Source: Planomicrobium okeanokoites (lineage in GTDB: Bacteria > Bacillota > Bacilli > Bacillales_A > Planococcaceae). From it: a stretch of DNA of 64,000 nt. The DNA is taken from contig NZ_QQRS01000003.1 in assembly GCF_003428875.1 (NCBI RefSeq), forward strand, positions 310,001 to 374,000, read 5' to 3'. The notes beneath the pieces are model-generated. The model searched no databases. It saw nothing but the letters and a program-made list of their open reading frames with translations, and was not told the DNA's origin. Both the position numbers and the translations under genes were made by a program. Shown here one piece after another: positions 1 through 64,000 of the stretch (the stretch's first letter is position 1; each line of letters opens with the position of its first letter).

Positions 1-1
1 T

Positions 2-55
2 GCAGATACAGTGGTAAAAGAGTATTTCAAAGAGAAAATGGAGCCGAAATTATAA
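2..55 (+). CDS. 3' end of an unidentified gene (partial)
   Basis: An open frame enters from the left edge and ends at TAA 53-55. Only the last 17 residues (ending KEKMEPKL) are present, so the product cannot be identified. A strong hairpin with a T-run follows three bases later, which supports this being a true gene end. Confidence 0.6.
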   Translation, partial: ADTVVKEYFKEKMEPKL

Positions 56-91
56 AAGGAAGCAATTCGCCAGGCGAATTGCTTCCTTTTT
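56..91 (+). terminator. Intrinsic terminator, probably bidirectional
   Basis: A 14-bp perfect stem (GGAAGCAATTCGCC and its complement around a single A) is followed by TTTTT. On the minus strand a T-rich tract also follows, so it may end both the partial gene and the DMT transporter. Confidence 0.85.
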
Positions 92-110
92 GCTGTTAAT
101 GGATTTATTT

Positions 111-1016
111 TTATGCTTCCGCGATCTCTGGCGATAAAACTCTTTTTCTGCGGCCAAGGGCATTTACAAGCATTACCCCTGCAATTGCAATGATGCCGCC
201 AATAAGTGAAACGCCGGTCGGCAATTCATGCAGCCACATCCAGGAAACGATGATGGCTACTGCCGGTTCCAGATAAATCACGCTGGAGACCGAGCTTGCA
301 TTCGCAAGAGATAACGCTGTTGCCCACGTCACATAGGCGATCGCAGCAGGGAAGATGCCGACATAAAGAGTAGCTAAATGCGCTTCCAGCGTCGCGTTCT
401 GTAAAGTAGTCACCAGACCAGGTGAAAAGATGAAGAACGGAAGAGTGCCTGCCCACGTAAAATAGGCGGTTAACTCAATAGCTGTATACTTTTTCAATAA
501 CGGTTTCTGGAATACAAAGAAAGCGGCGGAAGCGAAAGCGGCGATTACTACGAGCAGCGCTCCGTTCGTCAGTGTCAGAGCTCCGCCATTCGATCCGAAT
601 GCAATGAAACTGATGCCGATGAAACCCACAGCCATACCGAGCCAGCCGATTCGCGTGAGGCGTTCTTTCAGAACGACGGCAGCAATCAGCGCTGTGAAGA
701 TCGGACCGGATCCAACCAGCATGCCGGCAGTTCCAGCTGATATGGTTTCCATGCCGAATGTCACGAAAATATGATAGACACTGATGCCGATCCACCCCAG
801 AAACAGTAGGCGAAGTAAGTCGCCTTTATGCGGCAGTTGAAATTTCACTCCCGGCCATAATGCATATACGAGAAATAACGACGAAGCAATGAGGAAACGG
901 ACAAGGACATTTTGTCCAGTATCATAGCCGCCTTGGAGACCAACGCGGATTGCCGCAAATGAGGAACCCCATATAACTACTGAAAATAATGCTAAAGAAA
1001 ATGCTTTTGCGTTCAT
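111..1016 (-). CDS. EamA/DMT family permease
   Basis: A ten-helix drug/metabolite transporter superfamily protein with two EamA repeats, about 301 residues, which is typical for the family. It is an inner-membrane carrier, probably an exporter of metabolites or amino acids; the substrate cannot be read from sequence. The open frame extends seven codons upstream, but GGAGGCG lies just before the inner ATG (MNAKAFSL), so that start is chosen. Visible features are the first-helix motif WGSSFAAIRVG and the repeat-2 segment YLEPAVAIIVSW. It is transcribed alone toward the terminator at 58-91. Confidence 0.88.
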   Translation of the reverse strand: MNAKAFSLALFSVVIWGSSFAAIRVGLQGGYDTGQNVLVRFLIASSLFLVYALWPGVKFQLPHKGDLLRLLFLGWIGISVYHIFVTFGMETISAGTAGMLVGSGPIFTALIAAVVLKERLTRIGWLGMAVGFIGISFIAFGSNGGALTLTNGALLVVIAAFASAAFFVFQKPLLKKYTAIELTAYFTWAGTLPFFIFSPGLVTTLQNATLEAHLATLYVGIFPAAIAYVTWATALSLANASSVSSVIYLEPAVAIIVSWMWLHELPTGVSLIGGIIAIAGVMLVNALGRRKRVLSPEIAEA

Positions 1017-1141
1017 AAATTCGCCTCCATTAGCCATTCATCAATATATAGAACAGCTTTTACGCCTGCATCAATAAACAGACAGGTTCTATTATATTCC
1101 TTTAGGAGGTGAAAGTCAGTAAGGGGGAAGATTTAGCACAT

Positions 1142-1172
1142 TAAAAAAGCGGCCTCTCCAAAGAGGGCCGCC
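1142..1172 (-). terminator. Terminator of the BsuPI lipoprotein gene
   Basis: The minus strand carries a GC-rich stem of about 9 bp with a TTGG loop and one bulge, followed by TTTTTT. It lies just after the stop at 1180. Confidence 0.8.
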
Positions 1173-1179
1173 CGAAATT

Positions 1180-1644
1180 CTATTCGACTGTAAGCTCGGT
1201 TTCAGCTTCGAATTTCGGACCTTCCTGGGGTGTCAGCCATGCGTTAAGCTGGTAGGTTCCAGGTTCAAGATCATTCGAAGGGACTTCGAATTCATATTCC
1301 AGCTTTTCACCAGGCTCGATGGTTTCTTCGCCAAGCGCCTGCATATATGTGCTGACAGCTGATAATCTGTAAAGCTCATCGCCATCCTGGTTGGATATTG
1401 TGTAGTCATAACGCTGACCGCTTGTGAATTCGTAAGTCATCGTTTCATCAGTCTGATTGTTCACTGTGTAGCGATAAAGATTGCTGTCCATTTGTTCAAG
1501 CAATGCTGTCACCTCATCTTCCACGATTCCATCGGACGAGCCGTTGCCCATGTCCGGTTCAACTGTGCCAGACGCGCCACAAGCTGCCAAAAAGAATGTC
1601 AACGACAGCAATAAGAAGGCGGCCAATACTTTTGGTTTTTTCAT
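1180..1644 (-). CDS. BsuPI-domain lipoprotein
   Basis: A 154-residue lipoprotein: the signal peptide ends in a lipobox (FFLAAC), so the mature protein is anchored by Cys21 on the outer face of the membrane. Residues about 45-150 match the BsuPI family, named for the Bacillus subtilis intracellular proteinase inhibitor: a beta-sandwich with TVNNQTDETMTYEFTSGQ near the start and the ending GTYQLNAWLTP. Proteinase inhibition has been shown only for the founding member, so an inhibitor role here is inference. GGGGAGGATTTAAG precedes the ATG. The gene is monocistronic with its own terminator. Confidence 0.85.
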   Translation of the reverse strand: MKKPKVLAAFLLLSLTFFLAACGASGTVEPDMGNGSSDGIVEDEVTALLEQMDSNLYRYTVNNQTDETMTYEFTSGQRYDYTISNQDGDELYRLSAVSTYMQALGEETIEPGEKLEYEFEVPSNDLEPGTYQLNAWLTPQEGPKFEAETELTVE

Positions 1645-1756
1645 CTTAAATCCTCCCCGGTCTGATAAAATACTGAGTACTCATGTTTAGCTGCTTTCCT
1701 ATTTGAACGGTCGACCGGCAGAAAAGTTACAGGGAAAGCAGATATAATCGCAATAA

Positions 1757-1783
1757 AGCAAAAGAGCCCCCGATTGGGAGCAT
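1757..1783 (-). terminator. Terminator of the aldolase gene
   Basis: On the minus strand GCTCCC-AATC-GGGGGC is followed by TCTTTT, directly after the stop codon at 1796. The stem is short but GC-rich. Confidence 0.65.
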
Positions 1784-1795
1784 CTTTTATGGAAA

Positions 1796-2683
1796 TCAAG
1801 TGATTGACGCAAGATAAATTGTTTTCACCGATTCCTGGATCATCTTGTTGAATTCCTCATCAGACTGGCTGGCATTCAAGCCTTCAGATAAGCCTCTTGA
1901 GAAACTTGCGATCAAGCCTTCGTTGGCAGTCAGCTTCAGGTTGGCTTCATCACGGGAGTAGCCGCCGGAAAGTGCAACGACCCGCACAACCCGCGGATGT
2001 TCAATCAATTCCTTATAGAAATTATCAACTGTCGGGATCGACAGTTTGAGCATGACGTTTTTGTCTTCGCTTAAGTTATCCAAGTGATTCAGAATCTCTT
2101 TTTTGAGAATCTCTTCAGACTCCGCTTTGTCTTCACTATGGATATTGACTTCAGGTTCGATGATCGGAACGAGGCCGGCAGACAAAATTTGATCTGCGAC
2201 TTCAAATTGCTGTTCAACAACTTTTTTGATGCCATCCGCATTCGCTTTATTGACTACGGAACGCATTTTTGTACCGAAGACATTACGCTCGTTTGCGCGT
2301 TTCAATAGTTCGTCCAAACCAGGATTAGGCTTCATCAGCTGGACGCCGTTCTCTTCATCCGCCAATCCTTTGTCGACTTTCAGGAAAGGCACGACACCTT
2401 TTTCTTCCCAAAGATAATCCGGAGTATATTTTCCTTCCACTTTCCGGTCCATCGTCTGTTCAAACAGGATGGCGCCGATGATCGACTCGGAATTGAAGGC
2501 GGGTGCTGTCATGACGCGAGTGCGCATTTCATGGATCAGATCATACATTTCATCTTCGTTTGAATAAGAATCTTCCGAGACACCATATTGTGCCAAGGCT
2601 TTTGGCGTACTGCCGCCACTTTGATCCAGCGCTGCAATAAACCCTTTTCCATTTTTCACGAGTTCAAATTGTTCTTGATTCAT
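1796..2683 (-). CDS. fda: Class I fructose-bisphosphate aldolase
   Basis: A glycolytic and gluconeogenic enzyme cleaving fructose 1,6-bisphosphate to dihydroxyacetone phosphate and glyceraldehyde 3-phosphate through a Schiff base. The 295-residue length and the N-terminal [16 protein letters not shown] match the bacterial class I aldolase of staphylococci and related Bacillales. The Schiff-base lysine is expected in [10 protein letters not shown], with [14 protein letters not shown] near the C-terminus as phosphate-binding segment. AAAGGAG with 8-base spacing sets the ATG. The gene stands alone. Confidence 0.95.
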
Positions 2684-2894
2684 TGTCCCAACTCCTTTGA
2701 TTGATTTGAGAGAAACTGTAATAAAACCCTACACAGAATATTGTATCAATAAACAGGACATTCATCAAAAATGAAAGGATTTGCAGGAAGGGGGAGCCAT
2801 AGGTATGGCTGTCTTGAAATAAGGGTAATGTATAAAGGGATGAGAAGAATCGCAAAAGCAATCAGTTTTACAATAAAGTTTACGGGAGGCTGGC

Positions 2895-3317
2895 ATGAAG
2901 AAATTATATTTAATGATATTTATATTGATCACAGGATCAGTATTGATGGCGTGTTCTGAAGAAACGGAAACGGCTGAGACCGAAGAAGCCGCGATTATAC
3001 AAGTTACGAACAGTTCAGCCCGTCAAATCACATCGATTGAACTGAAGCTTTATCAGAACGATATGGTGCAGGCATCACCGACAGCGATGAACGCGGACGA
3101 ATCGCTGATTGTTATGGGAGAGACTTTAGACTTTGAAATCCTTACACAGGACATCAATTTCGACGAACCTGTCATTATCGAAGCAATCGCCATGATTGAT
3201 GGAGTGGAAGAGTCTGCAGGCAAAACCGCTCCGATGGAACTCAGCCAAGGCGAGAATTATAGATTTGAACTTGCCAGGGATCCAGAGATGCAATTCAGAG
3301 AAGTTCAGGAAAACTGA
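2895..3317 (+). CDS. Small lipoprotein of unknown function
   Basis: A 140-residue protein with an N-terminal hydrophobic segment ending in a lipobox (SVLMAC, Cys20), so it should be lipid-anchored outside the membrane. After an acidic, Glu/Thr-rich linker comes a beta-rich domain (ITSIELKLYQN, LDFEILTQDI) that I do not recognise. GGGAGG with 5-base spacing fixes the ATG. It is a single gene facing selO, with a shared bidirectional terminator between them. Confidence 0.75.
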   Translation: MKKLYLMIFILITGSVLMACSEETETAETEEAAIIQVTNSSARQITSIELKLYQNDMVQASPTAMNADESLIVMGETLDFEILTQDINFDEPVIIEAIAMIDGVEESAGKTAPMELSQGENYRFELARDPEMQFREVQEN

Positions 3318-3330
3318 GGAAAAGTATGAT

Positions 3331-3366
3331 AGAAAAAAGCCATCGATTTTCTTCGATGGCTTTTCT
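3331..3366. terminator. Bidirectional terminator between lipoprotein gene and selO
   Basis: A perfect 8-bp stem (GCCATCGA/TCGATGGC) is flanked by AAAAAA on the left and TTTTCTT on the right. It serves the converging genes on both strands. Confidence 0.85.
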
Positions 3367-3369
3367 TAA

Positions 3370-4848
3370 TCATGTTCCGCAATAAGTTTTAAATGTGCGT
3401 TCTTCCTCTGGAGGAGGGGCATCAGTAAATGCAAGCTGTTCACTCGTATGGGCGTAAGGGTTTTTGACTGCTGCCACCAATTTTTCAGCCAGACTGTAAT
3501 CCTGTCTGCTGACCGCCGCTTCAATCGCTTCTTCGACGCGGTGGTTACGGGGGATGAAGGCCGGATTACTGCTGCGCATCAGTTCGTGTGAGGTTTCCGG
3601 GCTTTCGGCTTGTTCATCAAGCCGGGATTTCCAAGCCGCATACCAGGCGTTAAAGCCTTCTTTGCCGGCAAGCGGCATTTCTTCAAGCTTATCGAATGTC
3701 AATGCGCGGAATGTATTCGTATAATCCGCTTTATGGTCGTGCATCAGCTTCAGCAGATCATCAATCAGCTGGTCATCACCATCTTCATTGCCAAATAAAC
3801 CAAGTTTCGCCTTCATTCCCGCTGTCCAGTTTTCCTGGAATTGATTGCCGAAATCACCCAATAAATCCTGGGCCATTTCAACTGCCCGCTCTTGATTTTC
3901 ATCAATCAGCGGAAGCAAAGTTTCGGCAAAACGCGCCAGATTCCAGCCGGTAATTTTCGGCTGATTGCTGTAGGCATAGCGGCCGTAGAGATCGATTGAA
4001 CTGAATACACGGCCCGGTTCATAAGTATCGAGGAAGGCGCAAGGACCGTAGTCGATCGTTTCACCGCTGATCGTCATATTGTCCGTGTTCATGACACCGT
4101 GAATAAACCCGGTGAGCTGCCATTTTGCAACGAGCTGTGCGTGATTCGCAATTACGTTTTTCAATAATTCAAGATAAGGATTTTCGCTGTCCTGCGCAGA
4201 TGGGTAATGGCGGTCGATTGCGTAATCCGCCAGAGCTTTGAGTTCTTCAAACGTTCCCCATTGCGCCGTGAACTGGAATGTCCCGAAGCGCAGATGGCTG
4301 GACGCCACACGTGTCAGCACAGCACCTGGAAGAAAAGACTCGCGTACTACCGGAATGCCGGTAGTTGCGACTGACAGGCTGCGGCTTGTTGGAATGCCGA
4401 GTCCATGCATTGCTTCACTGATGATATATTCCCGTAGCATCGGGCCCAGTGCCGCACGGCCGTCACCGCCTCTTGAATATGCGGTTTTTCCTGAACCTTT
4501 CAATTGAATGTCGAAACGTTTACCATCCGGCGTAATCTGTTCACCGAGCAAGACAGCGCGGCCGTCGCCAAGCATAGTGAAGTTGCCGAATTGATGGCCG
4601 GCATATGCCTGCGCAATCGGCTCTGCGCCGTCAGGAACTTTTGTGCCTGACAGTATTTTTGCGCCATCTTCAGAGTTCAGCGCTTGAGCATCGAGGCCGA
4701 GAGATTCCGCCAAGTCACTGTTGAAAAGAATCAATTCCGACTCGTGGGCAGGTTCAGGAGCTGTTTTTGTGAAAAGTTTCTCTGGCAGTCGCGCGTAGCT
4801 ATTATCCAAATTCCAGCCGGTAGCTGTGAGATTTGCAGTCTTTTTCAT
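3370..4848 (-). CDS. selO: Protein adenylyltransferase SelO (YdiU family)
   Basis: A pseudokinase-fold enzyme that transfers AMP from ATP to Ser/Thr/Tyr of target proteins, linked in other organisms to redox stress. The 492-residue protein carries the family blocks: [15 protein letters not shown], the Gly-rich [16 protein letters not shown], and HGVMNTDNM with the catalytic Asn and Asp, followed by [10 protein letters not shown]. The C-terminus is YCGT: the Cys sits third from the end, where SelO of some organisms carries selenocysteine. AAAAGGTG precedes the ATG. The gene is monocistronic. Confidence 0.95.
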
Positions 4849-4929
4849 AAAATCACCTTTTCTGATAAGTAGTTTCTAATGGCTCTAAGCAATAAAACCT
4901 TGCTGGTGATTATTTACCCGATCCGGTGG

Positions 4930-5050
4930 GGTGACAATCTTTTATTGGTTACGATTGCAGCTGAAAAGCATGATTGCAACTAAAGGGGCGATTTACGCAA
5001 CTCCAATTGCATTGAGTAGAAAATGTTGGAAGTTAAAGCGCGTATTTTAT
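4930..5050. repeat. Degenerate ~20-nt intergenic repeat, TTGCAACT type
   Basis: Between selO and the SDR gene lie loosely repeated units: ACGATTGCAGCTGAAAAGC, ATGATTGCAACTAAAGGGG and GATTTACGCAACTCCAATTG. Their period is roughly 20 bases and they lead into the clearer 21-bp array at 5051. No coding signal is convincing here. Confidence 0.4.
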
Positions 5051-5113
5051 CGACCCGCACCCCAAACGGTTCAACCCGCACCCCAATCAAATCAAGCCGC
5101 ACCCCAATCAAAT
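5051..5113. repeat. Three tandem 21-bp repeats (CCGCACCCC units)
   Basis: Three head-to-tail 21-base copies start at 5051, 5072 and 5093. All contain CCGCACCCCAA; copies 2 and 3 differ at a single position. The third copy runs into the stop codon of the SDR gene (TGA on the minus strand, 5113-5115), so the array is its immediate 3' flank. It is too short and has no spacers, so it is not a CRISPR array. Confidence 0.85.
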
Positions 5114-6012
5114 CATTCTCCGAAATCAAACTTCACGCCAGTCAATTCCTCCGAAACTTTCCATAATTGTTTCGCAACTTCTTCGTCGAGGGCTGATGGA
5201 TGTGGCGTCTCGAGTGACGGATAGCCTTTGCGACGGCCAGGTCCATCGGGTCCGATATATTCACCGCCTGTTAAATCGGGAGCTGTTGCTGCATGGACTG
5301 TTGCAAGCGCGCCCATTGCCGGTGGCTGCAGATAATATTTATTGGCAAGATTCCTCAGGAAAAGAGGCGCGTCTTTTTTGCCTAATTTGAATATATTGGT
5401 GGCGGAAACGCCTGGATGGCAGATGACGCTGATCGTGCCGGACCCATGTTTTTTCAGAAGCCGGTCGAGCTCCAAAGCAAACAGCATATTGGCCAGTTTG
5501 CTTTGGTTATAGAATTTTTTGGCTTTATAGCCTTTCGAGCCGTCCAAGTTCTCAAAATCGATGGATCCCCGGTTATGTGCCAGACTTCCGGTCGTAACAA
5601 TGCGTGAATCGGGAGTTCTGTCAATCAAAGGGAATAGCAGCGCGGTCAAAGCGAAATGGCCGAGGTGATTGCTGCCGAACTGCATTTCGAATCCATCTTT
5701 CGTCTTGGAATAAGGCGGCATCATGACACCTGCATTATTGATCAGCAAGTCGAGGGCAGCGAAATCTCGAAGAATTTCATCAGCAAATGTACGCACACTT
5801 GCCAGATCAGCTACATCCAGCATTCTTATTTCAACAGTGGCCGCTGGATGCAAAGCCAGAATTTCCTTGCGGGCCACAACTCCCTTGGCTTCATTGCGCA
5901 CGGCCATGATAATATGTATGCCCATTCCAGCAAGCACTTTTGCCGCTTCCAGGCCGATGCCGCTATTCGCCCCTGTAATGACAGCGGTTTTTCCAGAAAA
6001 ATTTTGAGACAA
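5113..6012 (-). CDS. SDR family oxidoreductase (retinol dehydrogenase-like)
   Basis: A short-chain dehydrogenase of about 299 residues with a Rossmann fold: cofactor motif TGANSGIG near the N-terminus, NNAGVM in the middle, and catalytic Tyr-Lys in YNQSKLAN. The size and pattern match the WWOX/retinol-dehydrogenase-like subgroup that uses NADP(H); the physiological substrate is unknown. The longest frame starts at GTG 6030, but AAAGGAG lies inside it, so TTG at 6012 with 8-base spacing is the likely start. The 3' end abuts the 21-bp repeat array. Confidence 0.88.
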   Translation of the reverse strand: MSQNFSGKTAVITGANSGIGLEAAKVLAGMGIHIIMAVRNEAKGVVARKEILALHPAATVEIRMLDVADLASVRTFADEILRDFAALDLLINNAGVMMPPYSKTKDGFEMQFGSNHLGHFALTALLFPLIDRTPDSRIVTTGSLAHNRGSIDFENLDGSKGYKAKKFYNQSKLANMLFALELDRLLKKHGSGTISVICHPGVSATNIFKLGKKDAPLFLRNLANKYYLQPPAMGALATVHAATAPDLTGGEYIGPDGPGRRKGYPSLETPHPSALDEEVAKQLWKVSEELTGVKFDFGE

Positions 6013-6142
6013 TTGAATTGCTCCTTTCACAGGGCATTGAGTGATTTTGGATATATTTAATATGTATTCAAATCAAGTCTACGGGAAGGGGTGTGCAGAC
6101 TGCAATCAGTAAGCTCATTGACCCGTGGTGAAAATTTTTGCT

Positions 6143-6172
6143 GAAAAAAGCCCCCGCATTGAGCGGGAGCTG
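6143..6172 (-). terminator. Terminator of the basic secreted protein gene
   Basis: On the minus strand GCTCCCGC-TCAAT-GCGGGGGC (one G-T pair) is followed by TTTTTT, ten bases after the stop at 6182. Confidence 0.85.
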
Positions 6173-6181
6173 GAATCATCC

Positions 6182-6805
6182 TTAATGTTTAATTTTCATC
6201 CATTTGCCGTAAGTTTTTTTCACATAGAGAAGAGTTTTCTTGACGGTTGTTTCTACATTCTTTTTGTAGACTTCTTTTTTCTTATCAACGTGTTTGACAG
6301 TTTCACCATACTCTTTGTCTACTGATTTTTGCACATCTTTACTGATGAATTTACCGTTGCTGCCAGGTGCGCCTCTGTGTTTTATGGTAGTGACCGTAGT
6401 GGTTGTAATTTTAATCGGTGTTTTGAACGTTACAATCTTATCGACACGTGTCACTTCATCCCATGAAGTGATGGTATCGACTCGATAAGTCTTCGCTATT
6501 TTAACTTTTCTGTACAGGTCTTTTGAAGAATGATATTGCTTTTTATAGGAAACAACGACTTTTTTCTCTGAAACTGTTGATGATTTTTTCTCAGTGAAGT
6601 AATCCGTGTACTTTTTCACCTTCACTTTTTCATCATAGGTGACATCAACTTCGGTAGTGATGATGGTCGTAATACCTTTGTAGAAAGTGACGCTTCTATT
6701 AGGATCCGGGTCAATATCTGCTCCATGTCCATTACTTGCCATTGCCGTAGAAGTGAATCCGAAAGCCAGCAGAAGAGTCAATAAAATCATGGATACTTTT
6801 TTCAT
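6182..6805 (-). CDS. Highly basic secreted protein of unknown function
   Basis: A 207-residue protein with a clear Sec signal peptide (MKKVSMILLTLLLAF, cleavage near TAMAS). The mature part is very rich in Lys, Thr, Val and Tyr and looks like a long series of beta strands (VTYDEKVKVKKYTDYF, TYRVDTITSWDEVTRVDK, ITTTTVTTIKHRG), with a strongly positive charge. No cell-wall sorting signal or membrane anchor is visible, and I do not recognise the family. Electrostatic binding to wall polymers is possible but only inferred. AAGGAG with 9-base spacing supports the start. Confidence 0.75.
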   Translation of the reverse strand: MKKVSMILLTLLLAFGFTSTAMASNGHGADIDPDPNRSVTFYKGITTIITTEVDVTYDEKVKVKKYTDYFTEKKSSTVSEKKVVVSYKKQYHSSKDLYRKVKIAKTYRVDTITSWDEVTRVDKIVTFKTPIKITTTTVTTIKHRGAPGSNGKFISKDVQKSVDKEYGETVKHVDKKKEVYKKNVETTVKKTLLYVKKTYGKWMKIKH

Positions 6806-7217
6806 GATGTCTGTCTCCTTTGAAGTTGGGATTTTTTACTCTTCACAAGGCATGTCTGTTAGACAGATGAGGTTTAGCCGAGTCCGGATACTGTTACTAT
6901 TCAGTTAGGCAATACTCTACTTGTCAGCGGCCGCATACAAGTAGTGATCCATGGATTTGCAATTATTATATTATAAAGGTCAATTAAATACTATATAATT
7001 TCAAGTGATTTTTGGACAAGTTTCTATCAAAAATTACCCGTTTTTCTTGGAATATTAGGGTGAGGAATATAATTTTGGCTTGATTGTTAAACCATATGAA
7101 ATAGCAGACGGCAGCTCTTAGGATTGTTTATCCACAATAAGCCAGCCTGCCGATGTTTTACAGATTACCATTAGGGAAAAGAAGGAATATACTGTATAAA
7201 AAGGAGACATGCATATT
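6806..7217. other. 412-bp intergenic region with a stem-loop
   Basis: No gene is seen. The stretch separates the divergent basic secreted protein and 3-hydroxyacyl-CoA dehydrogenase genes. At 6917-6944 an 8-bp stem (CTACTTGT/ACAAGTAG) encloses a 12-base loop containing GCGGCCGC, a GC island in otherwise AT-rich DNA. At 6852-6866 a short inverted repeat TGTCT-N5-AGACA occurs. Their roles are unknown; promoters for both genes must lie here but none is unambiguous. Confidence 0.5.
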
Positions 7218-8117
7218 ATGGATTATAAGAATATAACCGTCGCCGGAAGCGGCGTCCTGGGAAGCCAAATCGCTTTCCAAACTGCATTTAAAGGTTTCGA
7301 AGTGGCTGTCTATGATATTAACGAGGAAGCCATCGGAAAATCGAAAGAGCGAATGATGAAGCTGAAGGAAAATTACAAGAACGATTTGAAAGCAACCGAT
7401 GCGGATGTGGATTCGGCATACGACCGCCTGACTTTCCATACCGATTTGTCGGAAGCTGTCGCGCAAGCGGACCTAATGATAGAAGCGATTCCTGAAGTCG
7501 TAAAAATAAAAACCGAATTTTATCAGAAGTTAAGTGAAGTGGCACCGGAGAAAACCGTGTTCGTGACGAATTCTTCGACGTTATTGCCAAGCCAATTTGC
7601 GGAAGCGACAGGGCGTCCGGAAAGATTCCTGGCATTGCACTTCGCCAATACAATTTGGATCAATAATACTGCGGAAGTCATGAAGCATCCGGGAACCGAT
7701 ATGAAATTCTTCGATGAAGTCATCGACTTTGCAAAAGCCATCGGTATGGTTGCATTGCCGCTCTATAAAGAACAGCCTGGCTATATCCTGAATTCCTTGC
7801 TTGTACCGTTCCTGGAAGCCGCGGAATTATTGCTCGTCAAAGAGGTGGCTGATGTCCAGACCGTTGATAAAACGTGGATGATCGCAACAGGAGCACCGCT
7901 TGGGCCATTCGCGATCCTCGATGTTGTAGGTATCCGGACCGCGCATAATATCGTTCAGGCAAAAGCTGCTGCAACTGGTAAGGAAGAGTTTGTTAAACTT
8001 ACTGAACTATTGCAGACTGAATATCTGGATAAAGGGAAAATCGGCCGTGAATCCGGTGAAGGCTTCTACAAATACCCGAACCCGGCATTTGCAGACCCGG
8101 ATTTCCTGAAAAATTAA
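7218..8117 (+). CDS. 3-hydroxyacyl-CoA dehydrogenase, NAD-dependent
   Basis: A fatty-acid-oxidation type enzyme that oxidises L-3-hydroxyacyl-CoA to 3-ketoacyl-CoA with NAD. The N-terminal Rossmann domain has GSGVLGSQIA; the HCDH core follows with NSSTLLPSQ and HFANTIW, and the C-terminal helical domain contains PGYILNSLLVPFL and GPFAILDVVGI. About 299 residues, stand-alone, without the crotonase domain of FadB/FadN proteins. The open frame begins at 7209, but AAGGAG (7201-7206) is too close to it; ATG 7218 has a usable spacing. Its substrate could also be a short-chain or related hydroxyacyl-CoA. Confidence 0.9.
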   Translation: MDYKNITVAGSGVLGSQIAFQTAFKGFEVAVYDINEEAIGKSKERMMKLKENYKNDLKATDADVDSAYDRLTFHTDLSEAVAQADLMIEAIPEVVKIKTEFYQKLSEVAPEKTVFVTNSSTLLPSQFAEATGRPERFLALHFANTIWINNTAEVMKHPGTDMKFFDEVIDFAKAIGMVALPLYKEQPGYILNSLLVPFLEAAELLLVKEVADVQTVDKTWMIATGAPLGPFAILDVVGIRTAHNIVQAKAAATGKEEFVKLTELLQTEYLDKGKIGRESGEGFYKYPNPAFADPDFLKN

Positions 8118-8126
8118 TAATGTAAA

Positions 8127-8166
8127 TAAAAAGGCGATGAAGAGAATTCTCTTCATCGCCTTTTGG
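8127..8166. terminator. Bidirectional terminator (28-bp perfect palindrome)
   Basis: Positions 8133-8160 form a perfect 28-bp palindrome (GGCGATGAAGAGAA and its complement) with A-run before and TTTT after. It sits between the converging dehydrogenase and sulfatase genes. Confidence 0.9.
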
Positions 8167-8178
8167 ATTTCCTGAAAC

Positions 8179-9999
8179 TTATTTCTCTTTTATCTTTTCA
8201 AGTGCATTTTCTTGGATGATTAAATCGGAAGTTCGTAATTGTTCCGCAGCTTCTTCAACTTCATCTTCGCAGTTCCCGAAAGCGACTTGTTCTTCAGTCT
8301 GCACCGAATAACAGGTTCCGCTTCCGATAGGGGCTGTGAGGTCCGGTTTATAATAGAATTCATTGTAACGGAAAGAACCATCACGGAAAGCGGTGACATT
8401 TTCTTCCTCATCCATCAGTGAGCTGCCCAGTAAATATGGTGGGTCGATGCCGATCATGTCAAGGATGGTCGGAGCGATATCAATCTGGCCACCTACACTT
8501 TCGTTGATTTCACCGCCTGAAGATCCTGGCGCTTTTATAAAGAGCGGCACCCCCTGATCCAACTCAAATAAGTCTACAACGTTTTCGGCGTTAGCGTCTT
8601 CTGCCATTTCTGTCCCTTTCTGGGTCAAACCGCTGTCATGGTCGCCGTAGAAAATAACGAGTGAGTCATCCCATAATCCTTTCTGTTTAAGTTCGCTGAT
8701 CATTTCCCCGACCGCTTCATCGACGTAATGGACTGTATGGTAATACCCTTTAACCAAGTCGTCATCGTAATCATTAAGATCCAATTTCTCCAGCTCTTGA
8801 GGGAATTCATAAGGGGTATGGCTTGTCAATGCCACCATGAAAGCGAAGAAGGGAGAATCCTGTTCTGAAGCAAAAGCAATGGATTCGGATAAAAAATCTT
8901 TGTCATTCAATGCCATGCCGATTTTTCCTTCTTCCGAAAAATCCTTCCTGCTATAGAATCTATCGAATCCGATGTTTTCATAGAATTTATCCCTGTTCCA
9001 AAAAGTCCTTTCAAATGCATGCATGGCGGCTGTTTCATAACCGTAGCGCTGCAGATGAGCGGGCAGGCCGTTAAAGTCATTGCCGGCATATTGTGTGTAA
9101 ACGGATCCTGATTTGACGGGATGCAGCGAAGACAGTGTAAGGAATTCAGCATCTGAAGTTCGTCCTTCGTGCGTTTGATGATAAAAATTTGGGAAGTAAA
9201 TGGTTTCCTCTTTTAATTGATTGAGATTGGGAGTCAATTCTTTTCCGTTGATTTTCTGGCCAATGACCGAAGACTGGAAGGATTCCAATTGAACCACAAT
9301 GATATTAGGCAAATCCTCTGGAATCGGTGCTGCTTCAATTTCCCGAATTGCGTCAGGCAACAGATCCAATTGGTCGGAAGACAAAGAGCTGCTTCCGGCA
9401 AGACTGGCTGCCCCGTTAATCAGGTCGGCTCCATGATAGCCCCAGAACCCCAATTGATAGTATTCACGCATATTTGAAATTGGATTGTCTACGAGCCAGC
9501 CTTCTTTTTGCACATAACTCCAGGCAAGAGGTGCGATGAAAACTATCAGGCCAGCTGCAAATCCAGCGCCGGCAAATTGCAGCCTTTTGTTCTTCGGAAG
9601 AGTTCCGGTTTTATTGCGAAAGTAAAGGAATGCGGCAGAGAAGAGAGGGAGATCCGCGAAAAAAATCAGGTCTTTCCAGGTGACAAGCGTCAAAAAACCG
9701 CCTCCGACACTGCTCATCTGAGGGACGTCAGCAATGAGCATCACACTGAGAAGGTCTTCGAAATAACGATAATACCAAATATCCGAGACAACCAGCGTGC
9801 TGTGAAGAAACAGCAATGAGAGCAAGACCCAACGACGGGTTTTTGCCTTGAGCAATAATGTCCAGCTTGAGAGGACGAGAACGGTTGCAATGTTCAGTAT
9901 GAAAAAACCGACGGAAAATTCGGTTTCCGTATAGACGCTGAAAAGAAATAATTTGAACATGGAAATAGCCAGGTAAATGGCGTAGTCGAGAAAAATCAT
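8179..9999 (-). CDS. LTA synthase family sulfatase-type membrane protein
   Basis: About 606 residues: five N-terminal membrane helices followed by an extracytoplasmic sulfatase-fold domain, the layout of lipoteichoic acid synthases (LtaS and its paralogues YfnI, YqgS, YvgJ), which polymerise or prime glycerol phosphate chains from phosphatidylglycerol. NIIVVQLESFQS opens the catalytic domain; THEGRTSDAEF holds the nucleophilic Thr, and FYGDHDSG is the metal-binding block. Which paralogue it corresponds to, synthase or primase, cannot be decided here. The frame starts at 10017, but GGAGGTG lies within it, so the ATG at 9999 is chosen. Confidence 0.88.
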   Translation of the reverse strand: MIFLDYAIYLAISMFKLFLFSVYTETEFSVGFFILNIATVLVLSSWTLLLKAKTRRWVLLSLLFLHSTLVVSDIWYYRYFEDLLSVMLIADVPQMSSVGGGFLTLVTWKDLIFFADLPLFSAAFLYFRNKTGTLPKNKRLQFAGAGFAAGLIVFIAPLAWSYVQKEGWLVDNPISNMREYYQLGFWGYHGADLINGAASLAGSSSLSSDQLDLLPDAIREIEAAPIPEDLPNIIVVQLESFQSSVIGQKINGKELTPNLNQLKEETIYFPNFYHQTHEGRTSDAEFLTLSSLHPVKSGSVYTQYAGNDFNGLPAHLQRYGYETAAMHAFERTFWNRDKFYENIGFDRFYSRKDFSEEGKIGMALNDKDFLSESIAFASEQDSPFFAFMVALTSHTPYEFPQELEKLDLNDYDDDLVKGYYHTVHYVDEAVGEMISELKQKGLWDDSLVIFYGDHDSGLTQKGTEMAEDANAENVVDLFELDQGVPLFIKAPGSSGGEINESVGGQIDIAPTILDMIGIDPPYLLGSSLMDEEENVTAFRDGSFRYNEFYYKPDLTAPIGSGTCYSVQTEEQVAFGNCEDEVEEAAEQLRTSDLIIQENALEKIKEK

Positions 10000-10140
10000 T
10001 CTGGGATGCACCTCCATAAGTACCAGTAAAAATACTATATATTTCTCAGTACCTCTTTTTGAGTTGCTGGAAACATAAATAGCGGGGGATAAGGGTATGG
10101 CATCAAAGGAGCCGAAGAGGATTCACGTAGGGCTTGAAAA

Positions 10141-10169
10141 TTGTTTTGTGTCCGAATTATCTGTAAAAT
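10141..10169 (+). promoter_or_regulatory. Candidate sigma-A promoter for the ICMT-family gene
   Basis: TTGTTT at 10141-10146, a 17-base spacer and TAAAAT at 10164-10169, 33 bases upstream of the start codon. Confidence 0.6.
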
Positions 10170-10202
10170 TAAATATGTATACAGGAAAGGCAGAGGTTTG
10201 AA

Positions 10203-10760
10203 ATGACAGCTTTGGATTGGGTTTTTACAGCTATTGCAGTGATTTGGATTTTAGAGTTCATCCTTTTTCGCAATCGCGGGACTGGAGAAGAAAGTCCTGT
10301 TGAAAGGCGTTCCTTTCTTTTGATCCTCGCGGCACTTTCCGCGACGATTTTAGCGGCAGCGCTTGTCGGTGAAATGCGGCGCTTTGAAATGACAGCCACC
10401 TGGCTTAAAGCGATAGGAATTATATTTTTCGGCGCAGGTGTATTTCTGCGGTATTGGGGAATCATTCATTTGAAGGCCCAGTTCACCAGGCATGTCACGG
10501 TGCAGGAAGGCGACGGCATTGTCAGCACCGGACCTTACCGCAAACTGCGGCATCCTCTTTATACCGGAATATTATTGATTGCTGTCGGCATGGCACTTTT
10601 TTTCCAAAGCATATTTACAGCAATTATTGGCGGCGCATTGGTTGGCTGGGCGCTGGTAAGGAGAATGGACGGGGAAGAAGAATTATTGGTCAAGGAATTT
10701 GGCGAAGAATACCGGGAATGGATGAAGCGGCGAGCAAGGCTTATTCCATTCATCTATTAA
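10203..10760 (+). CDS. Isoprenylcysteine carboxyl methyltransferase family membrane protein
   Basis: A 185-residue integral membrane protein with about five hydrophobic segments and the ICMT signature GPYRKLRHPLYTG that binds S-adenosylmethionine, followed by a C-terminal FGEEYREWMKR segment typical of this family. Bacteria do not farnesylate proteins in the usual way, so the methyl acceptor is unknown; the annotation describes fold and probable SAM-dependent methylation only. AGAGG with 6-base spacing precedes the ATG. It is followed ten bases later by a small gene, probably co-transcribed. Confidence 0.85.
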   Translation: MTALDWVFTAIAVIWILEFILFRNRGTGEESPVERRSFLLILAALSATILAAALVGEMRRFEMTATWLKAIGIIFFGAGVFLRYWGIIHLKAQFTRHVTVQEGDGIVSTGPYRKLRHPLYTGILLIAVGMALFFQSIFTAIIGGALVGWALVRRMDGEEELLVKEFGEEYREWMKRRARLIPFIY

Positions 10761-10770
10761 TGGAAAGCGA

Positions 10771-11238
10771 GTGATTCGAGTGGAACTTCCTTACGGGATA
10801 AGCGGTTTTTATAATTCGGATGAACCGAAGCCACCGGAAGTGGATGTCAGTGAATATAAGAAATTATGTGATGATTTTGCGGAAAAGCTGAATGGTCAGG
10901 TTCTGGAGTTTACAGACACGCTGTATCCTGCAAATTTCCATAAAGCCTTTTTCGAATTGCCCGGAACCAATATCTGTCTGGTCATGAACAAGCATTATCC
11001 GGTTCTTGCGTTTGCGAAAACTGTTGAAGCATTAAAAATTGAATTCATCAATTTTTCCGAAGGGGCGCAGGCAATACCGGAGGATTATACCGTCCTGACT
11101 GCCGATATCCTGGAGGCTGCTGTTCCAGAAAATTTAAATGAGCTGCCAGGTGAAGAATTGAACAATGGGGATAAAGAGCAGATTAAATATTGGAAGCCGG
11201 AAACAATCGGACAGATCATCTTTAATTTCTGGGATTAG
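10771..11238 (+). CDS. Hypothetical soluble protein downstream of the ICMT-family gene
   Basis: A 155-residue acidic protein with no signal peptide or membrane helix. It has mixed alpha/beta character (KKLCDDFAEKLNGQ, NICLVMNKHYPVLAFAK, QIIFNFWD). I do not recognise the family. The start is GTG at 10771; another GTG at 10780 is possible because the ribosome binding site is weak (GGAAAGCGA). The short gap to the preceding methyltransferase-like gene suggests one transcript, ended by the hairpin at 11337. Confidence 0.65.
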   Translation: MIRVELPYGISGFYNSDEPKPPEVDVSEYKKLCDDFAEKLNGQVLEFTDTLYPANFHKAFFELPGTNICLVMNKHYPVLAFAKTVEALKIEFINFSEGAQAIPEDYTVLTADILEAAVPENLNELPGEELNNGDKEQIKYWKPETIGQIIFNFWD

Positions 11239-11336
11239 AAATGCTGGAGCTTGCGATAAACCGTCTGCATCGCCATTTTCTCAAGCTCATCACTACATAA
11301 ACTAAGAATTTTACAAATGGTTGAACTAACATTAAA

Positions 11337-11370
11337 CGCCGCCTCAGTTTTTTCTGGGGCGGCGCTTTAT
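11337..11370. terminator. Hairpin between converging genes, likely terminator
   Basis: A stem CGCCGCC(T)CAG/CTGGGGCGGCG encloses a T6 loop. T-runs outside the stem are short (CTTTATG on plus, TTTAATG on minus), so efficiency is uncertain. Confidence 0.5.
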
Positions 11371-11397
11371 GTTAGCTCATATGATATCTTAACTTGT

Positions 11398-12408
11398 TTA
11401 GACGATTCGTCTGCCGCTTTTGCCCAGCGCATAATAAACGCCATGCTGCAGGCTTTGGAGACATTCAAATTTTCTCAAATTGCTGTTTGACTGGACAATG
11501 ACCATTGCCAGCTCAGGCGACACGCCAACCAGAATGGTTTCAATGCCAAGGAGACGCGCAGCGGCGCCAAGTTTATCGATCAGCATTGCGGTATGTTCGG
11601 AGATATGTTTATGCAGTCCGGTAAGGTCGAGCAGAAGGTATTGGGCCTGATGTTTCGGCAATTCACTTAATGTATTGAATATCAGGTCTTCTGAACGGTC
11701 TTGGTCATAGCTTCCAATCATCGGTACGACAACGATTTTTTCCAATACCGGTATGATGGGAGATGAAAGTTCTTTGACAAGGTTTTGGAGCATTTTCGTT
11801 TTATCATCGACCATCCGCTCAAGTTCTTTGATTTTCATCGCTTCCTGTTTCCGGGACATCTCGTGGATATTGGATTGAACGGTTACATCGGAAGGATAAT
11901 ATTTGACGATGCTGTAAGGGTTGTCATCGTTTTGATATTGGATGGTGGAATACCAGAAATTCGTGCCGAACAGGCCGGTCAATACTCCCGCGTAATGGGA
12001 AGGGACAAAAATGCCTTCCAGGCCTTTTTGTTTGCGCTGATTCATCTTAAATTCCCAGTCATCTTGGATATGAAGTGTAAAATGTTTCGCGTCTTCATCC
12101 ATCTCCACAATTTTCACTTTGCCCCAGCCAGCTGGCGCATATGTATTGGACAGCCATTCCACAACATTCGAAGTGTTGATGTTTTTTCTGTCCAGGAATC
12201 CTTCGCCGACGATGACCCCTTGGCGGAAGCCGGTTGTTTCCAATACCAATTTTGTTGCTTCGGTGCCTGAAATTTCACGGATGGAATCGAAAAATGTTTC
12301 CATTGCCGAAATCCAGAACAGCACCACATCTCCGTTTTCAAATAATACTTCACCTGTTTCCAAATCCCATTTTAACTCTATATCGCCTAGCGTAATCTGC
12401 TTTTTCAT
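11398..12408 (-). CDS. STAS-domain protein with XylR_N/V4R-like sensor domain
   Basis: A 336-residue protein. Residues about 30-150 resemble the XylR_N/4-vinyl-reductase (V4R) small-molecule-binding domain (ATKLVLETTGFRQG, NTYAPAGWGKVKI). A linker helix (KIKELERMVDDKTK) leads to a C-terminal STAS domain (LSSPIIPVLEKIVVVPMIG, YLLLDLTGLHKH). This sensor-STAS layout is that of RsbR-type stressosome proteins, so a role in sigma-B-type stress signalling is plausible but inferred; STAS Ser/Thr phosphosites would need alignment. The longest frame starts at 12600 with a non-conserved extension; GGAGG 10 bases before ATG 12408 decides the start. Confidence 0.8.
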   Translation of the reverse strand: MKKQITLGDIELKWDLETGEVLFENGDVVLFWISAMETFFDSIREISGTEATKLVLETTGFRQGVIVGEGFLDRKNINTSNVVEWLSNTYAPAGWGKVKIVEMDEDAKHFTLHIQDDWEFKMNQRKQKGLEGIFVPSHYAGVLTGLFGTNFWYSTIQYQNDDNPYSIVKYYPSDVTVQSNIHEMSRKQEAMKIKELERMVDDKTKMLQNLVKELSSPIIPVLEKIVVVPMIGSYDQDRSEDLIFNTLSELPKHQAQYLLLDLTGLHKHISEHTAMLIDKLGAAARLLGIETILVGVSPELAMVIVQSNSNLRKFECLQSLQHGVYYALGKSGRRIV

Positions 12409-12558
12409 GATAATCGATCCTCCGATTTGCTGATGTTTCATATTTATACTGCATGAACAGCAGTTAATATATAAATGGATATATAAACTCTGTATCTTAT
12501 TCCCTAAATGGAGGAGAAGTATGCACATGAAATAAATAATTAGCGAAATAAACTCAAG

Positions 12559-12597
12559 AAAAAAAACGGCACATTCGCTTTTGAATGTGCCGTTTTC
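12559..12597. terminator. Bidirectional-looking terminator downstream of msrAB
   Basis: AAAACGGCACATTC-GCTTTT-GAATGTGCCGTTTT: a strong stem with an A-run upstream and T-run downstream, so it can end msrAB on the minus strand. Confidence 0.85.
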
Positions 12598-12622
12598 CAC
12601 CGTTTTTATCTGGTTCTATCCC

Positions 12623-13762
12623 TTAATCGACATAATCACTAAGATAACCATAGCCTTCTTTTTCCATCTCTTCAGCCGGGATGAAGCGGAGCGCTGCACT
12701 GTTCATGCAATATCGCAGGCCGCCCCTGTCTTCGGGCCCATCATCAAAAACGTGTCCGAGATGGCTGTCGCCAGAGCGGCTGCGGATTTCGGTGCGTTTA
12801 AAAAATCCGCTGTAATCATCGTGTTCTGTAACGACGGCAGGGTCGATAGGTTTTGTGAAACTTGGCCAGCCGGTTCCGGAATCATATTGGTCAGCTGATG
12901 AAAACAACGGTTCACCCGTTGTGATATCCACATAAATGCCCGGTTCGTAATTATCCCAGTATTCATTTGAAAAAGCGGTTTCGGTTGCATCTTCCTGTGT
13001 CACATTATATTGGACTTCTGTCAGCATTTCTTTCAATTCATCGTCACTCGGTTTCGGATACGCAGCCGGATCGATCAATGAAGGAATTTCCTGGTCTTCG
13101 AGCGAATCGAATTCGATGTGGCAATAGCCGTCGGGATTTTTTTCAAGATAATCCTGATGATATTCTTCAGCAAGATAATAATGTTCCAAAGGTTCGATTT
13201 CAGTCACTATCGGTTTATCATAACGTTCGGCTTCTGCTGCCACGACTCCATCGATAATGGCAAGGTCTTCGGCATTTTCATAATAGACGCCAGTGCGGTA
13301 CTGTGTACCTTTGTCATTGCCCTGCTGATTCAATAGAGTTGGATCAATGATCATGAAAAACTGTGATACAAGACTTTCGAGGTCGATGCGTTCAGGGTCA
13401 TATTGGACGTGTACCGTTTCAGCGTGACCAGTGTTTTCGTATAGTACTTCCTTATAAGTAGGATTTTCTGTTGTTCCGTTGGCGTAGCCGGAAGTTACAT
13501 CGTAGACTCCGTAAACACGGGCCATATAGGCTTCGACACCCCAAAAACAACCGCCGGCAAACCAGATATCTTCCAGTTTATCCGTATCGAAATCCAGATC
13601 CTTATTCGGATTCTCCGGGAACCGGGAGGTGCTTTCAGCTGAACTTGCTTCCGTAGTGCCTTCAGCATCTGAAACCGTGGATGAACCGGACGTGCCGGGA
13701 AGGGAACAGGCAGCTAAGAATAATAACATAAACAAGAGAAGCAAAGGGAATTTGAACTTCAT
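12623..13762 (-). CDS. msrAB: Lipid-anchored bifunctional methionine sulfoxide reductase MsrA/MsrB
   Basis: Repairs oxidised methionine in proteins outside the membrane. About 379 residues: a lipobox signal (LLFLAAC), a Ser-rich linker, an MsrA domain with catalytic [10 protein letters not shown] (S-sulfoxides), and an MsrB domain with [20 protein letters not shown] and catalytic Cys in [12 protein letters not shown] (R-sulfoxides). The zinc-binding CxxC pairs of some MsrB proteins are not seen. AAAGGCGGT with 8-base spacing sets ATG 13762, inside a longer frame from 13810. The TlpA-like thioredoxin gene ends 22 bases upstream and is the likely electron donor in the same operon. Confidence 0.93.
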
Positions 13763-13784
13763 TATTGTCGACCGCCTTTCATGG

Positions 13785-14309
13785 TTATTGAATGCTTTCA
13801 AACGTTTCATAAATCTGTTCGTTGCTTACATGTCCGGTCTGGCTTTTGAACATGACGCCGTCAGAACCGATGTAGACAGAAGTGGGGTAGCCGATGACGC
13901 CGTAATCATCGAAAACAGGACCTTCTTCATCGAGCAGTACCTGGATATTTGACGTGTTGTCCAGCCCTTTATACCATTTGGCAAAAGAATCGCTGCTTTT
14001 TTCGGCATTCGAGTCAGGTGAAACAATTGTCAATACTTCGAAATCCGGTTCTTCACCGGCAAGTTCGTTCAGTTCATTCATGCCCGAAAGACAGATTGAA
14101 CACCATGAAGCCCAGAATTTGATGTATACTTTCTGACCCGCATATTCCGATAGCTCGTGGGTTTCACCCTTCAGGTCGACCAACTTGAAATCGGGGGCAG
14201 GCTTGCCTTCATTCAGCTGCTCTGCGCTGGAAGAGGTTTGTCCATCTGAGCAGGCAGCGAGCATCATTATAATAATTATAAATACAGGCGTTGCCAGTAA
14301 TTTTTTCAT
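13785..14309 (-). CDS. TlpA/ResA-like thioredoxin-fold lipoprotein
   Basis: A 174-residue membrane-anchored thiol-disulfide protein. The signal peptide ends in a lipobox (IMMLAAC), followed by an AhpC/TSA-Redoxin fold with the redox pair in [11 protein letters not shown] and the cis-Pro segment [11 protein letters not shown]. It stands directly upstream of msrAB. In Neisseria PilB the same three domains (thioredoxin-like, MsrA, MsrB) are fused in one polypeptide, and in pneumococcus an extracellular thioredoxin serves MsrAB2. Reducing the surface MsrAB is therefore the probable job; this is inference from context. Confidence 0.9.
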
Positions 14310-14489
14310 GGGGAATCATCCTTCTAAGTGAATTGATGTAACCGCTTTAATTGGATTGTAAAAAATTTTCAGCAATTTCTCCTTATACCCACATCATATA
14401 GCGAAAAGATAGAGAATGATATTGAACAGTCTTAGTTGGATTCCAAATGAGCATAAAGAAGTGTAATGTTCGACAGGGAAGGTTCAATT

Positions 14490-14522
14490 TAAAAAAAGTC
14501 GCTCCCATAATGGAAGCGACTT
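14490..14522 (-). terminator. Terminator of the first Nudix gene
   Basis: On the minus strand GTCGCTTCC-ATTAT-GGGAGCGAC is followed by TTTTTTT, immediately downstream of the stop at 14524. Confidence 0.85.
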
Positions 14523-14523
14523 C

Positions 14524-15036
14524 TCATCGAATCATTAATTTTTGCAATTCTTCAAAATAGAGCTGACATCGTTCGAGGACACTCGGCACGGTCTGCCCCT
14601 TTTCATGCAACAACTCTAATTCATCAAAAGTGACAAGCTGTGCGCCGCAGACTTCACCAGCCTGCAGCTTCATGGCAGCGGGGTTGAGATTGTCAGCGGT
14701 CTTCCAGATGTAACTGTCACGAAAATAATGTCCATATTTCAACTCACCGATTTTAGTCAATTGTTCAGGAGCTGCCACGAGGCCAGTTTCTTCTTCGAGT
14801 TCACGGGCAGCGCCTTCGATACTCGTTTCGCCGGCAGTAATGGATCCACCTGTGATTTCCCAAAGTAATGGATAAGTTTTTACCGCATCGCGCTGCGTCA
14901 GTAATATCCGTCCATCCACGTTGACTGTAATTATTTCCACAACAATATGATATTCGCCCGGATTCAGATCAATGCCGCGTCGATGAACCTTGCCAAGCTT
15001 GTTCCTGTCACCATCTACCAGATCCCATAATTCCAT
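14524..15036 (-). CDS. Nudix hydrolase (IDI-like/YfcD subtype)
   Basis: About 170 residues with a complete Nudix box (GGSITAGE, then RELEEETGL) that binds Mg2+ and hydrolyses a nucleoside diphosphate linked to X. The N-terminal ELWDLVDGDRNKLGKVHRRG resembles Nudix proteins of the isopentenyl-diphosphate-isomerase-like/YfcD type; the substrate is unknown. The first ATG (15051) lies on top of the ribosome binding site GGGAG, so ATG 15036 with 8-base spacing is preferred. The gene lies just downstream of a small membrane protein gene on the same strand. Confidence 0.87.
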   Translation of the reverse strand: MELWDLVDGDRNKLGKVHRRGIDLNPGEYHIVVEIITVNVDGRILLTQRDAVKTYPLLWEITGGSITAGETSIEGAARELEEETGLVAAPEQLTKIGELKYGHYFRDSYIWKTADNLNPAAMKLQAGEVCGAQLVTFDELELLHEKGQTVPSVLERCQLYFEELQKLMIR

Positions 15037-15075
15037 CTTCTTCACTCCCATTAAATGAGTATATAAAAATGGAAG

Positions 15076-15324
15076 CTAAATGGAAAGGATAAATATGAAA
15101 ACAGGTGCAGTGAATACAAGAGGTGCCAGGGTGAAAATCATGCCATAAACATTAAATCGCTTGCTGAACAATAATGCGGCTCCTAATAGCCAAATCATCA
15201 GGAAAAAAGTTTCACCCAATACCGCGCGTTCCAGACCGCCTCTTTCCAGAATCGGAATAGCTGTCAGGAATGCGAGGAACCCAGTCCATAAGAGGTGAAA
15301 AGCACGATAGATTGTATAAACCAA
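15076..15324 (-). CDS. Small three-helix membrane protein
   Basis: An 82-residue, almost entirely hydrophobic protein with three predicted membrane segments (FHLLWTGFLAFLTAIPIL, TFFLMIWLLGAALLF, MIFTLAPLVFTAPVFIFIL). The start is TTG 15324, set by GGAGG with 7-base spacing. Function unknown. The 39-base gap to the Nudix gene suggests a shared transcript. Confidence 0.7.
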   Translation of the reverse strand: MVYTIYRAFHLLWTGFLAFLTAIPILERGGLERAVLGETFFLMIWLLGAALLFSKRFNVYGMIFTLAPLVFTAPVFIFILSI

Positions 15325-15396
15325 TTTAAAACCTCCGTTCTTTGTTTAATAGAACGAAGAATCAGGAGTTTAGTTCCGGCGGAACGATTATTCGGA

Positions 15397-16134
15397 TCAA
15401 AGAATCAATTGAAGCAAAACTGTTATGAAAATAAGTCCTAAAATAAATGAGGGGAAGCTATTGTTTTTCTCATTAGGCAATTCATCATTCAAAATATTCA
15501 GTACAACTCCGCCTGTCAGAAAAGCTGAGAAAAATGCTATGGCCAGATCGCTGGTCGGGGTCAATTGGTAAATGAGCCAACCGATGAAGACGGATGCCGC
15601 TAAAATATAGCGGCCAGTTTTTGTGTATAAATCTTCGTGAGTGAGGTGGAGGATACGGTTATTTGCGATAAAGTGAAATGAGAACACGATGAAATAAATT
15701 ATATAATCCAGAGCATGTTCTCCGCTGAGTTCCACTAGAAGATAGCCGATCAGCATGTTGTACATGGCGAATGCCGAGATTTCAAGGATAAATATATCTT
15801 TGCTTGGCCGTGTCATGTTTTTTTGCCGTTTGTTATACTCCTGGGATTTTTCACTTAATTGGTTGATAGCGTAAAAAAGGGACAGCCCTGCTAAAGTGGC
15901 AATGTAGGTAACATAATCGATATTCTCCATCCACTTTGGAAGGGAGGCTTCCTCAGCTACTTCCTGATAATGGGTCAACTCAGGTACGAGATGTAGAAAG
16001 ACATAGGCTATGGATCCTCCGGAGACCAGGGACATTAATCGTTTTTTTGGTTTTTGACTAAGAAATTTTATATAGTTCGTAAATATATGGATGAGAACAA
16101 AGCAGATTATGATAAAAAGACTGAGCCAGACCAT
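15397..16134 (-). CDS. Polytopic membrane protein of unknown function
   Basis: About 245 residues with seven or so membrane helices. An HLVPE motif inside a helix (SGGSIAYVFLHLVPEL) and a later FHFIANN recall the His-containing helices of ZIP metal transporters, but the similarity is weak and I do not claim the family. The open frame extends to 16395 but its first 87 residues look non-coding; AAGGAGAGG lies 6 bases before ATG 16134. Divergent from the second Nudix gene. Confidence 0.7.
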   Translation of the reverse strand: MVWLSLFIIICFVLIHIFTNYIKFLSQKPKKRLMSLVSGGSIAYVFLHLVPELTHYQEVAEEASLPKWMENIDYVTYIATLAGLSLFYAINQLSEKSQEYNKRQKNMTRPSKDIFILEISAFAMYNMLIGYLLVELSGEHALDYIIYFIVFSFHFIANNRILHLTHEDLYTKTGRYILAASVFIGWLIYQLTPTSDLAIAFFSAFLTGGVVLNILNDELPNEKNNSFPSFILGLIFITVLLQLIL

Positions 16135-16356
16135 TGGGTTCCTCTCCTTCAGGGAAATTTCTCTGATGCTTTTATATACCCAATATTGAAATGTATACCT
16201 CTTAATTACATTATTTATTGAGTTTTGAAGAAAGAGAAAAATATTTACGCAGTATGTTCCTTTATATGGAAAAAAGCTAGAGTGTTTTCGGAATTTATTG
16301 GATATACTATGGAGGTACGCAAATGCTTGCAAGTATATAGTATTGGGGATAGGAAG

Positions 16357-16836
16357 ATGGGGTACATCGAAGAGTTGAGGGAAGTGGTCGGCCATAGACC
16401 GCTCATATTAGTCGGCGCGGTGGCAGTGATCACAGATGAGCTTGGCCGGCTGCTGCTGGAGGAAAGAAGATTTCCGAAAGGCGCATGGGGATTGGCCGGT
16501 GGGTTGATGGAACTCGGCGAATCGACAGAGGATGTCGCAAAGAGAGAAGTGTTTGAAGAAACGGGACTGGTGGTAAATGATTTGAAACTCATAAATGTCT
16601 ATTCAGGACCGAATCATTTTGTAAGAGCTGAAAACGGGGATGAATATTTCGTGGTCACTACAGCTTATTTTGCTGAAACACATCACGGCGTATTGACCGT
16701 GGATGAACTGGAATCCATCAGTTTTGAATTTTTTTATCCTGATGAATTGCCTGAGCGCATCGTAAAGAGCCATCGCCGTATCATAGATGAGTATTTGGAG
16801 AAGTTCCATGCCAAACGGCTGTGGGCGGTAAGATGA
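16357..16836 (+). CDS. Nudix hydrolase
   Basis: A 159-residue Nudix protein starting MGYIEELREVVGHRP, a start shared by a common Bacillales Nudix subgroup. It has the full box GGLMELGE plus REVFEETGLVV. It probably hydrolyses a nucleotide-type pyrophosphate; the substrate is unknown. The frame extends upstream to 16225, but the family start and GGGGATAGGAAG before ATG 16357 argue for this site. A small membrane protein gene follows 21 bases downstream. Confidence 0.88.
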   Translation: MGYIEELREVVGHRPLILVGAVAVITDELGRLLLEERRFPKGAWGLAGGLMELGESTEDVAKREVFEETGLVVNDLKLINVYSGPNHFVRAENGDEYFVVTTAYFAETHHGVLTVDELESISFEFFYPDELPERIVKSHRRIIDEYLEKFHAKRLWAVR

Positions 16837-16857
16837 TTATAGGAGAGGCAGTGATCT

Positions 16858-17052
16858 GTGATGTTGCAATTTTTGAGTAAATACAGCCATTGGTTATTGT
16901 TGATACTGGTATTTGGAAGCCTTGCTGTAAGTTTTTTCAGCGGCCGTTATGATGCTGCTTCACTTATTTTCGGTGTCATAGGTGTTTTAGGAGTAGGGTA
17001 TCTTGTTTATCGCATAGAGGCGGACAGGAAGAAAAAAAGAGTAAGAAGTTAA
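16858..17052 (+). CDS. Small two-helix membrane protein
   Basis: About 64 residues: two hydrophobic segments (HWLLLILVFGSLAVSFF and LIFGVIGVLGVGYLVY) and a very basic tail (DRKKKRVRS), which by the positive-inside rule stays in the cytoplasm. Start is GTG 16858 or ATG 16861 after AGAGG. Function unknown; probably co-transcribed with the Nudix gene. Confidence 0.65.
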   Translation: MMLQFLSKYSHWLLLILVFGSLAVSFFSGRYDAASLIFGVIGVLGVGYLVYRIEADRKKKRVRS

Positions 17053-17237
17053 GCATATGATTTATGGCCGGTTCTATTTAAGAGCCGGCTTTCTTATGTT
17101 TAGACAACCGTTTTTTATCAATAAATCGATTCAGTCGTCCCGAATTTTAAACTGCCCAACCAAACTTCCCGAACTCCAGGTTTGCCTTGTGTTCAGAAGG
17201 GAAAATAGGCATAAAACGTTTGGGAGGAGAATTGGGC

Positions 17238-18038
17238 ATGTCATTATTCGCGAAAGATGCTTTATCGCATAAACATATTTTGATTACAGGCGCCACAGGT
17301 GGAATTGGGTATGAAACGGCCAAAGTGGTTGCCGGTATGGGAGCAAAAGTGACGATTACCGGAAGAAATGAAGAAAAATTGAAAGGGCTTGCCGGTGAAC
17401 TGGAAAGAATAACAGCTAAAGAAAATGTTGCCGTTCTGCCTGCAGATCTCACAGAAAAAAAAGACAGGTCAAAACTTATCGCCGATGCGGAAAAAGCACA
17501 TGGCTTTATATGTGGACTTGTCAATTCTGCCGGCGTCGCCGGCGGCAGGACGGTTGAAGAGCTTGATGAAGAATTTATTGAGAAACTGATGAATGTCAAT
17601 TACAAATGCACATTACTGTTAACACAGGAGATTTATAAAAAAATGATGGAACGGAAAGAAGGGGACATTGTCAATCTTGCGAGTCTCTCAGGTTTGAGGG
17701 GGACCCATGGCAATACGGCTTATGCGGCAAGTAAATTTGCGGTGGTCGGCTGGACACAGTCAATGGCGCTTGAAGCGATTGAACACGGAATCCGGGTGAA
17801 TGCAGTGTGTCCGGGATATGTCGATACGGAAATGGCGCGGAACAGCATACGCCGAAAAGCAGAGCGGAAGGGCATCACTTTTGAAGAGGGAATGGAAGAA
17901 GCGGCAAACAGCATTCCGTCAGGTCGCATTTCCACACCCGAGGAAGTGGCGAATACGATAGCATTTCTGCTGACTGATGCGGCGGCGAATATTGTGGGCG
18001 AGTCAGTGAAGATTTCCGGCGGCAGTGTAATGAGGTGA
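17238..18038 (+). CDS. SDR family oxidoreductase (3-oxoacyl-ACP reductase-like)
   Basis: A classical short-chain dehydrogenase, about 266 residues. TGATGGIG binds the dinucleotide, NSAGVAGG replaces the usual NNAG block, and the catalytic Ser-Tyr-Lys lies in LASLSG and YAASKFA; the C-terminal SVKISGGSVMR is typical. NADP(H) use and the substrate are not determined. GGGAGGAG with 8-base spacing sets ATG 17238 inside a longer frame. The gene is transcribed alone and ends at a strong terminator. Confidence 0.88.
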   Translation: MSLFAKDALSHKHILITGATGGIGYETAKVVAGMGAKVTITGRNEEKLKGLAGELERITAKENVAVLPADLTEKKDRSKLIADAEKAHGFICGLVNSAGVAGGRTVEELDEEFIEKLMNVNYKCTLLLTQEIYKKMMERKEGDIVNLASLSGLRGTHGNTAYAASKFAVVGWTQSMALEAIEHGIRVNAVCPGYVDTEMARNSIRRKAERKGITFEEGMEEAANSIPSGRISTPEEVANTIAFLLTDAAANIVGESVKISGGSVMR

Positions 18039-18090
18039 AGATCATTCTTCATTGCTTAACTTGAGATGTAAAATAAAATTCATTCTTCAC

Positions 18091-18132
18091 AAAAAACCGT
18101 TTGCCATTTTATTTATGGCAAACGGTTTTTTA
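18091..18132. terminator. Bidirectional terminator
   Basis: AAAAAACCGTTTGCCAT and its exact complement enclose an AT-rich loop, ending in TTTTTT. It separates the SDR gene from the convergent sugar isomerase gene. Confidence 0.92.
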
Positions 18133-18142
18133 ATAGAATCAT

Positions 18143-19111
18143 TCAAGTCCACCACATATCTCCAACCGATTCCTTCACCATTACAGGTTTTAAAGTCTCA
18201 ACGGCTTTAGTAAATCCTTCTTCAACAGACATCAATCCGTCTTCATGTTCGATGCTTACAACATAATCGTAGCCGTAAAGCCGCAATGTACTGATGATAT
18301 CAGCCCACGTTTTTTGGTCATGCCCAAACCCGACTGTACGGAAATACCAAGCACGGTCACGCATCGCTGAATAGTCTGTCATATCAGTCAGGCCATTCCG
18401 GTTCATGTTTTCCTGATCGATGATGGTATCTTTTGCATGGAAATGGTGGATGGCATCTTCACGCCCAAGAATTTTTATGGCTTCAACGGGGTCAATGCCT
18501 TGCCACCACATATGGCTGGGATCCAGATTGGCGCCGATTGCCGGACCACATGCCTGCCGCAGTTTCAGTAAAGTGGCAGGAGTATGTACGGAAAAACCTC
18601 CGTGAAGTTCCAAGCCTATTTTCACATTCAATGACTCTGCAAGGTCATTTTTCTCTTTCCAGTAAGGAATTATTTTTTGTTCCCATTGCCATTTCAGGAT
18701 TTCCTGGAAATCATTTGGCCATGCAGCCACCGGCCAGTTGGGATAGAGGGCGTTTTCATGGTCTCCCGGACACCCGGAAAATGTATTGACGACGGGAACG
18801 CCAAGTTCAGATGCGAGCTGTATAGTTTTAACAAGCACTTCATCCGCTGCATCAGAAATTTTTTTCTGTGGGTGGAGCGGATTGGCATGGCAGCTTAGAG
18901 CGCTGATCATCAATCCATGCTCACTGATTTTCTGTTTGAACTTTTGCTGTGTTTCAGGATCACCCAACAACTTATCGATTTTGCAGTGAGAATCCCCAGG
19001 ATAGCCTCCCGTTCCGAGTTCAATCGCCTCTATGCCTTTTGAGGACACGTGGCTTAACAAGTCGTCAAAGTTTTTATCGGAGAACAAGACGGTGAATACG
19101 CCCAATTTCAT
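18143..19111 (-). CDS. Sugar phosphate isomerase/epimerase family TIM-barrel protein
   Basis: A 322-residue xylose-isomerase-like (AP_endonuc_2) TIM barrel related to IolE/IolI-type enzymes. Metal and substrate positions are suggested by GLELHGGF, NLDPSHMWWQG, HHFHAKDT and SIEHEDG. It probably isomerises, epimerises or dehydrates the sugar or keto-sugar taken up by the neighbouring ABC importer. It is transcribed divergently from the LacI gene, and the palindrome TGTAATCCGTTACA (19151-19164) overlaps its predicted transcription start. The substrate is not recognisable; pairing with a Gfo/Idh/MocA dehydrogenase recalls inositol or keto-glycoside pathways. Confidence 0.85.
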   Translation of the reverse strand: MKLGVFTVLFSDKNFDDLLSHVSSKGIEAIELGTGGYPGDSHCKIDKLLGDPETQQKFKQKISEHGLMISALSCHANPLHPQKKISDAADEVLVKTIQLASELGVPVVNTFSGCPGDHENALYPNWPVAAWPNDFQEILKWQWEQKIIPYWKEKNDLAESLNVKIGLELHGGFSVHTPATLLKLRQACGPAIGANLDPSHMWWQGIDPVEAIKILGREDAIHHFHAKDTIIDQENMNRNGLTDMTDYSAMRDRAWYFRTVGFGHDQKTWADIISTLRLYGYDYVVSIEHEDGLMSVEEGFTKAVETLKPVMVKESVGDMWWT

Positions 19112-19150
19112 TAAAATAACCCCCTTTTAAAATTTCAGAAAATACAGTAA

Positions 19151-19164
19151 TGTAATCCGTTACA
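19151..19164. promoter_or_regulatory. LacI-family operator, isomerase side
   Basis: TGTAATCCGTTACA is a near-perfect palindrome. It lies at the predicted +1 of the isomerase promoter and shares TGTAA...TTACA with the operator upstream of the ABC operon. Confidence 0.7.
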
Positions 19165-19169
19165 TAATT

Positions 19170-19198
19170 AACATATATAATTTATTCAGTTAAATCAA
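19170..19198 (-). promoter_or_regulatory. Promoter of the sugar isomerase gene
   Basis: Minus strand: TTGATT (19193-19198), 17-base spacer, TATGTT (19170-19175). The operator at 19151-19164 sits where the transcript would start. Confidence 0.6.
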
Positions 19199-19224
19199 TA
19201 GTTTTTATTCGGATAAAAAATTCA

Positions 19225-19253
19225 TTGACAGATAATTCCGAACATATTAGTAT
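19225..19253 (+). promoter_or_regulatory. Promoter of the LacI-family regulator gene
   Basis: Consensus TTGACA (19225-19230), 17-base spacer, TAGTAT (19248-19253). The palindromic site at 19259 immediately downstream suggests autoregulation. Confidence 0.65.
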
Positions 19254-19258
19254 AAAAA

Positions 19259-19272
19259 TGTAAACGATTTCA
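19259..19272. promoter_or_regulatory. LacI-family operator or cre-like site at the regulator promoter
   Basis: TGTAAACGATTTCA differs by one base from the catabolite (cre) consensus TGWAARCGYTWNCW and also resembles the two local TGTAA...TTACA operators. Either CcpA or the local LacI regulator could bind it. Confidence 0.55.
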
Positions 19273-19308
19273 TTGCTGATGCAAGAAATCCAGGAAAGTA
19301 GGATCGAC

Positions 19309-20298
19309 ATGGCGAATATCCAGCAAGTGGCAAAACACGCAGGTGTTTCTGTAGCAACGGTTTCAAGAGTATTGAACGGCCAAAATACAGTTTCCGGAAA
19401 GACTAAATTGAAAGTCGAGGAGGCGATAAAGGAACTGAATTACGAACCAAGCATGTTGGGGCGCAATCTCCGGAATTCGGAAAGCAGGATTGTCCTGATT
19501 CTGATCCCCACTATCTCCAATCCCTTTTATCTGGAAATCATTAAGGGCATCGAAAATATTGCAATTAGCCATAATTACAATATTCTTTTATGCGAAACAG
19601 ATTCGGATCCGGAAAAGGAGGATATCTATTTTGACTTGGTAAGGAAAAAGATGGCAGATGGAATCATTTCGATGGACCCCGCGGTCAATGTGGAAACGCT
19701 AAAGGAATTGGCCGAGAAATATGCCATCATCCAATGCAGTGAATATGGGGGTGGCATCGGAATCCCTTATGTCACAATCGATAACGAAGAGGCATCGTAC
19801 CGTGCGGTTAAGCATCTGCTGCAAATGGGTCACAAAAAAATTGCATTGATGAACACAGATGAAAAATTCCTATATGCCAGGGAAAGAAAGATGGGATACC
19901 AGCGAGCTCTGGAAGAGCAGGGGATTGAAATGAATGAAAACTATATTTTTTACACAAAGGATCTGGAATTTGAAAATGGTCAGCAGGCGATGAAGAAGAT
20001 CTTGAATATCACAGACCGGCCGACTGCTGTATTTGCCGTATCGGACTTGCTTGCAATAGGGGCTCTGAAAGAAATCAATTCATCCGGAATGAACGTACCG
20101 GACGATATGGCGGTCGTAGGTTTCGACAAAATCGACTTCTCCAATATGACGAATCCGACCCTGACAACGGTTGCCCAGCCGATGTACAAAATGGGCACTA
20201 CAGCAGCAAAAATGCTGATTGAAAAGATTCGTGGCAATAAAGTGGACAGTGTCGTATTGGATTTCGAACTTGTAATCCGTGAATCAACAGCTGGTTAA
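19309..20298 (+). CDS. LacI family transcriptional regulator
   Basis: About 329 residues. The N-terminal helix-turn-helix (IQQVAKHAGVSVATVSRVLN) and hinge helix are followed by a periplasmic-binding-protein-like effector domain (ISNPFYLEIIKGIE, AVFAVSDLLAIGAL, VVGFDKIDFSNMTNPTLTTV). It most likely represses the divergent isomerase gene and the downstream ABC importer operon until a sugar-type inducer binds. An AGGA lies 5 bases before ATG 19309; the upstream in-frame TTG 19273 overlaps the operator and predicted transcription start and is rejected. A family-typical operator occurs at three places in the locus. Confidence 0.9.
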   Translation: MANIQQVAKHAGVSVATVSRVLNGQNTVSGKTKLKVEEAIKELNYEPSMLGRNLRNSESRIVLILIPTISNPFYLEIIKGIENIAISHNYNILLCETDSDPEKEDIYFDLVRKKMADGIISMDPAVNVETLKELAEKYAIIQCSEYGGGIGIPYVTIDNEEASYRAVKHLLQMGHKKIALMNTDEKFLYARERKMGYQRALEEQGIEMNENYIFYTKDLEFENGQQAMKKILNITDRPTAVFAVSDLLAIGALKEINSSGMNVPDDMAVVGFDKIDFSNMTNPTLTTVAQPMYKMGTTAAKMLIEKIRGNKVDSVVLDFELVIRESTAG

Positions 20299-20360
20299 GA
20301 ATTGAGGCCAGCGCTCTGCTATTAAAAAATTAATGTCGGAGCGCTGGCCTTAGATGTAAA

Positions 20361-20374
20361 TGTAATCGATTACA
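20361..20374. promoter_or_regulatory. Perfect LacI-type operator upstream of the ABC importer operon
   Basis: TGTAATCGATTACA is a perfect 14-bp palindrome with the central CG typical of LacI-family operators. It lies 39 bases before the start of the substrate-binding protein gene. Confidence 0.75.
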
Positions 20375-20412
20375 TTTTGGGGAGCTCTTATTAAAACAAA
20401 GGGGGAATTGTT

Positions 20413-21381
20413 TTGAAGAAATGGTTGGTTCTACTATTGGCATTGGCGACTGCAATGATATTAGCGGCATGTGGGGAAGATGGGGGTTCTGCTGATGAAG
20501 GAAGCGGAGACGATACATTGACGATAGGGATATCATTGCCGTCAGCGACACATGGCTGGATGGGAGCGTTAATCGATAATGCTGAACAACAGGCAAAAGA
20601 GCTTCAGGAAAGTGAAGGCATCGAATATGTCATGACCAATGCTGAAGATCCGAACACACAGGCAAACGATGTGGATGATCTGATTGCACAAGGTGTGGAC
20701 GTAATTGTCATGCTCCCTATTGAATCTGCCGCTTTGACGCCTGTTGGCCAAAAAGTGAAAGATGCAGGCATTCCGCTGGTCATTGTTGACCGGGAGCTTG
20801 AAAACGACGCCGCTACCGTAGTTGTCAAAGGGGACAATGAAGGGATCGGAATCAACGCAGGTGAATATTTCATTGAACAATTAAACGGACAGGGCAAAAT
20901 TGTTGAAATCAGCGGACCGCCGAGTTCAGTAACTGAACAACGAGGTTCAGGCTTCAAAGAAGCGATTGATGGTCAGGACGGAATGGAAATCATCGCATCG
21001 CAGAGCGGAGATTTCTCGACAGAAAAATCTTTGGAAGTAATGGAAAATATCCTGCAGGCAAATCCTGAAATCGATGCGGTATTCACACAGGATGACGGAA
21101 TGGCTCTAGGTGTTCTGCAGGCCATCAAGGAAGCGGGACGCACCGATATTCAATTCGTTACGGGTGCAGGAGGAGCGAAACAAGTATTTGAAGATATCCA
21201 GAATGATGGTTTGATGTCAGCGACTTTCCTTTATTCGCCGACCATGGTCAGAGACGCAGTGAAAATTGCGGGCGAACTGGCCCAGGGCAATGAGCCAGAA
21301 GAAACGATGGTCATCAAAGAGGCTACCCAAGTAACCGAAGAGAATGTTGATGAATACTACGATCCGGAATCTAAATTCTAA
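20413..21381 (+). CDS. Sugar ABC transporter substrate-binding lipoprotein (RbsB-like)
   Basis: A 322-residue type I periplasmic-binding protein (ribose/galactose/inositol class) anchored by a lipobox (AMILAACGED). The two-lobed fold shows in IGISLPSATHGWMGALI, DVIVMLPIESAAL, PLVIVDRE and AVFTQDDGMALGVLQAI. It captures the ligand outside the cell and delivers it to the permease. The start is TTG 20413 behind a strong GGGGG ribosome site with 7-base spacing. It is the first gene of a four-gene operon under the palindromic operator. Confidence 0.92.
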   Translation: MKKWLVLLLALATAMILAACGEDGGSADEGSGDDTLTIGISLPSATHGWMGALIDNAEQQAKELQESEGIEYVMTNAEDPNTQANDVDDLIAQGVDVIVMLPIESAALTPVGQKVKDAGIPLVIVDRELENDAATVVVKGDNEGIGINAGEYFIEQLNGQGKIVEISGPPSSVTEQRGSGFKEAIDGQDGMEIIASQSGDFSTEKSLEVMENILQANPEIDAVFTQDDGMALGVLQAIKEAGRTDIQFVTGAGGAKQVFEDIQNDGLMSATFLYSPTMVRDAVKIAGELAQGNEPEETMVIKEATQVTEENVDEYYDPESKF

Positions 21382-21458
21382 AACGAATTTCAGGAAATAC
21401 GAGGCTTTCAACAAAGTTCTTGTATTTCCTATTTTCCTATATAAGGAGGGTGGACACG

Positions 21459-22973
21459 ATGACTGAAGGACCTTTTATGGCGATGAAGAATATCGATAAA
21501 TCGTTCAATGGTGTAACTGTTCTGAGGAATGTGAATCTTGACGTTGAAAAAGGTGAGATCCATGCGTTACTTGGGGAAAACGGTGCCGGAAAATCCACAT
21601 TGATGAATATTCTTGGCGGTGTGCATATGCCCGATAATGGATCTGTTTACATAGACGGTGAACAAGTGAAAATGCTGAACCCCCGGATTTCACAGGAGCA
21701 AGGGATCAGCTTTATCCATCAGGAACTGAATGTAGTGGCAGATCTGACAGTCTACGAAAATATGTTTTTAGGTTCAGAGCTGCGCAATAAAATCGGATTC
21801 TTGAAGGTAGAAGAAATGTGCAAGGAGACACATGACGTACTTGCCACGCTCGGCGTGGACGTCGATCCAAAAGAATACGTTCGAAATCTGGATACTTCCT
21901 ATAAGCAATTAATCGAAATCGCCAAGGCACTGCTCAGAAAATCACGGGTGATCATCATGGATGAGCCAACGACTTCGTTGACAGAGCATGAGGTGGATCG
22001 TTTGTTTGAACTGATGAGGAATCTGCGGAAAACAGGGGTTTCAATCATCTATATCTCACATAAATTAAAAGAGATTAAAGCTGTATGCGACCGTTTTACG
22101 GTTTTGCGTGACGGAAAAGTCGTCGGAACAGGGAGTATGGATGCGGAAAGCCCTGAGACGATTACAAAAATGATGGTCGGCAAAGCAGTATCGCAGGAAC
22201 GTTTTGTCCATGGGGATCCTTTTGGACCGGTAATAATGGAAATCAGCGGTTTGTCGAGTGAAGGCTTGTTCAAAAACATTAATTTCTCGCTCAGAAAAGG
22301 GGAGATTCTTGGTTTTACAGGATTGGCTGGAGATGGACGGACAGAGCTGTTTGAAAGTATTTTTGGCTATCGCAGGAAATATACCGGAGAGATAAAGATA
22401 AACGGCAAATCAGAAAAAATAGATCATCCGCGAAAAGCCTTAAGAGCCGGAATCGGTTTTGTGCCGAAAAATCGCAAAGAAAATGCCATCATAAAAGACT
22501 TGAGTGTAATTCAAAATATGAGTTTGTCTTCAATGGGGAATTTCGAAAATATGGGGTTTCTTCGGGACAGCATAGAAAAGGAAAGGTTCAAGCATTATAA
22601 AGGCTTATTGAATATTAAAGTCCACAATCCTCAGATTACAATTGACAAACTGAGTGGCGGAAATCAGCAAAAAGTGGTGATTGCCAAATGGCTGGAGGCA
22701 AATACGGAAATACTGATCTTTGATAATCCGACACAGGGAATCGATGTCGGAGCAAAGCAGGAAATCTATCAGGAAATCGTTTCGCTGTCTGAAATGGGCA
22801 AGGCTGTCATTGTCCTCTCTTCGGAAGCGCCTGAAGTGATTAAAATCTGCCATTCCATCAATGTCATGTATCACGGTGAAATTACAGCCCGCTTCAATGG
22901 GGAAGATGCGAATGAAGAAGAGATTATGCAATATGCCACTGGTTCAAAAAAGGAGGTTGAGAAAATTGGATAG
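21459..22973 (+). CDS. Sugar ABC transporter ATP-binding protein (RbsA-like, tandem NBD)
   Basis: About 504 residues with two ATPase domains in tandem. The first has a canonical Walker A (GENGAGKSTLMN) and Walker B (VIIMDEPTTSL); the second has a degenerate Walker A (GLAGDGRTELFE) with LSGGNQQKV and IFDNPTQGID, as is usual in RbsA/MglA/XylG. It energises uptake of the ligand by the adjacent permease. AAGGAGGG with 8-base spacing sets ATG 21459; the frame upstream to 21420 is non-conserved. Its last codons overlap the start of the permease gene. Confidence 0.93.
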   Translation: MTEGPFMAMKNIDKSFNGVTVLRNVNLDVEKGEIHALLGENGAGKSTLMNILGGVHMPDNGSVYIDGEQVKMLNPRISQEQGISFIHQELNVVADLTVYENMFLGSELRNKIGFLKVEEMCKETHDVLATLGVDVDPKEYVRNLDTSYKQLIEIAKALLRKSRVIIMDEPTTSLTEHEVDRLFELMRNLRKTGVSIIYISHKLKEIKAVCDRFTVLRDGKVVGTGSMDAESPETITKMMVGKAVSQERFVHGDPFGPVIMEISGLSSEGLFKNINFSLRKGEILGFTGLAGDGRTELFESIFGYRRKYTGEIKINGKSEKIDHPRKALRAGIGFVPKNRKENAIIKDLSVIQNMSLSSMGNFENMGFLRDSIEKERFKHYKGLLNIKVHNPQITIDKLSGGNQQKVVIAKWLEANTEILIFDNPTQGIDVGAKQEIYQEIVSLSEMGKAVIVLSSEAPEVIKICHSINVMYHGEITARFNGEDANEEEIMQYATGSKKEVEKIG

Positions 22974-23940
22974 TATTGAAGCAAAAGAATATAAGCCGAA
23001 GTCTTCGACAGCAAAAACCCGCCTTTCCTGGCTGTGGTCGGAATACAGTGTCATCATTGCCTTTGTCATCATTTTCATTGCCTCTGCAATTTTAAGTCCC
23101 CGTTTTCTGGATATGAATAACCAGTTGAACATCTTGATGCAAGTTTCCATTATCGGAATCATTGCAATGGGAATGACGGTTGTCATGCTGTCAGGAGGCA
23201 TCGATTTATCGGTAGGCTCAGTGCTCGCACTTGCCGGTGTTATTTCCGTATTGGCTCTAAATGCGTCAGGAAGCATTCTGGTCGGCGTTTTTACCGCATT
23301 ATTAGTTGGTTCCTTCGCCGGTTTCCTGAACGGGCTGATGGTGGCGAAAGGAAGGATTGCCTCCTTTATCGCTACGCTGGGAATGATGGCGGCAGCGAGA
23401 TCAATCGCTTTGTATATTGCGGATGGCGGCAGCGTCTCCGGGGAAGTGGCGGGTTTTACGGCTATTTCCAATAGTGATTTATGGATATTCGATGTGCCGG
23501 TCATAATTTTTCTTGTGATGACAGCCGGTGTCTATATGCTGATGCACAAGACCCGTTTTGGGCGCTACGTATACGCACTTGGCAGCAATGAAAAAGCTGC
23601 ATTGCTTTCCGCAATTCGAGTCGACCGCATAAAAATCGGTGTCTACACATTGATCGGTTCACTGGTCGGGATAGCTGCAGTTATTGAAACTTCCCGATTG
23701 AATTCAATATCTTCTTCCAGTTCCGGAGCTCAATATGAACTGGACGCGATAGCAGCAGTGATTATAGGAGGAACCCGGATGACCGGTGGCCGAGGCAAAA
23801 TCATCGGCACACTTTTTGGTGTCCTGATACTTGGGATCCTAAACAATATGATGAACTTGATGAATGTCTCACCTTATCTGCAAGGATTTGTAAAAGGTTT
23901 GATCATTATCATTGCAGTAGTTTTCCAAAAGAGAGAATAG
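22966..23940 (+). CDS. Sugar ABC transporter permease (RbsC-like)
   Basis: About 324 residues, eight to ten membrane helices, with the family blocks GMTVVMLSGGIDLSVGS, FIATLGMM, AALLSAIRVDRIKI and IGGTRMTGGRGKIIGT. It forms the membrane channel for the RbsB/RbsA-like partners. The start is TTG 22966 directly after AAAGGAGGTTGAGAAAA; it overlaps the ATPase stop by eight bases, so translation is probably coupled. The open frame further upstream runs inside the ATPase gene and is a shadow. Confidence 0.92.
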   Translation: MDSIEAKEYKPKSSTAKTRLSWLWSEYSVIIAFVIIFIASAILSPRFLDMNNQLNILMQVSIIGIIAMGMTVVMLSGGIDLSVGSVLALAGVISVLALNASGSILVGVFTALLVGSFAGFLNGLMVAKGRIASFIATLGMMAAARSIALYIADGGSVSGEVAGFTAISNSDLWIFDVPVIIFLVMTAGVYMLMHKTRFGRYVYALGSNEKAALLSAIRVDRIKIGVYTLIGSLVGIAAVIETSRLNSISSSSSGAQYELDAIAAVIIGGTRMTGGRGKIIGTLFGVLILGILNNMMNLMNVSPYLQGFVKGLIIIIAVVFQKRE

Positions 23941-23950
23941 GAGTGATCTA

Positions 23951-25009
23951 ATGGGCATGAAAGTCGGAATCATCGGTTGCGGATCCATTACAAAAATGCG
24001 CCATGCGCCGGAATACACAGAAAATCCATATGTGGATGAAATAGTCTTTTACGACAGGAATCTCGACCGGTCGGAAGCATTGGTGGAATTGTTTGGCGGA
24101 AGTATCGCCCGCACAGTGGATGAATTATTCGAGGATCCGGATATTATCGCAATCAGTGATTGTTCATCAAATGAAAACCATCACCTTTTTTCAACTAGAG
24201 CTTTATTGAGCGGTAAGCATGTCTTATGTGAAAAGCCGATTTCTCTTACTGTGGACCATGCGAAAGAAATCGTGGCTGCACAGAAAAAGTCAGGAAAAAA
24301 ACTGATGGTGGACCACAATCAGCGATTTACGCGGGCACATCAAAAGGCGAAAGAGATTATTGAAAAAGAGGAACTTGGTAAAGTCCTGACTTTCCGGACG
24401 ACATTCGGCCATTCAGGGCCCGAACAATGGGGGATCAATAAAACCAATTCCACCTGGTTCTTCAAAAAAGAACGCTCAGGATTTGGAGTTGCTGGAGATC
24501 TGGGAATCCACAAAGTCGATTTGATCCATTATCTTCTGGACGATGAAATCGAACAGGTCAGCGCGTTCCATGGTACTTTGGATAAACAGGATGAAAATGG
24601 CAATCCCATCGAAGTCAGTGATAATATCGTGTGCAGCCTGAAAACCAAAAAAGGCAGGCTTGGAACCGCGAGTTTTTCGTGGACACACTACGGGGAAGAA
24701 GATAACAGTACAATCATTTACTGTGAAAAAGGGATTATAAAAATTTACAACAGTGAAGATTATCAGATAGAAGTGCTCACAAAAGACGGCATTAAAGTCA
24801 ATTATCAATTGGAAAGTATACAAACTAATGATAACCAGACAAACAGCGGAGTGATTGACGCTTTCATCGAAAGCATCAGGCTGGACCAGCCGCCGCTCGT
24901 GACTGGAGAAGATGCACTTCTCGCATTGAAGGTGATCCTTGGCATTATGGAAGCGGCTGAAACCGCTGCTGTAGTGAAGATTGAAAAAGAATCTTTGATT
25001 AACTCTTAG
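23951..25009 (+). CDS. Gfo/Idh/MocA family dehydrogenase
   Basis: A 352-residue NAD(P)-dependent sugar or cyclitol dehydrogenase. The N-terminal Rossmann domain has IIGCGSITKMRH; CEKPISLTVDHA carries the conserved Lys-Pro, and GDLGIHKVDLIHYLL in the C-terminal domain holds the catalytic Asp and His. Last gene of the importer operon, so it probably oxidises the imported compound, with the divergent isomerase-like protein acting on the keto product. Inositol, a glycoside or an anhydrosugar are possible substrates; sequence alone does not decide. AGGAG precedes the ATG and a terminator follows. Confidence 0.9.
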   Translation: MGMKVGIIGCGSITKMRHAPEYTENPYVDEIVFYDRNLDRSEALVELFGGSIARTVDELFEDPDIIAISDCSSNENHHLFSTRALLSGKHVLCEKPISLTVDHAKEIVAAQKKSGKKLMVDHNQRFTRAHQKAKEIIEKEELGKVLTFRTTFGHSGPEQWGINKTNSTWFFKKERSGFGVAGDLGIHKVDLIHYLLDDEIEQVSAFHGTLDKQDENGNPIEVSDNIVCSLKTKKGRLGTASFSWTHYGEEDNSTIIYCEKGIIKIYNSEDYQIEVLTKDGIKVNYQLESIQTNDNQTNSGVIDAFIESIRLDQPPLVTGEDALLALKVILGIMEAAETAAVVKIEKESLINS

Positions 25010-25020
25010 AGAAATCAGTA

Positions 25021-25059
25021 AAATGACCGCAGCATCCCAATGGTGCTGCGGTCATTTTT
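25021..25059. terminator. Terminator at the end of the sugar operon
   Basis: AAATGACCGCAGCA-N9-TGCTGCGGTCATTTTT, a 14-bp stem with T-run on plus and a complementary A-run on the left, so it may also serve the convergent GNAT gene. Confidence 0.9.
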
Positions 25060-25063
25060 ATCT

Positions 25064-25918
25064 TTATCTGCCTTTGCCGAAAAGCATCCAGGGCGATGGC
25101 AGATTAAAAGGATGGCCATCAGGCAGTGTGGAAGCTTGCTGCTTTGTTAAATCCATCCATACATGTGCGTCCTTCCGGAGCTTCGAAGCCAGCTGTTCCT
25201 GGGCAAGCGCGATTGTTTCCCAAAGACCCGGCTGATCCATCAAATCGTCAAACGGATAGACTGCCTGCAAGTAATAATATTTTTTGAAATCTTTCTTTGT
25301 AATCAAAACCCGATCTCCTTTGGGGTTCACAAAAAAATTCCAATCGGCAATTTGTCTATCCTCAAACATTTCCTCGGATGCCGGGAATGGATAATAGCAT
25401 TCATAAGGAAAAACAGCTGAAGATTCAACGAATAATTTGCGAAGCCATTGTCGTTTCATTGATACATCCTCCAGTCTCTCCCAGGGAGTGCCGCCGCTTT
25501 TCAGTGAAGAAATATTTAAAGCCGACGCCCCGTAGCTGATATGCTTCTCAGCGAGACCGATTTTTTTCAGCACACGCTGGGCAGGGATATTTTCTTCCTG
25601 TGTATTGGCGCCGACCCATTTTATGTCAGGGAGCTTGAAAGCTTCATCCAGCACCTGAGACATTAAACTGGTTGATAAATCATTGCCGCGGAAGCGGAGA
25701 TCGCTGCGCATGCGTCCGAGCATCGCATATTGTTTGGCGAATATGGACAAGCCGCCCACACTGACTAATTGATCGTTTGCAAAAAGTCCGAAAAGTTTAT
25801 TGTTCCCCGTCGAAATTCGGTCGAATACACGGATCACGTAATCGTCATCGATACCGGTCTCCATTGCTCTCAATTTCGGCAGATCTTCTTTCGTTAAAGG
25901 GCGAATCATCTTTTCCAC
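25064..25918 (-). CDS. GNAT family acetyltransferase-like protein
   Basis: About 284 residues. The N-terminal half has GNAT features: MIRPLTKEDLPKL, then the acetyl-CoA-binding segment with RMRSDLRFRGNDLSTSLM and NIPAQRVLKKIGL. The C-terminal half (EDVSMKRQWLRKLF onward) is a separate domain I do not recognise. The acceptor substrate is unknown. Three starts are possible; GTG 25918 is chosen because AGGGAG lies 9 bases ahead, while ATG 25942 has no ribosome site and ATG 25909 lies too far from it. Confidence 0.75.
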   Translation of the reverse strand: MEKMIRPLTKEDLPKLRAMETGIDDDYVIRVFDRISTGNNKLFGLFANDQLVSVGGLSIFAKQYAMLGRMRSDLRFRGNDLSTSLMSQVLDEAFKLPDIKWVGANTQEENIPAQRVLKKIGLAEKHISYGASALNISSLKSGGTPWERLEDVSMKRQWLRKLFVESSAVFPYECYYPFPASEEMFEDRQIADWNFFVNPKGDRVLITKKDFKKYYYLQAVYPFDDLMDQPGLWETIALAQEQLASKLRKDAHVWMDLTKQQASTLPDGHPFNLPSPWMLFGKGR

Positions 25919-26259
25919 TGTTCGACACTCCCTGCTGCTCAATATTTATTCAATTATATATGCTTGATATTGATAGCGCATTTTATAAGACTGTGAAAAA
26001 TAGTGAATTCCGATCTTTAATTACTTCGAACTACGAAGGAAGTGTTTAGGGAGTCGAAATAATTACATGCGTCTTGTACTATAGTCCTGCAAAAAAATAG
26101 AAAAAATAAAATATCCATTACTAAAGAATTGAAAATTCAAAATACATTTACAATTAAAATTCTCTTTGCTATGCTGATTTAAATTTAAGTCACATAAGGA
26201 AAGGAGAGGCAAAAATCTAAAGATGCACAAATAATAAATGGGAAAAGGAGCGGGTTTTA
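25919..26259. other. 341-bp AT-rich intergenic region
   Basis: No gene is seen between the divergent GNAT and M14 peptidase genes. It contains the peptidase promoter at 26147-26175 and otherwise AT-rich sequence with no notable repeat. Confidence 0.6.
26147..26175 (+). promoter_or_regulatory. Candidate promoter of the M14 peptidase gene
   Basis: TTTACA (26147-26152), 17-base spacer, TATGCT (26170-26175), leaving a 5' leader of about 80 bases. Confidence 0.6.
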
Positions 26260-27456
26260 TTGAAAAAGAATTGGGCGGGTACATTGGGCGTTTTGGGATT
26301 ATGCACGGCACTGGCGATGCCGGTTTACGCGGTTGAAAATGAAGCGAAGCCGGATACGCATCATCATGATTACGGAATTTCAGGATTTATCGATCATGCG
26401 GAATTGACTAAAACATTGCTGCAGCTGGAAGCGAAAAGCAAAGGCGCAGTCCAAGTGGAAGTTGCGGGGCAATCATTCAATGGCCTTGATATCTATACAG
26501 CACGAGTCGGTACAGGCGATAAAGTCCTGTTGATCCAAAGCGAAATCCACGGTAATGAGAAAACAGGGACAGTCGCAATTCTGAACTTGCTGAAGAGCCT
26601 TTCCAATAATTCCAAACAAACCAAAGAGCTTCTTGAAGAAGTGACGATCGTCTTCATGCCGATGATGAATCCTGATGCATCCGAGGCGGATAAACGCCGC
26701 AACAGCATGACCTGGTCGGATGTGGTCGATGCATATCCGCAATTGTCGGGGGCATCACCATCTTGGAATTATTATGATCGCGGCGTCAGCCAAAGTTATG
26801 ATTACGCTGCCAATCCGGGCTTTGATGTAAACCGGGATTTCAACCCTGATCTGGATTATGTGCCGGAAGCGGCGGATTTCCCAGGTTCATCCGATCAGCC
26901 GGGCTGGTTCATCACTCCTGAATCGCAAACGTCCCGCGATGTTTACAAATCACTGCAGGATGAATTTGGCGAAGTCGATGTGTTCGTCGATCTACACCAC
27001 CAAGGACTCTACTATGTAGATGGCACGCCAGATCCGGTGACATTGTCATTGTCAGCCCAATTCGTTCCAGATCCAAACACGCCTGAAGGTGCAAAATACG
27101 CCGAATACGCTGACACCTACGATTATGATTTTTCACGCCAGTTAAATCTATTGGCTTATAACGAATTGCAGTCGTACGGTGAATCGAAATTCACGAACAT
27201 CTCACTTTATTCGCAGGGCCTGGATCTTCCAGGAACTGCACTTGGTTCTTATGCGCTGAATGGCAGCGGGACAGTCCTATTTGAAGTCAGAGGACAGACA
27301 CAGATGATGGGCCAGAAAGAAAAAGGGCAATTATCCAAATCTGTCGAGCGTGGACTTTCCGCAATCATTGAAGGCGTTGCTGATGGTTCAGTGAATGATC
27401 TCAATCCGGAAGATTATGAAGACATCCCGTTGACGGCATACCGTCCATCCAATTAA
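26260..27456 (+). CDS. Secreted M14-family zinc carboxypeptidase
   Basis: A 398-residue exported metallopeptidase. The signal peptide (MKKNWAGTLGVLGLCTALAM, cleavage near VYA) is followed by an M14 catalytic domain: zinc ligands His97 and Glu100 in SEIHGNEKTGT, MMNPDASEADKRRNS with the substrate-binding Arg, the third zinc ligand His in FVDLHHQG, and the catalytic Glu in LFEVRGQTQ. It trims C-terminal residues from peptides outside the cell; preference is unknown. The start is TTG 26260 behind AAGGAG with 9-base spacing. Confidence 0.9.
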   Translation: MKKNWAGTLGVLGLCTALAMPVYAVENEAKPDTHHHDYGISGFIDHAELTKTLLQLEAKSKGAVQVEVAGQSFNGLDIYTARVGTGDKVLLIQSEIHGNEKTGTVAILNLLKSLSNNSKQTKELLEEVTIVFMPMMNPDASEADKRRNSMTWSDVVDAYPQLSGASPSWNYYDRGVSQSYDYAANPGFDVNRDFNPDLDYVPEAADFPGSSDQPGWFITPESQTSRDVYKSLQDEFGEVDVFVDLHHQGLYYVDGTPDPVTLSLSAQFVPDPNTPEGAKYAEYADTYDYDFSRQLNLLAYNELQSYGESKFTNISLYSQGLDLPGTALGSYALNGSGTVLFEVRGQTQMMGQKEKGQLSKSVERGLSAIIEGVADGSVNDLNPEDYEDIPLTAYRPSN

Positions 27457-27465
27457 ATATGAAAG

Positions 27466-27498
27466 GAAAAGCCGCCGGTTTATATCGGCGGCTTTTTC
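27466..27498 (+). terminator. Terminator of the M14 peptidase gene
   Basis: AAAAGCCGCCG-GTTTATAT-CGGCGGCTTTTT, an 11-bp stem with T-run. Confidence 0.9.
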
Positions 27499-27576
27499 TG
27501 TTTTCGTTGAATTAGCGACTAATGAAGCTTGAATCCGGGTATGAATAGTTATAAAAAGGATGCGAGGAGCGGTTTG

Positions 27577-28326
27577 GTGGTTAAAGAAAACACGAAAGTC
27601 GGCATAGCGCTGCTGCTGTTGTTGGGAGGATTAGCGATTGCTGGCCTATTCATCGTCTTGTTTGCAGAATTGGCAGATGAGGTGATGAGCCAGGAATTCG
27701 GTATATTCGACAGCTTTATCATAAATCTTATATTAGTGAATCAAAGCCACACGATGGATTTGATAATGGTTTTTATCACTGAATTGGGATCAGTCTGGTT
27801 TCTGGGGACGCTGTCATTGATCATCGTTTTGGCCTTGTGGTTCAAGGGGAAAGACAGATGGGGAGCTCTGTTCTTCATCATAGCAGTTGGCGGGGGTGGC
27901 CTGTTGACTACTCTTCTTAAGCATTTCTACGGCAGGGAACGCCCGTCGATCAATGAGGAAATTGATGCGGTCGGTTTCAGTTTTCCAAGTGGCCATTCAA
28001 TGGGCTCGCTGATCTTTTACGGTTTTGTCATATTCCTGATTATCAGAGGGCCACAAAAAGAGTGGATTAAATGGGCAGTTTCCATTAGCCTTGCCGTGCT
28101 GGTCGTGTTGATCGGTACGAGCCGCATCTATCTTGGCGCCCATTTTCCCAGTGATGTTGCGGCAGGCTACATAGCTGGCATCATATGGCTGCTTCTGTGT
28201 CTGACAGCTCTGGAGTGGATCTCCTGGCAGACAGGCAGCCATATCAGACCGGTCAAAGGGTTGAGGAATATGCTGAAATCCGGCTTGCGCATGGCAAAAG
28301 GCAAAGCAGGCAATTTGAAAAGATAA
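27577..28326 (+). CDS. PAP2-superfamily membrane phosphatase
   Basis: About 250 residues, six membrane helices, with the three PAP2 motifs: KHFYGRERPS, FPSGHSMGS and SRIYLGAHFPSDVAAG. It dephosphorylates lipid phosphates at the outer membrane face, such as undecaprenyl pyrophosphate or phosphatidylglycerol phosphate; which one is not clear. The frame opens at TTG 27529, but AGGAG lies 7 bases before GTG 27577, taken here as the start. The PPK2 gene follows 150 bases downstream, in a gap without other features. Confidence 0.88.
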   Translation: MVKENTKVGIALLLLLGGLAIAGLFIVLFAELADEVMSQEFGIFDSFIINLILVNQSHTMDLIMVFITELGSVWFLGTLSLIIVLALWFKGKDRWGALFFIIAVGGGGLLTTLLKHFYGRERPSINEEIDAVGFSFPSGHSMGSLIFYGFVIFLIIRGPQKEWIKWAVSISLAVLVVLIGTSRIYLGAHFPSDVAAGYIAGIIWLLLCLTALEWISWQTGSHIRPVKGLRNMLKSGLRMAKGKAGNLKR

Positions 28327-28476
28327 TGAGGCACTGGAATGGAACCATCGCAGATGCTGGTTGCTGTGTACCGGTTCTTTTCCAGTTTTACAATCGATTG
28401 AATCGAGATGCTCCACTGACGAATCGGGAAGTGGGGAAGTCATACGGATATCAACAAATAGGATGGGGGCTTTAAG

Positions 28477-29346
28477 ATGTATATCGACAAATATCGGATC
28501 AAACCTGATGAAAAGATAAAGCTGAAAGGTTTTGGCACCTCTGATGATAAGGGCTATGATCTTGAAGAGCTTGAAAAGGAATTGATTCCAAAGGCGGTCG
28601 AGAAGTTGAAAGATCTCCATTTGAAATTGAATGCCGAAGAAGAAAAAGGCATCCTGGTTGTCCTGCAGGCAATGGATGCGGCAGGCAAAGATGAGGCAAT
28701 TTCATATATCTTTTCGAATTTGAATGCACAGGGCTTGAAGACACTGACACTCGGGAAACCTTCTGAAACAGAGCTGGGCCATGACTACCTTTGGCGTATC
28801 CATGATGGCCTGCCGGCGAGAGGGGAAATCGGCATTTTGAATCGGTCACATTATGAAGAAGTGATCGCTCCGAGAGTCCATGACCTTCTCGGAGAAGAAC
28901 CATTGCCTGATGAACTCATAGACGAAAAAATATGGGAAACCCGTTTTCGCCAGATCAATGATTTTGAACGGTATTTAAGCGAGAATGGTTTTCCTGTAGT
29001 GAAATTCTTCTTCAACGTTTCAAAAGAAGAGCAGCGTAAGCGATTGTTGGAGCGAATGAAAGATCCGCAGAAAAACTGGGAGTTCTCATTCAGTGATGTG
29101 GAAGAACGCGAACATTGGGATGATTATCAGGAAATTTTCGAAGATATGCTGAACCACACTTCAACAGAGTACGCGCCTTGGTACGTGCTTCCTGCCGACA
29201 ATGAGCAATATTCAAGGTATATAATAGCGGAAGTCATGAATAATCTTTTATCCGAACTGGATCCGCAGTTTCCGGTAATCAGTGATGAAGAACAGGATAA
29301 GCTTAATGAATATATCGAGAAGCTGGAAGCGGAAGGCGAAGAATAA
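28477..29346 (+). CDS. PPK2-family polyphosphate kinase
   Basis: A 289-residue P-loop kinase of the PPK2 family, which uses polyphosphate to phosphorylate nucleotides (or the reverse). Walker A is QAMDAAGKDEAI; GEIGILNRSHYEEV and the Arg-rich lid (KRLLERMKDPQKNWEFS) are typical, with APWYVLPADNE near the end. Its length matches class III/short PPK2 enzymes acting on AMP or ADP, so nucleotide regeneration from polyphosphate is likely. GGGGG with 7-base spacing precedes the ATG. Confidence 0.92.
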   Translation: MYIDKYRIKPDEKIKLKGFGTSDDKGYDLEELEKELIPKAVEKLKDLHLKLNAEEEKGILVVLQAMDAAGKDEAISYIFSNLNAQGLKTLTLGKPSETELGHDYLWRIHDGLPARGEIGILNRSHYEEVIAPRVHDLLGEEPLPDELIDEKIWETRFRQINDFERYLSENGFPVVKFFFNVSKEEQRKRLLERMKDPQKNWEFSFSDVEEREHWDDYQEIFEDMLNHTSTEYAPWYVLPADNEQYSRYIIAEVMNNLLSELDPQFPVISDEEQDKLNEYIEKLEAEGEE

Positions 29347-29361
29347 GTGCTGTTGATTGAG

Positions 29362-29396
29362 AAAAGGCTGTCCGGAGTTTTCCGGACAGCCTTTTT
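29362..29396. terminator. Bidirectional terminator between PPK2 and LLM genes
   Basis: AAAAGGCTGTCCGGA-GTTT-TCCGGACAGCCTTTTT, a 15-bp stem, A/T-runs on both sides. It touches the stop codon of the convergent gene. Confidence 0.92.
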
Positions 29397-30460
29397 CAAT
29401 CTTCTTTTTGTGCTGTATATTTTCTGATGGCCGGTAAAATTTCGTTGCCGATGATTTCGATATTCTTCATGAGACGATCGAAAGGTACGCCACCGAAATC
29501 CATTTGGCCGATATAGCGCTGATGGCCGAATAATTCGTACTGATAGAGTATCTTCTCAATGACTTGTTGAGGACTGCCGATATTCATGACACTCTGGCTG
29601 TCAGCACCGTGCATGAATTGATATTCAGGAAAACCACGGCCGTTTGTCACTTTCATCCCTTCATTGATATGGGGATAATATTCCTGAAGCGCCTGCTGGC
29701 TAGTTTCAGCCACATGGAAAAAGCCGGCAGTGGCAACGGGCAGAGCGGCGGAGTCGAAGCCGTTTTCGTCAGCCGCTTCGCGATATGCATCAATGGTTTG
29801 CTTGAAACTTACCGCAGGACCACCCAGCATTGCCAGGAACATCGGAACACCCGCATGTCCGGCTTTAATGGCGCTTGGCGGTGAGCCGCCGACAGCGCGC
29901 CAAATTGGCATCGTACCGCCGTGAGGACGAGGAATCACTTCAGCATCACGCAGAGGTGATCGGAAACGGCCGTTCCAATCGAGCGATTCTTCCTGGCTGA
30001 TTTTCAGCAGTAACTCGAATTTCTCTTCGTATAATTCTTCATAATAACGGATGTCATAGCCGAGCAGTTCAAATAGGCCGATACGTGATGCCCTTCCGGC
30101 TACCAGTTCTGCACGCCCATTGGAGATAAGGTCAATCGTTGCAAAATCTTCAAACACACGAACCGGATCGGATGTGGATATGATGGTGGAAGAACTTGCA
30201 ATCTTGATATTGTTTGTTGCTTGCGCGATGGCGGCGAGCACAACGCTATGGGCCTGTGTTGTGAAATACTCCTGATGGCTTTCACCGACACTGAAAAAGT
30301 CCAGTCCAGCTTCGTCAGCAAGCTTTGCCAACTCAATAATTTCATGCAGCCGCTGGCCGGCGGGTATTCTCTCTTTAGTGTGTGGATCTGGAATATGGTC
30401 GCCCAATGTGTACAGACCGAATTCCAACCCTTTCTTCTGATTGATGCGATATTTTTCCAA
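29396..30460 (-). CDS. LLM class flavin-dependent oxidoreductase
   Basis: About 354 residues, luciferase-like monooxygenase TIM barrel using FMN(H2). Family blocks are ELAKLADEAGLDFFSVGESH, SSSTIISTSDPVRVFEDFAT, GRAELVAGRASRIG and FLAMLGGPAVSF. The natural substrate is unknown. The longest frame starts at GTG 30469, which overlaps its own ribosome site; AAAGGG with 8-base spacing selects TTG 30460. Transcribed alone. Confidence 0.9.
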   Translation of the reverse strand: MEKYRINQKKGLEFGLYTLGDHIPDPHTKERIPAGQRLHEIIELAKLADEAGLDFFSVGESHQEYFTTQAHSVVLAAIAQATNNIKIASSSTIISTSDPVRVFEDFATIDLISNGRAELVAGRASRIGLFELLGYDIRYYEELYEEKFELLLKISQEESLDWNGRFRSPLRDAEVIPRPHGGTMPIWRAVGGSPPSAIKAGHAGVPMFLAMLGGPAVSFKQTIDAYREAADENGFDSAALPVATAGFFHVAETSQQALQEYYPHINEGMKVTNGRGFPEYQFMHGADSQSVMNIGSPQQVIEKILYQYELFGHQRYIGQMDFGGVPFDRLMKNIEIIGNEILPAIRKYTAQKED

Positions 30461-30542
30461 ATGAAACACCCTTTCTGGAATCTATTATGCAATAAGTTTT
30501 CAGGAGATGCTGAATTCGTGCTCGGATATTACATGAAGAATG

Positions 30543-30577
30543 CAAAAAAGCCGCTTCCTTTAACAGAAGAAGCGGCT
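30543..30577 (-). terminator. Terminator of the 28-codon membrane peptide gene
   Basis: On the minus strand GCCGCTTC-N11-GAAGCGGC is followed by TTTTTT, 30 bases after the stop of the tiny gene at 30607. Confidence 0.85.
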
Positions 30578-30606
30578 TCATATGCAAGAATATTTTTACT
30601 GCGGCC

Positions 30607-30693
30607 CTAGAAGAACAACAGGTTCAGTATAATCGTCAGGATAATGGACAGTATTATGGATATGATTAAACTTCCCATACAGGACATGCGCAT
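30607..30693 (-). CDS. 28-residue hydrophobic membrane peptide
   Basis: A complete tiny gene: ribosome site GGTGG, 7 bases, ATG at 30693, and stop TAG at 30607. The peptide begins MRMSCMGSLIIS and continues as one Ile/Leu-rich helix ending in NLLFF, with a single positive charge near the N-terminus; it should insert in the membrane. A strong minus-strand terminator follows, which has no other gene to serve. Function unknown. It lacks the charged C-terminus usual in type I toxins and I see no antisense RNA gene. Too short for standard gene calling. Confidence 0.65.
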   Translation of the reverse strand: MRMSCMGSLIISIILSIILTIILNLLFF

Positions 30694-30760
30694 AAGGATC
30701 CCACCTTCTTGGCTGATAACCTTTCTTTACCCTGATGCATGGGAACAATAAACCATTCGT

Positions 30761-31978
30761 TTATTGGCGCAGCAGGTAATCATTGTCGTATAGGAAACCG
30801 CTGCTGATATCGATAAAAAGAAAACTGTCCGCAGACAAAGGATAGCTGAAAGTACGGACAATATCGCCGGTCTCAATATCTGAGTACGTATCAGATAAAA
30901 TTCCTTTGGACCATTTTTTCATTCGCATGATGTTTTCGAGGAAATAAGGACGGAAAGCCCAATGGGAGCCTTTATGTTCAGCTTCAATTTGCCAGTAATC
31001 TCCCCGTTTTTGATAATTGGAAGAAATCTGCTGGCCATTGGAATTGCAGATATACATCCTGAAGCTTTCACGGTCAAACGGTCCTTCCAATAGTTTCAAA
31101 AAGTCATCTGCATACTCTGGACCAGACCATCCCGGGGCCGCCTTTTTCAAGATATCTTCGCATGCAATTGAAAATTCAAGGCATTTTGCCAATAATGATT
31201 TTTCCATGTCGATGAAGTTTTGTATGCTTTCGCCCACATTTACCTGAAGTGAATTATTGGACAGCAGATTGAAATCAGGTTTTGCCAGGTAATACCCCTG
31301 GTAATAATGGCCCCCATGTTTCCACGCAAACTGAAGCTGATAATCGTCTTCGATATGTTCGTAGGACAGCTTGGCGCCTATGCGGCGTGCCAGCAGGGAA
31401 AGGGAATAGACGATATCCTGGAAAACATCCGGTCGATTGGTGCGGATGACTGTCGTGTCGATTTTCAGGATATCAGGTTTTAATTGACGGATGCGGTCAA
31501 TGTTGGAGCTTTTGGCACCCACGTGATCGACAGCTATTTGGATTCCGTAGGTTTTGTAATACAGCAAAAGGTGATTGAGGGATTCAAAATCCTCTTCGAA
31601 TGCGTGCTCTGTGATTTCCAGCACGATCCGCTTAAGGGAAAATCCTTTTGCTTCAAATTCCTGCAGTGTACTGATGAATTCCTCACCGCCATTAAGCAGC
31701 AATTGCTTGGCATCGCGGTAGAGAAATAGTCTGCAGCCGTTGCCGTTATCCAGCATTTCGGCCATCGCCAGCTTAAGGAGGTGGGTATCGACTTCAACTT
31801 TAAACTCATCCGGCACATCCGGATTCTGAAAAAAATGACCCAGGCTTAGCCACTCGCCGTTGTGTTTGAACCTGCCACGCACTTCGTATCCGATAATGGT
31901 ATGTTTGACAGCACTGACAATCGGCTGGAATACAGGTTTTACATTTTGAAGATTTTCAAGAACCAGCAATGGGTCCAT
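30761..31978 (-). CDS. ykuI: YkuI-like EAL-domain c-di-GMP-binding protein
   Basis: A 405-residue orthologue of Bacillus subtilis YkuI: an EAL domain (residues 1-250) followed by a PAS-like YkuI_C domain (WAFRPYFLENIMRMKKWSKG). The EAL signature reads GYEVRGR and the usual DDFG reads DHVG, so catalytic residues are partly altered; B. subtilis YkuI binds c-di-GMP but is not known as an active phosphodiesterase. KPDILKID and YYQGYYLAKP are conserved. Likely a c-di-GMP receptor linked to envelope functions. It is transcribed alone; the divergent promoter region of yitT lies upstream. Confidence 0.9.
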   Translation of the reverse strand: MDPLLVLENLQNVKPVFQPIVSAVKHTIIGYEVRGRFKHNGEWLSLGHFFQNPDVPDEFKVEVDTHLLKLAMAEMLDNGNGCRLFLYRDAKQLLLNGGEEFISTLQEFEAKGFSLKRIVLEITEHAFEEDFESLNHLLLYYKTYGIQIAVDHVGAKSSNIDRIRQLKPDILKIDTTVIRTNRPDVFQDIVYSLSLLARRIGAKLSYEHIEDDYQLQFAWKHGGHYYQGYYLAKPDFNLLSNNSLQVNVGESIQNFIDMEKSLLAKCLEFSIACEDILKKAAPGWSGPEYADDFLKLLEGPFDRESFRMYICNSNGQQISSNYQKRGDYWQIEAEHKGSHWAFRPYFLENIMRMKKWSKGILSDTYSDIETGDIVRTFSYPLSADSFLFIDISSGFLYDNDYLLRQ

Positions 31979-32240
31979 ATCGTTTGCCTCCTTTGGCTCG
32001 AAACATCCGCTTTCTGAAAAAGGGGTATCAGTATATTGTGATGGATCTGGGTAATCTGCAGTAAAAAGGGAATGTGAAAACTTCCTGAATACTTAATCAG
32101 GTCTATGAATCCTATTCTGTATTTCAACCATTTTCTCCTGCAATGAACAGTTGGTAAACCTGTTAAATGGAAACTCCATATGTCTTAATGCCCTGAAAAA
32201 CCGCTTATAAAAAAACCTGTGAAAGTTTGAACGGTAAAGC
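31979..32240. other. Intergenic region between ykuI and yitT
   Basis: About 260 bases without a supported gene. A 73-codon minus-strand frame crosses it but has no ribosome site and an unconvincing composition. The yitT promoter follows at 32241. Confidence 0.5.
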
Positions 32241-32269
32241 TTGCAAAGCACATCAGCTTTGCCTATAAT
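32241..32269 (+). promoter_or_regulatory. Sigma-A promoter of the yitT transcript
   Basis: TTGCAA (32241-32246), 17-base spacer, perfect TATAAT (32264-32269). The spacer and -35 form an inverted repeat GCAAAG...CTTTGC, a possible regulator site. Transcription would start near 32276, leaving a leader of about 117 bases. Confidence 0.75.
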
Positions 32270-32297
32270 TTGAAACATTGTGTCAGGAAAGTGTTGC

Positions 32298-32366
32298 ATG
32301 TCATGCACTGCCAAAAAGTCTGCAGACAGCTGCGCGGCTTTTTTTATTGGCCTTCAAAGGCAATGA
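32298..32366 (+). CDS. Possible 22-residue leader peptide in the yitT 5' leader
   Basis: AGGAAAG, then ATG at 32298 and TGA at 32364. The peptide begins MSCTAKKSADSC and ends FFIGLQRQ; it has two Cys. It overlaps the leader hairpin completely. A terminator read in this frame always gives Lys-Lys...Phe-Phe, so the frame may be chance; translation is not shown. Confidence 0.3.
   Translation: MSCTAKKSADSCAAFFIGLQRQ
32313..32347 (+). terminator. Attenuator-like terminator in the yitT leader
   Basis: AAAAAGTC pairs with GGCTTTTT around an inner GCAG-ACAG-CTGC hairpin, followed by a T-run. It lies about 70 bases after the promoter and 46 bases before the yitT start codon, a position suited to transcription attenuation or to ending a ~70-nt RNA. 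Confidence 0.6.
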
Positions 32367-32392
32367 TCTTATTAAAGGAACGAGGAATTTGT

Positions 32393-33259
32393 ATGGATAA
32401 AGTTTATAGCGCGCTAATTATTTTTCTGGGATCCGTTTTACTCGGATTCGCATTCAATATGTTTTTATTGCCCCATGAAATCCTGTCAGGCGGAATTACA
32501 GGGGTAGCGATGATTTTCAGTTTAATGACGCCTGTCAACGCGGGGATCTGGCTGATCATTTTGAACGTCCCGATCCTGATTCTTGGATGGATGAAGCTGG
32601 GCAAATTGTTTATCGCAAACAGCATCTACTCTGTTGCTGTCACTTCAATCTCGATGCTGTACATTCCCGTTATGAAAGTGACCGAAGACGCTTTGCTGTC
32701 GTCCGTATTCGGCGGAGTGCTGGTTGGCATTGGCGTCGGTTTCATCATCCGCTTTTATGGATCGACAGGCGGCTTTGATGTTGTCGGATTACTGTTGACG
32801 ATGAAACGTGATATACCGCTTGGATTTATGGTCTTTTCACTAAATAGTATGGTCGTCTTCATATCGGGGTTCATCTTTTCATGGGAACTCGCGATGTATA
32901 CGATGGCATCGATTTATATCACAGGCCTTGTGGTTGACCGGATCCATACACGCCATATCAAGCTCAGCCTCATGGTCGTTACCGGCAAAGGTGATGAAGT
33001 TAAGAACAAATTGCTTGAAAGCCTATACCGGGGCATTACCGTAACGGATGGCGAAGGCGCTTATTCAGGCAATAAAGTCAAGGTTCTCTACACTGTGATT
33101 TCCCGTTATGAATTGGCATTTGTACGTCCGTTGATCAAATCGATCGATCCCAATGCCTTTGTCAGCATCAATGAAACGATGGAAGTAATGGGGAATTTCC
33201 GGAAAGATGATAATTTCAAAAAGACACCCGGCTTAGCCGGAGAAAGCCGCTCAGCTTAA
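32393..33259 (+). CDS. YitT family membrane protein (DUF161 + DUF2179)
   Basis: About 288 residues. Five to six N-terminal helices (LGSVLLGFAFNMFLLPHEIL, GGVLVGIGVGFIIRFYGST) are followed by a cytosolic DUF2179 domain (HIKLSLMVVTGKGDEVKN, GITVTDGEGAYSG). Members are widespread in Firmicutes as several paralogues; their transported substrate is unknown. GAGG with 7-base spacing sets ATG 32393; the longer frame from 32270 begins before any ribosome site. The gene sits behind an attenuator-like leader, and its stop codon is inside a terminator. Confidence 0.88.
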   Translation: MDKVYSALIIFLGSVLLGFAFNMFLLPHEILSGGITGVAMIFSLMTPVNAGIWLIILNVPILILGWMKLGKLFIANSIYSVAVTSISMLYIPVMKVTEDALLSSVFGGVLVGIGVGFIIRFYGSTGGFDVVGLLLTMKRDIPLGFMVFSLNSMVVFISGFIFSWELAMYTMASIYITGLVVDRIHTRHIKLSLMVVTGKGDEVKNKLLESLYRGITVTDGEGAYSGNKVKVLYTVISRYELAFVRPLIKSIDPNAFVSINETMEVMGNFRKDDNFKKTPGLAGESRSA

Positions 33260-33276
33260 TTGCAGCGGTTTTTTCT
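33246..33276 (+). terminator. Terminator overlapping the yitT stop codon
   Basis: GCCGCT-N12-AGCGGT followed by TTTTTTC; the loop contains the TAA of yitT. Confidence 0.65.
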
Positions 33277-33358
33277 TTTATTATCCTGAAAATAGAAACT
33301 TTCCATGAATTGATGCGTAAATAATGCATTGAGTAATAGCAGAAGGAGGATTTTAATA

Positions 33359-33514
33359 GTGGAAAAATCTAATACGACGCTTGGTATGGGTGTCGGAATC
33401 GCACTCGGTATCGTCATTGGGCTGGCAATGGATAATTTGGCTGTCGGAATTGCGATCGGTGTTATTCTCGGCGGTGGAATAGGATTTTTCAGCGGCAAAT
33501 CGAATACAAAATAA
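33359..33514 (+). CDS. Small glycine-rich membrane protein
   Basis: A 51-residue protein dominated by glycine-zipper hydrophobic repeats (GVGIALGIVIGLAMDN, GIAIGVILGGGIGFF) with a polar Lys-containing tail. Two membrane helices are likely. Start is GTG 33359 after AAGGAGG with 9-base spacing. Function unknown; similar small proteins are common in Bacillales. Confidence 0.7.
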   Translation: MEKSNTTLGMGVGIALGIVIGLAMDNLAVGIAIGVILGGGIGFFSGKSNTK

Positions 33515-33527
33515 TATGGGCGGCTTT

Positions 33528-34157
33528 TTATGGTGAGATTTTTTCTATCTGGCAGCGCAGAACAGTTTTTAAACGGGCAGGGGCAGTTTTACGGAAATCA
33601 TTCAAATAGATTTCACGATGTTTCTTGCTGCTGCGCTGATACCCGTTTTCTTCAAGAAAGCGGCTTATCTTTTCAAAAGACACGGGTTCTTCATCATAAG
33701 GGCCGACATGCAGGATCTGCACTGACATTCCTTGCTCAATTTCTTCGAACATCACTTCATTCAATAACTCACTGGGCTTTTTGCGGCCGGCGATTTCAAA
33801 TGCCTTGAGTATTGTGCCGTTGTCGGCAAAATCGGGCTGGCGGATCATCAATTTATACAGGAACTCATTTTTATCAAGCGTATCCATCCTCTGCCCTCTA
33901 TCAGTTAAACTCCAAACTGCTTCAAGCGGATAAACTGTATAGTCAAAATAACCAGGAGGGATGAAACCGTTCTTAGGCATCATGCGAATGGCATAGGTCA
34001 ATGAATAAAGCGTTTCCACCCGTTTCTCAAAATCCTCGCCATTCGGATCACCTTTTCCTTGAATGATGAAAAAACGCTGCTTCGGAATTTGAACCAGGAC
34101 CGGGGAAGTTTGCGGCAGATACAATTCCTTCTCAGCTTTTCGCCATTCGTGTTTCAT
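33528..34157 (-). CDS. GyrI-like small-molecule-binding domain protein
   Basis: About 209 residues of a stand-alone GyrI-like (SHS2) domain: ETLYSLTYAIRMMPKNG, FDYTVYPLEAVWSL, MSVQILHVGPYDEEP, and the C-terminal HREIYLNDFRKTAPARLKT. Such domains bind small hydrophobic molecules or hydrolyse certain esters; this member has no DNA-binding part. AGGAGG lies just before ATG 34157; the longer frame from 34208 is rejected. It follows capA on the same strand with a 47-base gap. Confidence 0.85.
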   Translation of the reverse strand: MKHEWRKAEKELYLPQTSPVLVQIPKQRFFIIQGKGDPNGEDFEKRVETLYSLTYAIRMMPKNGFIPPGYFDYTVYPLEAVWSLTDRGQRMDTLDKNEFLYKLMIRQPDFADNGTILKAFEIAGRKKPSELLNEVMFEEIEQGMSVQILHVGPYDEEPVSFEKISRFLEENGYQRSSKKHREIYLNDFRKTAPARLKTVLRCQIEKISP

Positions 34158-34204
34158 AAAATCCTCCTGTCTTCTTCTGGAATCGTAGCGGAAAGTATTA
34201 CGGT

Positions 34205-35344
34205 TCATTCAATAAAATCCAAATCAGTGATCCAGGTTGATAAATGTGTTTTGACTTCTTCGTTCAAATCCGGATGGACATTTTTCAGCAAGTCGATTTC
34301 AAACCAGCTATAGTCTTTGTTTTTAACAAAAGTATTGGTGAAGGAAGGGTGCTTCAATGTGATTTCAGAAGAATCAGGTCCGCTTTTCTTTTCCACTTCA
34401 ATTGAAAAAATAGTGCCAATTTGCCTCGCTATCTCATTTTGCCCTGACAGGAAATTGCCAAGCGAATAAATGACGAAAACCTGCCGACCGTCAGATGTTT
34501 CGATCCAAGCAGGCGGCTGCAGCACATGCGGGTGGTGGCCAAGGATGATATCTGCCCCGTTTTCAGCAGCGAATTGGGCGATGTCCGTCTGGTAAGTGTT
34601 AGGGAATGGCTGATATTCATCACCGAAATGTAAATTCAGCACAACAACTTCCGAATGTTCTTTTGCATGCTGAAGATCTGATTTGATCAATTCCTTATCA
34701 ATCCTGTTCACCAGATAATCTTTGCCGGCAGGAGTAGCTATTCCGTTCGTACCATAGGTGTACGACAGAAAAGAGAATGTAATATCATTCACAGTCATGA
34801 CTGCTGTTTCATCACGTTCTTCCTTTGAAAGGTAAGAACCTGTCCGGATCATGCCGATTGAATCCCAATAACTGGCGGCGTTTTCAATGGCGGAAATTCC
34901 ACGGTCGAGAGTGTGGTTATTCGCCATAGCGACAACGTCAACACCGGCGTCCTTCAGAGCGTCACCAACTTCATAAGGACTGTTGAACGAAGGATAGCTG
35001 GATAAACCAATTTCAGCTCCGCCTATGATGCTTTCCGAGTTGGCAATGGTGATATCGGGATTTTCCAGAAACGGTTTAACTTTCTCGAACATCGGGATAA
35101 AATCATATCCGTCCTCGGTTTTGGCTGAATCATATACTGTGCCGTGAATCAAAATATCACCCACTGCTGATAACGATACGGTCCGTGTCCGGGAAAAGCC
35201 AGGGATGGCTGGTGTCGTATTTCTTGTTTCAAAAACTGTGTCCACTGAAACAGGAGCTGCGGGAATCTTGACAGCTAAGCACCCGGCAAGCAGCAACACA
35301 CTCATCAGCGCAGAAACATAGATAAAAAAGCGAATGGGCTTCAT
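34205..35344 (-). CDS. CapA family protein (metallophosphatase fold, lipid-anchored)
   Basis: About 379 residues. A lipobox signal (MSVLLLAGC) anchors it outside; the CapA/PgsA domain shows SAVGDILIHGTVY, ITIANSESIIGG, DVVAMANNHTLDRG, NLHFGDEYQPFPNTYQ and ILGHHPHVLQP, which are calcineurin-like metal-binding motifs. PgsA is required for poly-gamma-glutamate synthesis and transport, but no pgsBC genes lie here, so the role is open. GGAGAG with 8-base spacing selects ATG 35344 over GTG 35353. Confidence 0.88.
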   Translation of the reverse strand: MKPIRFFIYVSALMSVLLLAGCLAVKIPAAPVSVDTVFETRNTTPAIPGFSRTRTVSLSAVGDILIHGTVYDSAKTEDGYDFIPMFEKVKPFLENPDITIANSESIIGGAEIGLSSYPSFNSPYEVGDALKDAGVDVVAMANNHTLDRGISAIENAASYWDSIGMIRTGSYLSKEERDETAVMTVNDITFSFLSYTYGTNGIATPAGKDYLVNRIDKELIKSDLQHAKEHSEVVVLNLHFGDEYQPFPNTYQTDIAQFAAENGADIILGHHPHVLQPPAWIETSDGRQVFVIYSLGNFLSGQNEIARQIGTIFSIEVEKKSGPDSSEITLKHPSFTNTFVKNKDYSWFEIDLLKNVHPDLNEEVKTHLSTWITDLDFIE

Positions 35345-35773
35345 CAGTATCACTCTCCAAATTATTGGATATGGTCAGTTAGGCGCATAATTCCCTTGAA
35401 GGCATGATTAGCTGCTCACGATAAAATAAAATATTATTAAAAAAAGAATATTCAAATAGATGTTTATTAATATCCTACAACATAAGTGATGCATTTACTA
35501 GTTCTTTTTATTCAAAATATCTATTTAAAAATGTAATATATAGCCAATAATACTTATATTAGAGAAAGAGAATATTAATTTCTTTTGGCTGGTTCAGTTA
35601 AAGAGGGATTTTGGCTTGAATCTGTTCCTATATGGAATCGCTGTATGTATTAGAATCTTAAAAAAGAAAGAATTTAGGAGAAACAGTTCCATTTTTTTGA
35701 AAATATAGTATACTGGAAATAATTATAGAAAATGTATATTTGATGGATGAAAGCAGGCGGAGAGGTGAGTGGA
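35345..35773. other. 429-bp AT-rich intergenic region
   Basis: Very AT-rich, between divergent capA and a small unknown gene. No coding frame or RNA structure is convincing. A -10-like TATACT at 35709-35714 with an upstream TAG may belong to the small gene. Confidence 0.5.
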
Positions 35774-36055
35774 TTGGTGGAATTAATACTGGAGATGGCA
35801 GTTGAAGTATCGTCTTATTTTTTTACACCGAAAAAGCGCTTGGAAAAGAACATCCGTCTTTTAAAGAGCGATCAGTGGTTCGCTGAATTGGAAGACGATT
35901 TCCGTTATAATCACCTTATCTGGAATAATCGAAAAGTGACCCGTTATTTGGGTTTGTCCAATAATGTAGAAAAACTCATCAAAGATGATAATGAAAAAGC
36001 GAAGTTCAAAAAGCTGCTCACTTATGAACATGTGAAATTTATTACTTCGCCATAG
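35774..36055 (+). CDS. Small conserved-looking protein of unknown function
   Basis: About 93 residues. An N-terminal segment (VELILEMAVEVSSYFF) is followed by a charged helical part (RLEKNIRLLKSDQWFAELEDD, YLGLSNNVEKLIKDDNEKAK). No known motif is recognised. The start is uncertain: TTG 35774 follows AGAGGTGAG with good spacing, but the frame is open from 35747. It ends before a strong terminator shared with convergent cysK. Confidence 0.6.
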   Translation: MVELILEMAVEVSSYFFTPKKRLEKNIRLLKSDQWFAELEDDFRYNHLIWNNRKVTRYLGLSNNVEKLIKDDNEKAKFKKLLTYEHVKFITSP

Positions 36056-36090
36056 ATTTCAGTTCCCATTGCTGTTTAATAAGAAGTTAA

Positions 36091-36126
36091 AATGCCGAAA
36101 CCTCATGGAGGTTTCGGCATTTTTAT
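36091..36126. terminator. Bidirectional terminator next to cysK
   Basis: AATGCCGAAACCTC-ATG-GAGGTTTCGGCATT followed by TTTATTTTT; a 14-bp stem between converging genes. Confidence 0.9.
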
Positions 36127-36157
36127 TTTTCTTCTATATAGAAGTGGAATCTTTTGT

Positions 36158-37078
36158 TTATTCTTCGAAAAGGTTCATGCTCAGGTAACGCTCCCCGGTA
36201 TCCGGCGCGATGCACAAAACTTTCTTTCCTGTACCGAGCCGCTTCGCAATCTCGATTGCCGCATAAATGGTGGCGCCAGCGGAAGGACCGACGAAAATAC
36301 CTTCTTCACGTGCAACCCGCCGGAATATATTGATGGCATCTTCATCTTCGATGGCAAAAATTTCATTGTAAATCTTGGTGTTCAGGATTTCAGGAATAAA
36401 GCCGGGGCTAGTTCCAACCAATTTATGTTTGCCAGGTTTGCCGCCTGATAAAACAGGGGAGCCTTTCGGTTCAACAACGGCTATATAAAGATCCGGAAGC
36501 TTTTCTTTCAATGCTTCTCCGGTACCTGTAATGGTGCCGCCAGTTCCTGCGGAAGCGACGAAGGCATCCAGCTTGCCGTCCATTTGCTCCAAAATTTCCA
36601 GAGCGGTGGTTGTTCGGTGTATATCCGGATTGGATTTGTTTTCAAATTGCTGTGGGATGAAGCTATTGGGAATCTCTGCTTGTAATTCGACAGCCTTTTT
36701 TATGGCACCTGGCATTTTTTCATGATCCGGTGTAAGGACGACTTCAGCACCGAAAGCTTTCAATAAGTTAATGCGTTCTTTTGTGGCGTTGTCTGGAAGG
36801 ACCAGAATGGCCCGATAGCCTTTGGCAGCTGCCACCATAGCAAGACCGATTCCGGTATTGCCGCTGGTCGGCTCGATGATCGTAGCGCCCTCTCCGATAA
36901 TACCTTGTTCTTCTGCATTTTTGATCATATTAAAGGCTGCGCGGTCTTTGACGCTTTTGGAAGGATTGAACATCTCCAATTTGACGTAAACGTCAGCGGC
37001 ACCGGCTGGCACTATTCTATTCAATTTTACGACAGGTGTATCCCCGATCAAATCAGTTATATTATCTACTGGTTTCAT
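36158..37078 (-). CDS. cysK: Cysteine synthase (O-acetylserine sulfhydrylase)
   Basis: A PLP enzyme making L-cysteine from O-acetylserine and sulfide. About 306 residues; the PLP lysine is in PSKSVKDRAA, substrate loop TSGNTGIGLAM, phosphate cup GTGGTITGTGE, and the C-terminal GERYLSMNLFEE is typical. The frame is open from TTG 37090; ATG 37078 is chosen because it aligns with known CysK starts (ITDLIGDTP). No T-box or S-box leader was seen upstream; CymR control is possible but not shown. Confidence 0.92.
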   Translation of the reverse strand: MKPVDNITDLIGDTPVVKLNRIVPAGAADVYVKLEMFNPSKSVKDRAAFNMIKNAEEQGIIGEGATIIEPTSGNTGIGLAMVAAAKGYRAILVLPDNATKERINLLKAFGAEVVLTPDHEKMPGAIKKAVELQAEIPNSFIPQQFENKSNPDIHRTTTALEILEQMDGKLDAFVASAGTGGTITGTGEALKEKLPDLYIAVVEPKGSPVLSGGKPGKHKLVGTSPGFIPEILNTKIYNEIFAIEDEDAINIFRRVAREEGIFVGPSAGATIYAAIEIAKRLGTGKKVLCIAPDTGERYLSMNLFEE

Positions 37079-37315
37079 AACTTCAAACAACCTTTCCTCA
37101 GTTATTAATTGTATGGAATCCTCTAATTGTAGTATACCTCTACTAAACCCGACAAATCCTATGGTTTATAAATCAGATTAATTCGGGGCAGAAGCGTTAA
37201 TTTAGAAATTAGACCTATGAAAAAATAAAAAGTTGTGACTTTTGATTAATTAATATACCTTTATTTGTTAATTAATAGTATACTAGATTCAATAAATGAA
37301 TCGGAGGCGCTTAAT

Positions 37316-38752
37316 ATGATCAATACTCCTGAATTGGTGGATTCCTTGGTTCTGGACATGGATGCACATGAGTTGGCGCAATTAATCAAAGAAAAGAAAA
37401 TTTCTTCCCGTAAAGCCCTGGAAATCTATATAGAGCATTTAAAGAAGAATAACTCTTCGGTAAATTGCCTGGTTGAAGATCGCTTTGAAGATGCTTTGCT
37501 GGAAGCTGATAACGTCGACCGCCAGATTGCAAAAGGTCAAATTCAAGGAGCCTTACTAGGTGTCCCGATCAGCATGAAAGAAGCATTCGATGTCAGTGGC
37601 ATGAAAACTACAGGCGGATTGCTGCGGAGAAAAGGGAAGAAGATGGCTAAAGACGCTGAAGTGGTAGGAAAACTTCGGGCGGAGGGTGCCATCATTTTAG
37701 GCAAGAGCAACACCCCGGAACTGTGTTTTTGCCAGGAAACCGACAATAAACTATATGGCAGAACAAATAATCCCCGGGATTTGAAAAGGACGGCTGGAGG
37801 TTCGAGCGGCGGAGAAGCGGCACTTATCGCAATGGGCGGCGCAGCTGCAGGGCTTGGCTCAGATATTGGAGGTTCCATCCGGTTTCCGAGCCATTTCAAT
37901 GGCGTAATCGGTTTTAAATCAGGGAAGGGCCAAGTCTCGCAAGACGGAAGCTATCCTGAGGTGAAGCAGGAACTGCAGGAAAGGATGCTTGGCATCGGCC
38001 CGATTGCAAAAAGTGTAAGAGACGCAAGGCTGATATATAATATCGTAGCCAGAAACCCCGCAGTCTATAGAAACATCGACAGCTTCACCATCAATGTGCT
38101 TCCGGATTCGAATTATCCATTGGGTGAGGCTACCCGTAAAATGCTTGATGCTATTTTCCAACAACTTTCTCCGGAATTTGAAGTGGAAAGGGAAATGCCT
38201 CCGTATTTTGGTGATTCAGCAACGGTGTGGCAGGAAATCATGTCAATTGATGGAGCTGGGGATGCAAGGAAAGAAGCTTATGGGGGAAGCTCGGGGAGTT
38301 TATATAATTCTTACATTAAAGAACGCATGACAGGTAATTCGGAAGTTCACCGGTACCTGTCGTGGGCTTTAATCGGCGCTTCATTATTCAAACCATCCGA
38401 CAAGCGGCTGGAAAAAATTCGAGAGTTTTTACAGCATGGCGATCATATTCTGGAGCATTACCTGAAAGAACGAATTCTAATTATGCCGGTTTATCATAAA
38501 ACAGCGCCTAGGCATGGTGTTGTTTACCGCGAAATATTCTCGATACGGAAAACTTTCCGCCAATACATGCCATATGTCGCTTACGCGAATACATGGGGCT
38601 TGCCTTCTTTAACGATACCGCTTGGTTCCGACGATAAAGGATTACCGATCGGCATCCAGTTGATCAGCCGCAACGGCAATGAGGAGGCGCTGTTCCAATT
38701 GGGGGAATGGCTGGAACAACGATTTGAAACGTATAAACGTGCTATCTTATAG
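37316..38752 (+). CDS. Amidase signature family hydrolase
   Basis: About 478 residues with the Ser-cisSer-Lys triad: Lys in GVPISMKEAFDV, the Gly/Ser block AGGSSGGEAALIA, and the nucleophile Ser in GSDIGGSIRFPSHFNG. The C-terminal GLPIGIQLISRNGNEEALF is typical. It hydrolyses a carboxamide or related amide; it is not GatA, judged by divergent flanking sequence and absence of gatC/gatB. GGAGGCG with 6-base spacing sets ATG 37316. Divergent from cysK. Confidence 0.88.
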   Translation: MINTPELVDSLVLDMDAHELAQLIKEKKISSRKALEIYIEHLKKNNSSVNCLVEDRFEDALLEADNVDRQIAKGQIQGALLGVPISMKEAFDVSGMKTTGGLLRRKGKKMAKDAEVVGKLRAEGAIILGKSNTPELCFCQETDNKLYGRTNNPRDLKRTAGGSSGGEAALIAMGGAAAGLGSDIGGSIRFPSHFNGVIGFKSGKGQVSQDGSYPEVKQELQERMLGIGPIAKSVRDARLIYNIVARNPAVYRNIDSFTINVLPDSNYPLGEATRKMLDAIFQQLSPEFEVEREMPPYFGDSATVWQEIMSIDGAGDARKEAYGGSSGSLYNSYIKERMTGNSEVHRYLSWALIGASLFKPSDKRLEKIREFLQHGDHILEHYLKERILIMPVYHKTAPRHGVVYREIFSIRKTFRQYMPYVAYANTWGLPSLTIPLGSDDKGLPIGIQLISRNGNEEALFQLGEWLEQRFETYKRAIL

Positions 38753-38759
38753 AAGAAAC

Positions 38760-38797
38760 TTAAAACCTGCATCCTTTCAAAAAGGTGCAGGTTTTTG
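38760..38797. terminator. Terminator after the amidase gene
   Basis: AAAACCTGCA(T)CCTTT-CAA-AAAGGTGCAGGTTTTT, a long stem with T-run on plus and T-run on minus. Confidence 0.9.
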
Positions 38798-38805
38798 CGC
38801 TTTAG

Positions 38806-39357
38806 TCATTGCTTCCCACGGACGAGGGCTCTGACGGCTTTATAAAGGAGTATGCTGAAGCCCGCAAGCAAGCCATACCCGATCAAAATGATCAACATCG
38901 GCACATACGCGGGTGCCTGGCCGGAATCAGTCGACATGCCGGCTAAAAATAACGGCATGATTGGCAGCATAACAACACCCGGACCCGTTGAAACCAATAG
39001 AAGAATGGATGGTATTAGAATGAACCATGGCCAGATGGGTTTATTATCTCCAGGCGCTTTCACAGCGGGGGCAGTGTCATTCACTTTTCCAAAAGTTTCT
39101 TCATGCAGATCCATAGACTGATTGCGCTGATTTTTGATGGACTTATAAGCGCTTTTGATTATCCAAAAAATCAGTATGGATATACTCACGGGTATGGCTG
39201 TAAAAAGCATGGATAAAAAGCTGACTTCATCTGGTTTCCAAAAAGGCATTGTTGCCAGAAGCAAAGCAAAAGGGGCTACAGATATGAATAGGATGATTCC
39301 CCCAATCAAAATAACCCAGGAGAGGATTATTCCGCTTGAACCGTTTGATGTTTTCAT
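38806..39357 (-). CDS. Four-helix membrane protein with internal duplication
   Basis: About 183 residues made of two similar halves, each with a long helix pair joined by a short extracytoplasmic loop and a basic end: VAPFALLLATMPFW...FWIIKSAYKSIKN and TGPGVVMLPIMPLFL...LLYKAVRALVRGK. A hydrophilic linker separates the halves. Function is unknown. AAGGAA with 8-base spacing selects ATG 39357. Confidence 0.72.
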   Translation of the reverse strand: MKTSNGSSGIILSWVILIGGIILFISVAPFALLLATMPFWKPDEVSFLSMLFTAIPVSISILIFWIIKSAYKSIKNQRNQSMDLHEETFGKVNDTAPAVKAPGDNKPIWPWFILIPSILLLVSTGPGVVMLPIMPLFLAGMSTDSGQAPAYVPMLIILIGYGLLAGFSILLYKAVRALVRGKQ

Positions 39358-39417
39358 ATGAATGGTTCCTTTCAATATATTCAAAATTCAATCTCTATTA
39401 TATTTCACGGGAATACA

Positions 39418-39456
39418 AAAAAGAATCACCCCCAGAAAATTATTCTGAAGGTGATC
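39418..39456 (-). terminator. Terminator of the 29-codon membrane peptide gene
   Basis: On the minus strand ATCACCTTCAGA-N7-TCTGGGGGTGAT (with G-T pairs) is followed by TCTTTTTT. Confidence 0.8.
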
Positions 39457-39477
39457 CGAGAGTGATGGATGAAGAAA

Positions 39478-39567
39478 TTAAGTGCTTAAAAACTGAACAA
39501 AAGTATAAACTGCGACAGCCAGTAATATGACCGCACCAATGAGATAAATTATTAAAGCGTTTTTCAA
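39478..39567 (-). CDS. 29-residue single-helix membrane peptide
   Basis: A tiny gene with a strong ribosome site (AGGAGG, 6 bases) before TTG 39567 and a stop at 39478, followed by its own terminator. The peptide begins MKNALIIYLIGAVILL and continues VAVYTFVQFLST: one membrane helix with a short polar N-terminus. It resembles small regulatory or subunit-stabilising membrane peptides in size only. It is divergent from the subtilisin gene. Confidence 0.65.
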   Translation of the reverse strand: MKNALIIYLIGAVILLAVAVYTFVQFLST

Positions 39568-39920
39568 GTTTAGCCTCCTGTGTCTTGCAGCATTAACGTT
39601 AATGATAAAGTATGTAATTTGTGTCTTAGGGTATATAAGAGAACTACTACACTGTAACAAAGTTACCATTATATTTCGAATAACTCACATTATTACAAGA
39701 AAGATGTTTTTTCTATTGAATAACTGCTAACAATCGAATTTAGGTTAATTTACCTATAAAGAAGTCCTGTTGTTCAAAACCAGCCAGAATTCGACAATTT
39801 TTTTCCCAATTACGCATCCTCGTTTCTTCTGCTAACGTTAGGTGTGTGGCAAGGAGATTGCGGGACGCCGCATCACCGGGATTTGCCATAAAAAACATTT
39901 AGGGATAAGGAGATTGATGT
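39568..39920. promoter_or_regulatory. 353-bp control region upstream of the subtilisin gene
   Basis: No gene is present. Several palindromes stand out: CATTAACGTTAATG (39591-39604), GTAACAAAGTTAC (39654-39666), AGGTTAATTTACCT (39742-39755, one mismatch pair) and CTAACGTTAG (39832-39841). The 8-mer TAACGTTA occurs twice, 239 bases apart. These are candidate operators for the neighbouring RRNPP-type regulator or for general stationary-phase regulators. A PlcR-type box (TATGNAN4TNCATA) was not found. Confidence 0.5.
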
Positions 39921-41189
39921 ATGAAGAAATCAGGAAAGATTTTCACAACAGCCATGTTGGCGGTCACTTTGATGATGCCGGCTATGGGCGTAAGCGCCAA
40001 TGAAGGAAACGCGGCAGACAATGGGAATGGCAATGAAAAATTCCGGGTACTGGTTGATTCAGGCAATCAGAAAAACCTGAATAACATTAAAGAGCAATAT
40101 GGGGTCCATTGGGATTTCGCGGCTGAAGGTTTTACGACCGAGATGAATGAAAAGCAATTCAATGCATTGCAAAAAAACAAGAACATTACAATAGAAAAGG
40201 TTCCAGAACTTGAAATTGCCACTGCTACGGATCAGCCGGAAGCAAAGTATTCTGCAATGGCAGCTTCACAATCGACTCCATGGGGCATCAAAGCAATTTA
40301 TAATAATAGCAGCATTACTAAAACAAGCGGAGGCGCAGGAATCAATATTGCCGTGCTTGATACTGGAGTCAATACAAACCACCCGGACCTTCGTAATAAT
40401 GTGGAGCAATGTAAAGATTTCACAGTAGGTACATCATATACGAATAACAGCTGTACAGATCGTCAGGGGCATGGCACACATGTTGCCGGATCGGCACTGG
40501 CTGACGGCGGTACGGGAAGCGGCGTTTACGGTGTAGCACCGGATGCTGACCTTTGGGCGTACAAAGTATTAGGTGATGACGGATCAGGATACGCTGATGA
40601 CATCGCAGCAGCAATCCGCCATGCGGGAGACCAGGCTTCGGCTCTTGGAACTAAAGTTGTCATCAATATGTCGCTGGGTTCTTCGGGAGAAAGCAGCTTG
40701 ATCACGAACGCGGTAAACTATGCATACAATAAAGGTGTACTTGTGATTGCAGCAGCAGGAAACTCAGGTCCTTACCAGGGATCGATCGGATATCCTGGTG
40801 CACTTGTCAACGCAGTGGCTGTAGCGGCTCTGGAGAATACGGTTCAAAACGGAACTTACCGTGTTGCAGACTTCTCTTCACGCGGATATAGCTGGACTGA
40901 CGGAGACTATTCAATCCAAAAAGGCGATGTGGAAATCTCAGCTCCAGGAGCGGCGATCTATTCCACTTGGTATGATGGCGGATACGCTACAATCAGCGGT
41001 ACGTCTATGGCTTCACCACATGCTGCAGGTTTAGCGGCTAAAATCTGGGCGCAGTATCCTTCGGCATCAAATGTTGATGTAAGAGGAGAATTGCAGTACC
41101 GCGCATACGAAAACGATATCCTATCCGGTTATGGTGCCGGTTATGGCGATGATTATGCGTCAGGTTTCGGTTTTGCCACTGTGCAATAA
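39921..41189 (+). CDS. Secreted subtilisin-like serine protease (S41/S39 type)
   Basis: A 422-residue prepro-subtilase: signal peptide (to about Ala26), an I9-type propeptide (VLVDSGNQKNL, FTTEMNEKQFNAL) and a mature S8 domain starting near SQSTPWGIKAIY. The triad is Asp147 (VLDTGV), His184 (GHGTHVAG) and Ser362 (GTSMASPH), with oxyanion Asn281 (AAAGNSG). Cys164 and Cys178 probably form a disulfide. The mature sequence strongly resembles the cold-active subtilisins S41/S39 of Antarctic Bacillus as I remember them. AAGGAG with 6-8 bases precedes the ATG. An HTH-TPR regulator and a pro-peptide gene follow. Confidence 0.95.
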   Translation: MKKSGKIFTTAMLAVTLMMPAMGVSANEGNAADNGNGNEKFRVLVDSGNQKNLNNIKEQYGVHWDFAAEGFTTEMNEKQFNALQKNKNITIEKVPELEIATATDQPEAKYSAMAASQSTPWGIKAIYNNSSITKTSGGAGINIAVLDTGVNTNHPDLRNNVEQCKDFTVGTSYTNNSCTDRQGHGTHVAGSALADGGTGSGVYGVAPDADLWAYKVLGDDGSGYADDIAAAIRHAGDQASALGTKVVINMSLGSSGESSLITNAVNYAYNKGVLVIAAAGNSGPYQGSIGYPGALVNAVAVAALENTVQNGTYRVADFSSRGYSWTDGDYSIQKGDVEISAPGAAIYSTWYDGGYATISGTSMASPHAAGLAAKIWAQYPSASNVDVRGELQYRAYENDILSGYGAGYGDDYASGFGFATVQ

Positions 41190-41210
41190 TCGGTATTCCA
41201 ACAGCAAGGG

Positions 41211-41241
41211 CAGTTCCGGCTATAAGCCGGGGCTGTTTTTT
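41211..41241 (+). terminator. Terminator of the subtilisin gene
   Basis: CAGTTCCGGC-TATAA-GCCGGGGCTG followed by TTTTTT. The regulator gene starts 39 bases later, so it needs its own promoter or read-through. Confidence 0.85.
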
Positions 41242-41242
41242 A

Positions 41243-41251
41243 TGGTATTAT
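41243..41251 (+). promoter_or_regulatory. Possible extended -10 promoter of the RRNPP regulator
   Basis: TGGTATTAT (TG-N-TATTAT) at 41243-41251 lies directly behind the subtilisin terminator; no good -35 is visible. The gap to the start codon is 28 bases. Confidence 0.4.
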
Positions 41252-41279
41252 TTAATTAATCTGAAAGAAGGGTGAGGCT

Positions 41280-42509
41280 ATGAATATTGGTTCTGTGATA
41301 AAGTATTACCGCTCCAAAAACAATATGACACAATCCCAATTGGCTGATGGCATCTGCTCTATTTCCCATCTCAGTAAAATTGAATCGAATACCTATACGC
41401 CGCATGAATCGACGATTGAAGCACTGCTCCTGAAGATGGGGGTTCAATGGAAAAAAGAAATAGCCAAAAGAAGCCGGCTGGAACGCCAGTTGAATGATTT
41501 CGTCACATGCTCTTTGCACTACGATTTGGACGAAATGAAACTTCAATACGAAAAATTGCAATTGGACAATGATTATATCCAGTCGACGGATCTGGTCAAT
41601 CAATATGAACTGTATAAGTTCCGTTATTATCTATACATAAAAGATCAAACTCGTGCGGATCGGCAAAAAGCTATGCTGGAACGGATGAAGAATTCCTTCA
41701 CTGAGGCTGAAACCTGGATGCACCAACTTTTTCTGTCACTGTACTATACTATGGCCAATAAAAAAGAGCTTGCGATGGAATATGTCAATTCGCTGGATGG
41801 CGGAATCCAAAGTATTCCACAGAAATTCGAAGGGGAGTTCTATTACCAGAAGGCACGTTTGCTGATCATGCATGAACAATACGAATTGTCGGCCCATTTT
41901 GCTGAACTCTCGGTACAGTATTTCAAGTTGAATTATAATTACATCCGTCTGCTCCACGCCCAGCTGCTGTTGGCGATCAATTATATGCGGCGCAACCTGC
42001 TGGTACAGGCGGCTGGTATTTTTGAAGTGCTGAAACGCAATACCAGACTGACAGACCAGCAGGAACTCTATCATCAAACTTTGTATAATTTTGCTGAATT
42101 GCTGAAAACCCGTCACGATCATAATCAGGCGTTTGATTTGCTGACCGAATTACATGATATCCTGCCAAAAGATACATATTTTTATAAAGCGGTGCTTGTA
42201 AGCCTTATTGAAACAGCGGTGGAAGTAGGCGCAGATGCATGGAATTATGTGCGTGAACTGCGAGAGCTGGCTGCTGGTCCGGAGGATGAATACTTTTTGT
42301 TATACTTAAACTATTTCGAGAAACGAAATTTTTCCCAACCAGACCTTTTGGCTTATTCAGAGGAAAAAATGTTCCCATTTTTCAGAAAACATGGTTACAT
42401 AAGAGAAAGTAAAAAAATCGCATTAGAACTGGCTGAGCACTTTAAAAGTGCTAAGCAATGGGAAAAGGCGATGTACTATCAATCCTATTACGATAGAAAT
42501 GGAGGTTGA
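41280..42509 (+). CDS. RRNPP-family (NprR/PlcR-like) HTH-TPR quorum-sensing regulator
   Basis: A 409-residue regulator. Residues about 5-58 are an XRE-type helix-turn-helix (VIKYYRSKNNMTQSQLADG, SISHLSKIESNTY); the remainder is all-helical and TPR-like (LFLSLYYTMANKKELAMEY, YYQKARLLIMHEQYELSAHF, AMYYQSYYDRNGG). Length and layout match NprR and PlcR, cytosolic receptors that bind a re-imported signalling peptide and control protease genes. The stop lies six bases before the start of a 53-codon secreted pro-peptide, the classical receptor/pro-peptide arrangement. The target is probably the upstream subtilisin; this is inference. Confidence 0.88.
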   Translation: MNIGSVIKYYRSKNNMTQSQLADGICSISHLSKIESNTYTPHESTIEALLLKMGVQWKKEIAKRSRLERQLNDFVTCSLHYDLDEMKLQYEKLQLDNDYIQSTDLVNQYELYKFRYYLYIKDQTRADRQKAMLERMKNSFTEAETWMHQLFLSLYYTMANKKELAMEYVNSLDGGIQSIPQKFEGEFYYQKARLLIMHEQYELSAHFAELSVQYFKLNYNYIRLLHAQLLLAINYMRRNLLVQAAGIFEVLKRNTRLTDQQELYHQTLYNFAELLKTRHDHNQAFDLLTELHDILPKDTYFYKAVLVSLIETAVEVGADAWNYVRELRELAAGPEDEYFLLYLNYFEKRNFSQPDLLAYSEEKMFPFFRKHGYIRESKKIALELAEHFKSAKQWEKAMYYQSYYDRNGG

Positions 42510-42515
42510 ATTTAT

Positions 42516-42677
42516 ATGAAGAAAGGGAAATTGATTTTATTGACTGGATTGGCTGTGGCCATGATGGCCATGGGAGCATGGGCTCCAACAGCTTCACAGG
42601 TGGATCATTCAGATGCAGTCGTCGCTTCCGGCGGCGTGCAGGAAAGCACAATCCCGACTATTTTACCTCCCCTGTAA
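42516..42677 (+). CDS. Secreted signalling pro-peptide (NprX/PapR/Phr-like)
   Basis: A 53-codon gene with GGAGG (42501-42505, inside the end of the regulator gene) 10 bases before ATG 42516. The product has a basic N-terminus (MKKGK), a hydrophobic core (LILLTGLAVAMMAMGAWA), a probable signal peptidase site near Ala23 or Ser27, then a polar stretch ending ...VQESTIPTILPPL. This is the design of RRNPP pro-peptides, where a C-terminal 5-10-mer is released outside and imported by an Opp permease. The mature signal is likely within STIPTILPPL. A strong terminator follows. Confidence 0.78.
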   Translation: MKKGKLILLTGLAVAMMAMGAWAPTASQVDHSDAVVASGGVQESTIPTILPPL

Positions 42678-42695
42678 AATAGCGGATTGTTCCAA

Positions 42696-42727
42696 AGCTC
42701 CCGGCCTAGGCCCCGGGAGCTTTTTTG
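42696..42727 (+). terminator. Terminator of the regulator/pro-peptide operon
   Basis: AGCTCCCGG-CCTAGGCC-CCGGGAGCT followed by TTTTT; very GC-rich stem. Confidence 0.9.
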
Positions 42728-42824
42728 TATGGGGGAAATATGCAGGAACGTTTAATATACAGCTGTTTATACTAAGTGAATTGGGCAATAATGTAGTAAC
42801 AAGGCGCAAAAGGAGGAGTTGCAG

Positions 42825-43481
42825 GTGAAAGTCAGGATTGAATGGAAATATCGGTCTGCCAAAGGTGTGGAAACCAGTTTTACATCAGAAGAGATGACAG
42901 CAGCTCAAGGCGTCTTTATTGCTGAAGATATTGAACGGACTAAACGAGTCAAAGAACTGGTATTCATCGATATGTACGATGACAGTATTTGGACGATGAA
43001 GGAAATGAAATCCTATTTAAAAAGCATTGAAACTGAACCACACGACATTACAGTCTATTTTGACGGCGGTTTTAATGTCGGAACCAAAGATTCGGGTTTG
43101 GGCTGCGTAATTTACTATAAGCAAAGCGGTAAATCCTACAGATTGAGGCAGAATGCGCAGATTGAGGGGCTGGTATCCAATAATGAAGCCGAATATGCAG
43201 CTCTTCATCTTTGTGTGCAGGAGCTGGAGTTTCTGGAAGTCAGAAATATGCCTGTCCGATTCAGCGGAGACTCTAAAATCGTTATTAATGGAATGAGCGG
43301 TGAGTGGCCGGTCATCGAATCAGAATTAGTGAGCTGGGCTGACCGGATTGAAATGAAACTTAAAACAATGGGCATCCAGGCGGAATTCGAGTTGATTCCG
43401 CGAAAAGAAAATTTTGAAGCGGACAGGCTCGCCACACAGGCATTGAAAGGCATTGAAATAACAGGGACCAGTATTATTTGA
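42825..43481 (+). CDS. RNase H family protein
   Basis: About 218 residues. The first 70 residues are a non-catalytic N-terminal part; then an RNase HI-type domain with acidic residues in VYFDGGF, NNEAEYAAL, FSGDSKIVI and ENFEADRLA, the four-carboxylate pattern. It may cleave RNA in RNA-DNA hybrids, like the RnhA-type paralogues of Bacillales, although some of these lack activity. GGAGG lies 8 bases before GTG 42825; TTG 42819 is too close to it. Transcribed alone ahead of the ohr genes. Confidence 0.85.
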   Translation: MKVRIEWKYRSAKGVETSFTSEEMTAAQGVFIAEDIERTKRVKELVFIDMYDDSIWTMKEMKSYLKSIETEPHDITVYFDGGFNVGTKDSGLGCVIYYKQSGKSYRLRQNAQIEGLVSNNEAEYAALHLCVQELEFLEVRNMPVRFSGDSKIVINGMSGEWPVIESELVSWADRIEMKLKTMGIQAEFELIPRKENFEADRLATQALKGIEITGTSII

Positions 43482-43499
43482 CCATTCAAGTTGAGCTTA

Positions 43500-43529
43500 A
43501 TAATTTACATCGTGCACGATGTAAATTAT
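43500..43529. promoter_or_regulatory. 30-bp perfect palindrome, probable OhrR operator
   Basis: Positions 43500-43529 form a perfect palindrome centred on TCGTGCACGA with arms ATAATTTACA/TGTAAATTAT. It lies 41 bases before the ohrA start codon and is followed by the ohrR gene, as expected for the peroxide-sensing repressor site. Confidence 0.75.
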
Positions 43530-43570
43530 AGTGGTTCATGAAAGAACATTTTGAATGGAGGAATAGAGAG

Positions 43571-43990
43571 ATGAAAGCTTTATATGAAACCACAATCATC
43601 AACACAGGCGGACGACATGGAGAAGTGTATTCAGAAGATAATATTTTCAATATGGATGTAGCAAAACCAGCAGCACTTGGCGGAGCACCAACAACTGCAA
43701 CCAATCCGGAACAATTATTTGCGGCAGGCTACAGTTCTTGCTTTAACAGTGCATTGGAACTGGTGCTTGAACGTGATAAAGTGAAAGTCGACAAAAGCGA
43801 AGTAAAAGCGACAATCTCCCTGCTTGGCGACAAAGAAAACGGCGGTGTTAAATTGGCTGCAAAACTGGAAGTCACCATCGAAGGAATCGATGAAGGGAAA
43901 AAGCATGAATATGTGGAGAAAGCACACCAATACTGCCCATATTCCAAAGCGATCAAAGACTCGGTGGATGTTGAAATCATCGTACACTGA
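43571..43990 (+). CDS. ohrA: Organic hydroperoxide reductase (OsmC/Ohr family)
   Basis: A 139-residue Ohr protein that reduces organic hydroperoxides with a reactive Cys pair: one Cys in AGYSSCFNSALE, the second in HQYCPYSKAIK. The N-terminus KALYETTIINTGGRHG and EQLFAAGYS are typical. GGAGG with 9-base spacing sets ATG 43571, inside a longer frame. The upstream palindrome and downstream ohrR gene indicate peroxide-inducible control. Confidence 0.95.
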   Translation: MKALYETTIINTGGRHGEVYSEDNIFNMDVAKPAALGGAPTTATNPEQLFAAGYSSCFNSALELVLERDKVKVDKSEVKATISLLGDKENGGVKLAAKLEVTIEGIDEGKKHEYVEKAHQYCPYSKAIKDSVDVEIIVH

Positions 43991-44055
43991 TGACAGTGGA
44001 ACCGCTCTGAATTAGGGCGGGCTGGAGTCGCTATAAAACTAATGGACGTGATGTA

Positions 44056-44493
44056 ATGGAGCTTGGTCTAAAGCTGGAACAGCAATTATGTTTTGAAGTA
44101 TATAAAGCATCGAGCAATTTTACGAAAATGTATGCAAGAGTGCTGGAGCCATTTAATCTGACGTTTCCGCAATACCTGGTGCTTTTGGTGTTATGGGAAG
44201 AGAATCATATGGTGATGAAAGATATAGGGGCGCGATTAGGTCACGGGACCGGCACCTTGAATCCGATAATCAACCGCATGATCGAGCAGGGCCGGCTGAC
44301 GAAAAGGCAGTCGCCTGACGATAAACGGGCTTGGATCATTTCTTTGACGGATAAAGCTGAAAAAGAACATGCACCCATCAGCCAGGCAATCTACGATAAA
44401 CTGGTCAGCTGTAATTTCCTCGATGTGAATGCATTGACGCTTATGAAGAATTTAAAGCAATTAAATGCGTTCTTCGACGAGATGGAACTTTAA
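44056..44493 (+). CDS. ohrR: MarR-family organic hydroperoxide repressor
   Basis: A 145-residue winged-helix repressor of the single-Cys OhrR type. The reactive Cys12 lies in LEQQLCFEVYKAS, matching Cys15 of B. subtilis OhrR; NLTFPQYLVLLVLWE and TGTLNPIINRMIEQG form the core and recognition helix, with SPDDKRAWIISLT in the wing. Oxidation of Cys by organic peroxide releases it from the ohrA operator. The ribosome site is weak (GGACG), fitting low repressor levels. It follows ohrA by 65 bases. Confidence 0.93.
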   Translation: MELGLKLEQQLCFEVYKASSNFTKMYARVLEPFNLTFPQYLVLLVLWEENHMVMKDIGARLGHGTGTLNPIINRMIEQGRLTKRQSPDDKRAWIISLTDKAEKEHAPISQAIYDKLVSCNFLDVNALTLMKNLKQLNAFFDEMEL

Positions 44494-44523
44494 CAAGTCA
44501 GTAAACGAAGGAGAGTAACTGGA

Positions 44524-45000
44524 ATGAGCATTTATGATTTTACAGCAGTGAAGCCTGATGGAAGTATCTATCCTTTGCGTGAGTATGAAGGTAAAGCGAT
44601 GCTGATCGTCAATACCGCTACAAAGTGCGGTTTGAGGGATCAATTCGATGGTCTCGAAAAATTGTATCAGAAATATGAAAAAGATGGACTCGTCGTTCTT
44701 GGTTTCCCATCCGATCAATTCGCTCAGGAGCTGGATAACGCAGAAGAAGCTGAGCAATCCTGCCGTATGACGTATGGCGTAACTTTTCCGATGCATGATT
44801 TGGTTAAAGTGAACGGCAAGAATGCCGATCCACTTTTCAAGTATCTGACTGAAAATAGCAAAGGCCTGTTTGGCAGCAGCATCAAATGGAATTTCACAAA
44901 ATTCCTGATTGATAAAGAAGGGAACCTGGTTGCCAGGTTTTCACCAAAAGATAAACCGGAAACTTTCGATCAGGAGATTCAGAAATACTTAGAGGTATAG
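44524..45000 (+). CDS. bsaA: Glutathione peroxidase-family thiol peroxidase
   Basis: A 158-residue peroxidase; peroxidatic Cys35 in VNTATKCGLRDQF, then GFPSDQF and KWNFTKFLIDKEG complete the catalytic Cys-Gln-Trp-Asn set. The usual GFPCNQF has Ser instead of Cys here. In bacteria without glutathione such enzymes use thioredoxin or bacillithiol systems. AAGGAGAG precedes the ATG. It follows ohrR by 30 bases, probably one peroxide-defence transcript. Confidence 0.92.
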   Translation: MSIYDFTAVKPDGSIYPLREYEGKAMLIVNTATKCGLRDQFDGLEKLYQKYEKDGLVVLGFPSDQFAQELDNAEEAEQSCRMTYGVTFPMHDLVKVNGKNADPLFKYLTENSKGLFGSSIKWNFTKFLIDKEGNLVARFSPKDKPETFDQEIQKYLEV

Positions 45001-45006
45001 TTATGT

Positions 45007-45038
45007 AAAACCGAAGCAGATTCTGTTTCGGTTTTTTC
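45007..45038 (+). terminator. Terminator after the peroxidase gene
   Basis: AAAACCGAA(G)CAG-ATT-CTG(T)TTCGGTTTT with a T6 tail. Confidence 0.85.
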
Positions 45039-45184
45039 TATGCATTAATGAAAACCAATTTGAAAATCTCTATACATAACCAGTCATAGCAAGGGTTACA
45101 AATTTTTCCTTGCTTTTCCATCCGCAAAGAATTACTATGAAGTTAAATTATTATTAAAATATTCTGATATTTAGGAGTTTATTG

Positions 45185-45213
45185 TTGCAATATTTAATTA
45201 ACTAGGTTATAAA
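45185..45213 (+). promoter_or_regulatory. Promoter of the DUF4397/sortase operon
   Basis: TTGCAA (45185-45190), 17-base spacer, TATAAA (45208-45213), with the start of transcription expected near 45220. Confidence 0.65.
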
Positions 45214-45217
45214 TAAG

Positions 45218-45236
45218 TTGTATATTAATTATACAA
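45218..45236. promoter_or_regulatory. Inverted repeat at the predicted transcription start
   Basis: TTGTATA-TTAAT-TATACAA overlaps the predicted +1 of the sortase operon. A repressor binding here would block transcription; the regulator is unknown. Confidence 0.5.
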
Positions 45237-45264
45237 AAACTAAACAGGAGAAGGAGTGGTTAGT

Positions 45265-46068
45265 TTGAAGAAGATTTTCGTTTCGATGTCAGTCGCATTT
45301 GTCTTGGTATTCTCGTTGCTCGCAGCAGGGGTTATGGCAGATAATCACACAGCAAAACTGAGAGTAGTCCATGCTTCACCTGATGCACCAGCAGTCGATG
45401 TATACGTAAATGGCGACTTGACTTTGGAAGAAGTGCCGTTTAAAGCGGATTCAGGTTATCTGGATGTACCCGCCGGCACCCATAACGTAGAAGTCTTTGC
45501 AGCTGGAACTGAATATGCTGAAGGCGAAGCGGTTCTGCAAGCTGATCTTACTGTTGAGGCTGGCAAAGCTTATACAGTCGCAGCAGCAAACACACTTGAT
45601 TCACTTGAATTCGTAGTAGCCGAAGATTCAATGGAAGTTACTGAAGGAAAAGCGAAAATCCGGGTTGGCCACTTGTCTCCTGATGCACCGGCTGTTGATG
45701 TCGGCATTATTGGCGGAGACGCATTGTTCAGTGGAGCTGAATTCCCGGCAATTACAGATTATGCAGAAGTTGACGCTGGAACTTATGATTTAGAAATCAG
45801 ACTGCCTGACGGTACGCAAGTGTTGCCTTTGGAAGGTACTGAATTGGCAGCAGGTACAGTCTATAGTGTATTTGCGGTAAATACAGTCGATTCGCTTGAA
45901 GTGCTTGCTTTAGTCGATTATGAAATGGCTGCTTCTCCTGATGGCATGCCGACTACAGGGCTTGGCACTCCAGAACAAAGCCAGACTAACTGGATGTTGA
46001 TGATTGCGGCAATGGCTGCAGTTTTAGCTGGAGGCGGAGTTGTTTTGAGAAAACGGTTTCAAAACTGA
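45265..46068 (+). CDS. DUF4397 cell-surface protein with MPTTG sorting signal
   Basis: About 267 residues. A signal peptide (MKKIFVSMSVAFVLVFSLLA) is followed by two DUF4397 repeats, each with RVVHASPDAPAVDVYVNG or RVGHLSPDAPAVDVGIIGG, PAGTHNVEVFAAG or DAGTYDLEIRLPDG, and an ANTLDSLEFVV-type end. The C-terminus has MPTTG (228-232), a hydrophobic helix (WMLMIAAMAAVLAGGG) and a basic tail (LRKRFQN): a cell-wall sorting signal with Met in place of Leu. TTG 45265 follows GAAGGAG with 8-base spacing. The sortase-like gene begins 13 bases after its stop. Confidence 0.9.
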   Translation: MKKIFVSMSVAFVLVFSLLAAGVMADNHTAKLRVVHASPDAPAVDVYVNGDLTLEEVPFKADSGYLDVPAGTHNVEVFAAGTEYAEGEAVLQADLTVEAGKAYTVAAANTLDSLEFVVAEDSMEVTEGKAKIRVGHLSPDAPAVDVGIIGGDALFSGAEFPAITDYAEVDAGTYDLEIRLPDGTQVLPLEGTELAAGTVYSVFAVNTVDSLEVLALVDYEMAASPDGMPTTGLGTPEQSQTNWMLMIAAMAAVLAGGGVVLRKRFQN

Positions 46069-46081
46069 TATTCCGTTCCTC

Positions 46082-46687
46082 TTGATCGGAGCGGTGTTAT
46101 TGCTCTCTGGTTGTCAGGAAACAGCAGATGAAGTCAGTGTCCGTTCGAAAGATGTGGGCTTTGCTTCAGAGCGAAAATATACTGCATCTGATACGGCAGT
46201 AAAGACAGCTATTGAAAATCCCATTAATGCCTTGAAACGGGAGGGGATTGAGCCTGAAAAAATTTCAATTCCTGCAATAGGTGTAGAAGCGAAGACACTG
46301 CATCTTGGAACAAAAGAAAACGGGGAAATGGATGTTCCGGATACAATTGAAGATGTCAGCTGGTTTGAACCGGGATATAAACCTGGTGAAAATGGCCGCG
46401 CGGTAATTGCCGGACATGTAGACGGCATTGACGGACCAGCCATCTTCTGGGATTTGGCGGAGCTGGAAGCCGGTGATGAAATAATCGTAGAGGGGGAAGA
46501 CGGGCAATTGGTCTTTCGAGTCTACGCTATGGAATCAGTGGAGTTGGAGCTTGCTGATGTCCAATCGGTTTTCGGTTACCGATCTTCCCCGGAATTGGTT
46601 CTGATTACCTGTTCCGGAGATTATGATCACAATCGGGGAACCCGGGAAGAACGTTTGATTGTTTACACAGAATTAGTAGAGGAATAG
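46082..46687 (+). CDS. Class F-type sortase
   Basis: About 201 residues of a sortase domain: PEKISIPAIGVEA, WFEPGYKPGENGRAVIAGH with the catalytic His, Cys177 in VLITCSGDY and Arg191 in EERLIVY. It most likely attaches the neighbouring MPTTG protein to the wall. The N-terminus is odd: the only start in the open frame that keeps the hydrophobic anchor (IGAVLLLSGC) is TTG 46082, which has no ribosome site and no positive residues before the helix. A later TTG 46100 has GGAG at 8 bases but loses most of the anchor. A frameshift or coupled re-initiation is possible. Confidence 0.82.
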   Translation: MIGAVLLLSGCQETADEVSVRSKDVGFASERKYTASDTAVKTAIENPINALKREGIEPEKISIPAIGVEAKTLHLGTKENGEMDVPDTIEDVSWFEPGYKPGENGRAVIAGHVDGIDGPAIFWDLAELEAGDEIIVEGEDGQLVFRVYAMESVELELADVQSVFGYRSSPELVLITCSGDYDHNRGTREERLIVYTELVEE

Positions 46688-46694
46688 AAACTTC

Positions 46695-46727
46695 AGCGTT
46701 TTCCGCAAACGGAAAGCGCTTTTTTCT
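46695..46727 (+). terminator. Terminator after the sortase gene
   Basis: AGCGTTTTCCG-CAAA-CGGAAAGCGCT (one G-T pair) followed by TTTTT. Confidence 0.88.
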
Positions 46728-46928
46728 TTTGAAGAAAAGAAGAAGAAATGAGATTATTTGGGAAATTTATGATAACAAATATTAATTGGTTAATATTTAA
46801 AATAGAGAAACTTTTTTACTGTATGCTACTTTATTGGTTTCATATTTGATATTATTAAGTTCAATAGATATCTTTTTGCGGTTTTCGACATATTTCGCCG
46901 CTATTCATCTTTAGGAGGATTTAAACTA

Positions 46929-49028
46929 ATGAACGACAAGTCTCAGCCTGGAACGGAAAAAATGCCAGAAAGTCCGCTTTCTGATCCAAGTGATCAATTT
47001 CATTTTGAAGATTCGATTTTTGAATACATCGTTCAAAAAGTGCCTGTAAGTCTATATATAATGTCTCAAACAAATTTTATCTATGTGAATGATTGTTTAT
47101 GTGAAATGCTGGATTATCCGGAGGAAGATTTTTTGTCAGGTAAACTCGGATTAACAGATATCATCCATCCTGAAGATTTACCGAAAGTACGGAAAAGGTT
47201 TTTCCATCTTTCAAAAGGGACCACACAAAAAGCGCGATATCGCGTAAGAGTTATTAAAAGAGACGGCAGTTTACTGCATGCTGAAATAAATTCGACCACA
47301 TCTTCTCTGGACGGGAAGCAAGTTTTTCTTGGCAGTGTTTCGGATATTACGGAAGAGGTTCTTGCGAATGATCGTTTGAAAGACAGTGAAGAACGCTTTA
47401 ACTCCCTGTTCTATGAAAATCCGGATGCTATTTTTTCGTTTGACCTGGAAGGTAATTTCATTGATGTTAATCCAGGTTCTCTTAAATTATCCGGGTATTC
47501 TCACCAGGAATTGATGGAGATGGCGTTTATGCCGATGATCATACCAGAACATTTGGATAAAGCGCTCTATTATTTCGCTGAATCGTTAAAAGGAAACACC
47601 AATCGATATGAAATCGATCTGTATGGAAAAAATGGAGAGCTCATCAATCTTGAAGTGACCAATTTTCCGATGCAGCAAGCCGGACAAATCACAGGGGTTT
47701 ATGGAATCGGAAAAGATGTCACCAGCCGGAATGAACATAAAAAACTATTGGAAGAAATGGCTTTTTTCGATCATTTGACGAAGCTGCCCAATCGGAAATT
47801 ATTTGAGGACCGGCTGGAACAGGCACTGAAACTTTCATATGAGTCAAACACTGCACCGGCAGTACTTTTCTTGAATATGGACCGCTTTAAATATATAAAC
47901 GACTTATTGGGTTATGAGCATGGCGATCTTTTTCTGAAACAGACATCCCAGCGTATGGTGGAATGTGTAGCCGAATCCGCGACTGTCGGACGATTTGCAG
48001 GAGATGAGTTTGCGGTTCTGCTGCCGGATACAACAACGGAATCGGCAATCGAATGCGCTAAAAGGCTCAACAGTACACTGGCTGAACCGATTGAAGTCAT
48101 GGGGCAGCAATTATCGCTGACAGCCAGCATCGGTATTGCTTGTGCGGACGATTCGAATGGAAATTTGATCAAGCAGGCTGAAGCGGCTATGCTGTACACA
48201 AAAAAGCACAGTAAAAATAGCTTTTCTTTATTTTCGCATGAGTTAAATAAGGAAATTGCGGACAAATTGACCATTGAACGGGAACTGAAATCGGCGATTC
48301 GCAATGATGAATTTCTTATTCACTACCAGCCCATTATGGACCTGGCCGCCGGAAAAATAAGCGCGATGGAAGCGTTGATCAGATGGAATCACCCGGAACT
48401 TGGTATGGTGCCGCCTGACCGGTTCATCCCTGTATCAGAGGAGAGCGGGCAGATCATCGCTATAGGCAAATGGGTGCTTTACACTGCCTGTTCACAGACT
48501 AAACAATGGCAGCAGCAAGGCTATGCGCCTTTTCGTATCTGTGTAAACATCTCCACCATCCAGCTTCAGCACCCGAATTTTGTGCAATTAGTGAAAGGCA
48601 TTCTCGAAGAGACAGGGCTGGAAGCGAAATGGCTTGAACTTGAAGTCACTGAGAGCATCCTTCTTGAAGACACTGAAACCTTGAAGGAAAGTTTACTTAG
48701 CTTGAAAGCATTAGGCATTTCGATGTCGATCGACGATTTCGGCACCGGTTTTACATCATTGAATTATCTGCGGCAATTTTCGTTTGACCGGGTAAAAATT
48801 GACCGCAGTTTCGTTCAGGATATCAATCAGGATTTGAGCGGCAAAGCCATCACGTCCACTATCATTGCATTGGCGCATAAATTGGGAATGGAAGTAGTAG
48901 CGGAAGGAATTGAGGATTCCGTGCAGCTTTCCTATCTGGTCAATGAACTTTGCAATGAAGGGCAGGGGTATTATTTCTGCCGTCCCAAATCCGCTGACCA
49001 GCATGACCTGCTCATCATGGATAAGTAA
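46929..49028 (+). CDS. PAS-PAS-GGDEF-EAL c-di-GMP turnover protein
   Basis: A 699-residue cytosolic signalling protein: two PAS domains (about residues 25-140 and 150-275), a GGDEF domain whose active loop reads RFAGDEFAVLL (first Gly replaced by Ala), and an EAL domain with intact motifs MEALIRWNHP, ELEVTESILLED, DDFGTGFTSLNYL and VAEGIED. c-di-GMP hydrolysis is therefore likely; cyclase activity is uncertain because of the AGDEF loop. No membrane segment is seen, so the PAS domains sense an internal signal. AGGAGG precedes the ATG. Confidence 0.92.
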   Translation: MNDKSQPGTEKMPESPLSDPSDQFHFEDSIFEYIVQKVPVSLYIMSQTNFIYVNDCLCEMLDYPEEDFLSGKLGLTDIIHPEDLPKVRKRFFHLSKGTTQKARYRVRVIKRDGSLLHAEINSTTSSLDGKQVFLGSVSDITEEVLANDRLKDSEERFNSLFYENPDAIFSFDLEGNFIDVNPGSLKLSGYSHQELMEMAFMPMIIPEHLDKALYYFAESLKGNTNRYEIDLYGKNGELINLEVTNFPMQQAGQITGVYGIGKDVTSRNEHKKLLEEMAFFDHLTKLPNRKLFEDRLEQALKLSYESNTAPAVLFLNMDRFKYINDLLGYEHGDLFLKQTSQRMVECVAESATVGRFAGDEFAVLLPDTTTESAIECAKRLNSTLAEPIEVMGQQLSLTASIGIACADDSNGNLIKQAEAAMLYTKKHSKNSFSLFSHELNKEIADKLTIERELKSAIRNDEFLIHYQPIMDLAAGKISAMEALIRWNHPELGMVPPDRFIPVSEESGQIIAIGKWVLYTACSQTKQWQQQGYAPFRICVNISTIQLQHPNFVQLVKGILEETGLEAKWLELEVTESILLEDTETLKESLLSLKALGISMSIDDFGTGFTSLNYLRQFSFDRVKIDRSFVQDINQDLSGKAITSTIIALAHKLGMEVVAEGIEDSVQLSYLVNELCNEGQGYYFCRPKSADQHDLLIMDK

Positions 49029-49060
49029 GAAAATGGAGTGAATAGACGTTTTTTAACCTG

Positions 49061-49107
49061 AGCCAACCTGCGCAAATACTATTGCGTAGGTTGGCTTTCT
49101 TTTTTGT
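49061..49107 (+). terminator. Terminator of the GGDEF/EAL gene
   Basis: AGCCAACCT(G)CGCAA-N6-TTGCG(T)AGGTTGGCT with a TTCTTTTTT tail. Confidence 0.9.
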
Positions 49108-49161
49108 AAAAATGGTATAGTTGCAATAATGTAAGATTTTTCAGACAAAGGGGATGATGAT

Positions 49162-50253
49162 TTGAATACTATGGAAGTTTTGAAAGATTCTTTTGACAAC
49201 ACAGACTATCAGCTTGCTGGGCATGGGCCGAGAAATGTAAAAGTGTTGAAGCAGGCATTTCAGGAAATAGATGATGAAGTAAAATCCGATATATACGGCA
49301 CAGGTGCCGCAATCAACGATTTCGAAGATAAGATGGCTTCTTTTCTCGGCAAGGAGAAAGCGGTGTTTTTTCCAAGCGGCACAATGGCGCAGCAAATTGC
49401 ACTCCGCATCTGGACTGATGTTAAAGGTTCGCCGAAAGTGGCCTATCATCCATTATCCCATTTGGAAATACATGAAGAAGACGGGCTCAAAAAATTACAT
49501 GGAATTGAAACGGTGCTGCTGACTGATAAAGACAGTGTGATCCAATTGGAAGATGTAAAATCGATGCCAGCTGATGTGGCTTGCGTACTTCTCGAATTGC
49601 CGCAGCGGGAGATTGGCGGCCAGCTGCCAGATTTCGAAACACTGACAGCTATATCACAATATTGCCGGAAAAAAGATATCCGTCTTCATCTCGACGGTGC
49701 GAGAATTCTCGAGACTCTGCCTTATTACCAGAAGTCCGTCGGAGAAATCTGCAGTTTATTCGACAGTGTGTATATCTCGATGTATAAGGGAATTGGTGGT
49801 ATTGCGGGGGCCGTTTTGGCGGGAGATGATGATTTCATCAAGAATTCGAAAGTTTGGAAGAAACGTCATGGCGGAGATCTTATTTCGCTGTACCCTTATA
49901 TTTTTACAGCCGATTACTATTTCGAATTGCGGAAAGACAAAATGGCGGATTATTACGAGGCTGCCAAAGAACTCGCGGCAAAATATAATTCTTGTACAGG
50001 AATTGCGACCTTGCCTGAAATTCCGGTATCCAATATGTTTCATGTGCACATTGACAGACCAAGAGAACAGGCGGCGGAAATGCTGGCTGGCGTGCAACGG
50101 GAATCTGGCATCGGCTTGTCAGGGTATGTACGTGAAATCGATCAGGGCAATTGCTATTTCGAAGTCAGCTTAGGTGATGCCTATTCTGATGTGCCTAAGG
50201 AAAAGATTGATACTGCCTTCCATCTGCTGGATGAAAAGATGAAAGGTGAATAA
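49162..50253 (+). CDS. Low-specificity L-threonine aldolase-like PLP enzyme
   Basis: A 363-residue fold-type I PLP enzyme of the beta-eliminating lyase/threonine aldolase family, which splits L-threonine or related beta-hydroxy amino acids into glycine and an aldehyde. SDIYGTGAAINDFEDKMA, FFPSGTMAQQIALRIW, RLHLDGARI (PLP-binding Asp) and the Schiff-base Lys in SMYKGIGGIAGA are visible. TTG 49162 follows AAAGGGG with 8-base spacing. An aldo/keto reductase gene follows 23 bases downstream. Confidence 0.88.
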   Translation: MNTMEVLKDSFDNTDYQLAGHGPRNVKVLKQAFQEIDDEVKSDIYGTGAAINDFEDKMASFLGKEKAVFFPSGTMAQQIALRIWTDVKGSPKVAYHPLSHLEIHEEDGLKKLHGIETVLLTDKDSVIQLEDVKSMPADVACVLLELPQREIGGQLPDFETLTAISQYCRKKDIRLHLDGARILETLPYYQKSVGEICSLFDSVYISMYKGIGGIAGAVLAGDDDFIKNSKVWKKRHGGDLISLYPYIFTADYYFELRKDKMADYYEAAKELAAKYNSCTGIATLPEIPVSNMFHVHIDRPREQAAEMLAGVQRESGIGLSGYVREIDQGNCYFEVSLGDAYSDVPKEKIDTAFHLLDEKMKGE

Positions 50254-50276
50254 ATTCACTGAGAGAGGATGTTTTG

Positions 50277-51209
50277 ATGAAATATTCTTTATTGCCGAAA
50301 ACGGATTTGAAAATATCAGCTATCGGACTGGGGACGAATGCAGTAGGCGGGCATAATCTATATGACAACCTGAACGAAGAAGATGGCAAAAACCTTGTGC
50401 GGACGGCTCTCGATAATGGCATCTCATTTATCGATACTGCGGATGTTTACGGGACGGGTCGTTCTGAAGAGTTGGTGGGCGAAGTGTTAAAAGAGTATCC
50501 CCGGGACCGATATGTGATTGCCACAAAAGGCGGCAGTGATTGGCGCAACGGCATACGCGACAACTCTCCTGAATATCTTCGGAAAGCGGTCGGCGAAAGT
50601 CTGGAGCGGCTGCAGCTTGAAAGCATCGATCTTTACTATATCCATTGGCCGGATAATAAAACGCCAGTCAAAGAAGCGGTCGCTGAGCTTGCAAAGCTTA
50701 AAGCGGAAGGGAAAATCAAAGCGGTGGGCGTCTCCAATTTTACGTTGGAGCAATTAAAAGAAGCCAATAGTGAAGGGGGAATCTCAGCGATCCAATTGCA
50801 ATATCACATGCTTGACCGCTCGGTCGAAAAAGATATTCTGCCGTATTGCGTGGAGCATGGGATTACGGTTGTCCCTTACGGACCGTTGGCTTTTGGCATC
50901 CTGGGAGGAAAGTACGATGAAGATTTCCTGCTCGAAGAAGGGGACTGGCGAAAACGGGTGCCCTTATTTCAAGAAGGCGAGTTTGAAAAAAATCTAGCTA
51001 TCGTCGAAAAGCTGAAAGCACTTGCCGGACGTCTTGGCACGGATGTATCGAAATTGGCATTGGCCTGGCTTCTTGCACAACCTGGCATCGATTCGGTAAT
51101 TCCGGGCGGTAAAAGGCCAGATCAGGTACTGGCTAATCTTGAAGCCGCAGATATCGAATTGGATGAAGAATTATTGGAAGAAATAGACGAAATCCTGAAA
51201 GAAAAATAA
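50277..51209 (+). CDS. Aldo/keto reductase
   Basis: About 310 residues, NADPH-dependent TIM barrel. IGLGTNAVGG, DTADVYGTGRSEELVG with the catalytic Tyr and Asp, and the catalytic His in LYYIHWPD are clear; SVIPGGKRPDQV is the cofactor site. The substrate is unknown. GAGAGG with 8-base spacing favours ATG 50277 over TTG 50274. It is close behind the threonine-aldolase-like gene, so both are probably co-transcribed. Confidence 0.92.
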   Translation: MKYSLLPKTDLKISAIGLGTNAVGGHNLYDNLNEEDGKNLVRTALDNGISFIDTADVYGTGRSEELVGEVLKEYPRDRYVIATKGGSDWRNGIRDNSPEYLRKAVGESLERLQLESIDLYYIHWPDNKTPVKEAVAELAKLKAEGKIKAVGVSNFTLEQLKEANSEGGISAIQLQYHMLDRSVEKDILPYCVEHGITVVPYGPLAFGILGGKYDEDFLLEEGDWRKRVPLFQEGEFEKNLAIVEKLKALAGRLGTDVSKLALAWLLAQPGIDSVIPGGKRPDQVLANLEAADIELDEELLEEIDEILKEK

Positions 51210-51224
51210 GTGATTGAATCGGAC

Positions 51225-51263
51225 AGCGGCTTCCCGTGCATGAACGGGAAGCCGCTTTTTTTT
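51225..51263. terminator. Terminator after the aldo/keto reductase gene
   Basis: AGCGGCTTCCCG-N8-CGGGAAGCCGCT followed by a T8 run. Confidence 0.92.
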
Positions 51264-51288
51264 TATTTTGGTGAAATTTGATTTCCCT

Positions 51289-52170
51289 TTAAACTTTCGG
51301 CAAGTCCTGGACCAGCGAAATGAATGCTTTTGAAACATAAGGCATGTACCGGTTTTTAGCAGAAATGATGCCAAGCATCCATGGAAACGTATTGGTCAGC
51401 GAAATAACTTTGAATGGACCCTCTTTTACCCGTTCACAAATCAATTCCGGCATTAAAGTGACTCCAAGATTTTTTTCAACCATGCCGACGATAAAATCCC
51501 ATTGCGAACTTTCATAAGCAATTCTGGGCGTAAACCCTTCAGAAATACAAAACTCTATCGTCCGGCCATTTAACGTAAATTCTTTGCTCAGCAATAGGAA
51601 CGGGTCATCCTTGAACTCGATAAGATCCACTTTTTCCAAATGGGCAAGTGGATGTGATTCGTGAACCAGCAGCTTTATCTCCTGATCGACAAATGGCATG
51701 ACTTCGTACTTCTCTTCATCCACAGGAAGCATGACGAAGCCTAAGTCCACTTCCCCTTCGGCCACTTTCTTTTCAACTGTTTTTGCGCCATCTTCCGCCA
51801 GTATGATGGCCACGTCAGGATACTGCTTTTGAAATTCGGCGATGATTGTGGGAAAGAACAATGTACTGATGACAGGGGGCAAACCGATTTTTATCTTTCC
51901 CTTATTCAGATTCATCACATCATACAGGGAAGCTGACAGGTCATCCAGACTGTAGATGATTTTTTGAGCCTGCAGAAACACGACTTCGCCGGCGTCTGTA
52001 AGACGGACTTTTCGGGAAGATCGATCGAATAGGATGACATCCAGATCTTCTTCTAAATTTTTTACCATTTTGCTCAAACTGGGCTGAGTGACATGCATTG
52101 TCTGGGAAGCTTTTGTAAAACTTTTATGTTTGGCAACTTCCACAAAACAGGTTAGCTGGCGAATATCCAT
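51289..52170 (-). CDS. LysR family transcriptional regulator
   Basis: A 293-residue LysR regulator: winged helix (RQLTCFVEVAKHKSFTKAS, VTQPSLSKMVKNLE) and a C-terminal effector domain of periplasmic-binding fold (KGKIKIGLPPVISTLFFP, DLGFVMLPV). It is divergent from the GntP permease and 3-hydroxybutyrate dehydrogenase genes and probably activates them when an organic acid is present. The palindrome at 52184-52206 lies 13 bases from its start codon and contains the T-N11-A signature. An ATG opens the family-typical MDIRQLTCF. Confidence 0.9.
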   Translation of the reverse strand: MDIRQLTCFVEVAKHKSFTKASQTMHVTQPSLSKMVKNLEEDLDVILFDRSSRKVRLTDAGEVVFLQAQKIIYSLDDLSASLYDVMNLNKGKIKIGLPPVISTLFFPTIIAEFQKQYPDVAIILAEDGAKTVEKKVAEGEVDLGFVMLPVDEEKYEVMPFVDQEIKLLVHESHPLAHLEKVDLIEFKDDPFLLLSKEFTLNGRTIEFCISEGFTPRIAYESSQWDFIVGMVEKNLGVTLMPELICERVKEGPFKVISLTNTFPWMLGIISAKNRYMPYVSKAFISLVQDLPKV

Positions 52171-52183
52171 AATGGTCCCCTTA

Positions 52184-52206
52184 ATCTATAACTAATAGTT
52201 ATAGAT
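52184..52206. promoter_or_regulatory. 23-bp perfect inverted repeat, LysR operator
   Basis: ATCTATAACTA-A-TAGTTATAGAT: two exact 11-base arms around a single A, in the divergent control region. This is the expected recognition site of the adjacent LysR protein. Confidence 0.75.
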
Positions 52207-52305
52207 ATTATAATTTTAATTCATTTTACCTATCATAACAGACGATGTACACTGAAAAAAGTATTCCGACACAATATTGTGACAAATCACTATTTACAAA
52301 GTTTA

Positions 52306-52319
52306 AGAAAGCGCTTGCA
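52306..52319. promoter_or_regulatory. cre-like catabolite control site
   Basis: AGAAAGCGCTTGCA matches the cre consensus TGWAARCGYTWNCW except at the first base. It lies 59 bases before the permease start codon, suggesting CcpA control. Confidence 0.55.
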
Positions 52320-52377
52320 AAAGACTGGGACGCCAGTTCAGGCAGTATACACTCATTCAATTTAGGGGGAAAAATAT

Positions 52378-53703
52378 ATGTTAAGTATGATCGGATTGGT
52401 CGGGGGACTTATTTTGCTCATCGTCTTGACGATGAGAGGCTGGAACCTATTGGTTGCGGGTCCGTTATGCGCGCTCGTAGTAGGTCTGTTCAGCGGAATG
52501 CCGTTATTCCCGCAAATGGTGGAAGCAGGGGAATCAAACTTTTTAACAAATTATATGACCAGCTTTTCTGGATTTATCACTTCCTGGTTCCCGATGTTCC
52601 TGCTTGGAGCAATTTTCGGTAAAGTAATGGAAGACAGCGGAGCGGCCGACAGTGTGTCGCGCTGGCTGGTCGGAAAATTCGGCATTAAAAAAGCGGTTCT
52701 GGCAATTGTTATTGCCTGTGCGGTTCTTACATACGGTGGAGTCAGCTTGTTCGTCGTTGCTTTCTCAGTTTATCCGATGGCTTTGAGCCTCTTTAAACAA
52801 GCGGATCTTCCGCGCCGTTTCATTCCCGCTGCACTTGCATTCGGGTCGGTTACATTCACAATGACATCTGCCGGTTCACCTGAAATCCAAAACTGGATTC
52901 CTATTGAATATCTTGGCACTTCACCATATGCAGGATGGGAAGTCAGTATCATCGTTGCCGTATTCATGATGATTTTCGGTTACTGGTGGTTGAAACGCAT
53001 GATCAACAAAGCGGTCAGTAAAGGCGAGCGCTTTGAAACACGCAAGACGGATCCGGTCATCGAAGACCGCGATTTGCCAAACCCATTGATGGGGCTTATC
53101 CCGTTATTGGTGGTACTCATTATTTCGTTCGTGCTTCATGATGTGTTGATGACATCGGCATTGATCCTTGCCCTTCTTGGCGGTATTATTGCCACTTATG
53201 TCATCAACCGTAAATATTTCACCAATGTCAGCAAAGCAATTTCTGATGGGACTATCGGCGCTTTGATTGCCATCGGCAACACGGCGGCCGTTGTCGGATT
53301 TGGCGGCGTAGCAAAAGCGGTTCCGGCTTTCGAAGTCGCTGTCAATGCCATGACGAGCATTCCGGGAAGCCCGCTCATCGGCGGCGCACTTGCTGTCAGT
53401 GTCATCGCCGGCTTGACGGGCTCAGCTTCCGGCGGCCAGGTTATTGCCTTGCCTCTACTGGCACCGCATTATATTGATATGGGTGTCAACACGGAAGCGT
53501 TGCACCGAACAGTAGCGATTTCATCAGGAGCACTCGATTCTCTTCCGCATAACGGCTACGTGGTTACGACAATCCGCGGAATCTGCGGTGAGTCCCATAA
53601 AGACGCATACGGTGCTGTTGGCGCTGTAACAGTCATTGTGCCATTGCTCGGCTTGACGATAGCGATCATCCTGTTCTCGCTTGGCTTGGGCATCGGAAAT
53701 TAA
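52378..53703 (+). CDS. GntP family permease (probable 3-hydroxybutyrate or related acid uptake)
   Basis: A 441-residue, twelve-helix GntP-type permease. FPMFLLGAIFGKVMEDSG, YGGVSLFVVAFSVYPMA, GFGGVAKAVPAF and SSGALDSLPHNGYVVT are conserved in the family. GntP members import gluconate or other hydroxy acids; because a 3-hydroxybutyrate dehydrogenase gene follows at once, 3-hydroxybutyrate or a similar acid is the likely cargo. AGGGGG with 8-base spacing precedes the ATG. The LysR and cre-like sites upstream suggest induction and catabolite repression. Confidence 0.9.
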   Translation: MLSMIGLVGGLILLIVLTMRGWNLLVAGPLCALVVGLFSGMPLFPQMVEAGESNFLTNYMTSFSGFITSWFPMFLLGAIFGKVMEDSGAADSVSRWLVGKFGIKKAVLAIVIACAVLTYGGVSLFVVAFSVYPMALSLFKQADLPRRFIPAALAFGSVTFTMTSAGSPEIQNWIPIEYLGTSPYAGWEVSIIVAVFMMIFGYWWLKRMINKAVSKGERFETRKTDPVIEDRDLPNPLMGLIPLLVVLIISFVLHDVLMTSALILALLGGIIATYVINRKYFTNVSKAISDGTIGALIAIGNTAAVVGFGGVAKAVPAFEVAVNAMTSIPGSPLIGGALAVSVIAGLTGSASGGQVIALPLLAPHYIDMGVNTEALHRTVAISSGALDSLPHNGYVVTTIRGICGESHKDAYGAVGAVTVIVPLLGLTIAIILFSLGLGIGN

Positions 53704-53749
53704 TCCGAACTAAAAACAAAGATTTTTCAAAGTGTGGAGGTCAGGCATT

Positions 53750-54526
53750 ATGGTTAAAGATAAAGTTGTATTCATCACCGGTGCAGCCAGTGGCATCGGC
53801 TACGAAATCAGGCGGGATTTCGCTGAAAATGGAGCGAAGATCGTCCTGACGGATATCAATGAAGAAGCGGTGAAAGTAGCCGCTGATGCGATGATTGAAG
53901 AAGGGTATGAATGCATCGGCATCCGTTGCGATGTAACCAGTGAAGACGAAATCATCATGGCGATCAATCAGACCGTGGAGACCTTCGGAACGTTGGATAT
54001 TCTGATCAACAATGCTGGAATGCAGTATATTTCACCGATAGAAGAGTTTCCGACGGAAAAATACGAGCTGTTGATCAAAATCATGCTTGTGGCGCCGTTC
54101 ATTGCGACAAAACACGTATTCCCTGTCATGAAAAAACAAGGCTATGGCCGCATCATCAATATGGCTTCCATCAACGGCCTCGTCGGTTTTGCCGGTAAAG
54201 CGGCCTATAACAGCGCCAAGCACGGTGTCATCGGCTTGACGAAAGTGGCTGCCCTTGAAGGGGCGGAGCACGGCATCACCGTCAATGCGATGTGTCCCGG
54301 CTACGTGGATACTCCGCTCGTCCGGAACCAAATGGGCGATTTGGCGAAAACACGTAATGTTACAGTAGAAAAAGTGCTTGAAGAAGTCATTTATCCGCTG
54401 GTGCCGCAAAAGCGCTTGCTGTCGGTTCAGGAAATTTCGGATTATACGATGTTCCTGGCAAGTGACAAAGCTTCAGGCGTAACGGGACAGGCTGTCGTAT
54501 TGGACGGCGGCTATACAGCACAATAA
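53750..54526 (+). CDS. 3-hydroxybutyrate dehydrogenase (SDR)
   Basis: About 258 residues. It oxidises (R)-3-hydroxybutyrate to acetoacetate with NAD. TGAASGIG, NNAGMQYISPIEEF, and the catalytic Ser-Tyr-Lys in ASINGLVGFAGKAAYNSAK match bacterial 3-HBDH closely, as do NAMCPGYVDTPLVRNQ and VLDGGYTAQ at the end. GGAGG with 9-base spacing sets ATG 53750. It follows the GntP permease by 46 bases in one operon. Confidence 0.93.
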   Translation: MVKDKVVFITGAASGIGYEIRRDFAENGAKIVLTDINEEAVKVAADAMIEEGYECIGIRCDVTSEDEIIMAINQTVETFGTLDILINNAGMQYISPIEEFPTEKYELLIKIMLVAPFIATKHVFPVMKKQGYGRIINMASINGLVGFAGKAAYNSAKHGVIGLTKVAALEGAEHGITVNAMCPGYVDTPLVRNQMGDLAKTRNVTVEKVLEEVIYPLVPQKRLLSVQEISDYTMFLASDKASGVTGQAVVLDGGYTAQ

Positions 54527-54530
54527 AAAA

Positions 54531-54564
54531 GAACCCGATGTGAAAACTCACATCGGGTTCTTTG
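54531..54564. terminator. Terminator of the 3-hydroxybutyrate operon
   Basis: GAACCCGATGTGA-AAAC-TCACATCGGGTTC with TTTGCTTTTT downstream and A-run upstream. Confidence 0.9.
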
Positions 54565-54569
54565 CTTTT

Positions 54570-55127
54570 TCAGGCAATCATATCATTAGCTTCTGTTAGC
54601 AGCCGGTCATATAGACGCAAGTTTTGTTGATAAGGCATCTTGTAGCTGGCTAAGCTGTGTTCTCGGATCAAGCCGAAAACGGCTTCGTCTGCAATCTGAT
54701 GCAGCCGGTTCAATGATTCGGCGTTTTTCCAAGCGGTTTTTTCGAACTCAATATTCATCAATTGTTCATCCAGAATAATCTTCAAAATTCCCGGATCCCT
54801 GTAATGGCTGTCTTCAGGAGCAGCTTTTTTCAGCTCATGGACTTTAATCGTCCAAGGCATCGATTCCAGCAGCGCTTCTCTGTCAGCCGCATGGCCGAGC
54901 TCATGCAATGTCATTACTTCAATATAGGTTTTCAGGCGAACTGGGAACGTGAGCTCATCTTTAGCTTCTTGAATCCTGCTGATGTCCACACCAATGCGGT
55001 CAAGGATAAAATTATAGCTCATATTGATGCCTTTCCTATGTTCTATTAAGTCCAGTCTGTAATTCGTTAAATCCATCACCGAGCGAATCCAGGCCATAAT
55101 TTTGCTTCTATTTTTATTTTCCGTCAT
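54570..55127 (-). CDS. Unknown protein with a HELGH zinc-peptidase-like motif
   Basis: Up to 185 residues, mostly helical. The segment YIEVMTLHELGHAADREAL contains HELGH, an HExxH zinc-binding signature as in metallopeptidases and ImmA/IrrE-type proteins, but I do not recognise the family. The start is unsure: ATG 55127 has a distant GGGGG, while ATG 55022 has AAAGG at 7 bases and would give about 150 residues still including the motif. No signal peptide. It lies alone between convergent genes. Confidence 0.65.
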   Translation of the reverse strand: MTENKNRSKIMAWIRSVMDLTNYRLDLIEHRKGINMSYNFILDRIGVDISRIQEAKDELTFPVRLKTYIEVMTLHELGHAADREALLESMPWTIKVHELKKAAPEDSHYRDPGILKIILDEQLMNIEFEKTAWKNAESLNRLHQIADEAVFGLIREHSLASYKMPYQQNLRLYDRLLTEANDMIA

Positions 55128-55222
55128 TATAAAATTTTTAATCCCCCAAATAATAAAAATCTATCTCTTTTATTAATTATATAAAAATAACGAAAACCTC
55201 ACAAGCAAATGATTTCGACATA

Positions 55223-55254
55223 CAAAAAGGGATCAGCACATGTGTGGCTGATCC
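55223..55254 (-). terminator. Terminator of the alpha/beta hydrolase gene
   Basis: On the minus strand GGATCAGC-N9-GCTGATCC followed by CTTTTTG. Confidence 0.85.
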
Positions 55255-55268
55255 TGTCTTAGTGATAT

Positions 55269-56042
55269 TTATCTGAGAAACTTTTCCACTACACCAAGAA
55301 ACAGCCGATCCTGTTCGACATTCGGTGCATGGCCGGAATCCTGGAATTCCATGTAATCGGCATTCGGGATCAGGACAGCTGTTTCCCGGCCTTTCTCCGG
55401 TGGATTCAATCCATCATGTTTTCCGCTGATCACAAGTGTTTCTGCGGTAATCTTCTTCAAATCATTCCGGAAATCGAAATCCCTTAAAGCTGCAGATGCG
55501 GCTCCCTGTTCGTCGGCGTTCAACATGCGGCTGTTCTTGGCTATCCGTTTTTGCCAGGCATTGACAGCTTCCTGGTCATGAAAGATCAATTGGGAAGAGA
55601 TCGCCAATTTCTCAGCAATGCTCATTCCTTCAAGCTGGTCTTTATAACGGTCGAACATCTCGGCCATCGATGATTGCTCGCCGTATGATTTTGTGGCTGC
55701 GAGTATCAATTTTTCTACGCGCGCGGGTTGTTTGATGGCGACGCCCTGCGCAATATAACTGCCCATTGAAATACCCAGTAAATAGACAGAATCGAGATTA
55801 AGGTGGTCCAATAGAGCGATCGTGTCGGCCACATGATCCTCCAGGGTGAACTCGGAGAGACGATCGGATTCCCCGTGGCCGCGCGAATCCAACGCGATAA
55901 TCCGGAATTTATCCTTTAAATAACCGATTTCCCGGTAGAACATCTGATGATTGCTCGTCAACCCGTGCAACAGCACAAGCGGCTCGCCTGTCCCTGTATC
56001 TTCATAAAATAAGCGGATTCCATCGTTTTCAAAAAATGGCAT
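55269..56042 (-). CDS. Alpha/beta hydrolase
   Basis: About 257 residues with the alpha/beta hydrolase fold: oxyanion segment LVLLHGLTSNH, strand-4 DSRGHGESD, nucleophile elbow GISMGS, and the His in FQDSGHAPNVEQ. Likely an esterase, lactonase or C-C hydrolase; substrate unknown. AAAGGAG with 7-base spacing sets ATG 56042 rather than the longer frame at 56066. Confidence 0.9.
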   Translation of the reverse strand: MPFFENDGIRLFYEDTGTGEPLVLLHGLTSNHQMFYREIGYLKDKFRIIALDSRGHGESDRLSEFTLEDHVADTIALLDHLNLDSVYLLGISMGSYIAQGVAIKQPARVEKLILAATKSYGEQSSMAEMFDRYKDQLEGMSIAEKLAISSQLIFHDQEAVNAWQKRIAKNSRMLNADEQGAASAALRDFDFRNDLKKITAETLVISGKHDGLNPPEKGRETAVLIPNADYMEFQDSGHAPNVEQDRLFLGVVEKFLR

Positions 56043-56122
56043 ATGTATTCTCCTTTGAATAAGCATGTTATTACCCTATACCCTTTTCAGTCAAAAATAA
56101 ATAACCCGCATGAATATACGGG

Positions 56123-56680
56123 TCAGTTTTCCTGATGCAAAGCGCGTGTTTTATTGTATTTTTCAATGACAAGAAAAAGTGCTATCAACACAAATAGGAA
56201 AGCCAGCGTCATATACCACGGAAATTCAGTGATAGATTGTCCGAAAGCGGTGTAGACGACAGCCGGCAATGTCAGGCCGATTGCAGAATAATACATATAT
56301 TCTTTGAAGCTTTTTGTCATGTCCATCAAATAGAAGCAGAGAAGTTGAAAGTGGACGAATGGCATGATGCGCAAAAGCATCACCTGGCCGACGCTAAGCG
56401 TTCTGTCGGGAAAAATCCGTTCTTTCAACTTAGTCATTTTCCGATGGAATTTCGGCAGGCGTTCTAACAGGAAATAGATGATCGCACTCATCAGCATCAA
56501 GCCGAGATAAGAAAGAATCGCCCCTTGGACGAAACCAAAGGCGACACCGCCAACGATGCAGACGGCTACGACAGGCAGAAAGACGAATGGCCGGATCAAA
56601 TGGAGAATCAAAAAGAAGAAAGGGGCCATCCAGCCTGCATTTTCTATAAAAAGTTCAATCGACTTGTCAAATTGGTCCAT
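56123..56680 (-). CDS. TVP38/TMEM64 (DedA-like) membrane protein
   Basis: About 185 residues, five to six helices, VTT-domain family. Conserved LIRPFVFLPVVAVCIVGGVAFG and RIMPFVHFQLLCFYLMDMTK are seen; the MPF-x-H/N block is characteristic. Such proteins are implicated in lipid scrambling or membrane homeostasis. The first 17 codons of the longer frame (56731) are dropped because AAAGGAGG lies just before ATG 56680. Confidence 0.87.
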   Translation of the reverse strand: MDQFDKSIELFIENAGWMAPFFFLILHLIRPFVFLPVVAVCIVGGVAFGFVQGAILSYLGLMLMSAIIYFLLERLPKFHRKMTKLKERIFPDRTLSVGQVMLLRIMPFVHFQLLCFYLMDMTKSFKEYMYYSAIGLTLPAVVYTAFGQSITEFPWYMTLAFLFVLIALFLVIEKYNKTRALHQEN

Positions 56681-56859
56681 GGTGGCCTCCTTTGCAAGAT
56701 GTAATGATATCAATAAAGAAGGATAATCCATATAAAATTTAATGGCAAGCCTTTTGACCCGAACATTGAAGAGGTTTGTTTTGCAAAAACGGATAGAGGG
56801 AACAATATTTTGGTAAACTGAAAAAGGGGAACGTAAAACAGAAAAGGGAGAGGTTTAAC

Positions 56860-58092
56860 GTGAAATCGACAGAAACCAGTTATCCAATTGAAAAAGTGCG
56901 GGCACAGTTTCCAGCGCTCGAACGTACATATAAAGAAAGGCAAGCCGCCTATTTTGACGGACCGGGTGGATCGCAGGTCGTGCTTCAGTCGATCACGGCG
57001 ATTGCGGGTTATATGCAAAGAGGAGGGGCGAATCTCCATGGCGCATTTCCATCCAGCTGGGAAACGGAACAAGTGATTTCAGAAGCCCGTGAAGCTGCAG
57101 CTGATTTCCTGAATGTACAGCCGAACGAAGTGGCTTTCGGAGCGAATATGACAACGCTGACCATTGCGATTGCCAATGCGCTTGGCAAACAATTTAAAGA
57201 AGGTGACGAAATCGTTGTGACTGAAATGGACCACCGGGCAAACGTCGATCCCTGGCTGATGATGGCCGAAGACCGTGGAATGACAGTCCGCTGGATACCA
57301 GTCGATAAAGAAAAACTGACGCTTGATATGCAGGATATCGATACACTCATCAATGATAAAACGAAATTGGTGGCGCTTGGCATGGCATCGAATGCCATCG
57401 GCACAATCGTCGATCTTGGCCCTGCCGTCAGACGGGCACGTCAAGTCGGCGCACTGGTCGCAGCTGATGCCGTGCATGCGGCGCCTCATATGCCGATGGA
57501 CCGAGAAGAGCAGGATATAGATATCCTCTTATGCTCCGTCTATAAATTCTTTGGACCGCATATTGGAATAGCGGCAATCCGTGAGAGCATCTTCAAGGAT
57601 CTTGAACCTTATAAATTGACGACATCTCCGTCCTATTATCCGGACAAGCTGGAGACGGGTACGCAGAACCATGAAGGGATCGCGGGCATCCGTCCCGCTA
57701 TCGAATTTTTTGCTTCACTGGGCGAAGGCCAGACGCGTCGGGAGAAAATCCTTTCCGGTTACCACGAAATCGAAATGTATGAAAACCGCTTGGCTGCACG
57801 TTTACGTGAAGGTCTGGGCGCACTGGAAAATGTCACGCTTTGGCAGGCAGCGGACGATGTGCCGAAAACGCCTACAATCGCATTTAAAGTGGCGGGCTAC
57901 GAACCTTCGGATATTTGCGTGATATTAGCGGAAGAACACAGCATCTTCACAGCGGCGGGCCACTTCTACGCCTCTACACTCGGGGACGTGCTGGATGTCA
58001 ATAAAACCGGCGGCTGGGTGCGGGCAGGCCTCGCCCCTTATAATACTGAAGAAGAAGTGGAACGTTTCATCAGCGCGATCGCTTCTTTGTAA
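56860..58092 (+). CDS. Cysteine desulfurase-like aminotransferase class V
   Basis: A 410-residue fold-type I PLP enzyme of the cysteine desulfurase-like subfamily. FDGPGGSQVV opens the domain; TEMDHRANVDPW, ADAVHAAPH and the Schiff-base Lys in CSVYKFFGPHIG are visible, with VRAGLAPYNTEEEV at the C-terminus. The usual Cys loop of IscS/SufS is not seen, so sulfur transfer is uncertain. GTG 56860 follows GGGAGAGG with 6-base spacing. Transcribed alone. Confidence 0.9.
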   Translation: MKSTETSYPIEKVRAQFPALERTYKERQAAYFDGPGGSQVVLQSITAIAGYMQRGGANLHGAFPSSWETEQVISEAREAAADFLNVQPNEVAFGANMTTLTIAIANALGKQFKEGDEIVVTEMDHRANVDPWLMMAEDRGMTVRWIPVDKEKLTLDMQDIDTLINDKTKLVALGMASNAIGTIVDLGPAVRRARQVGALVAADAVHAAPHMPMDREEQDIDILLCSVYKFFGPHIGIAAIRESIFKDLEPYKLTTSPSYYPDKLETGTQNHEGIAGIRPAIEFFASLGEGQTRREKILSGYHEIEMYENRLAARLREGLGALENVTLWQAADDVPKTPTIAFKVAGYEPSDICVILAEEHSIFTAAGHFYASTLGDVLDVNKTGGWVRAGLAPYNTEEEVERFISAIASL

Positions 58093-58113
58093 ATGTTTAG
58101 ATTCATCCTATAG

Positions 58114-58143
58114 AAAAAGGCTTCGCATCCGCGAAGCCTTTGT
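58114..58143. terminator. Bidirectional terminator
   Basis: AAAAAGGCTTCG-CATC-CGCGAAGCCTTTG: stem shared by the converging aminotransferase and YqcI/YcgG genes. Confidence 0.82.
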
Positions 58144-58145
58144 TT

Positions 58146-58880
58146 TTATTTCATTTCTTTATGTGAGAATGGGCATTTCCCTTGGATCGGCTCACTGTCG
58201 TCGCCGATGAAAAATTGTTTCCACTCGTTATGTTCCGGGTCGCCAAAGTGGCTGATGTCCGGATGTGTCGGCAGCTGGTCCCATTTCTCCACGCGCTGGC
58301 GCACTTTTTCGCGGGACATGATGCCGCCTTTTTCTGTACCTGTCAACCCTTCAAATATGCGGCGGGGCTGGAATCCGAGAACCATGGCATTGCCGAGGTC
58401 ACGGGTCTTGCGCCGTTTATAGGCGGGAGCATTGCCGAAGATGAATATCGGTTCGCCTTTGAACACAAAATCCCATAAATAATGATCCGGATCTTTTGGT
58501 TTGTCGTCCGGCCATTCCGTATCGTCCATATTATGGAGATATTGCAAAATCGCCCAGAATTCATCTCGATACTGTTCCAGGCTGCCTTCCGTTTCAAACG
58601 GTTCCACGAAAACAAAAAGCCCATGGCGCTTGTGTTTCGGCTCATTGAACAGCGTAAGGAATTCTTCGACGATGACGGGCAGTGAAGACCAATCATCGCG
58701 GCTTATGTATCCATATCTCAATTCGCCTTTCAATTCACCGCTCATGCCGAAATAGCATGGAAATGTCTTGTCAGTGACCGTATTATGGAATGTCTTGTAT
58801 TCTTTCAGCAGCCATTCCGGCAAATCTTTCCGTGATTCGAAATCTTCTTTCGTAAGTAAAGCTTTATATGCTGTTTCCAT
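58146..58880 (-). CDS. YqcI/YcgG family protein
   Basis: A 244-residue member of the YqcI/YcgG family, recognised by FPCYFGMSGELKGELRYGYI, FVEPFETEGSLEQYRDEFW, and GNAPAYKRRKTRDLGNAMVLGFQPRRIFEG. The CPF(S/L)H motif at the C-terminus (GKCPFSH) is typical. A metal or haem-related role has been suggested for relatives, but the function is not established. GGAGG with 7-base spacing precedes the ATG. Confidence 0.88.
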   Translation of the reverse strand: METAYKALLTKEDFESRKDLPEWLLKEYKTFHNTVTDKTFPCYFGMSGELKGELRYGYISRDDWSSLPVIVEEFLTLFNEPKHKRHGLFVFVEPFETEGSLEQYRDEFWAILQYLHNMDDTEWPDDKPKDPDHYLWDFVFKGEPIFIFGNAPAYKRRKTRDLGNAMVLGFQPRRIFEGLTGTEKGGIMSREKVRQRVEKWDQLPTHPDISHFGDPEHNEWKQFFIGDDSEPIQGKCPFSHKEMK

Positions 58881-59081
58881 CTTATTTCCTCCGATGCGTT
58901 TAATTACCTTATATTTTATTTCCTAATAATGGCCGTTCTAAACTTCTTCAGAAATAAAGGATGAACGGAATAGCGTGATAGAGACCGGATAAAATGGTAC
59001 ACTCTAAAGAGCGATGTTATTTCGAAGAAGAAATGCATACCACATTTTTCGCAAAGAGAAATGAATAAAAGGAGAATGAAA

Positions 59082-59537
59082 TTGACACAAGTTAAATACA
59101 AGGAAGAAACGCCGCCGAATTACGATGAGTTGAAGAAATCTGCCAACCGCATGGCCAACTGGAAAGAACGCTTGGCCGCTGTTGAGGAATTAGGCAAGTG
59201 GAAAACGGAACAGACAATCAGCGTCCTGATGAACCGCATGAAGAACGATCCGGTCTACCAGGTTCAGGAGACAGCTTATGACATGCTGCGGAATTTCGGC
59301 GAAGATGTCGAAATGCCGGAACGCAATGAAAATGAGCTGATCAAAGACACGGATAAAGTTTTGGTCCGCATCAAAAAGAGTCTGCCCGCTGATCACAGCT
59401 ATGAAGACTTTAAAGCGAAATTGCAGAAAATGCGCAGCGATATCTATGACACTTATAAAGGCGCAAAAGGCGATGAGTTTGAATCTTGGCTTGAAGCACA
59501 GTGGGAAGCTGCACCTGTGAGAACCAGAAGAAAATAA
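59082..59537 (+). CDS. HEAT-repeat protein
   Basis: About 151 residues: a HEAT-like helical hairpin in WKERLAAVEELGKWKTEQTI and YQVQETAYDMLRNFGEDV, then a helical C-terminal region (YEDFKAKLQKMRSDIYDTY, EFESWLEAQWEAAP). Probably a protein-interaction scaffold; no enzyme motif is seen. TTG 59082 follows AAAAGGAG with 7-base spacing inside a frame that opens at 59061. Confidence 0.8.
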   Translation: MTQVKYKEETPPNYDELKKSANRMANWKERLAAVEELGKWKTEQTISVLMNRMKNDPVYQVQETAYDMLRNFGEDVEMPERNENELIKDTDKVLVRIKKSLPADHSYEDFKAKLQKMRSDIYDTYKGAKGDEFESWLEAQWEAAPVRTRRK

Positions 59538-59550
59538 TTCAGGCTATACA

Positions 59551-59591
59551 AAAAAAAGACGGAGCGGGAATTTCCCCGCTCCGTCTTTTTG
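59551..59591. terminator. Bidirectional terminator between HEAT gene and bioY
   Basis: AAAAAGACGGAGCGGG-AATTT-CCCCGCTCCGTCTTTTT (16-bp stem) with A/T-runs on both sides. Confidence 0.92.
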
Positions 59592-59611
59592 CTTTTTTCA
59601 GTAAAAATTCG

Positions 59612-60196
59612 TTACATGTATTTCCGGATGATCGGCTTCAACCTGAATCCGAAAAGGCCGGCAAGTACAGCCAGGATCAAGTCTTTCGGAAGCGGCGGCA
59701 CCATCCATGCCCATGCCATCATGTACGTGAAGCCTTCCGGTGCGGCAAACCACAATTTATAAGCCGCGTACATCCAGTTGGTGCCGAATAGGTAATTGAT
59801 TGCGAGCCCCGCTAGAGCGGCTGCGACAAAACCTTTGCGTGTCGGAAATTTTTCCGCAATCAAACCGACAACATAAGAAAGCAGAATGAAAGATACGATA
59901 AATCCGAATGTCGGCGAAATAATGGTGTCCATGCCGCCTGAAAATTTGGCGAAAACGGGGACTCCAGCAAGGCCGATAAAGGCATAAACGACCATGGAAG
60001 CAGCACCAAGCTTACTGCCCAGCAACAGTCCTGCAAGAATGGCGAAGAACGTCTGCAACGTGATCGGCACTCCTCCGATGATTAAGAACGATGTCAGGTT
60101 TGCGCCGATGGCCATCAATGCCGAAAACATGGCAATGTGAACCAGTTTCAAAGTTCTTGCGTGATTAGCCGATCGGGTTTTTGAGTATGTAGTCAT
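59612..60196 (-). CDS. bioY: Biotin transporter S component
   Basis: About 194 residues, six helices, BioY family: HIAMFSALMAIGANLTSFL, GVPITLQTFFAILAGLLLG, SMVVYAFIGLAGVPVFAKF and PTFGFIVSF are hallmark segments. It binds biotin and works alone or with the ECF AAT' module encoded elsewhere. GGAGG with 6-base spacing favours ATG 60196 over TTG 60202. A BirA-type operator overlaps its promoter, so expression should be repressed when biotin is plentiful. Confidence 0.95.
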   Translation of the reverse strand: MTTYSKTRSANHARTLKLVHIAMFSALMAIGANLTSFLIIGGVPITLQTFFAILAGLLLGSKLGAASMVVYAFIGLAGVPVFAKFSGGMDTIISPTFGFIVSFILLSYVVGLIAEKFPTRKGFVAAALAGLAINYLFGTNWMYAAYKLWFAAPEGFTYMMAWAWMVPPLPKDLILAVLAGLFGFRLKPIIRKYM

Positions 60197-60225
60197 ATGC
60201 AACCTCCAATTTATAAGCTATCCAA

Positions 60226-60254
60226 AGTATAATAAATACTGAAAAATGAGTCAA
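60226..60254 (-). promoter_or_regulatory. Sigma-A promoter of bioY
   Basis: Minus strand TTGACT (60249-60254), 17-base spacer, TATACT (60226-60231). Strong match to consensus. Confidence 0.8.
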
Positions 60255-60278
60255 CCTATTTTTTATTTAAGTTAACAC
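60250..60278. promoter_or_regulatory. BirA operator overlapping the bioY -35 box
   Basis: Minus strand TGTTAACTT (60269-60277) and AGGTTGAC (60250-60257) form the split, inverted BirA-type half sites around an AT-rich centre. It resembles the biotin operators of Bacillus bio genes. Confidence 0.7.
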
Positions 60279-60375
60279 AAAGAAAGGTGGGAGAATTTTG
60301 CATTAGATGAAAATTCCCCTTCATCGATTCTTCATGATAGAATATTGCATGTTTACTTGAGAGAGGAGTGTTGAA

Positions 60376-61971
60376 ATGGCGGAGTGGTGGAAGAAGTCGA
60401 CAGTTTATCAGATATACCCTAGAAGTTTCATGGATTCGAATGGGGATGGCATCGGAGATATACAAGGAATTATCCAAAAGCTGGACTACCTCGAAGATCT
60501 GGGTGTGAATATTATTTGGCTGTCGCCGGTCTATGATTCACCGAACGATGATAACGGTTATGATATCCGGAATTATCAAAAAATAATGGATGATTTCGGC
60601 ACCATGGATGACTTCGAGGAATTGATAGGCCAAATGCACAGAAGAGGGATGAAACTGATGATGGATCTGGTCGTCAATCATACTTCGGATGAACATGAGT
60701 GGTTCAGCAGCAAACCGGAATATTACATATGGCGTGATGAGCCGAATAATTGGCTGTCGTTTTTCAGCGGCTCAGCGTGGGAACTCGATCAGCAGCGGGA
60801 GCAATATTTCCTTCATCTGTTTTCAAAGAAGCAGCCTGATTTGAACTGGGAGAACCCGGAGATGCGTGAAGCGGTTTATGCGATGATGCGCTGGTGGCTG
60901 GATAAAGGCGTCGACGGTTTCCGGATGGACGTCATCAATCTGATTTCCAAAGATCAGGATTTTCCGGACGGACCGGATGGTGACGGCGGGGAATTTTATA
61001 TGAACGGCCCTAAAGTGCACGATTATCTTCAGGAAATGAACAGGGAAGTATTATCAAAATACGACATTGTAACGGTCGGTGAAATGCCTGGAGCAACCAT
61101 TTCGGATGCCATCAAATACACCGATGAAGAGCGTAAAGAAGTGAATATGATTTTCACGTTCGAGCATATGGGGCTTGACCAGGCGAGCGGAGAAAAATGG
61201 GATTTGAAGCCGCTTCAGCTGACAGATTTGAAATACAATCTTGAGCACTGGCAGCATGCCCTGCATGATTCAGGCTGGAACAGCCTTTACTGGAACAATC
61301 ATGACCAGCCAAGAATCGTATCGCGCTTCGGTGATGACGGGGAATATCGTATCGAGTCGGCGAAAATGCTTGCGGCTTGCCTCCACTTCATGCAGGGCAC
61401 ACCTTATATCTATCAAGGTGAGGAAATCGGCATGACGAACGTCCGGTTTGATTCAATCGAAGCATACAAAGATATTGAAACGCTGAATATGTATAAAGAA
61501 AAAAGGGATCTAGGGGTCCCGCACGAGAAGATTATGCAATCGATATATGTTAAAGGCCGGGACAATGCCCGCACACCGATGCAATGGAATGCGGAAGCCC
61601 ATGGCGGATTTACAACCGGTACGCCTTGGATTGCATCGAACCCGAATTATTCGGGCATCAATACGCTGGATAAAGACGACAGCGGATCGATATACCAATT
61701 CTATAAAAAACTGATCCATTTGCGTAAATCGATGGACATCATTACACACGGCAATTTTATGCTGCTTCACCGTGCGGACGAAAATGTTTTTGCTTATACT
61801 CGTGAAATTCCAGGAGAGAAATTGACAGTCTACTGTAATTTTTCAGCGCGGCACATCGAGTTTCCAATGCCGCAGGGAGAGTTGCTGATCCAGAATTACG
61901 AGAAACTGGAAAGTACCGGGAAACTGATTTTGCGTCCATATGAAACAGCTGTGTTTCATAAAAAAATCTAG
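60376..61971 (+). CDS. GH13 alpha-glucosidase (oligo-1,6-glucosidase-like)
   Basis: A 531-residue cytosolic glycoside hydrolase family 13 enzyme. It has the four conserved regions: MDLVVNHTS, GFRMDVINLIS with the nucleophile Asp, VGEMPG with the acid Glu, and WNNHDQPRI. The N-terminal WWKKSTVYQIYPRSF and the NVRFDS block place it with MalL/oligo-1,6-glucosidases acting on isomaltose-type or alpha-glucosides, although it is shorter than B. subtilis MalL. The ROK glucokinase and sugar-importer ATPase genes follow in the same direction, forming an alpha-glucoside utilisation set. Confidence 0.92.
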   Translation: MAEWWKKSTVYQIYPRSFMDSNGDGIGDIQGIIQKLDYLEDLGVNIIWLSPVYDSPNDDNGYDIRNYQKIMDDFGTMDDFEELIGQMHRRGMKLMMDLVVNHTSDEHEWFSSKPEYYIWRDEPNNWLSFFSGSAWELDQQREQYFLHLFSKKQPDLNWENPEMREAVYAMMRWWLDKGVDGFRMDVINLISKDQDFPDGPDGDGGEFYMNGPKVHDYLQEMNREVLSKYDIVTVGEMPGATISDAIKYTDEERKEVNMIFTFEHMGLDQASGEKWDLKPLQLTDLKYNLEHWQHALHDSGWNSLYWNNHDQPRIVSRFGDDGEYRIESAKMLAACLHFMQGTPYIYQGEEIGMTNVRFDSIEAYKDIETLNMYKEKRDLGVPHEKIMQSIYVKGRDNARTPMQWNAEAHGGFTTGTPWIASNPNYSGINTLDKDDSGSIYQFYKKLIHLRKSMDIITHGNFMLLHRADENVFAYTREIPGEKLTVYCNFSARHIEFPMPQGELLIQNYEKLESTGKLILRPYETAVFHKKI

Positions 61972-62029
61972 AAATCTTAAAATTTTAAGTTATGATAAGA
62001 TTACTTCACATAACTGGAGGAGGAACTTA

Positions 62030-62905
62030 ATGGCAAACGTGATGGGTGTAGATATTGGAGGAACGAAGATTCGTCTGGGGATCATTGACGGCGCCGGGAC
62101 GATTCTTTATGACGAAAGGATACCGACGCAATTTCCGCTGTATCCTTATCTGGAGAAAAATGTCCTGCGGATTTTAGGTGATTATCCGGAAGTGGCAGCT
62201 GTCGGAATCGGCACGCACGGTTTTGTCGATCCGAAAGAGGGCAGCATCATTTTTTCAACCGATGCCTTGCCTGGCTGGAGCGGGACGAAAGTGAAAGAAC
62301 AATTGCAAGCAGCAACAGGCATACGGGTCGAAGTTGAAAACGACGCCAATTGCGCGGCATTGGCAGAAGCAAAATTCGGCGCGGCGAAAGGGCTGGACAG
62401 AGTGGTCTGCCTGACGCTTGGCACGGGCCTTGGTGGCGGCATCATCTGGGACGGCAAATTACTGAGCGGCGGTCCTCACGGCGGAGCGGCGGAACTCGGG
62501 CATATCACATTATATCCGGGCGGTGCAGATTGTGCATGCGGACGCAAAGGGTGCTATGAACAATACGTTTCAGGTACAGGGATTCAGCGTCGCATCCGGG
62601 AAGCAGGTGTGGATTTGACACCTCTCGAGATGTTCCAAAACGCAGCAACGGATAAACAATCGCAGGATCTTTTGGAAGCGTTCACATATGATTTGGCAAT
62701 CGTCATCAGTTCACTGCAGGCGGTCTTTGATATGGAGTCGGTTGTCATCGGAGGCGGAGTATCGGAATCTGCGGAGTATTGGTGGCCTCAGTTACTGGAC
62801 CAGCTGGAACCATTGCTGCTCAATCCATTGGAAATTCAAACAGCGAAATTCGGCAATGATGCCGGAGTACTTGGCGCTGCATTACTCGTACTGGAAGGAA
62901 AGTGA
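62030..62905 (+). CDS. ROK family glucokinase
   Basis: A 291-residue ROK kinase: VDIGGTKIRLGIIDG binds ATP phosphate, EVENDANCAALAEA holds the catalytic Asp, LGTGLGGGIIWDGKL follows, and AELGHITLYPGG with CACGRKGCYEQ is the ROK zinc site. It phosphorylates glucose released by the upstream glucosidase. GGAGGAGG precedes ATG 62030; the frame upstream is a shadow inside the end of the glucosidase gene. The ATPase gene starts four bases after its stop. Confidence 0.93.
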   Translation: MANVMGVDIGGTKIRLGIIDGAGTILYDERIPTQFPLYPYLEKNVLRILGDYPEVAAVGIGTHGFVDPKEGSIIFSTDALPGWSGTKVKEQLQAATGIRVEVENDANCAALAEAKFGAAKGLDRVVCLTLGTGLGGGIIWDGKLLSGGPHGGAAELGHITLYPGGADCACGRKGCYEQYVSGTGIQRRIREAGVDLTPLEMFQNAATDKQSQDLLEAFTYDLAIVISSLQAVFDMESVVIGGGVSESAEYWWPQLLDQLEPLLLNPLEIQTAKFGNDAGVLGAALLVLEGK

Positions 62906-62909
62906 AATC

Positions 62910-63983
62910 GTGGCAAAATTATTAATGGATCAACTGACTAAGACTTATGATAATAAAGTGACGGCAGTGGAGAATTTCAACCTTACTGTTGAAGATGAGG
63001 AATTCATCGTCTTCGTCGGACCGTCAGGATGCGGAAAATCGACTACTCTTCGAATGATAGCCGGCCTGGAAGATATCTCTTCAGGAACGTTTTCGATCGA
63101 CGGCAAGAAAATGAATGAAGTGCAGCCGAAAGACCGCGATATCGCAATGGTATTCCAGAATTATGCTTTGTATCCGCATATGACGGTATACGAAAATATG
63201 GCATTCAGCCTCAAACTGAAAGGAATGCCGAAAGCGGAGATTAAGGATCGGGTCAGAAATGCGGCGGAGATACTCGGATTGATGGACTACCTGAACAGGA
63301 AGCCGAAAGCTTTGTCCGGTGGACAGCGTCAGCGTGTGGCACTTGGACGTGCGATTGTCCGTGACGCCAAACTGTTTTTGATGGATGAACCGCTGTCGAA
63401 TCTCGATTCGAAATTGCGTGTGCAGATGCGGACAGAGATTTCGAAACTTCACCAGCGTTTAAAAACAACAACGATTTATGTAACACATGATCAGACCGAA
63501 GCTATGACGATGGCGACGCGGATTGTCATAATGAAAGACGGCGTTATTCAGCAGGTGGGGACGCCTAAAGAAGTGTACGATCAGCCTGATAACGTCTTCG
63601 TGGCAGGATTCATCGGTTCACCAGCCATGAATTTCTTCAATGGCCGCATAGAAGGCAATTATTTTGTTATGGGACAGACAAAACTTCTTATCCCTGATTC
63701 TGCCTTGCCTGAAGGTCTGGACAATCAGGAAGTAATTATCGGCTTGCGTCCGGAGCATATTACCCATAAACCGGTAAAAGATGAATCAACTGTTGAAGTG
63801 AATCTGGATGTAGTGGAATTGATGGGTTCTGAATATATGGTTTACGCAACACTTGAAGGACATTCATTTGTCGGCCGCGTGGACGCCAACCTTGATTTGG
63901 CAGCAGGCACAGTTTTCCCGATGGCATTTGAAATGGATAAAGCGCGCTTTTTTAATCCAACAACCGAAAAACGAATCAGATAA
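62910..63983 (+). CDS. Sugar ABC transporter ATPase (MsmX/UgpC/MalK type)
   Basis: A 357-residue ATPase of CUT1-type carbohydrate importers. Walker A GPSGCGKSTTLRM, Q-loop VFQNYALYPHMT, signature LSGGQRQRVALGRA, Walker B LFLMDEPLSNLDS, H-loop VTHDQTEAMT, then a TOBE-type C-terminal domain (VIIGLRPEHI, VVELMGSEYMVYATL). No permease or binding protein lies in the window; in Bacillales MsmX is shared among several importers. The start is GTG 62910, 4 bases after the glucokinase stop, with GGAAGGAAAG as ribosome site. The gene ends 17 bases before the window edge. Confidence 0.93.
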   Translation: MAKLLMDQLTKTYDNKVTAVENFNLTVEDEEFIVFVGPSGCGKSTTLRMIAGLEDISSGTFSIDGKKMNEVQPKDRDIAMVFQNYALYPHMTVYENMAFSLKLKGMPKAEIKDRVRNAAEILGLMDYLNRKPKALSGGQRQRVALGRAIVRDAKLFLMDEPLSNLDSKLRVQMRTEISKLHQRLKTTTIYVTHDQTEAMTMATRIVIMKDGVIQQVGTPKEVYDQPDNVFVAGFIGSPAMNFFNGRIEGNYFVMGQTKLLIPDSALPEGLDNQEVIIGLRPEHITHKPVKDESTVEVNLDVVELMGSEYMVYATLEGHSFVGRVDANLDLAAGTVFPMAFEMDKARFFNPTTEKRIR

Positions 63984-64000
63984 AATTTTTTTAAAGATAT

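Follow-up and report, generated by a model that had tools for sequence, protein, structure and literature searches.

Very probable control of a secreted subtilisin by a small exported peptide and a neighbouring RRNPPA-type receptor in Planococcus and related bacteria

How the production of a secreted protease is set in Planococcus-group bacteria is the question raised by a compact locus in Planomicrobium okeanokoites, where a subtilisin gene is followed by a regulator gene and a very small open reading frame (ORF). A preliminary description of the window, the whole 64,000-nucleotide stretch of DNA analysed here, had proposed a peptide quorum-sensing cassette at 39568-42727. We confirmed the trio on the plus strand, with the S8 subtilisin at 39921-41189, the helix-turn-helix (HTH)-TPR regulator at 41280-42509, and the small ORF at 42516-42677. 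The three genes of the proposal thus stood, but the start of 39568 lies about 350 bp too early for the protease and takes in upstream DNA. The window comes from a Planococcus-group genome whose closest named relatives found were Planomicrobium sp. Y74 and P. halotolerans. The features of the locus are as follows.

39801-39813, plus strand: candidate operator box TTTTCCCAATTAC, on the -35 side of the subtilisin promoter; this type of box lies upstream of 72 of 74 orthologs
39830-39838, plus strand: extended -10-like element TGCTAACGT, 16 nt 3' of the box
39921-41189, plus strand: secreted S8 subtilisin-like protease, the probable target gene (Pfam PF00082, E = 8e-53)
41200-41243, plus strand: intrinsic terminator in the subtilisin/regulator gap (hairpin and T run, -24.7 kcal/mol, z = -4.3)
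41280-42509, plus strand: HTH-TPR receptor and transcription regulator of the RRNPPA class with an NprR-like fold (match to NprR in the PDB; Foldseek)
42500-42504, plus strand: GGAGG ribosome-binding site of the pro-peptide gene, within the final codons of the regulator
42516-42677, plus strand: 53-aa pro-peptide with a basic start, a hydrophobic signal segment, a variable middle, and the C-terminal sequence IPTILPPL
42651-42674, plus strand: predicted mature pheromone IPTILPPL, N-terminus approximate (best-conserved part of the precursor; pLDDT)
about 42694-42730, plus strand: intrinsic terminator 3' of the pro-peptide gene (G+C-rich hairpin, then U run, -22.2 kcal/mol, z = -2.3)

As had been claimed, the 53-codon gene starts six bases past the stop codon of the XRE HTH-TPR regulator and has its own GGAGG, which also occurs in the close orthologs L004-L007, L009, and L010. 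Terminators after the protease gene and after the small ORF suggest that regulator and small ORF are transcribed together as one short unit, and the terminator between protease and regulator suggests that the protease is served by a promoter of its own. The order of protease then regulator on one strand is found in Planococcus and in the sister genus g17, and the two genes are divergent in seven other genera, so their adjacency outlasts changes in gene orientation.

The protease is an ORF of 422 aa that bears out the S8 assignment of the preliminary description, with a Peptidase_S8 match (E = 8e-53) and the catalytic motifs DTGVN, GHGTHVAG, and GTSMASPH. Its mature part matches the solved structures 2gko (E = 4e-175), which we take to be the Antarctic subtilisin S41, and sphericase 1ea7 (E = 4e-147). 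The regulator is 409 aa long, and Pfam detects its HTH alone (HTH_3, E = 2.7e-7). NprR was the sole PDB match in a single-sequence search (E = 2.8e-13), and a profile built from 80 regulator relatives matched NprR (7e-34), Rap3T (5e-12), and PlcR (8e-6), with several Rap proteins among the matches. Foldseek with the regulator model likewise ranked NprR and Rap at the top. The profile matches and the Foldseek ranking identify the regulator as an RRNPPA protein, and the receptor family that had been proposed for it is thereby upheld by sequence search, family profile, and fold. Conservation in the family is highest in the HTH, where T17, Q18, C26, S27, H30-K33, E35, and N37 are invariant or nearly so, and a conserved DNA site is therefore to be expected.

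We mapped the NprX-binding and Spo0F-contact residues of NprR, as reported in PMC4970707, onto the regulator family. None of the NprX-binding residues R126, Y165, W167, H201, N306, D309, and R343 is kept in this mapping. Seven of the eight NprX-pocket residues checked are lost, and the eighth, N275 of NprR, presumably also a pocket residue, is kept as invariant N270. Among the Spo0F contacts, D107 is replaced by S or F and Y118 by K, E188 is kept in 73 of 80 relatives, and Y223 is variable. Having lost most of the NprX pocket and two of the four Spo0F contacts, the regulator falls in a sister subfamily rather than in NprR itself; judged from its residues, it appears to work like NprR yet to fall outside the NprR subfamily. 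We also weighed whether the regulator might act in the manner of Rap, mainly by protein-protein contact as a Spo0F phosphatase, with the subtilisin an incidental neighbour. The fold is common to Rap proteins and a Spo0A gene is present in the window's genome, but the replacement of D107 and Y118 and an HTH that is the best-conserved part of the protein make this action scarcely credible, and it would leave both the promoter box described below and the linkage to subtilisin unexplained.

A DNA-binding receptor of this class should be paired with an exported signal, and the small ORF fits that part. A small ORF 3' of the regulator was found at 77 of 81 loci by the tail motif P..h.PP and at 80 of 81 by a relaxed motif. 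Small ORFs with a P..h.PP tail occur in 0.15% of Markov-shuffled slices and 0.21% of other real slices, so the small ORF is not a product of chance, and its conservation, with a C-terminus under selection, passes one of the checks put forward in the preliminary description. The precursors range from 28 to 113 aa, each with a hydrophobic signal segment (signal peptides were judged by eye). Their N-terminal part drifts, and the last 8-9 residues hold the pattern P-x-h-x-P-P. Planococcus tails are IPTILPPL, APHILPPL, GPNVLPPI, GPHVLPPV/F, and GPQVLPPV/L; those of g17 are PPSVLPPQ or PPDVMPPQ; and those of more distant genera include PTIPILPPI and SIPIHPPIG. At three loci of more distant genera, the tail stands in 3-4 tandem copies. 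Some precursors are shortened to 28-31 aa.

In the window's own clade, pN/pS is 0.07 for the tail versus 0.36 for the remaining precursor. Across five Planococcus clades, the last nine codons give 0.00-0.16 and the rest of the precursor 0.27-0.72, and the precursor tail is under purifying selection in these clades; in g17, tail (0.26) and remainder (0.28) are alike. Tail types track receptor clades, with 13 changes for 11 types against a shuffled mean of 55, which fits receptor-signal co-evolution, and plain descent would yield the same. The tail had been suggested to mark a new pherotype. It is indeed unlike the known types, but it is no single oddity; constancy within a clade and alteration between clades point instead to a family of pherotypes. 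If the ORF encoded a small secreted protein or a leader with another role, conservation would not be expected to lie mainly in the last 8-9 residues, and precursors of 28-31 aa or with 3-4 tandem tails are typical of pheromones (PMC9765709); we consider a nonsignal role very unlikely.

The TGA stop of the window's regulator shares its reading frame with the small ORF, and read-through (TGA as W) therefore yields a receptor-precursor fusion. We modelled two such fusions with AlphaFold2, the window's own and that of locus L106, whose receptor is about 29% identical and whose tail is SVPVHPPV. In the window fusion, residues 409-458 had pLDDT values below 50 (block means 21-35 for the precursor outside its tail) and the last five residues reached 71; in the L106 fusion, residues 426-446 were below 50 and the last six residues reached 83. 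These models suggest packing of the tail against the receptor, leaving aside the site on it, and a conserved tail column may by itself lift pLDDT in such models.

Linkage of the regulator to the subtilisin was assessed in 261 genomes of the family, with cutoffs of E < 1e-30 for the regulator and E < 1e-75 for the orthologous subtilisin. Both genes were present in 85 genomes, only the regulator in 7, only the subtilisin in 2, and neither in 167. The orthologous subtilisin thus occurs in 85 of 92 regulator-bearing genomes versus 2 of 169 regulator-less ones (Fisher p of about 1e-57, a value that ignores the kinship of genomes, many of which share one ancestry). The regulator is present in 43 of 46 genomes of the same genus, and all three regulator-less Planococcus genomes are also without the orthologous subtilisin. 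In subtilisin-only genome G119, the contig stops 193 bp before the gene, and the promoter has the box; in the other, G061, the subtilisin is accompanied by a different, divergent HTH-TPR regulator and then a pro-peptide ending in GVPEIIVEG. In regulator-only genome G106, the locus is at a contig end. Five g17 genomes have lost the subtilisin and retain the regulator, an ordinary peptide tail, and, ahead of the regulator, the promoter box, which is altered in two of them; another output may therefore exist. These five genomes also weaken the side suggestion of pro-peptide processing by the neighbouring subtilisin. Since the tails are unchanged in strains that lack the enzyme, we judged such processing to be possible and not required.

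The subtilisin promoter combines an extended -10 with a poor -35 (TTACGC-like, 17-nt spacing), and the box adjoins or overlaps the -35 region. We found the box upstream of 72 of the 74 subtilisin orthologs examined, as TTTTCCCAATTAC in Planococcus, the TTTTCCCAATTTC type in most g17 genomes, and the TTTTCCCAATAAAC type in distant genera. The distance from box to extended -10 is identical in 70 of the 72 box-bearing promoters, and with a pattern permitting 6-22 nt, all 35 exact hits at subtilisin promoters had a spacing of 16 nt. The window's 3.3-Mb genome contains one exact copy of TTTTCCCAATTAC, with 0.16 expected by chance. A search of 46 genus genomes that held the spacing constant and tolerated one mismatch gave scattered hits and no second conserved target. 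A recurrent near-match, TTTCCCGATTGAAACTGCTGCT..., in G000, G010, G021, G029, and G039 was set aside for a mismatch in the box core. No box was found directly before the regulator in Planococcus, which leaves no evident autoinduction loop in that genus. We found no published NprR DNA box for comparison in the literature searched.

The best reading of these data is that the box is the candidate operator of the regulator. Alternatively, it could be the site of another factor or an alternative promoter element, with the regulator-peptide pair merely travelling with the subtilisin. Regulator-less G063 and G067 do hold three pattern matches elsewhere, one with the same spacing, and these look like chance. 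Against a separate factor, the pattern is absent from the three regulator-less Planococcus genomes; a box was looked for and is absent at the G061 subtilisin promoter, where the enzyme is paired with the different HTH-TPR regulator; and in families f16 and f7, the box is again placed between a regulator relative and a subtilase gene. We regard such a site as quite improbable. The earlier proposal that the regulator targets the subtilisin is thus backed by both the co-occurrence (85 of 92 versus 2 of 169) and the shared promoter box.

Taken with the candidate operator, the evidence makes it likely that the locus is a chromosomal RRNPPA peptide quorum-sensing circuit in which the peptide-bound regulator activates one extracellular enzyme through the box. 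The 53-aa precursor would be exported by Sec, and proteases would free its C-terminal ~8 residues, here IPTILPPL with an approximate cleavage site. At high cell density, an oligopeptide permease would re-import the peptide; three oligopeptide-binding protein genes (SBP_bac_5) in the window's genome indicate that a permease is probably available. The peptide would then dock in the neighbouring regulator's TPR groove, and the complex would bind the TTTTCCCAATTAC box upstream of or overlapping the subtilisin -35 and activate the extended -10 promoter, presumably by activation rather than relief of repression. The shared protease would be produced only once enough kin are present. The activating sign is suggested by analogy with NprR and PlcR and by the weak -35. 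The opposite sign, with peptide-free regulator covering the promoter to repress subtilisin and peptide releasing it, is less likely but deserves some weight. A box adjoining or overlapping the -35 is also where a repressor would act, and the arbitrium peptide inhibits AimR DNA binding according to PMC6536502; an extended -10 with a poor -35 is instead as expected of an activated promoter, and NprR with bound peptide activates transcription (PMC4970707).

The principle of such a circuit is already known, and the system is apparently an undescribed variant of Gram-positive peptide quorum sensing. PlcR-PapR shares an HTH-TPR activator of secreted enzymes and a downstream pro-peptide, and the profile match to PlcR is weak. 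PlcR has a shorter chain with five TPRs, and its box is palindromic and its regulon large, whereas the regulator here has 409 aa, aligns with NprR over about 340 residues, and has apparently one conserved target. NprR-NprX of the Bacillus cereus group, the best match in the PDB on both sequence and fold, likewise combines an HTH and TPR receptor with a pro-peptide gene directly downstream and controls an extracellular protease (nprA). It differs in its linked enzyme, the neutral protease NprA rather than a subtilase, and in its peptide SKPDIVG, in contrast to the P-x-h-x-P-P tails (ILPPL, VLPPI, and IHPPI types) of the family here. Rap-Phr of Bacillus shares the TPR fold and an exported precursor with a C-terminal signal, of which tandem-copy forms are known (PMC9765709), but Rap has no HTH and the regulator here has HTH_3, with near-invariant residues, as its best-conserved part.

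A search at the level of the order brought up no genomes beyond the 261 of the family, and we therefore used a class-wide sample of 399 genomes, which contained regulator relatives in families f33, f38, f16, and f7. Family f33 has a subtilisin (56%), the regulator, and 29-35 aa precursors ending in MPPILPPA or MPPIQPPV. In f16, the regulator is immediately followed by a large subtilase that has the box, and no precursor was seen at that locus; in f7, a broken subtilase with the box is divergent from the regulator. In a distant f38 member, we found neither a P-x-h-x-P-P-type peptide nor the subtilisin. With relatives in these further families, the regulator/subtilase association looks old. We lean toward a distinct RRNPPA subfamily spanning several Bacillales-type families, with one subtilase, one operator, and many proline-rich pherotypes, and with a different, NprX-like system beside the same protease in G061.

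Some of these loci may already be listed in two large-scale surveys: the RRNPP_detector clusters (PMC10075063) and a report of repeated pro-peptides and of an NprR subfamily that spans 21 genera (PMC9765709). In its main text, neither names Planococcaceae/Caryophanaceae, the genera searched for, or a subtilisin link. We did not find the receptor subfamily, proline-rich pherotypes, single-target wiring, or box in the literature searched, which for the two surveys means their main texts, and we found no paper on quorum-sensing control of sphericase/2gko-group subtilisins.

The subtilisin secreted by Planococcus and related bacteria is thus very probably under the control of a small exported peptide and the neighbouring receptor, apparently as a minimal switch with a single target. 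This reading predicts a regulator, a signal peptide, and an operator for a group of subtilisins, among them well-studied enzymes such as sphericase 1ea7. It also offers a natural test bed for pherotype evolution, with one receptor, one target, and many tails in single- and tandem-copy precursors. If it is true, protease production in harmless environmental strains should be switchable with a short synthetic peptide, and a quorum-sensing switch would serve one public-good enzyme.

Further features were noted in the window's own genome (G000) and in relatives, as follows.
Window 39590-39604: perfect palindrome ATTAACGTTAAT
L003, 683..1021, in G000:C25, minus strand: paralogous HTH-TPR regulator with repeat precursor
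L002, G000:C1:784976-786169: further HTH-TPR paralog, 414 aa
L043, G021:C24:42744-45733: subtilisin with its box (candidate operator) promoter, tandemly duplicated
G037:C12:449864-449997: promoter element alone, tandemly duplicated
L124, 5383-6770, genome G061: orthologous subtilisin and different HTH-TPR regulator, divergent

On one side of the palindrome is the subtilisin promoter, and on the other an ORF of 63 aa on the minus strand. Elsewhere in the same genome, the paralogous regulator gene at L003 overlaps that of a 112-aa precursor carrying six copies of ERIPEPWS, and a Planococcus relative (G024; L133, after oriented position 5298) carries seven copies of AERIPDPWAAK. The arrangement looks like a second, multi-copy pheromone system. 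The DNA immediately downstream of the L002 paralog lacked an obvious small signal-peptide ORF.

At four loci of genus g4 (L099, L100, L102 and L103), the regulator-peptide pair is followed immediately by a second regulator-like gene, which matched the regulator profile at an E value of about 1e-75 in a profile search and apparently represents a tandem duplication. The G061 precursor beside the different regulator is NprX-like, with the C-terminal end GVPEIIVEG. The system controlling the subtilisin at this locus has apparently been swapped in nature.
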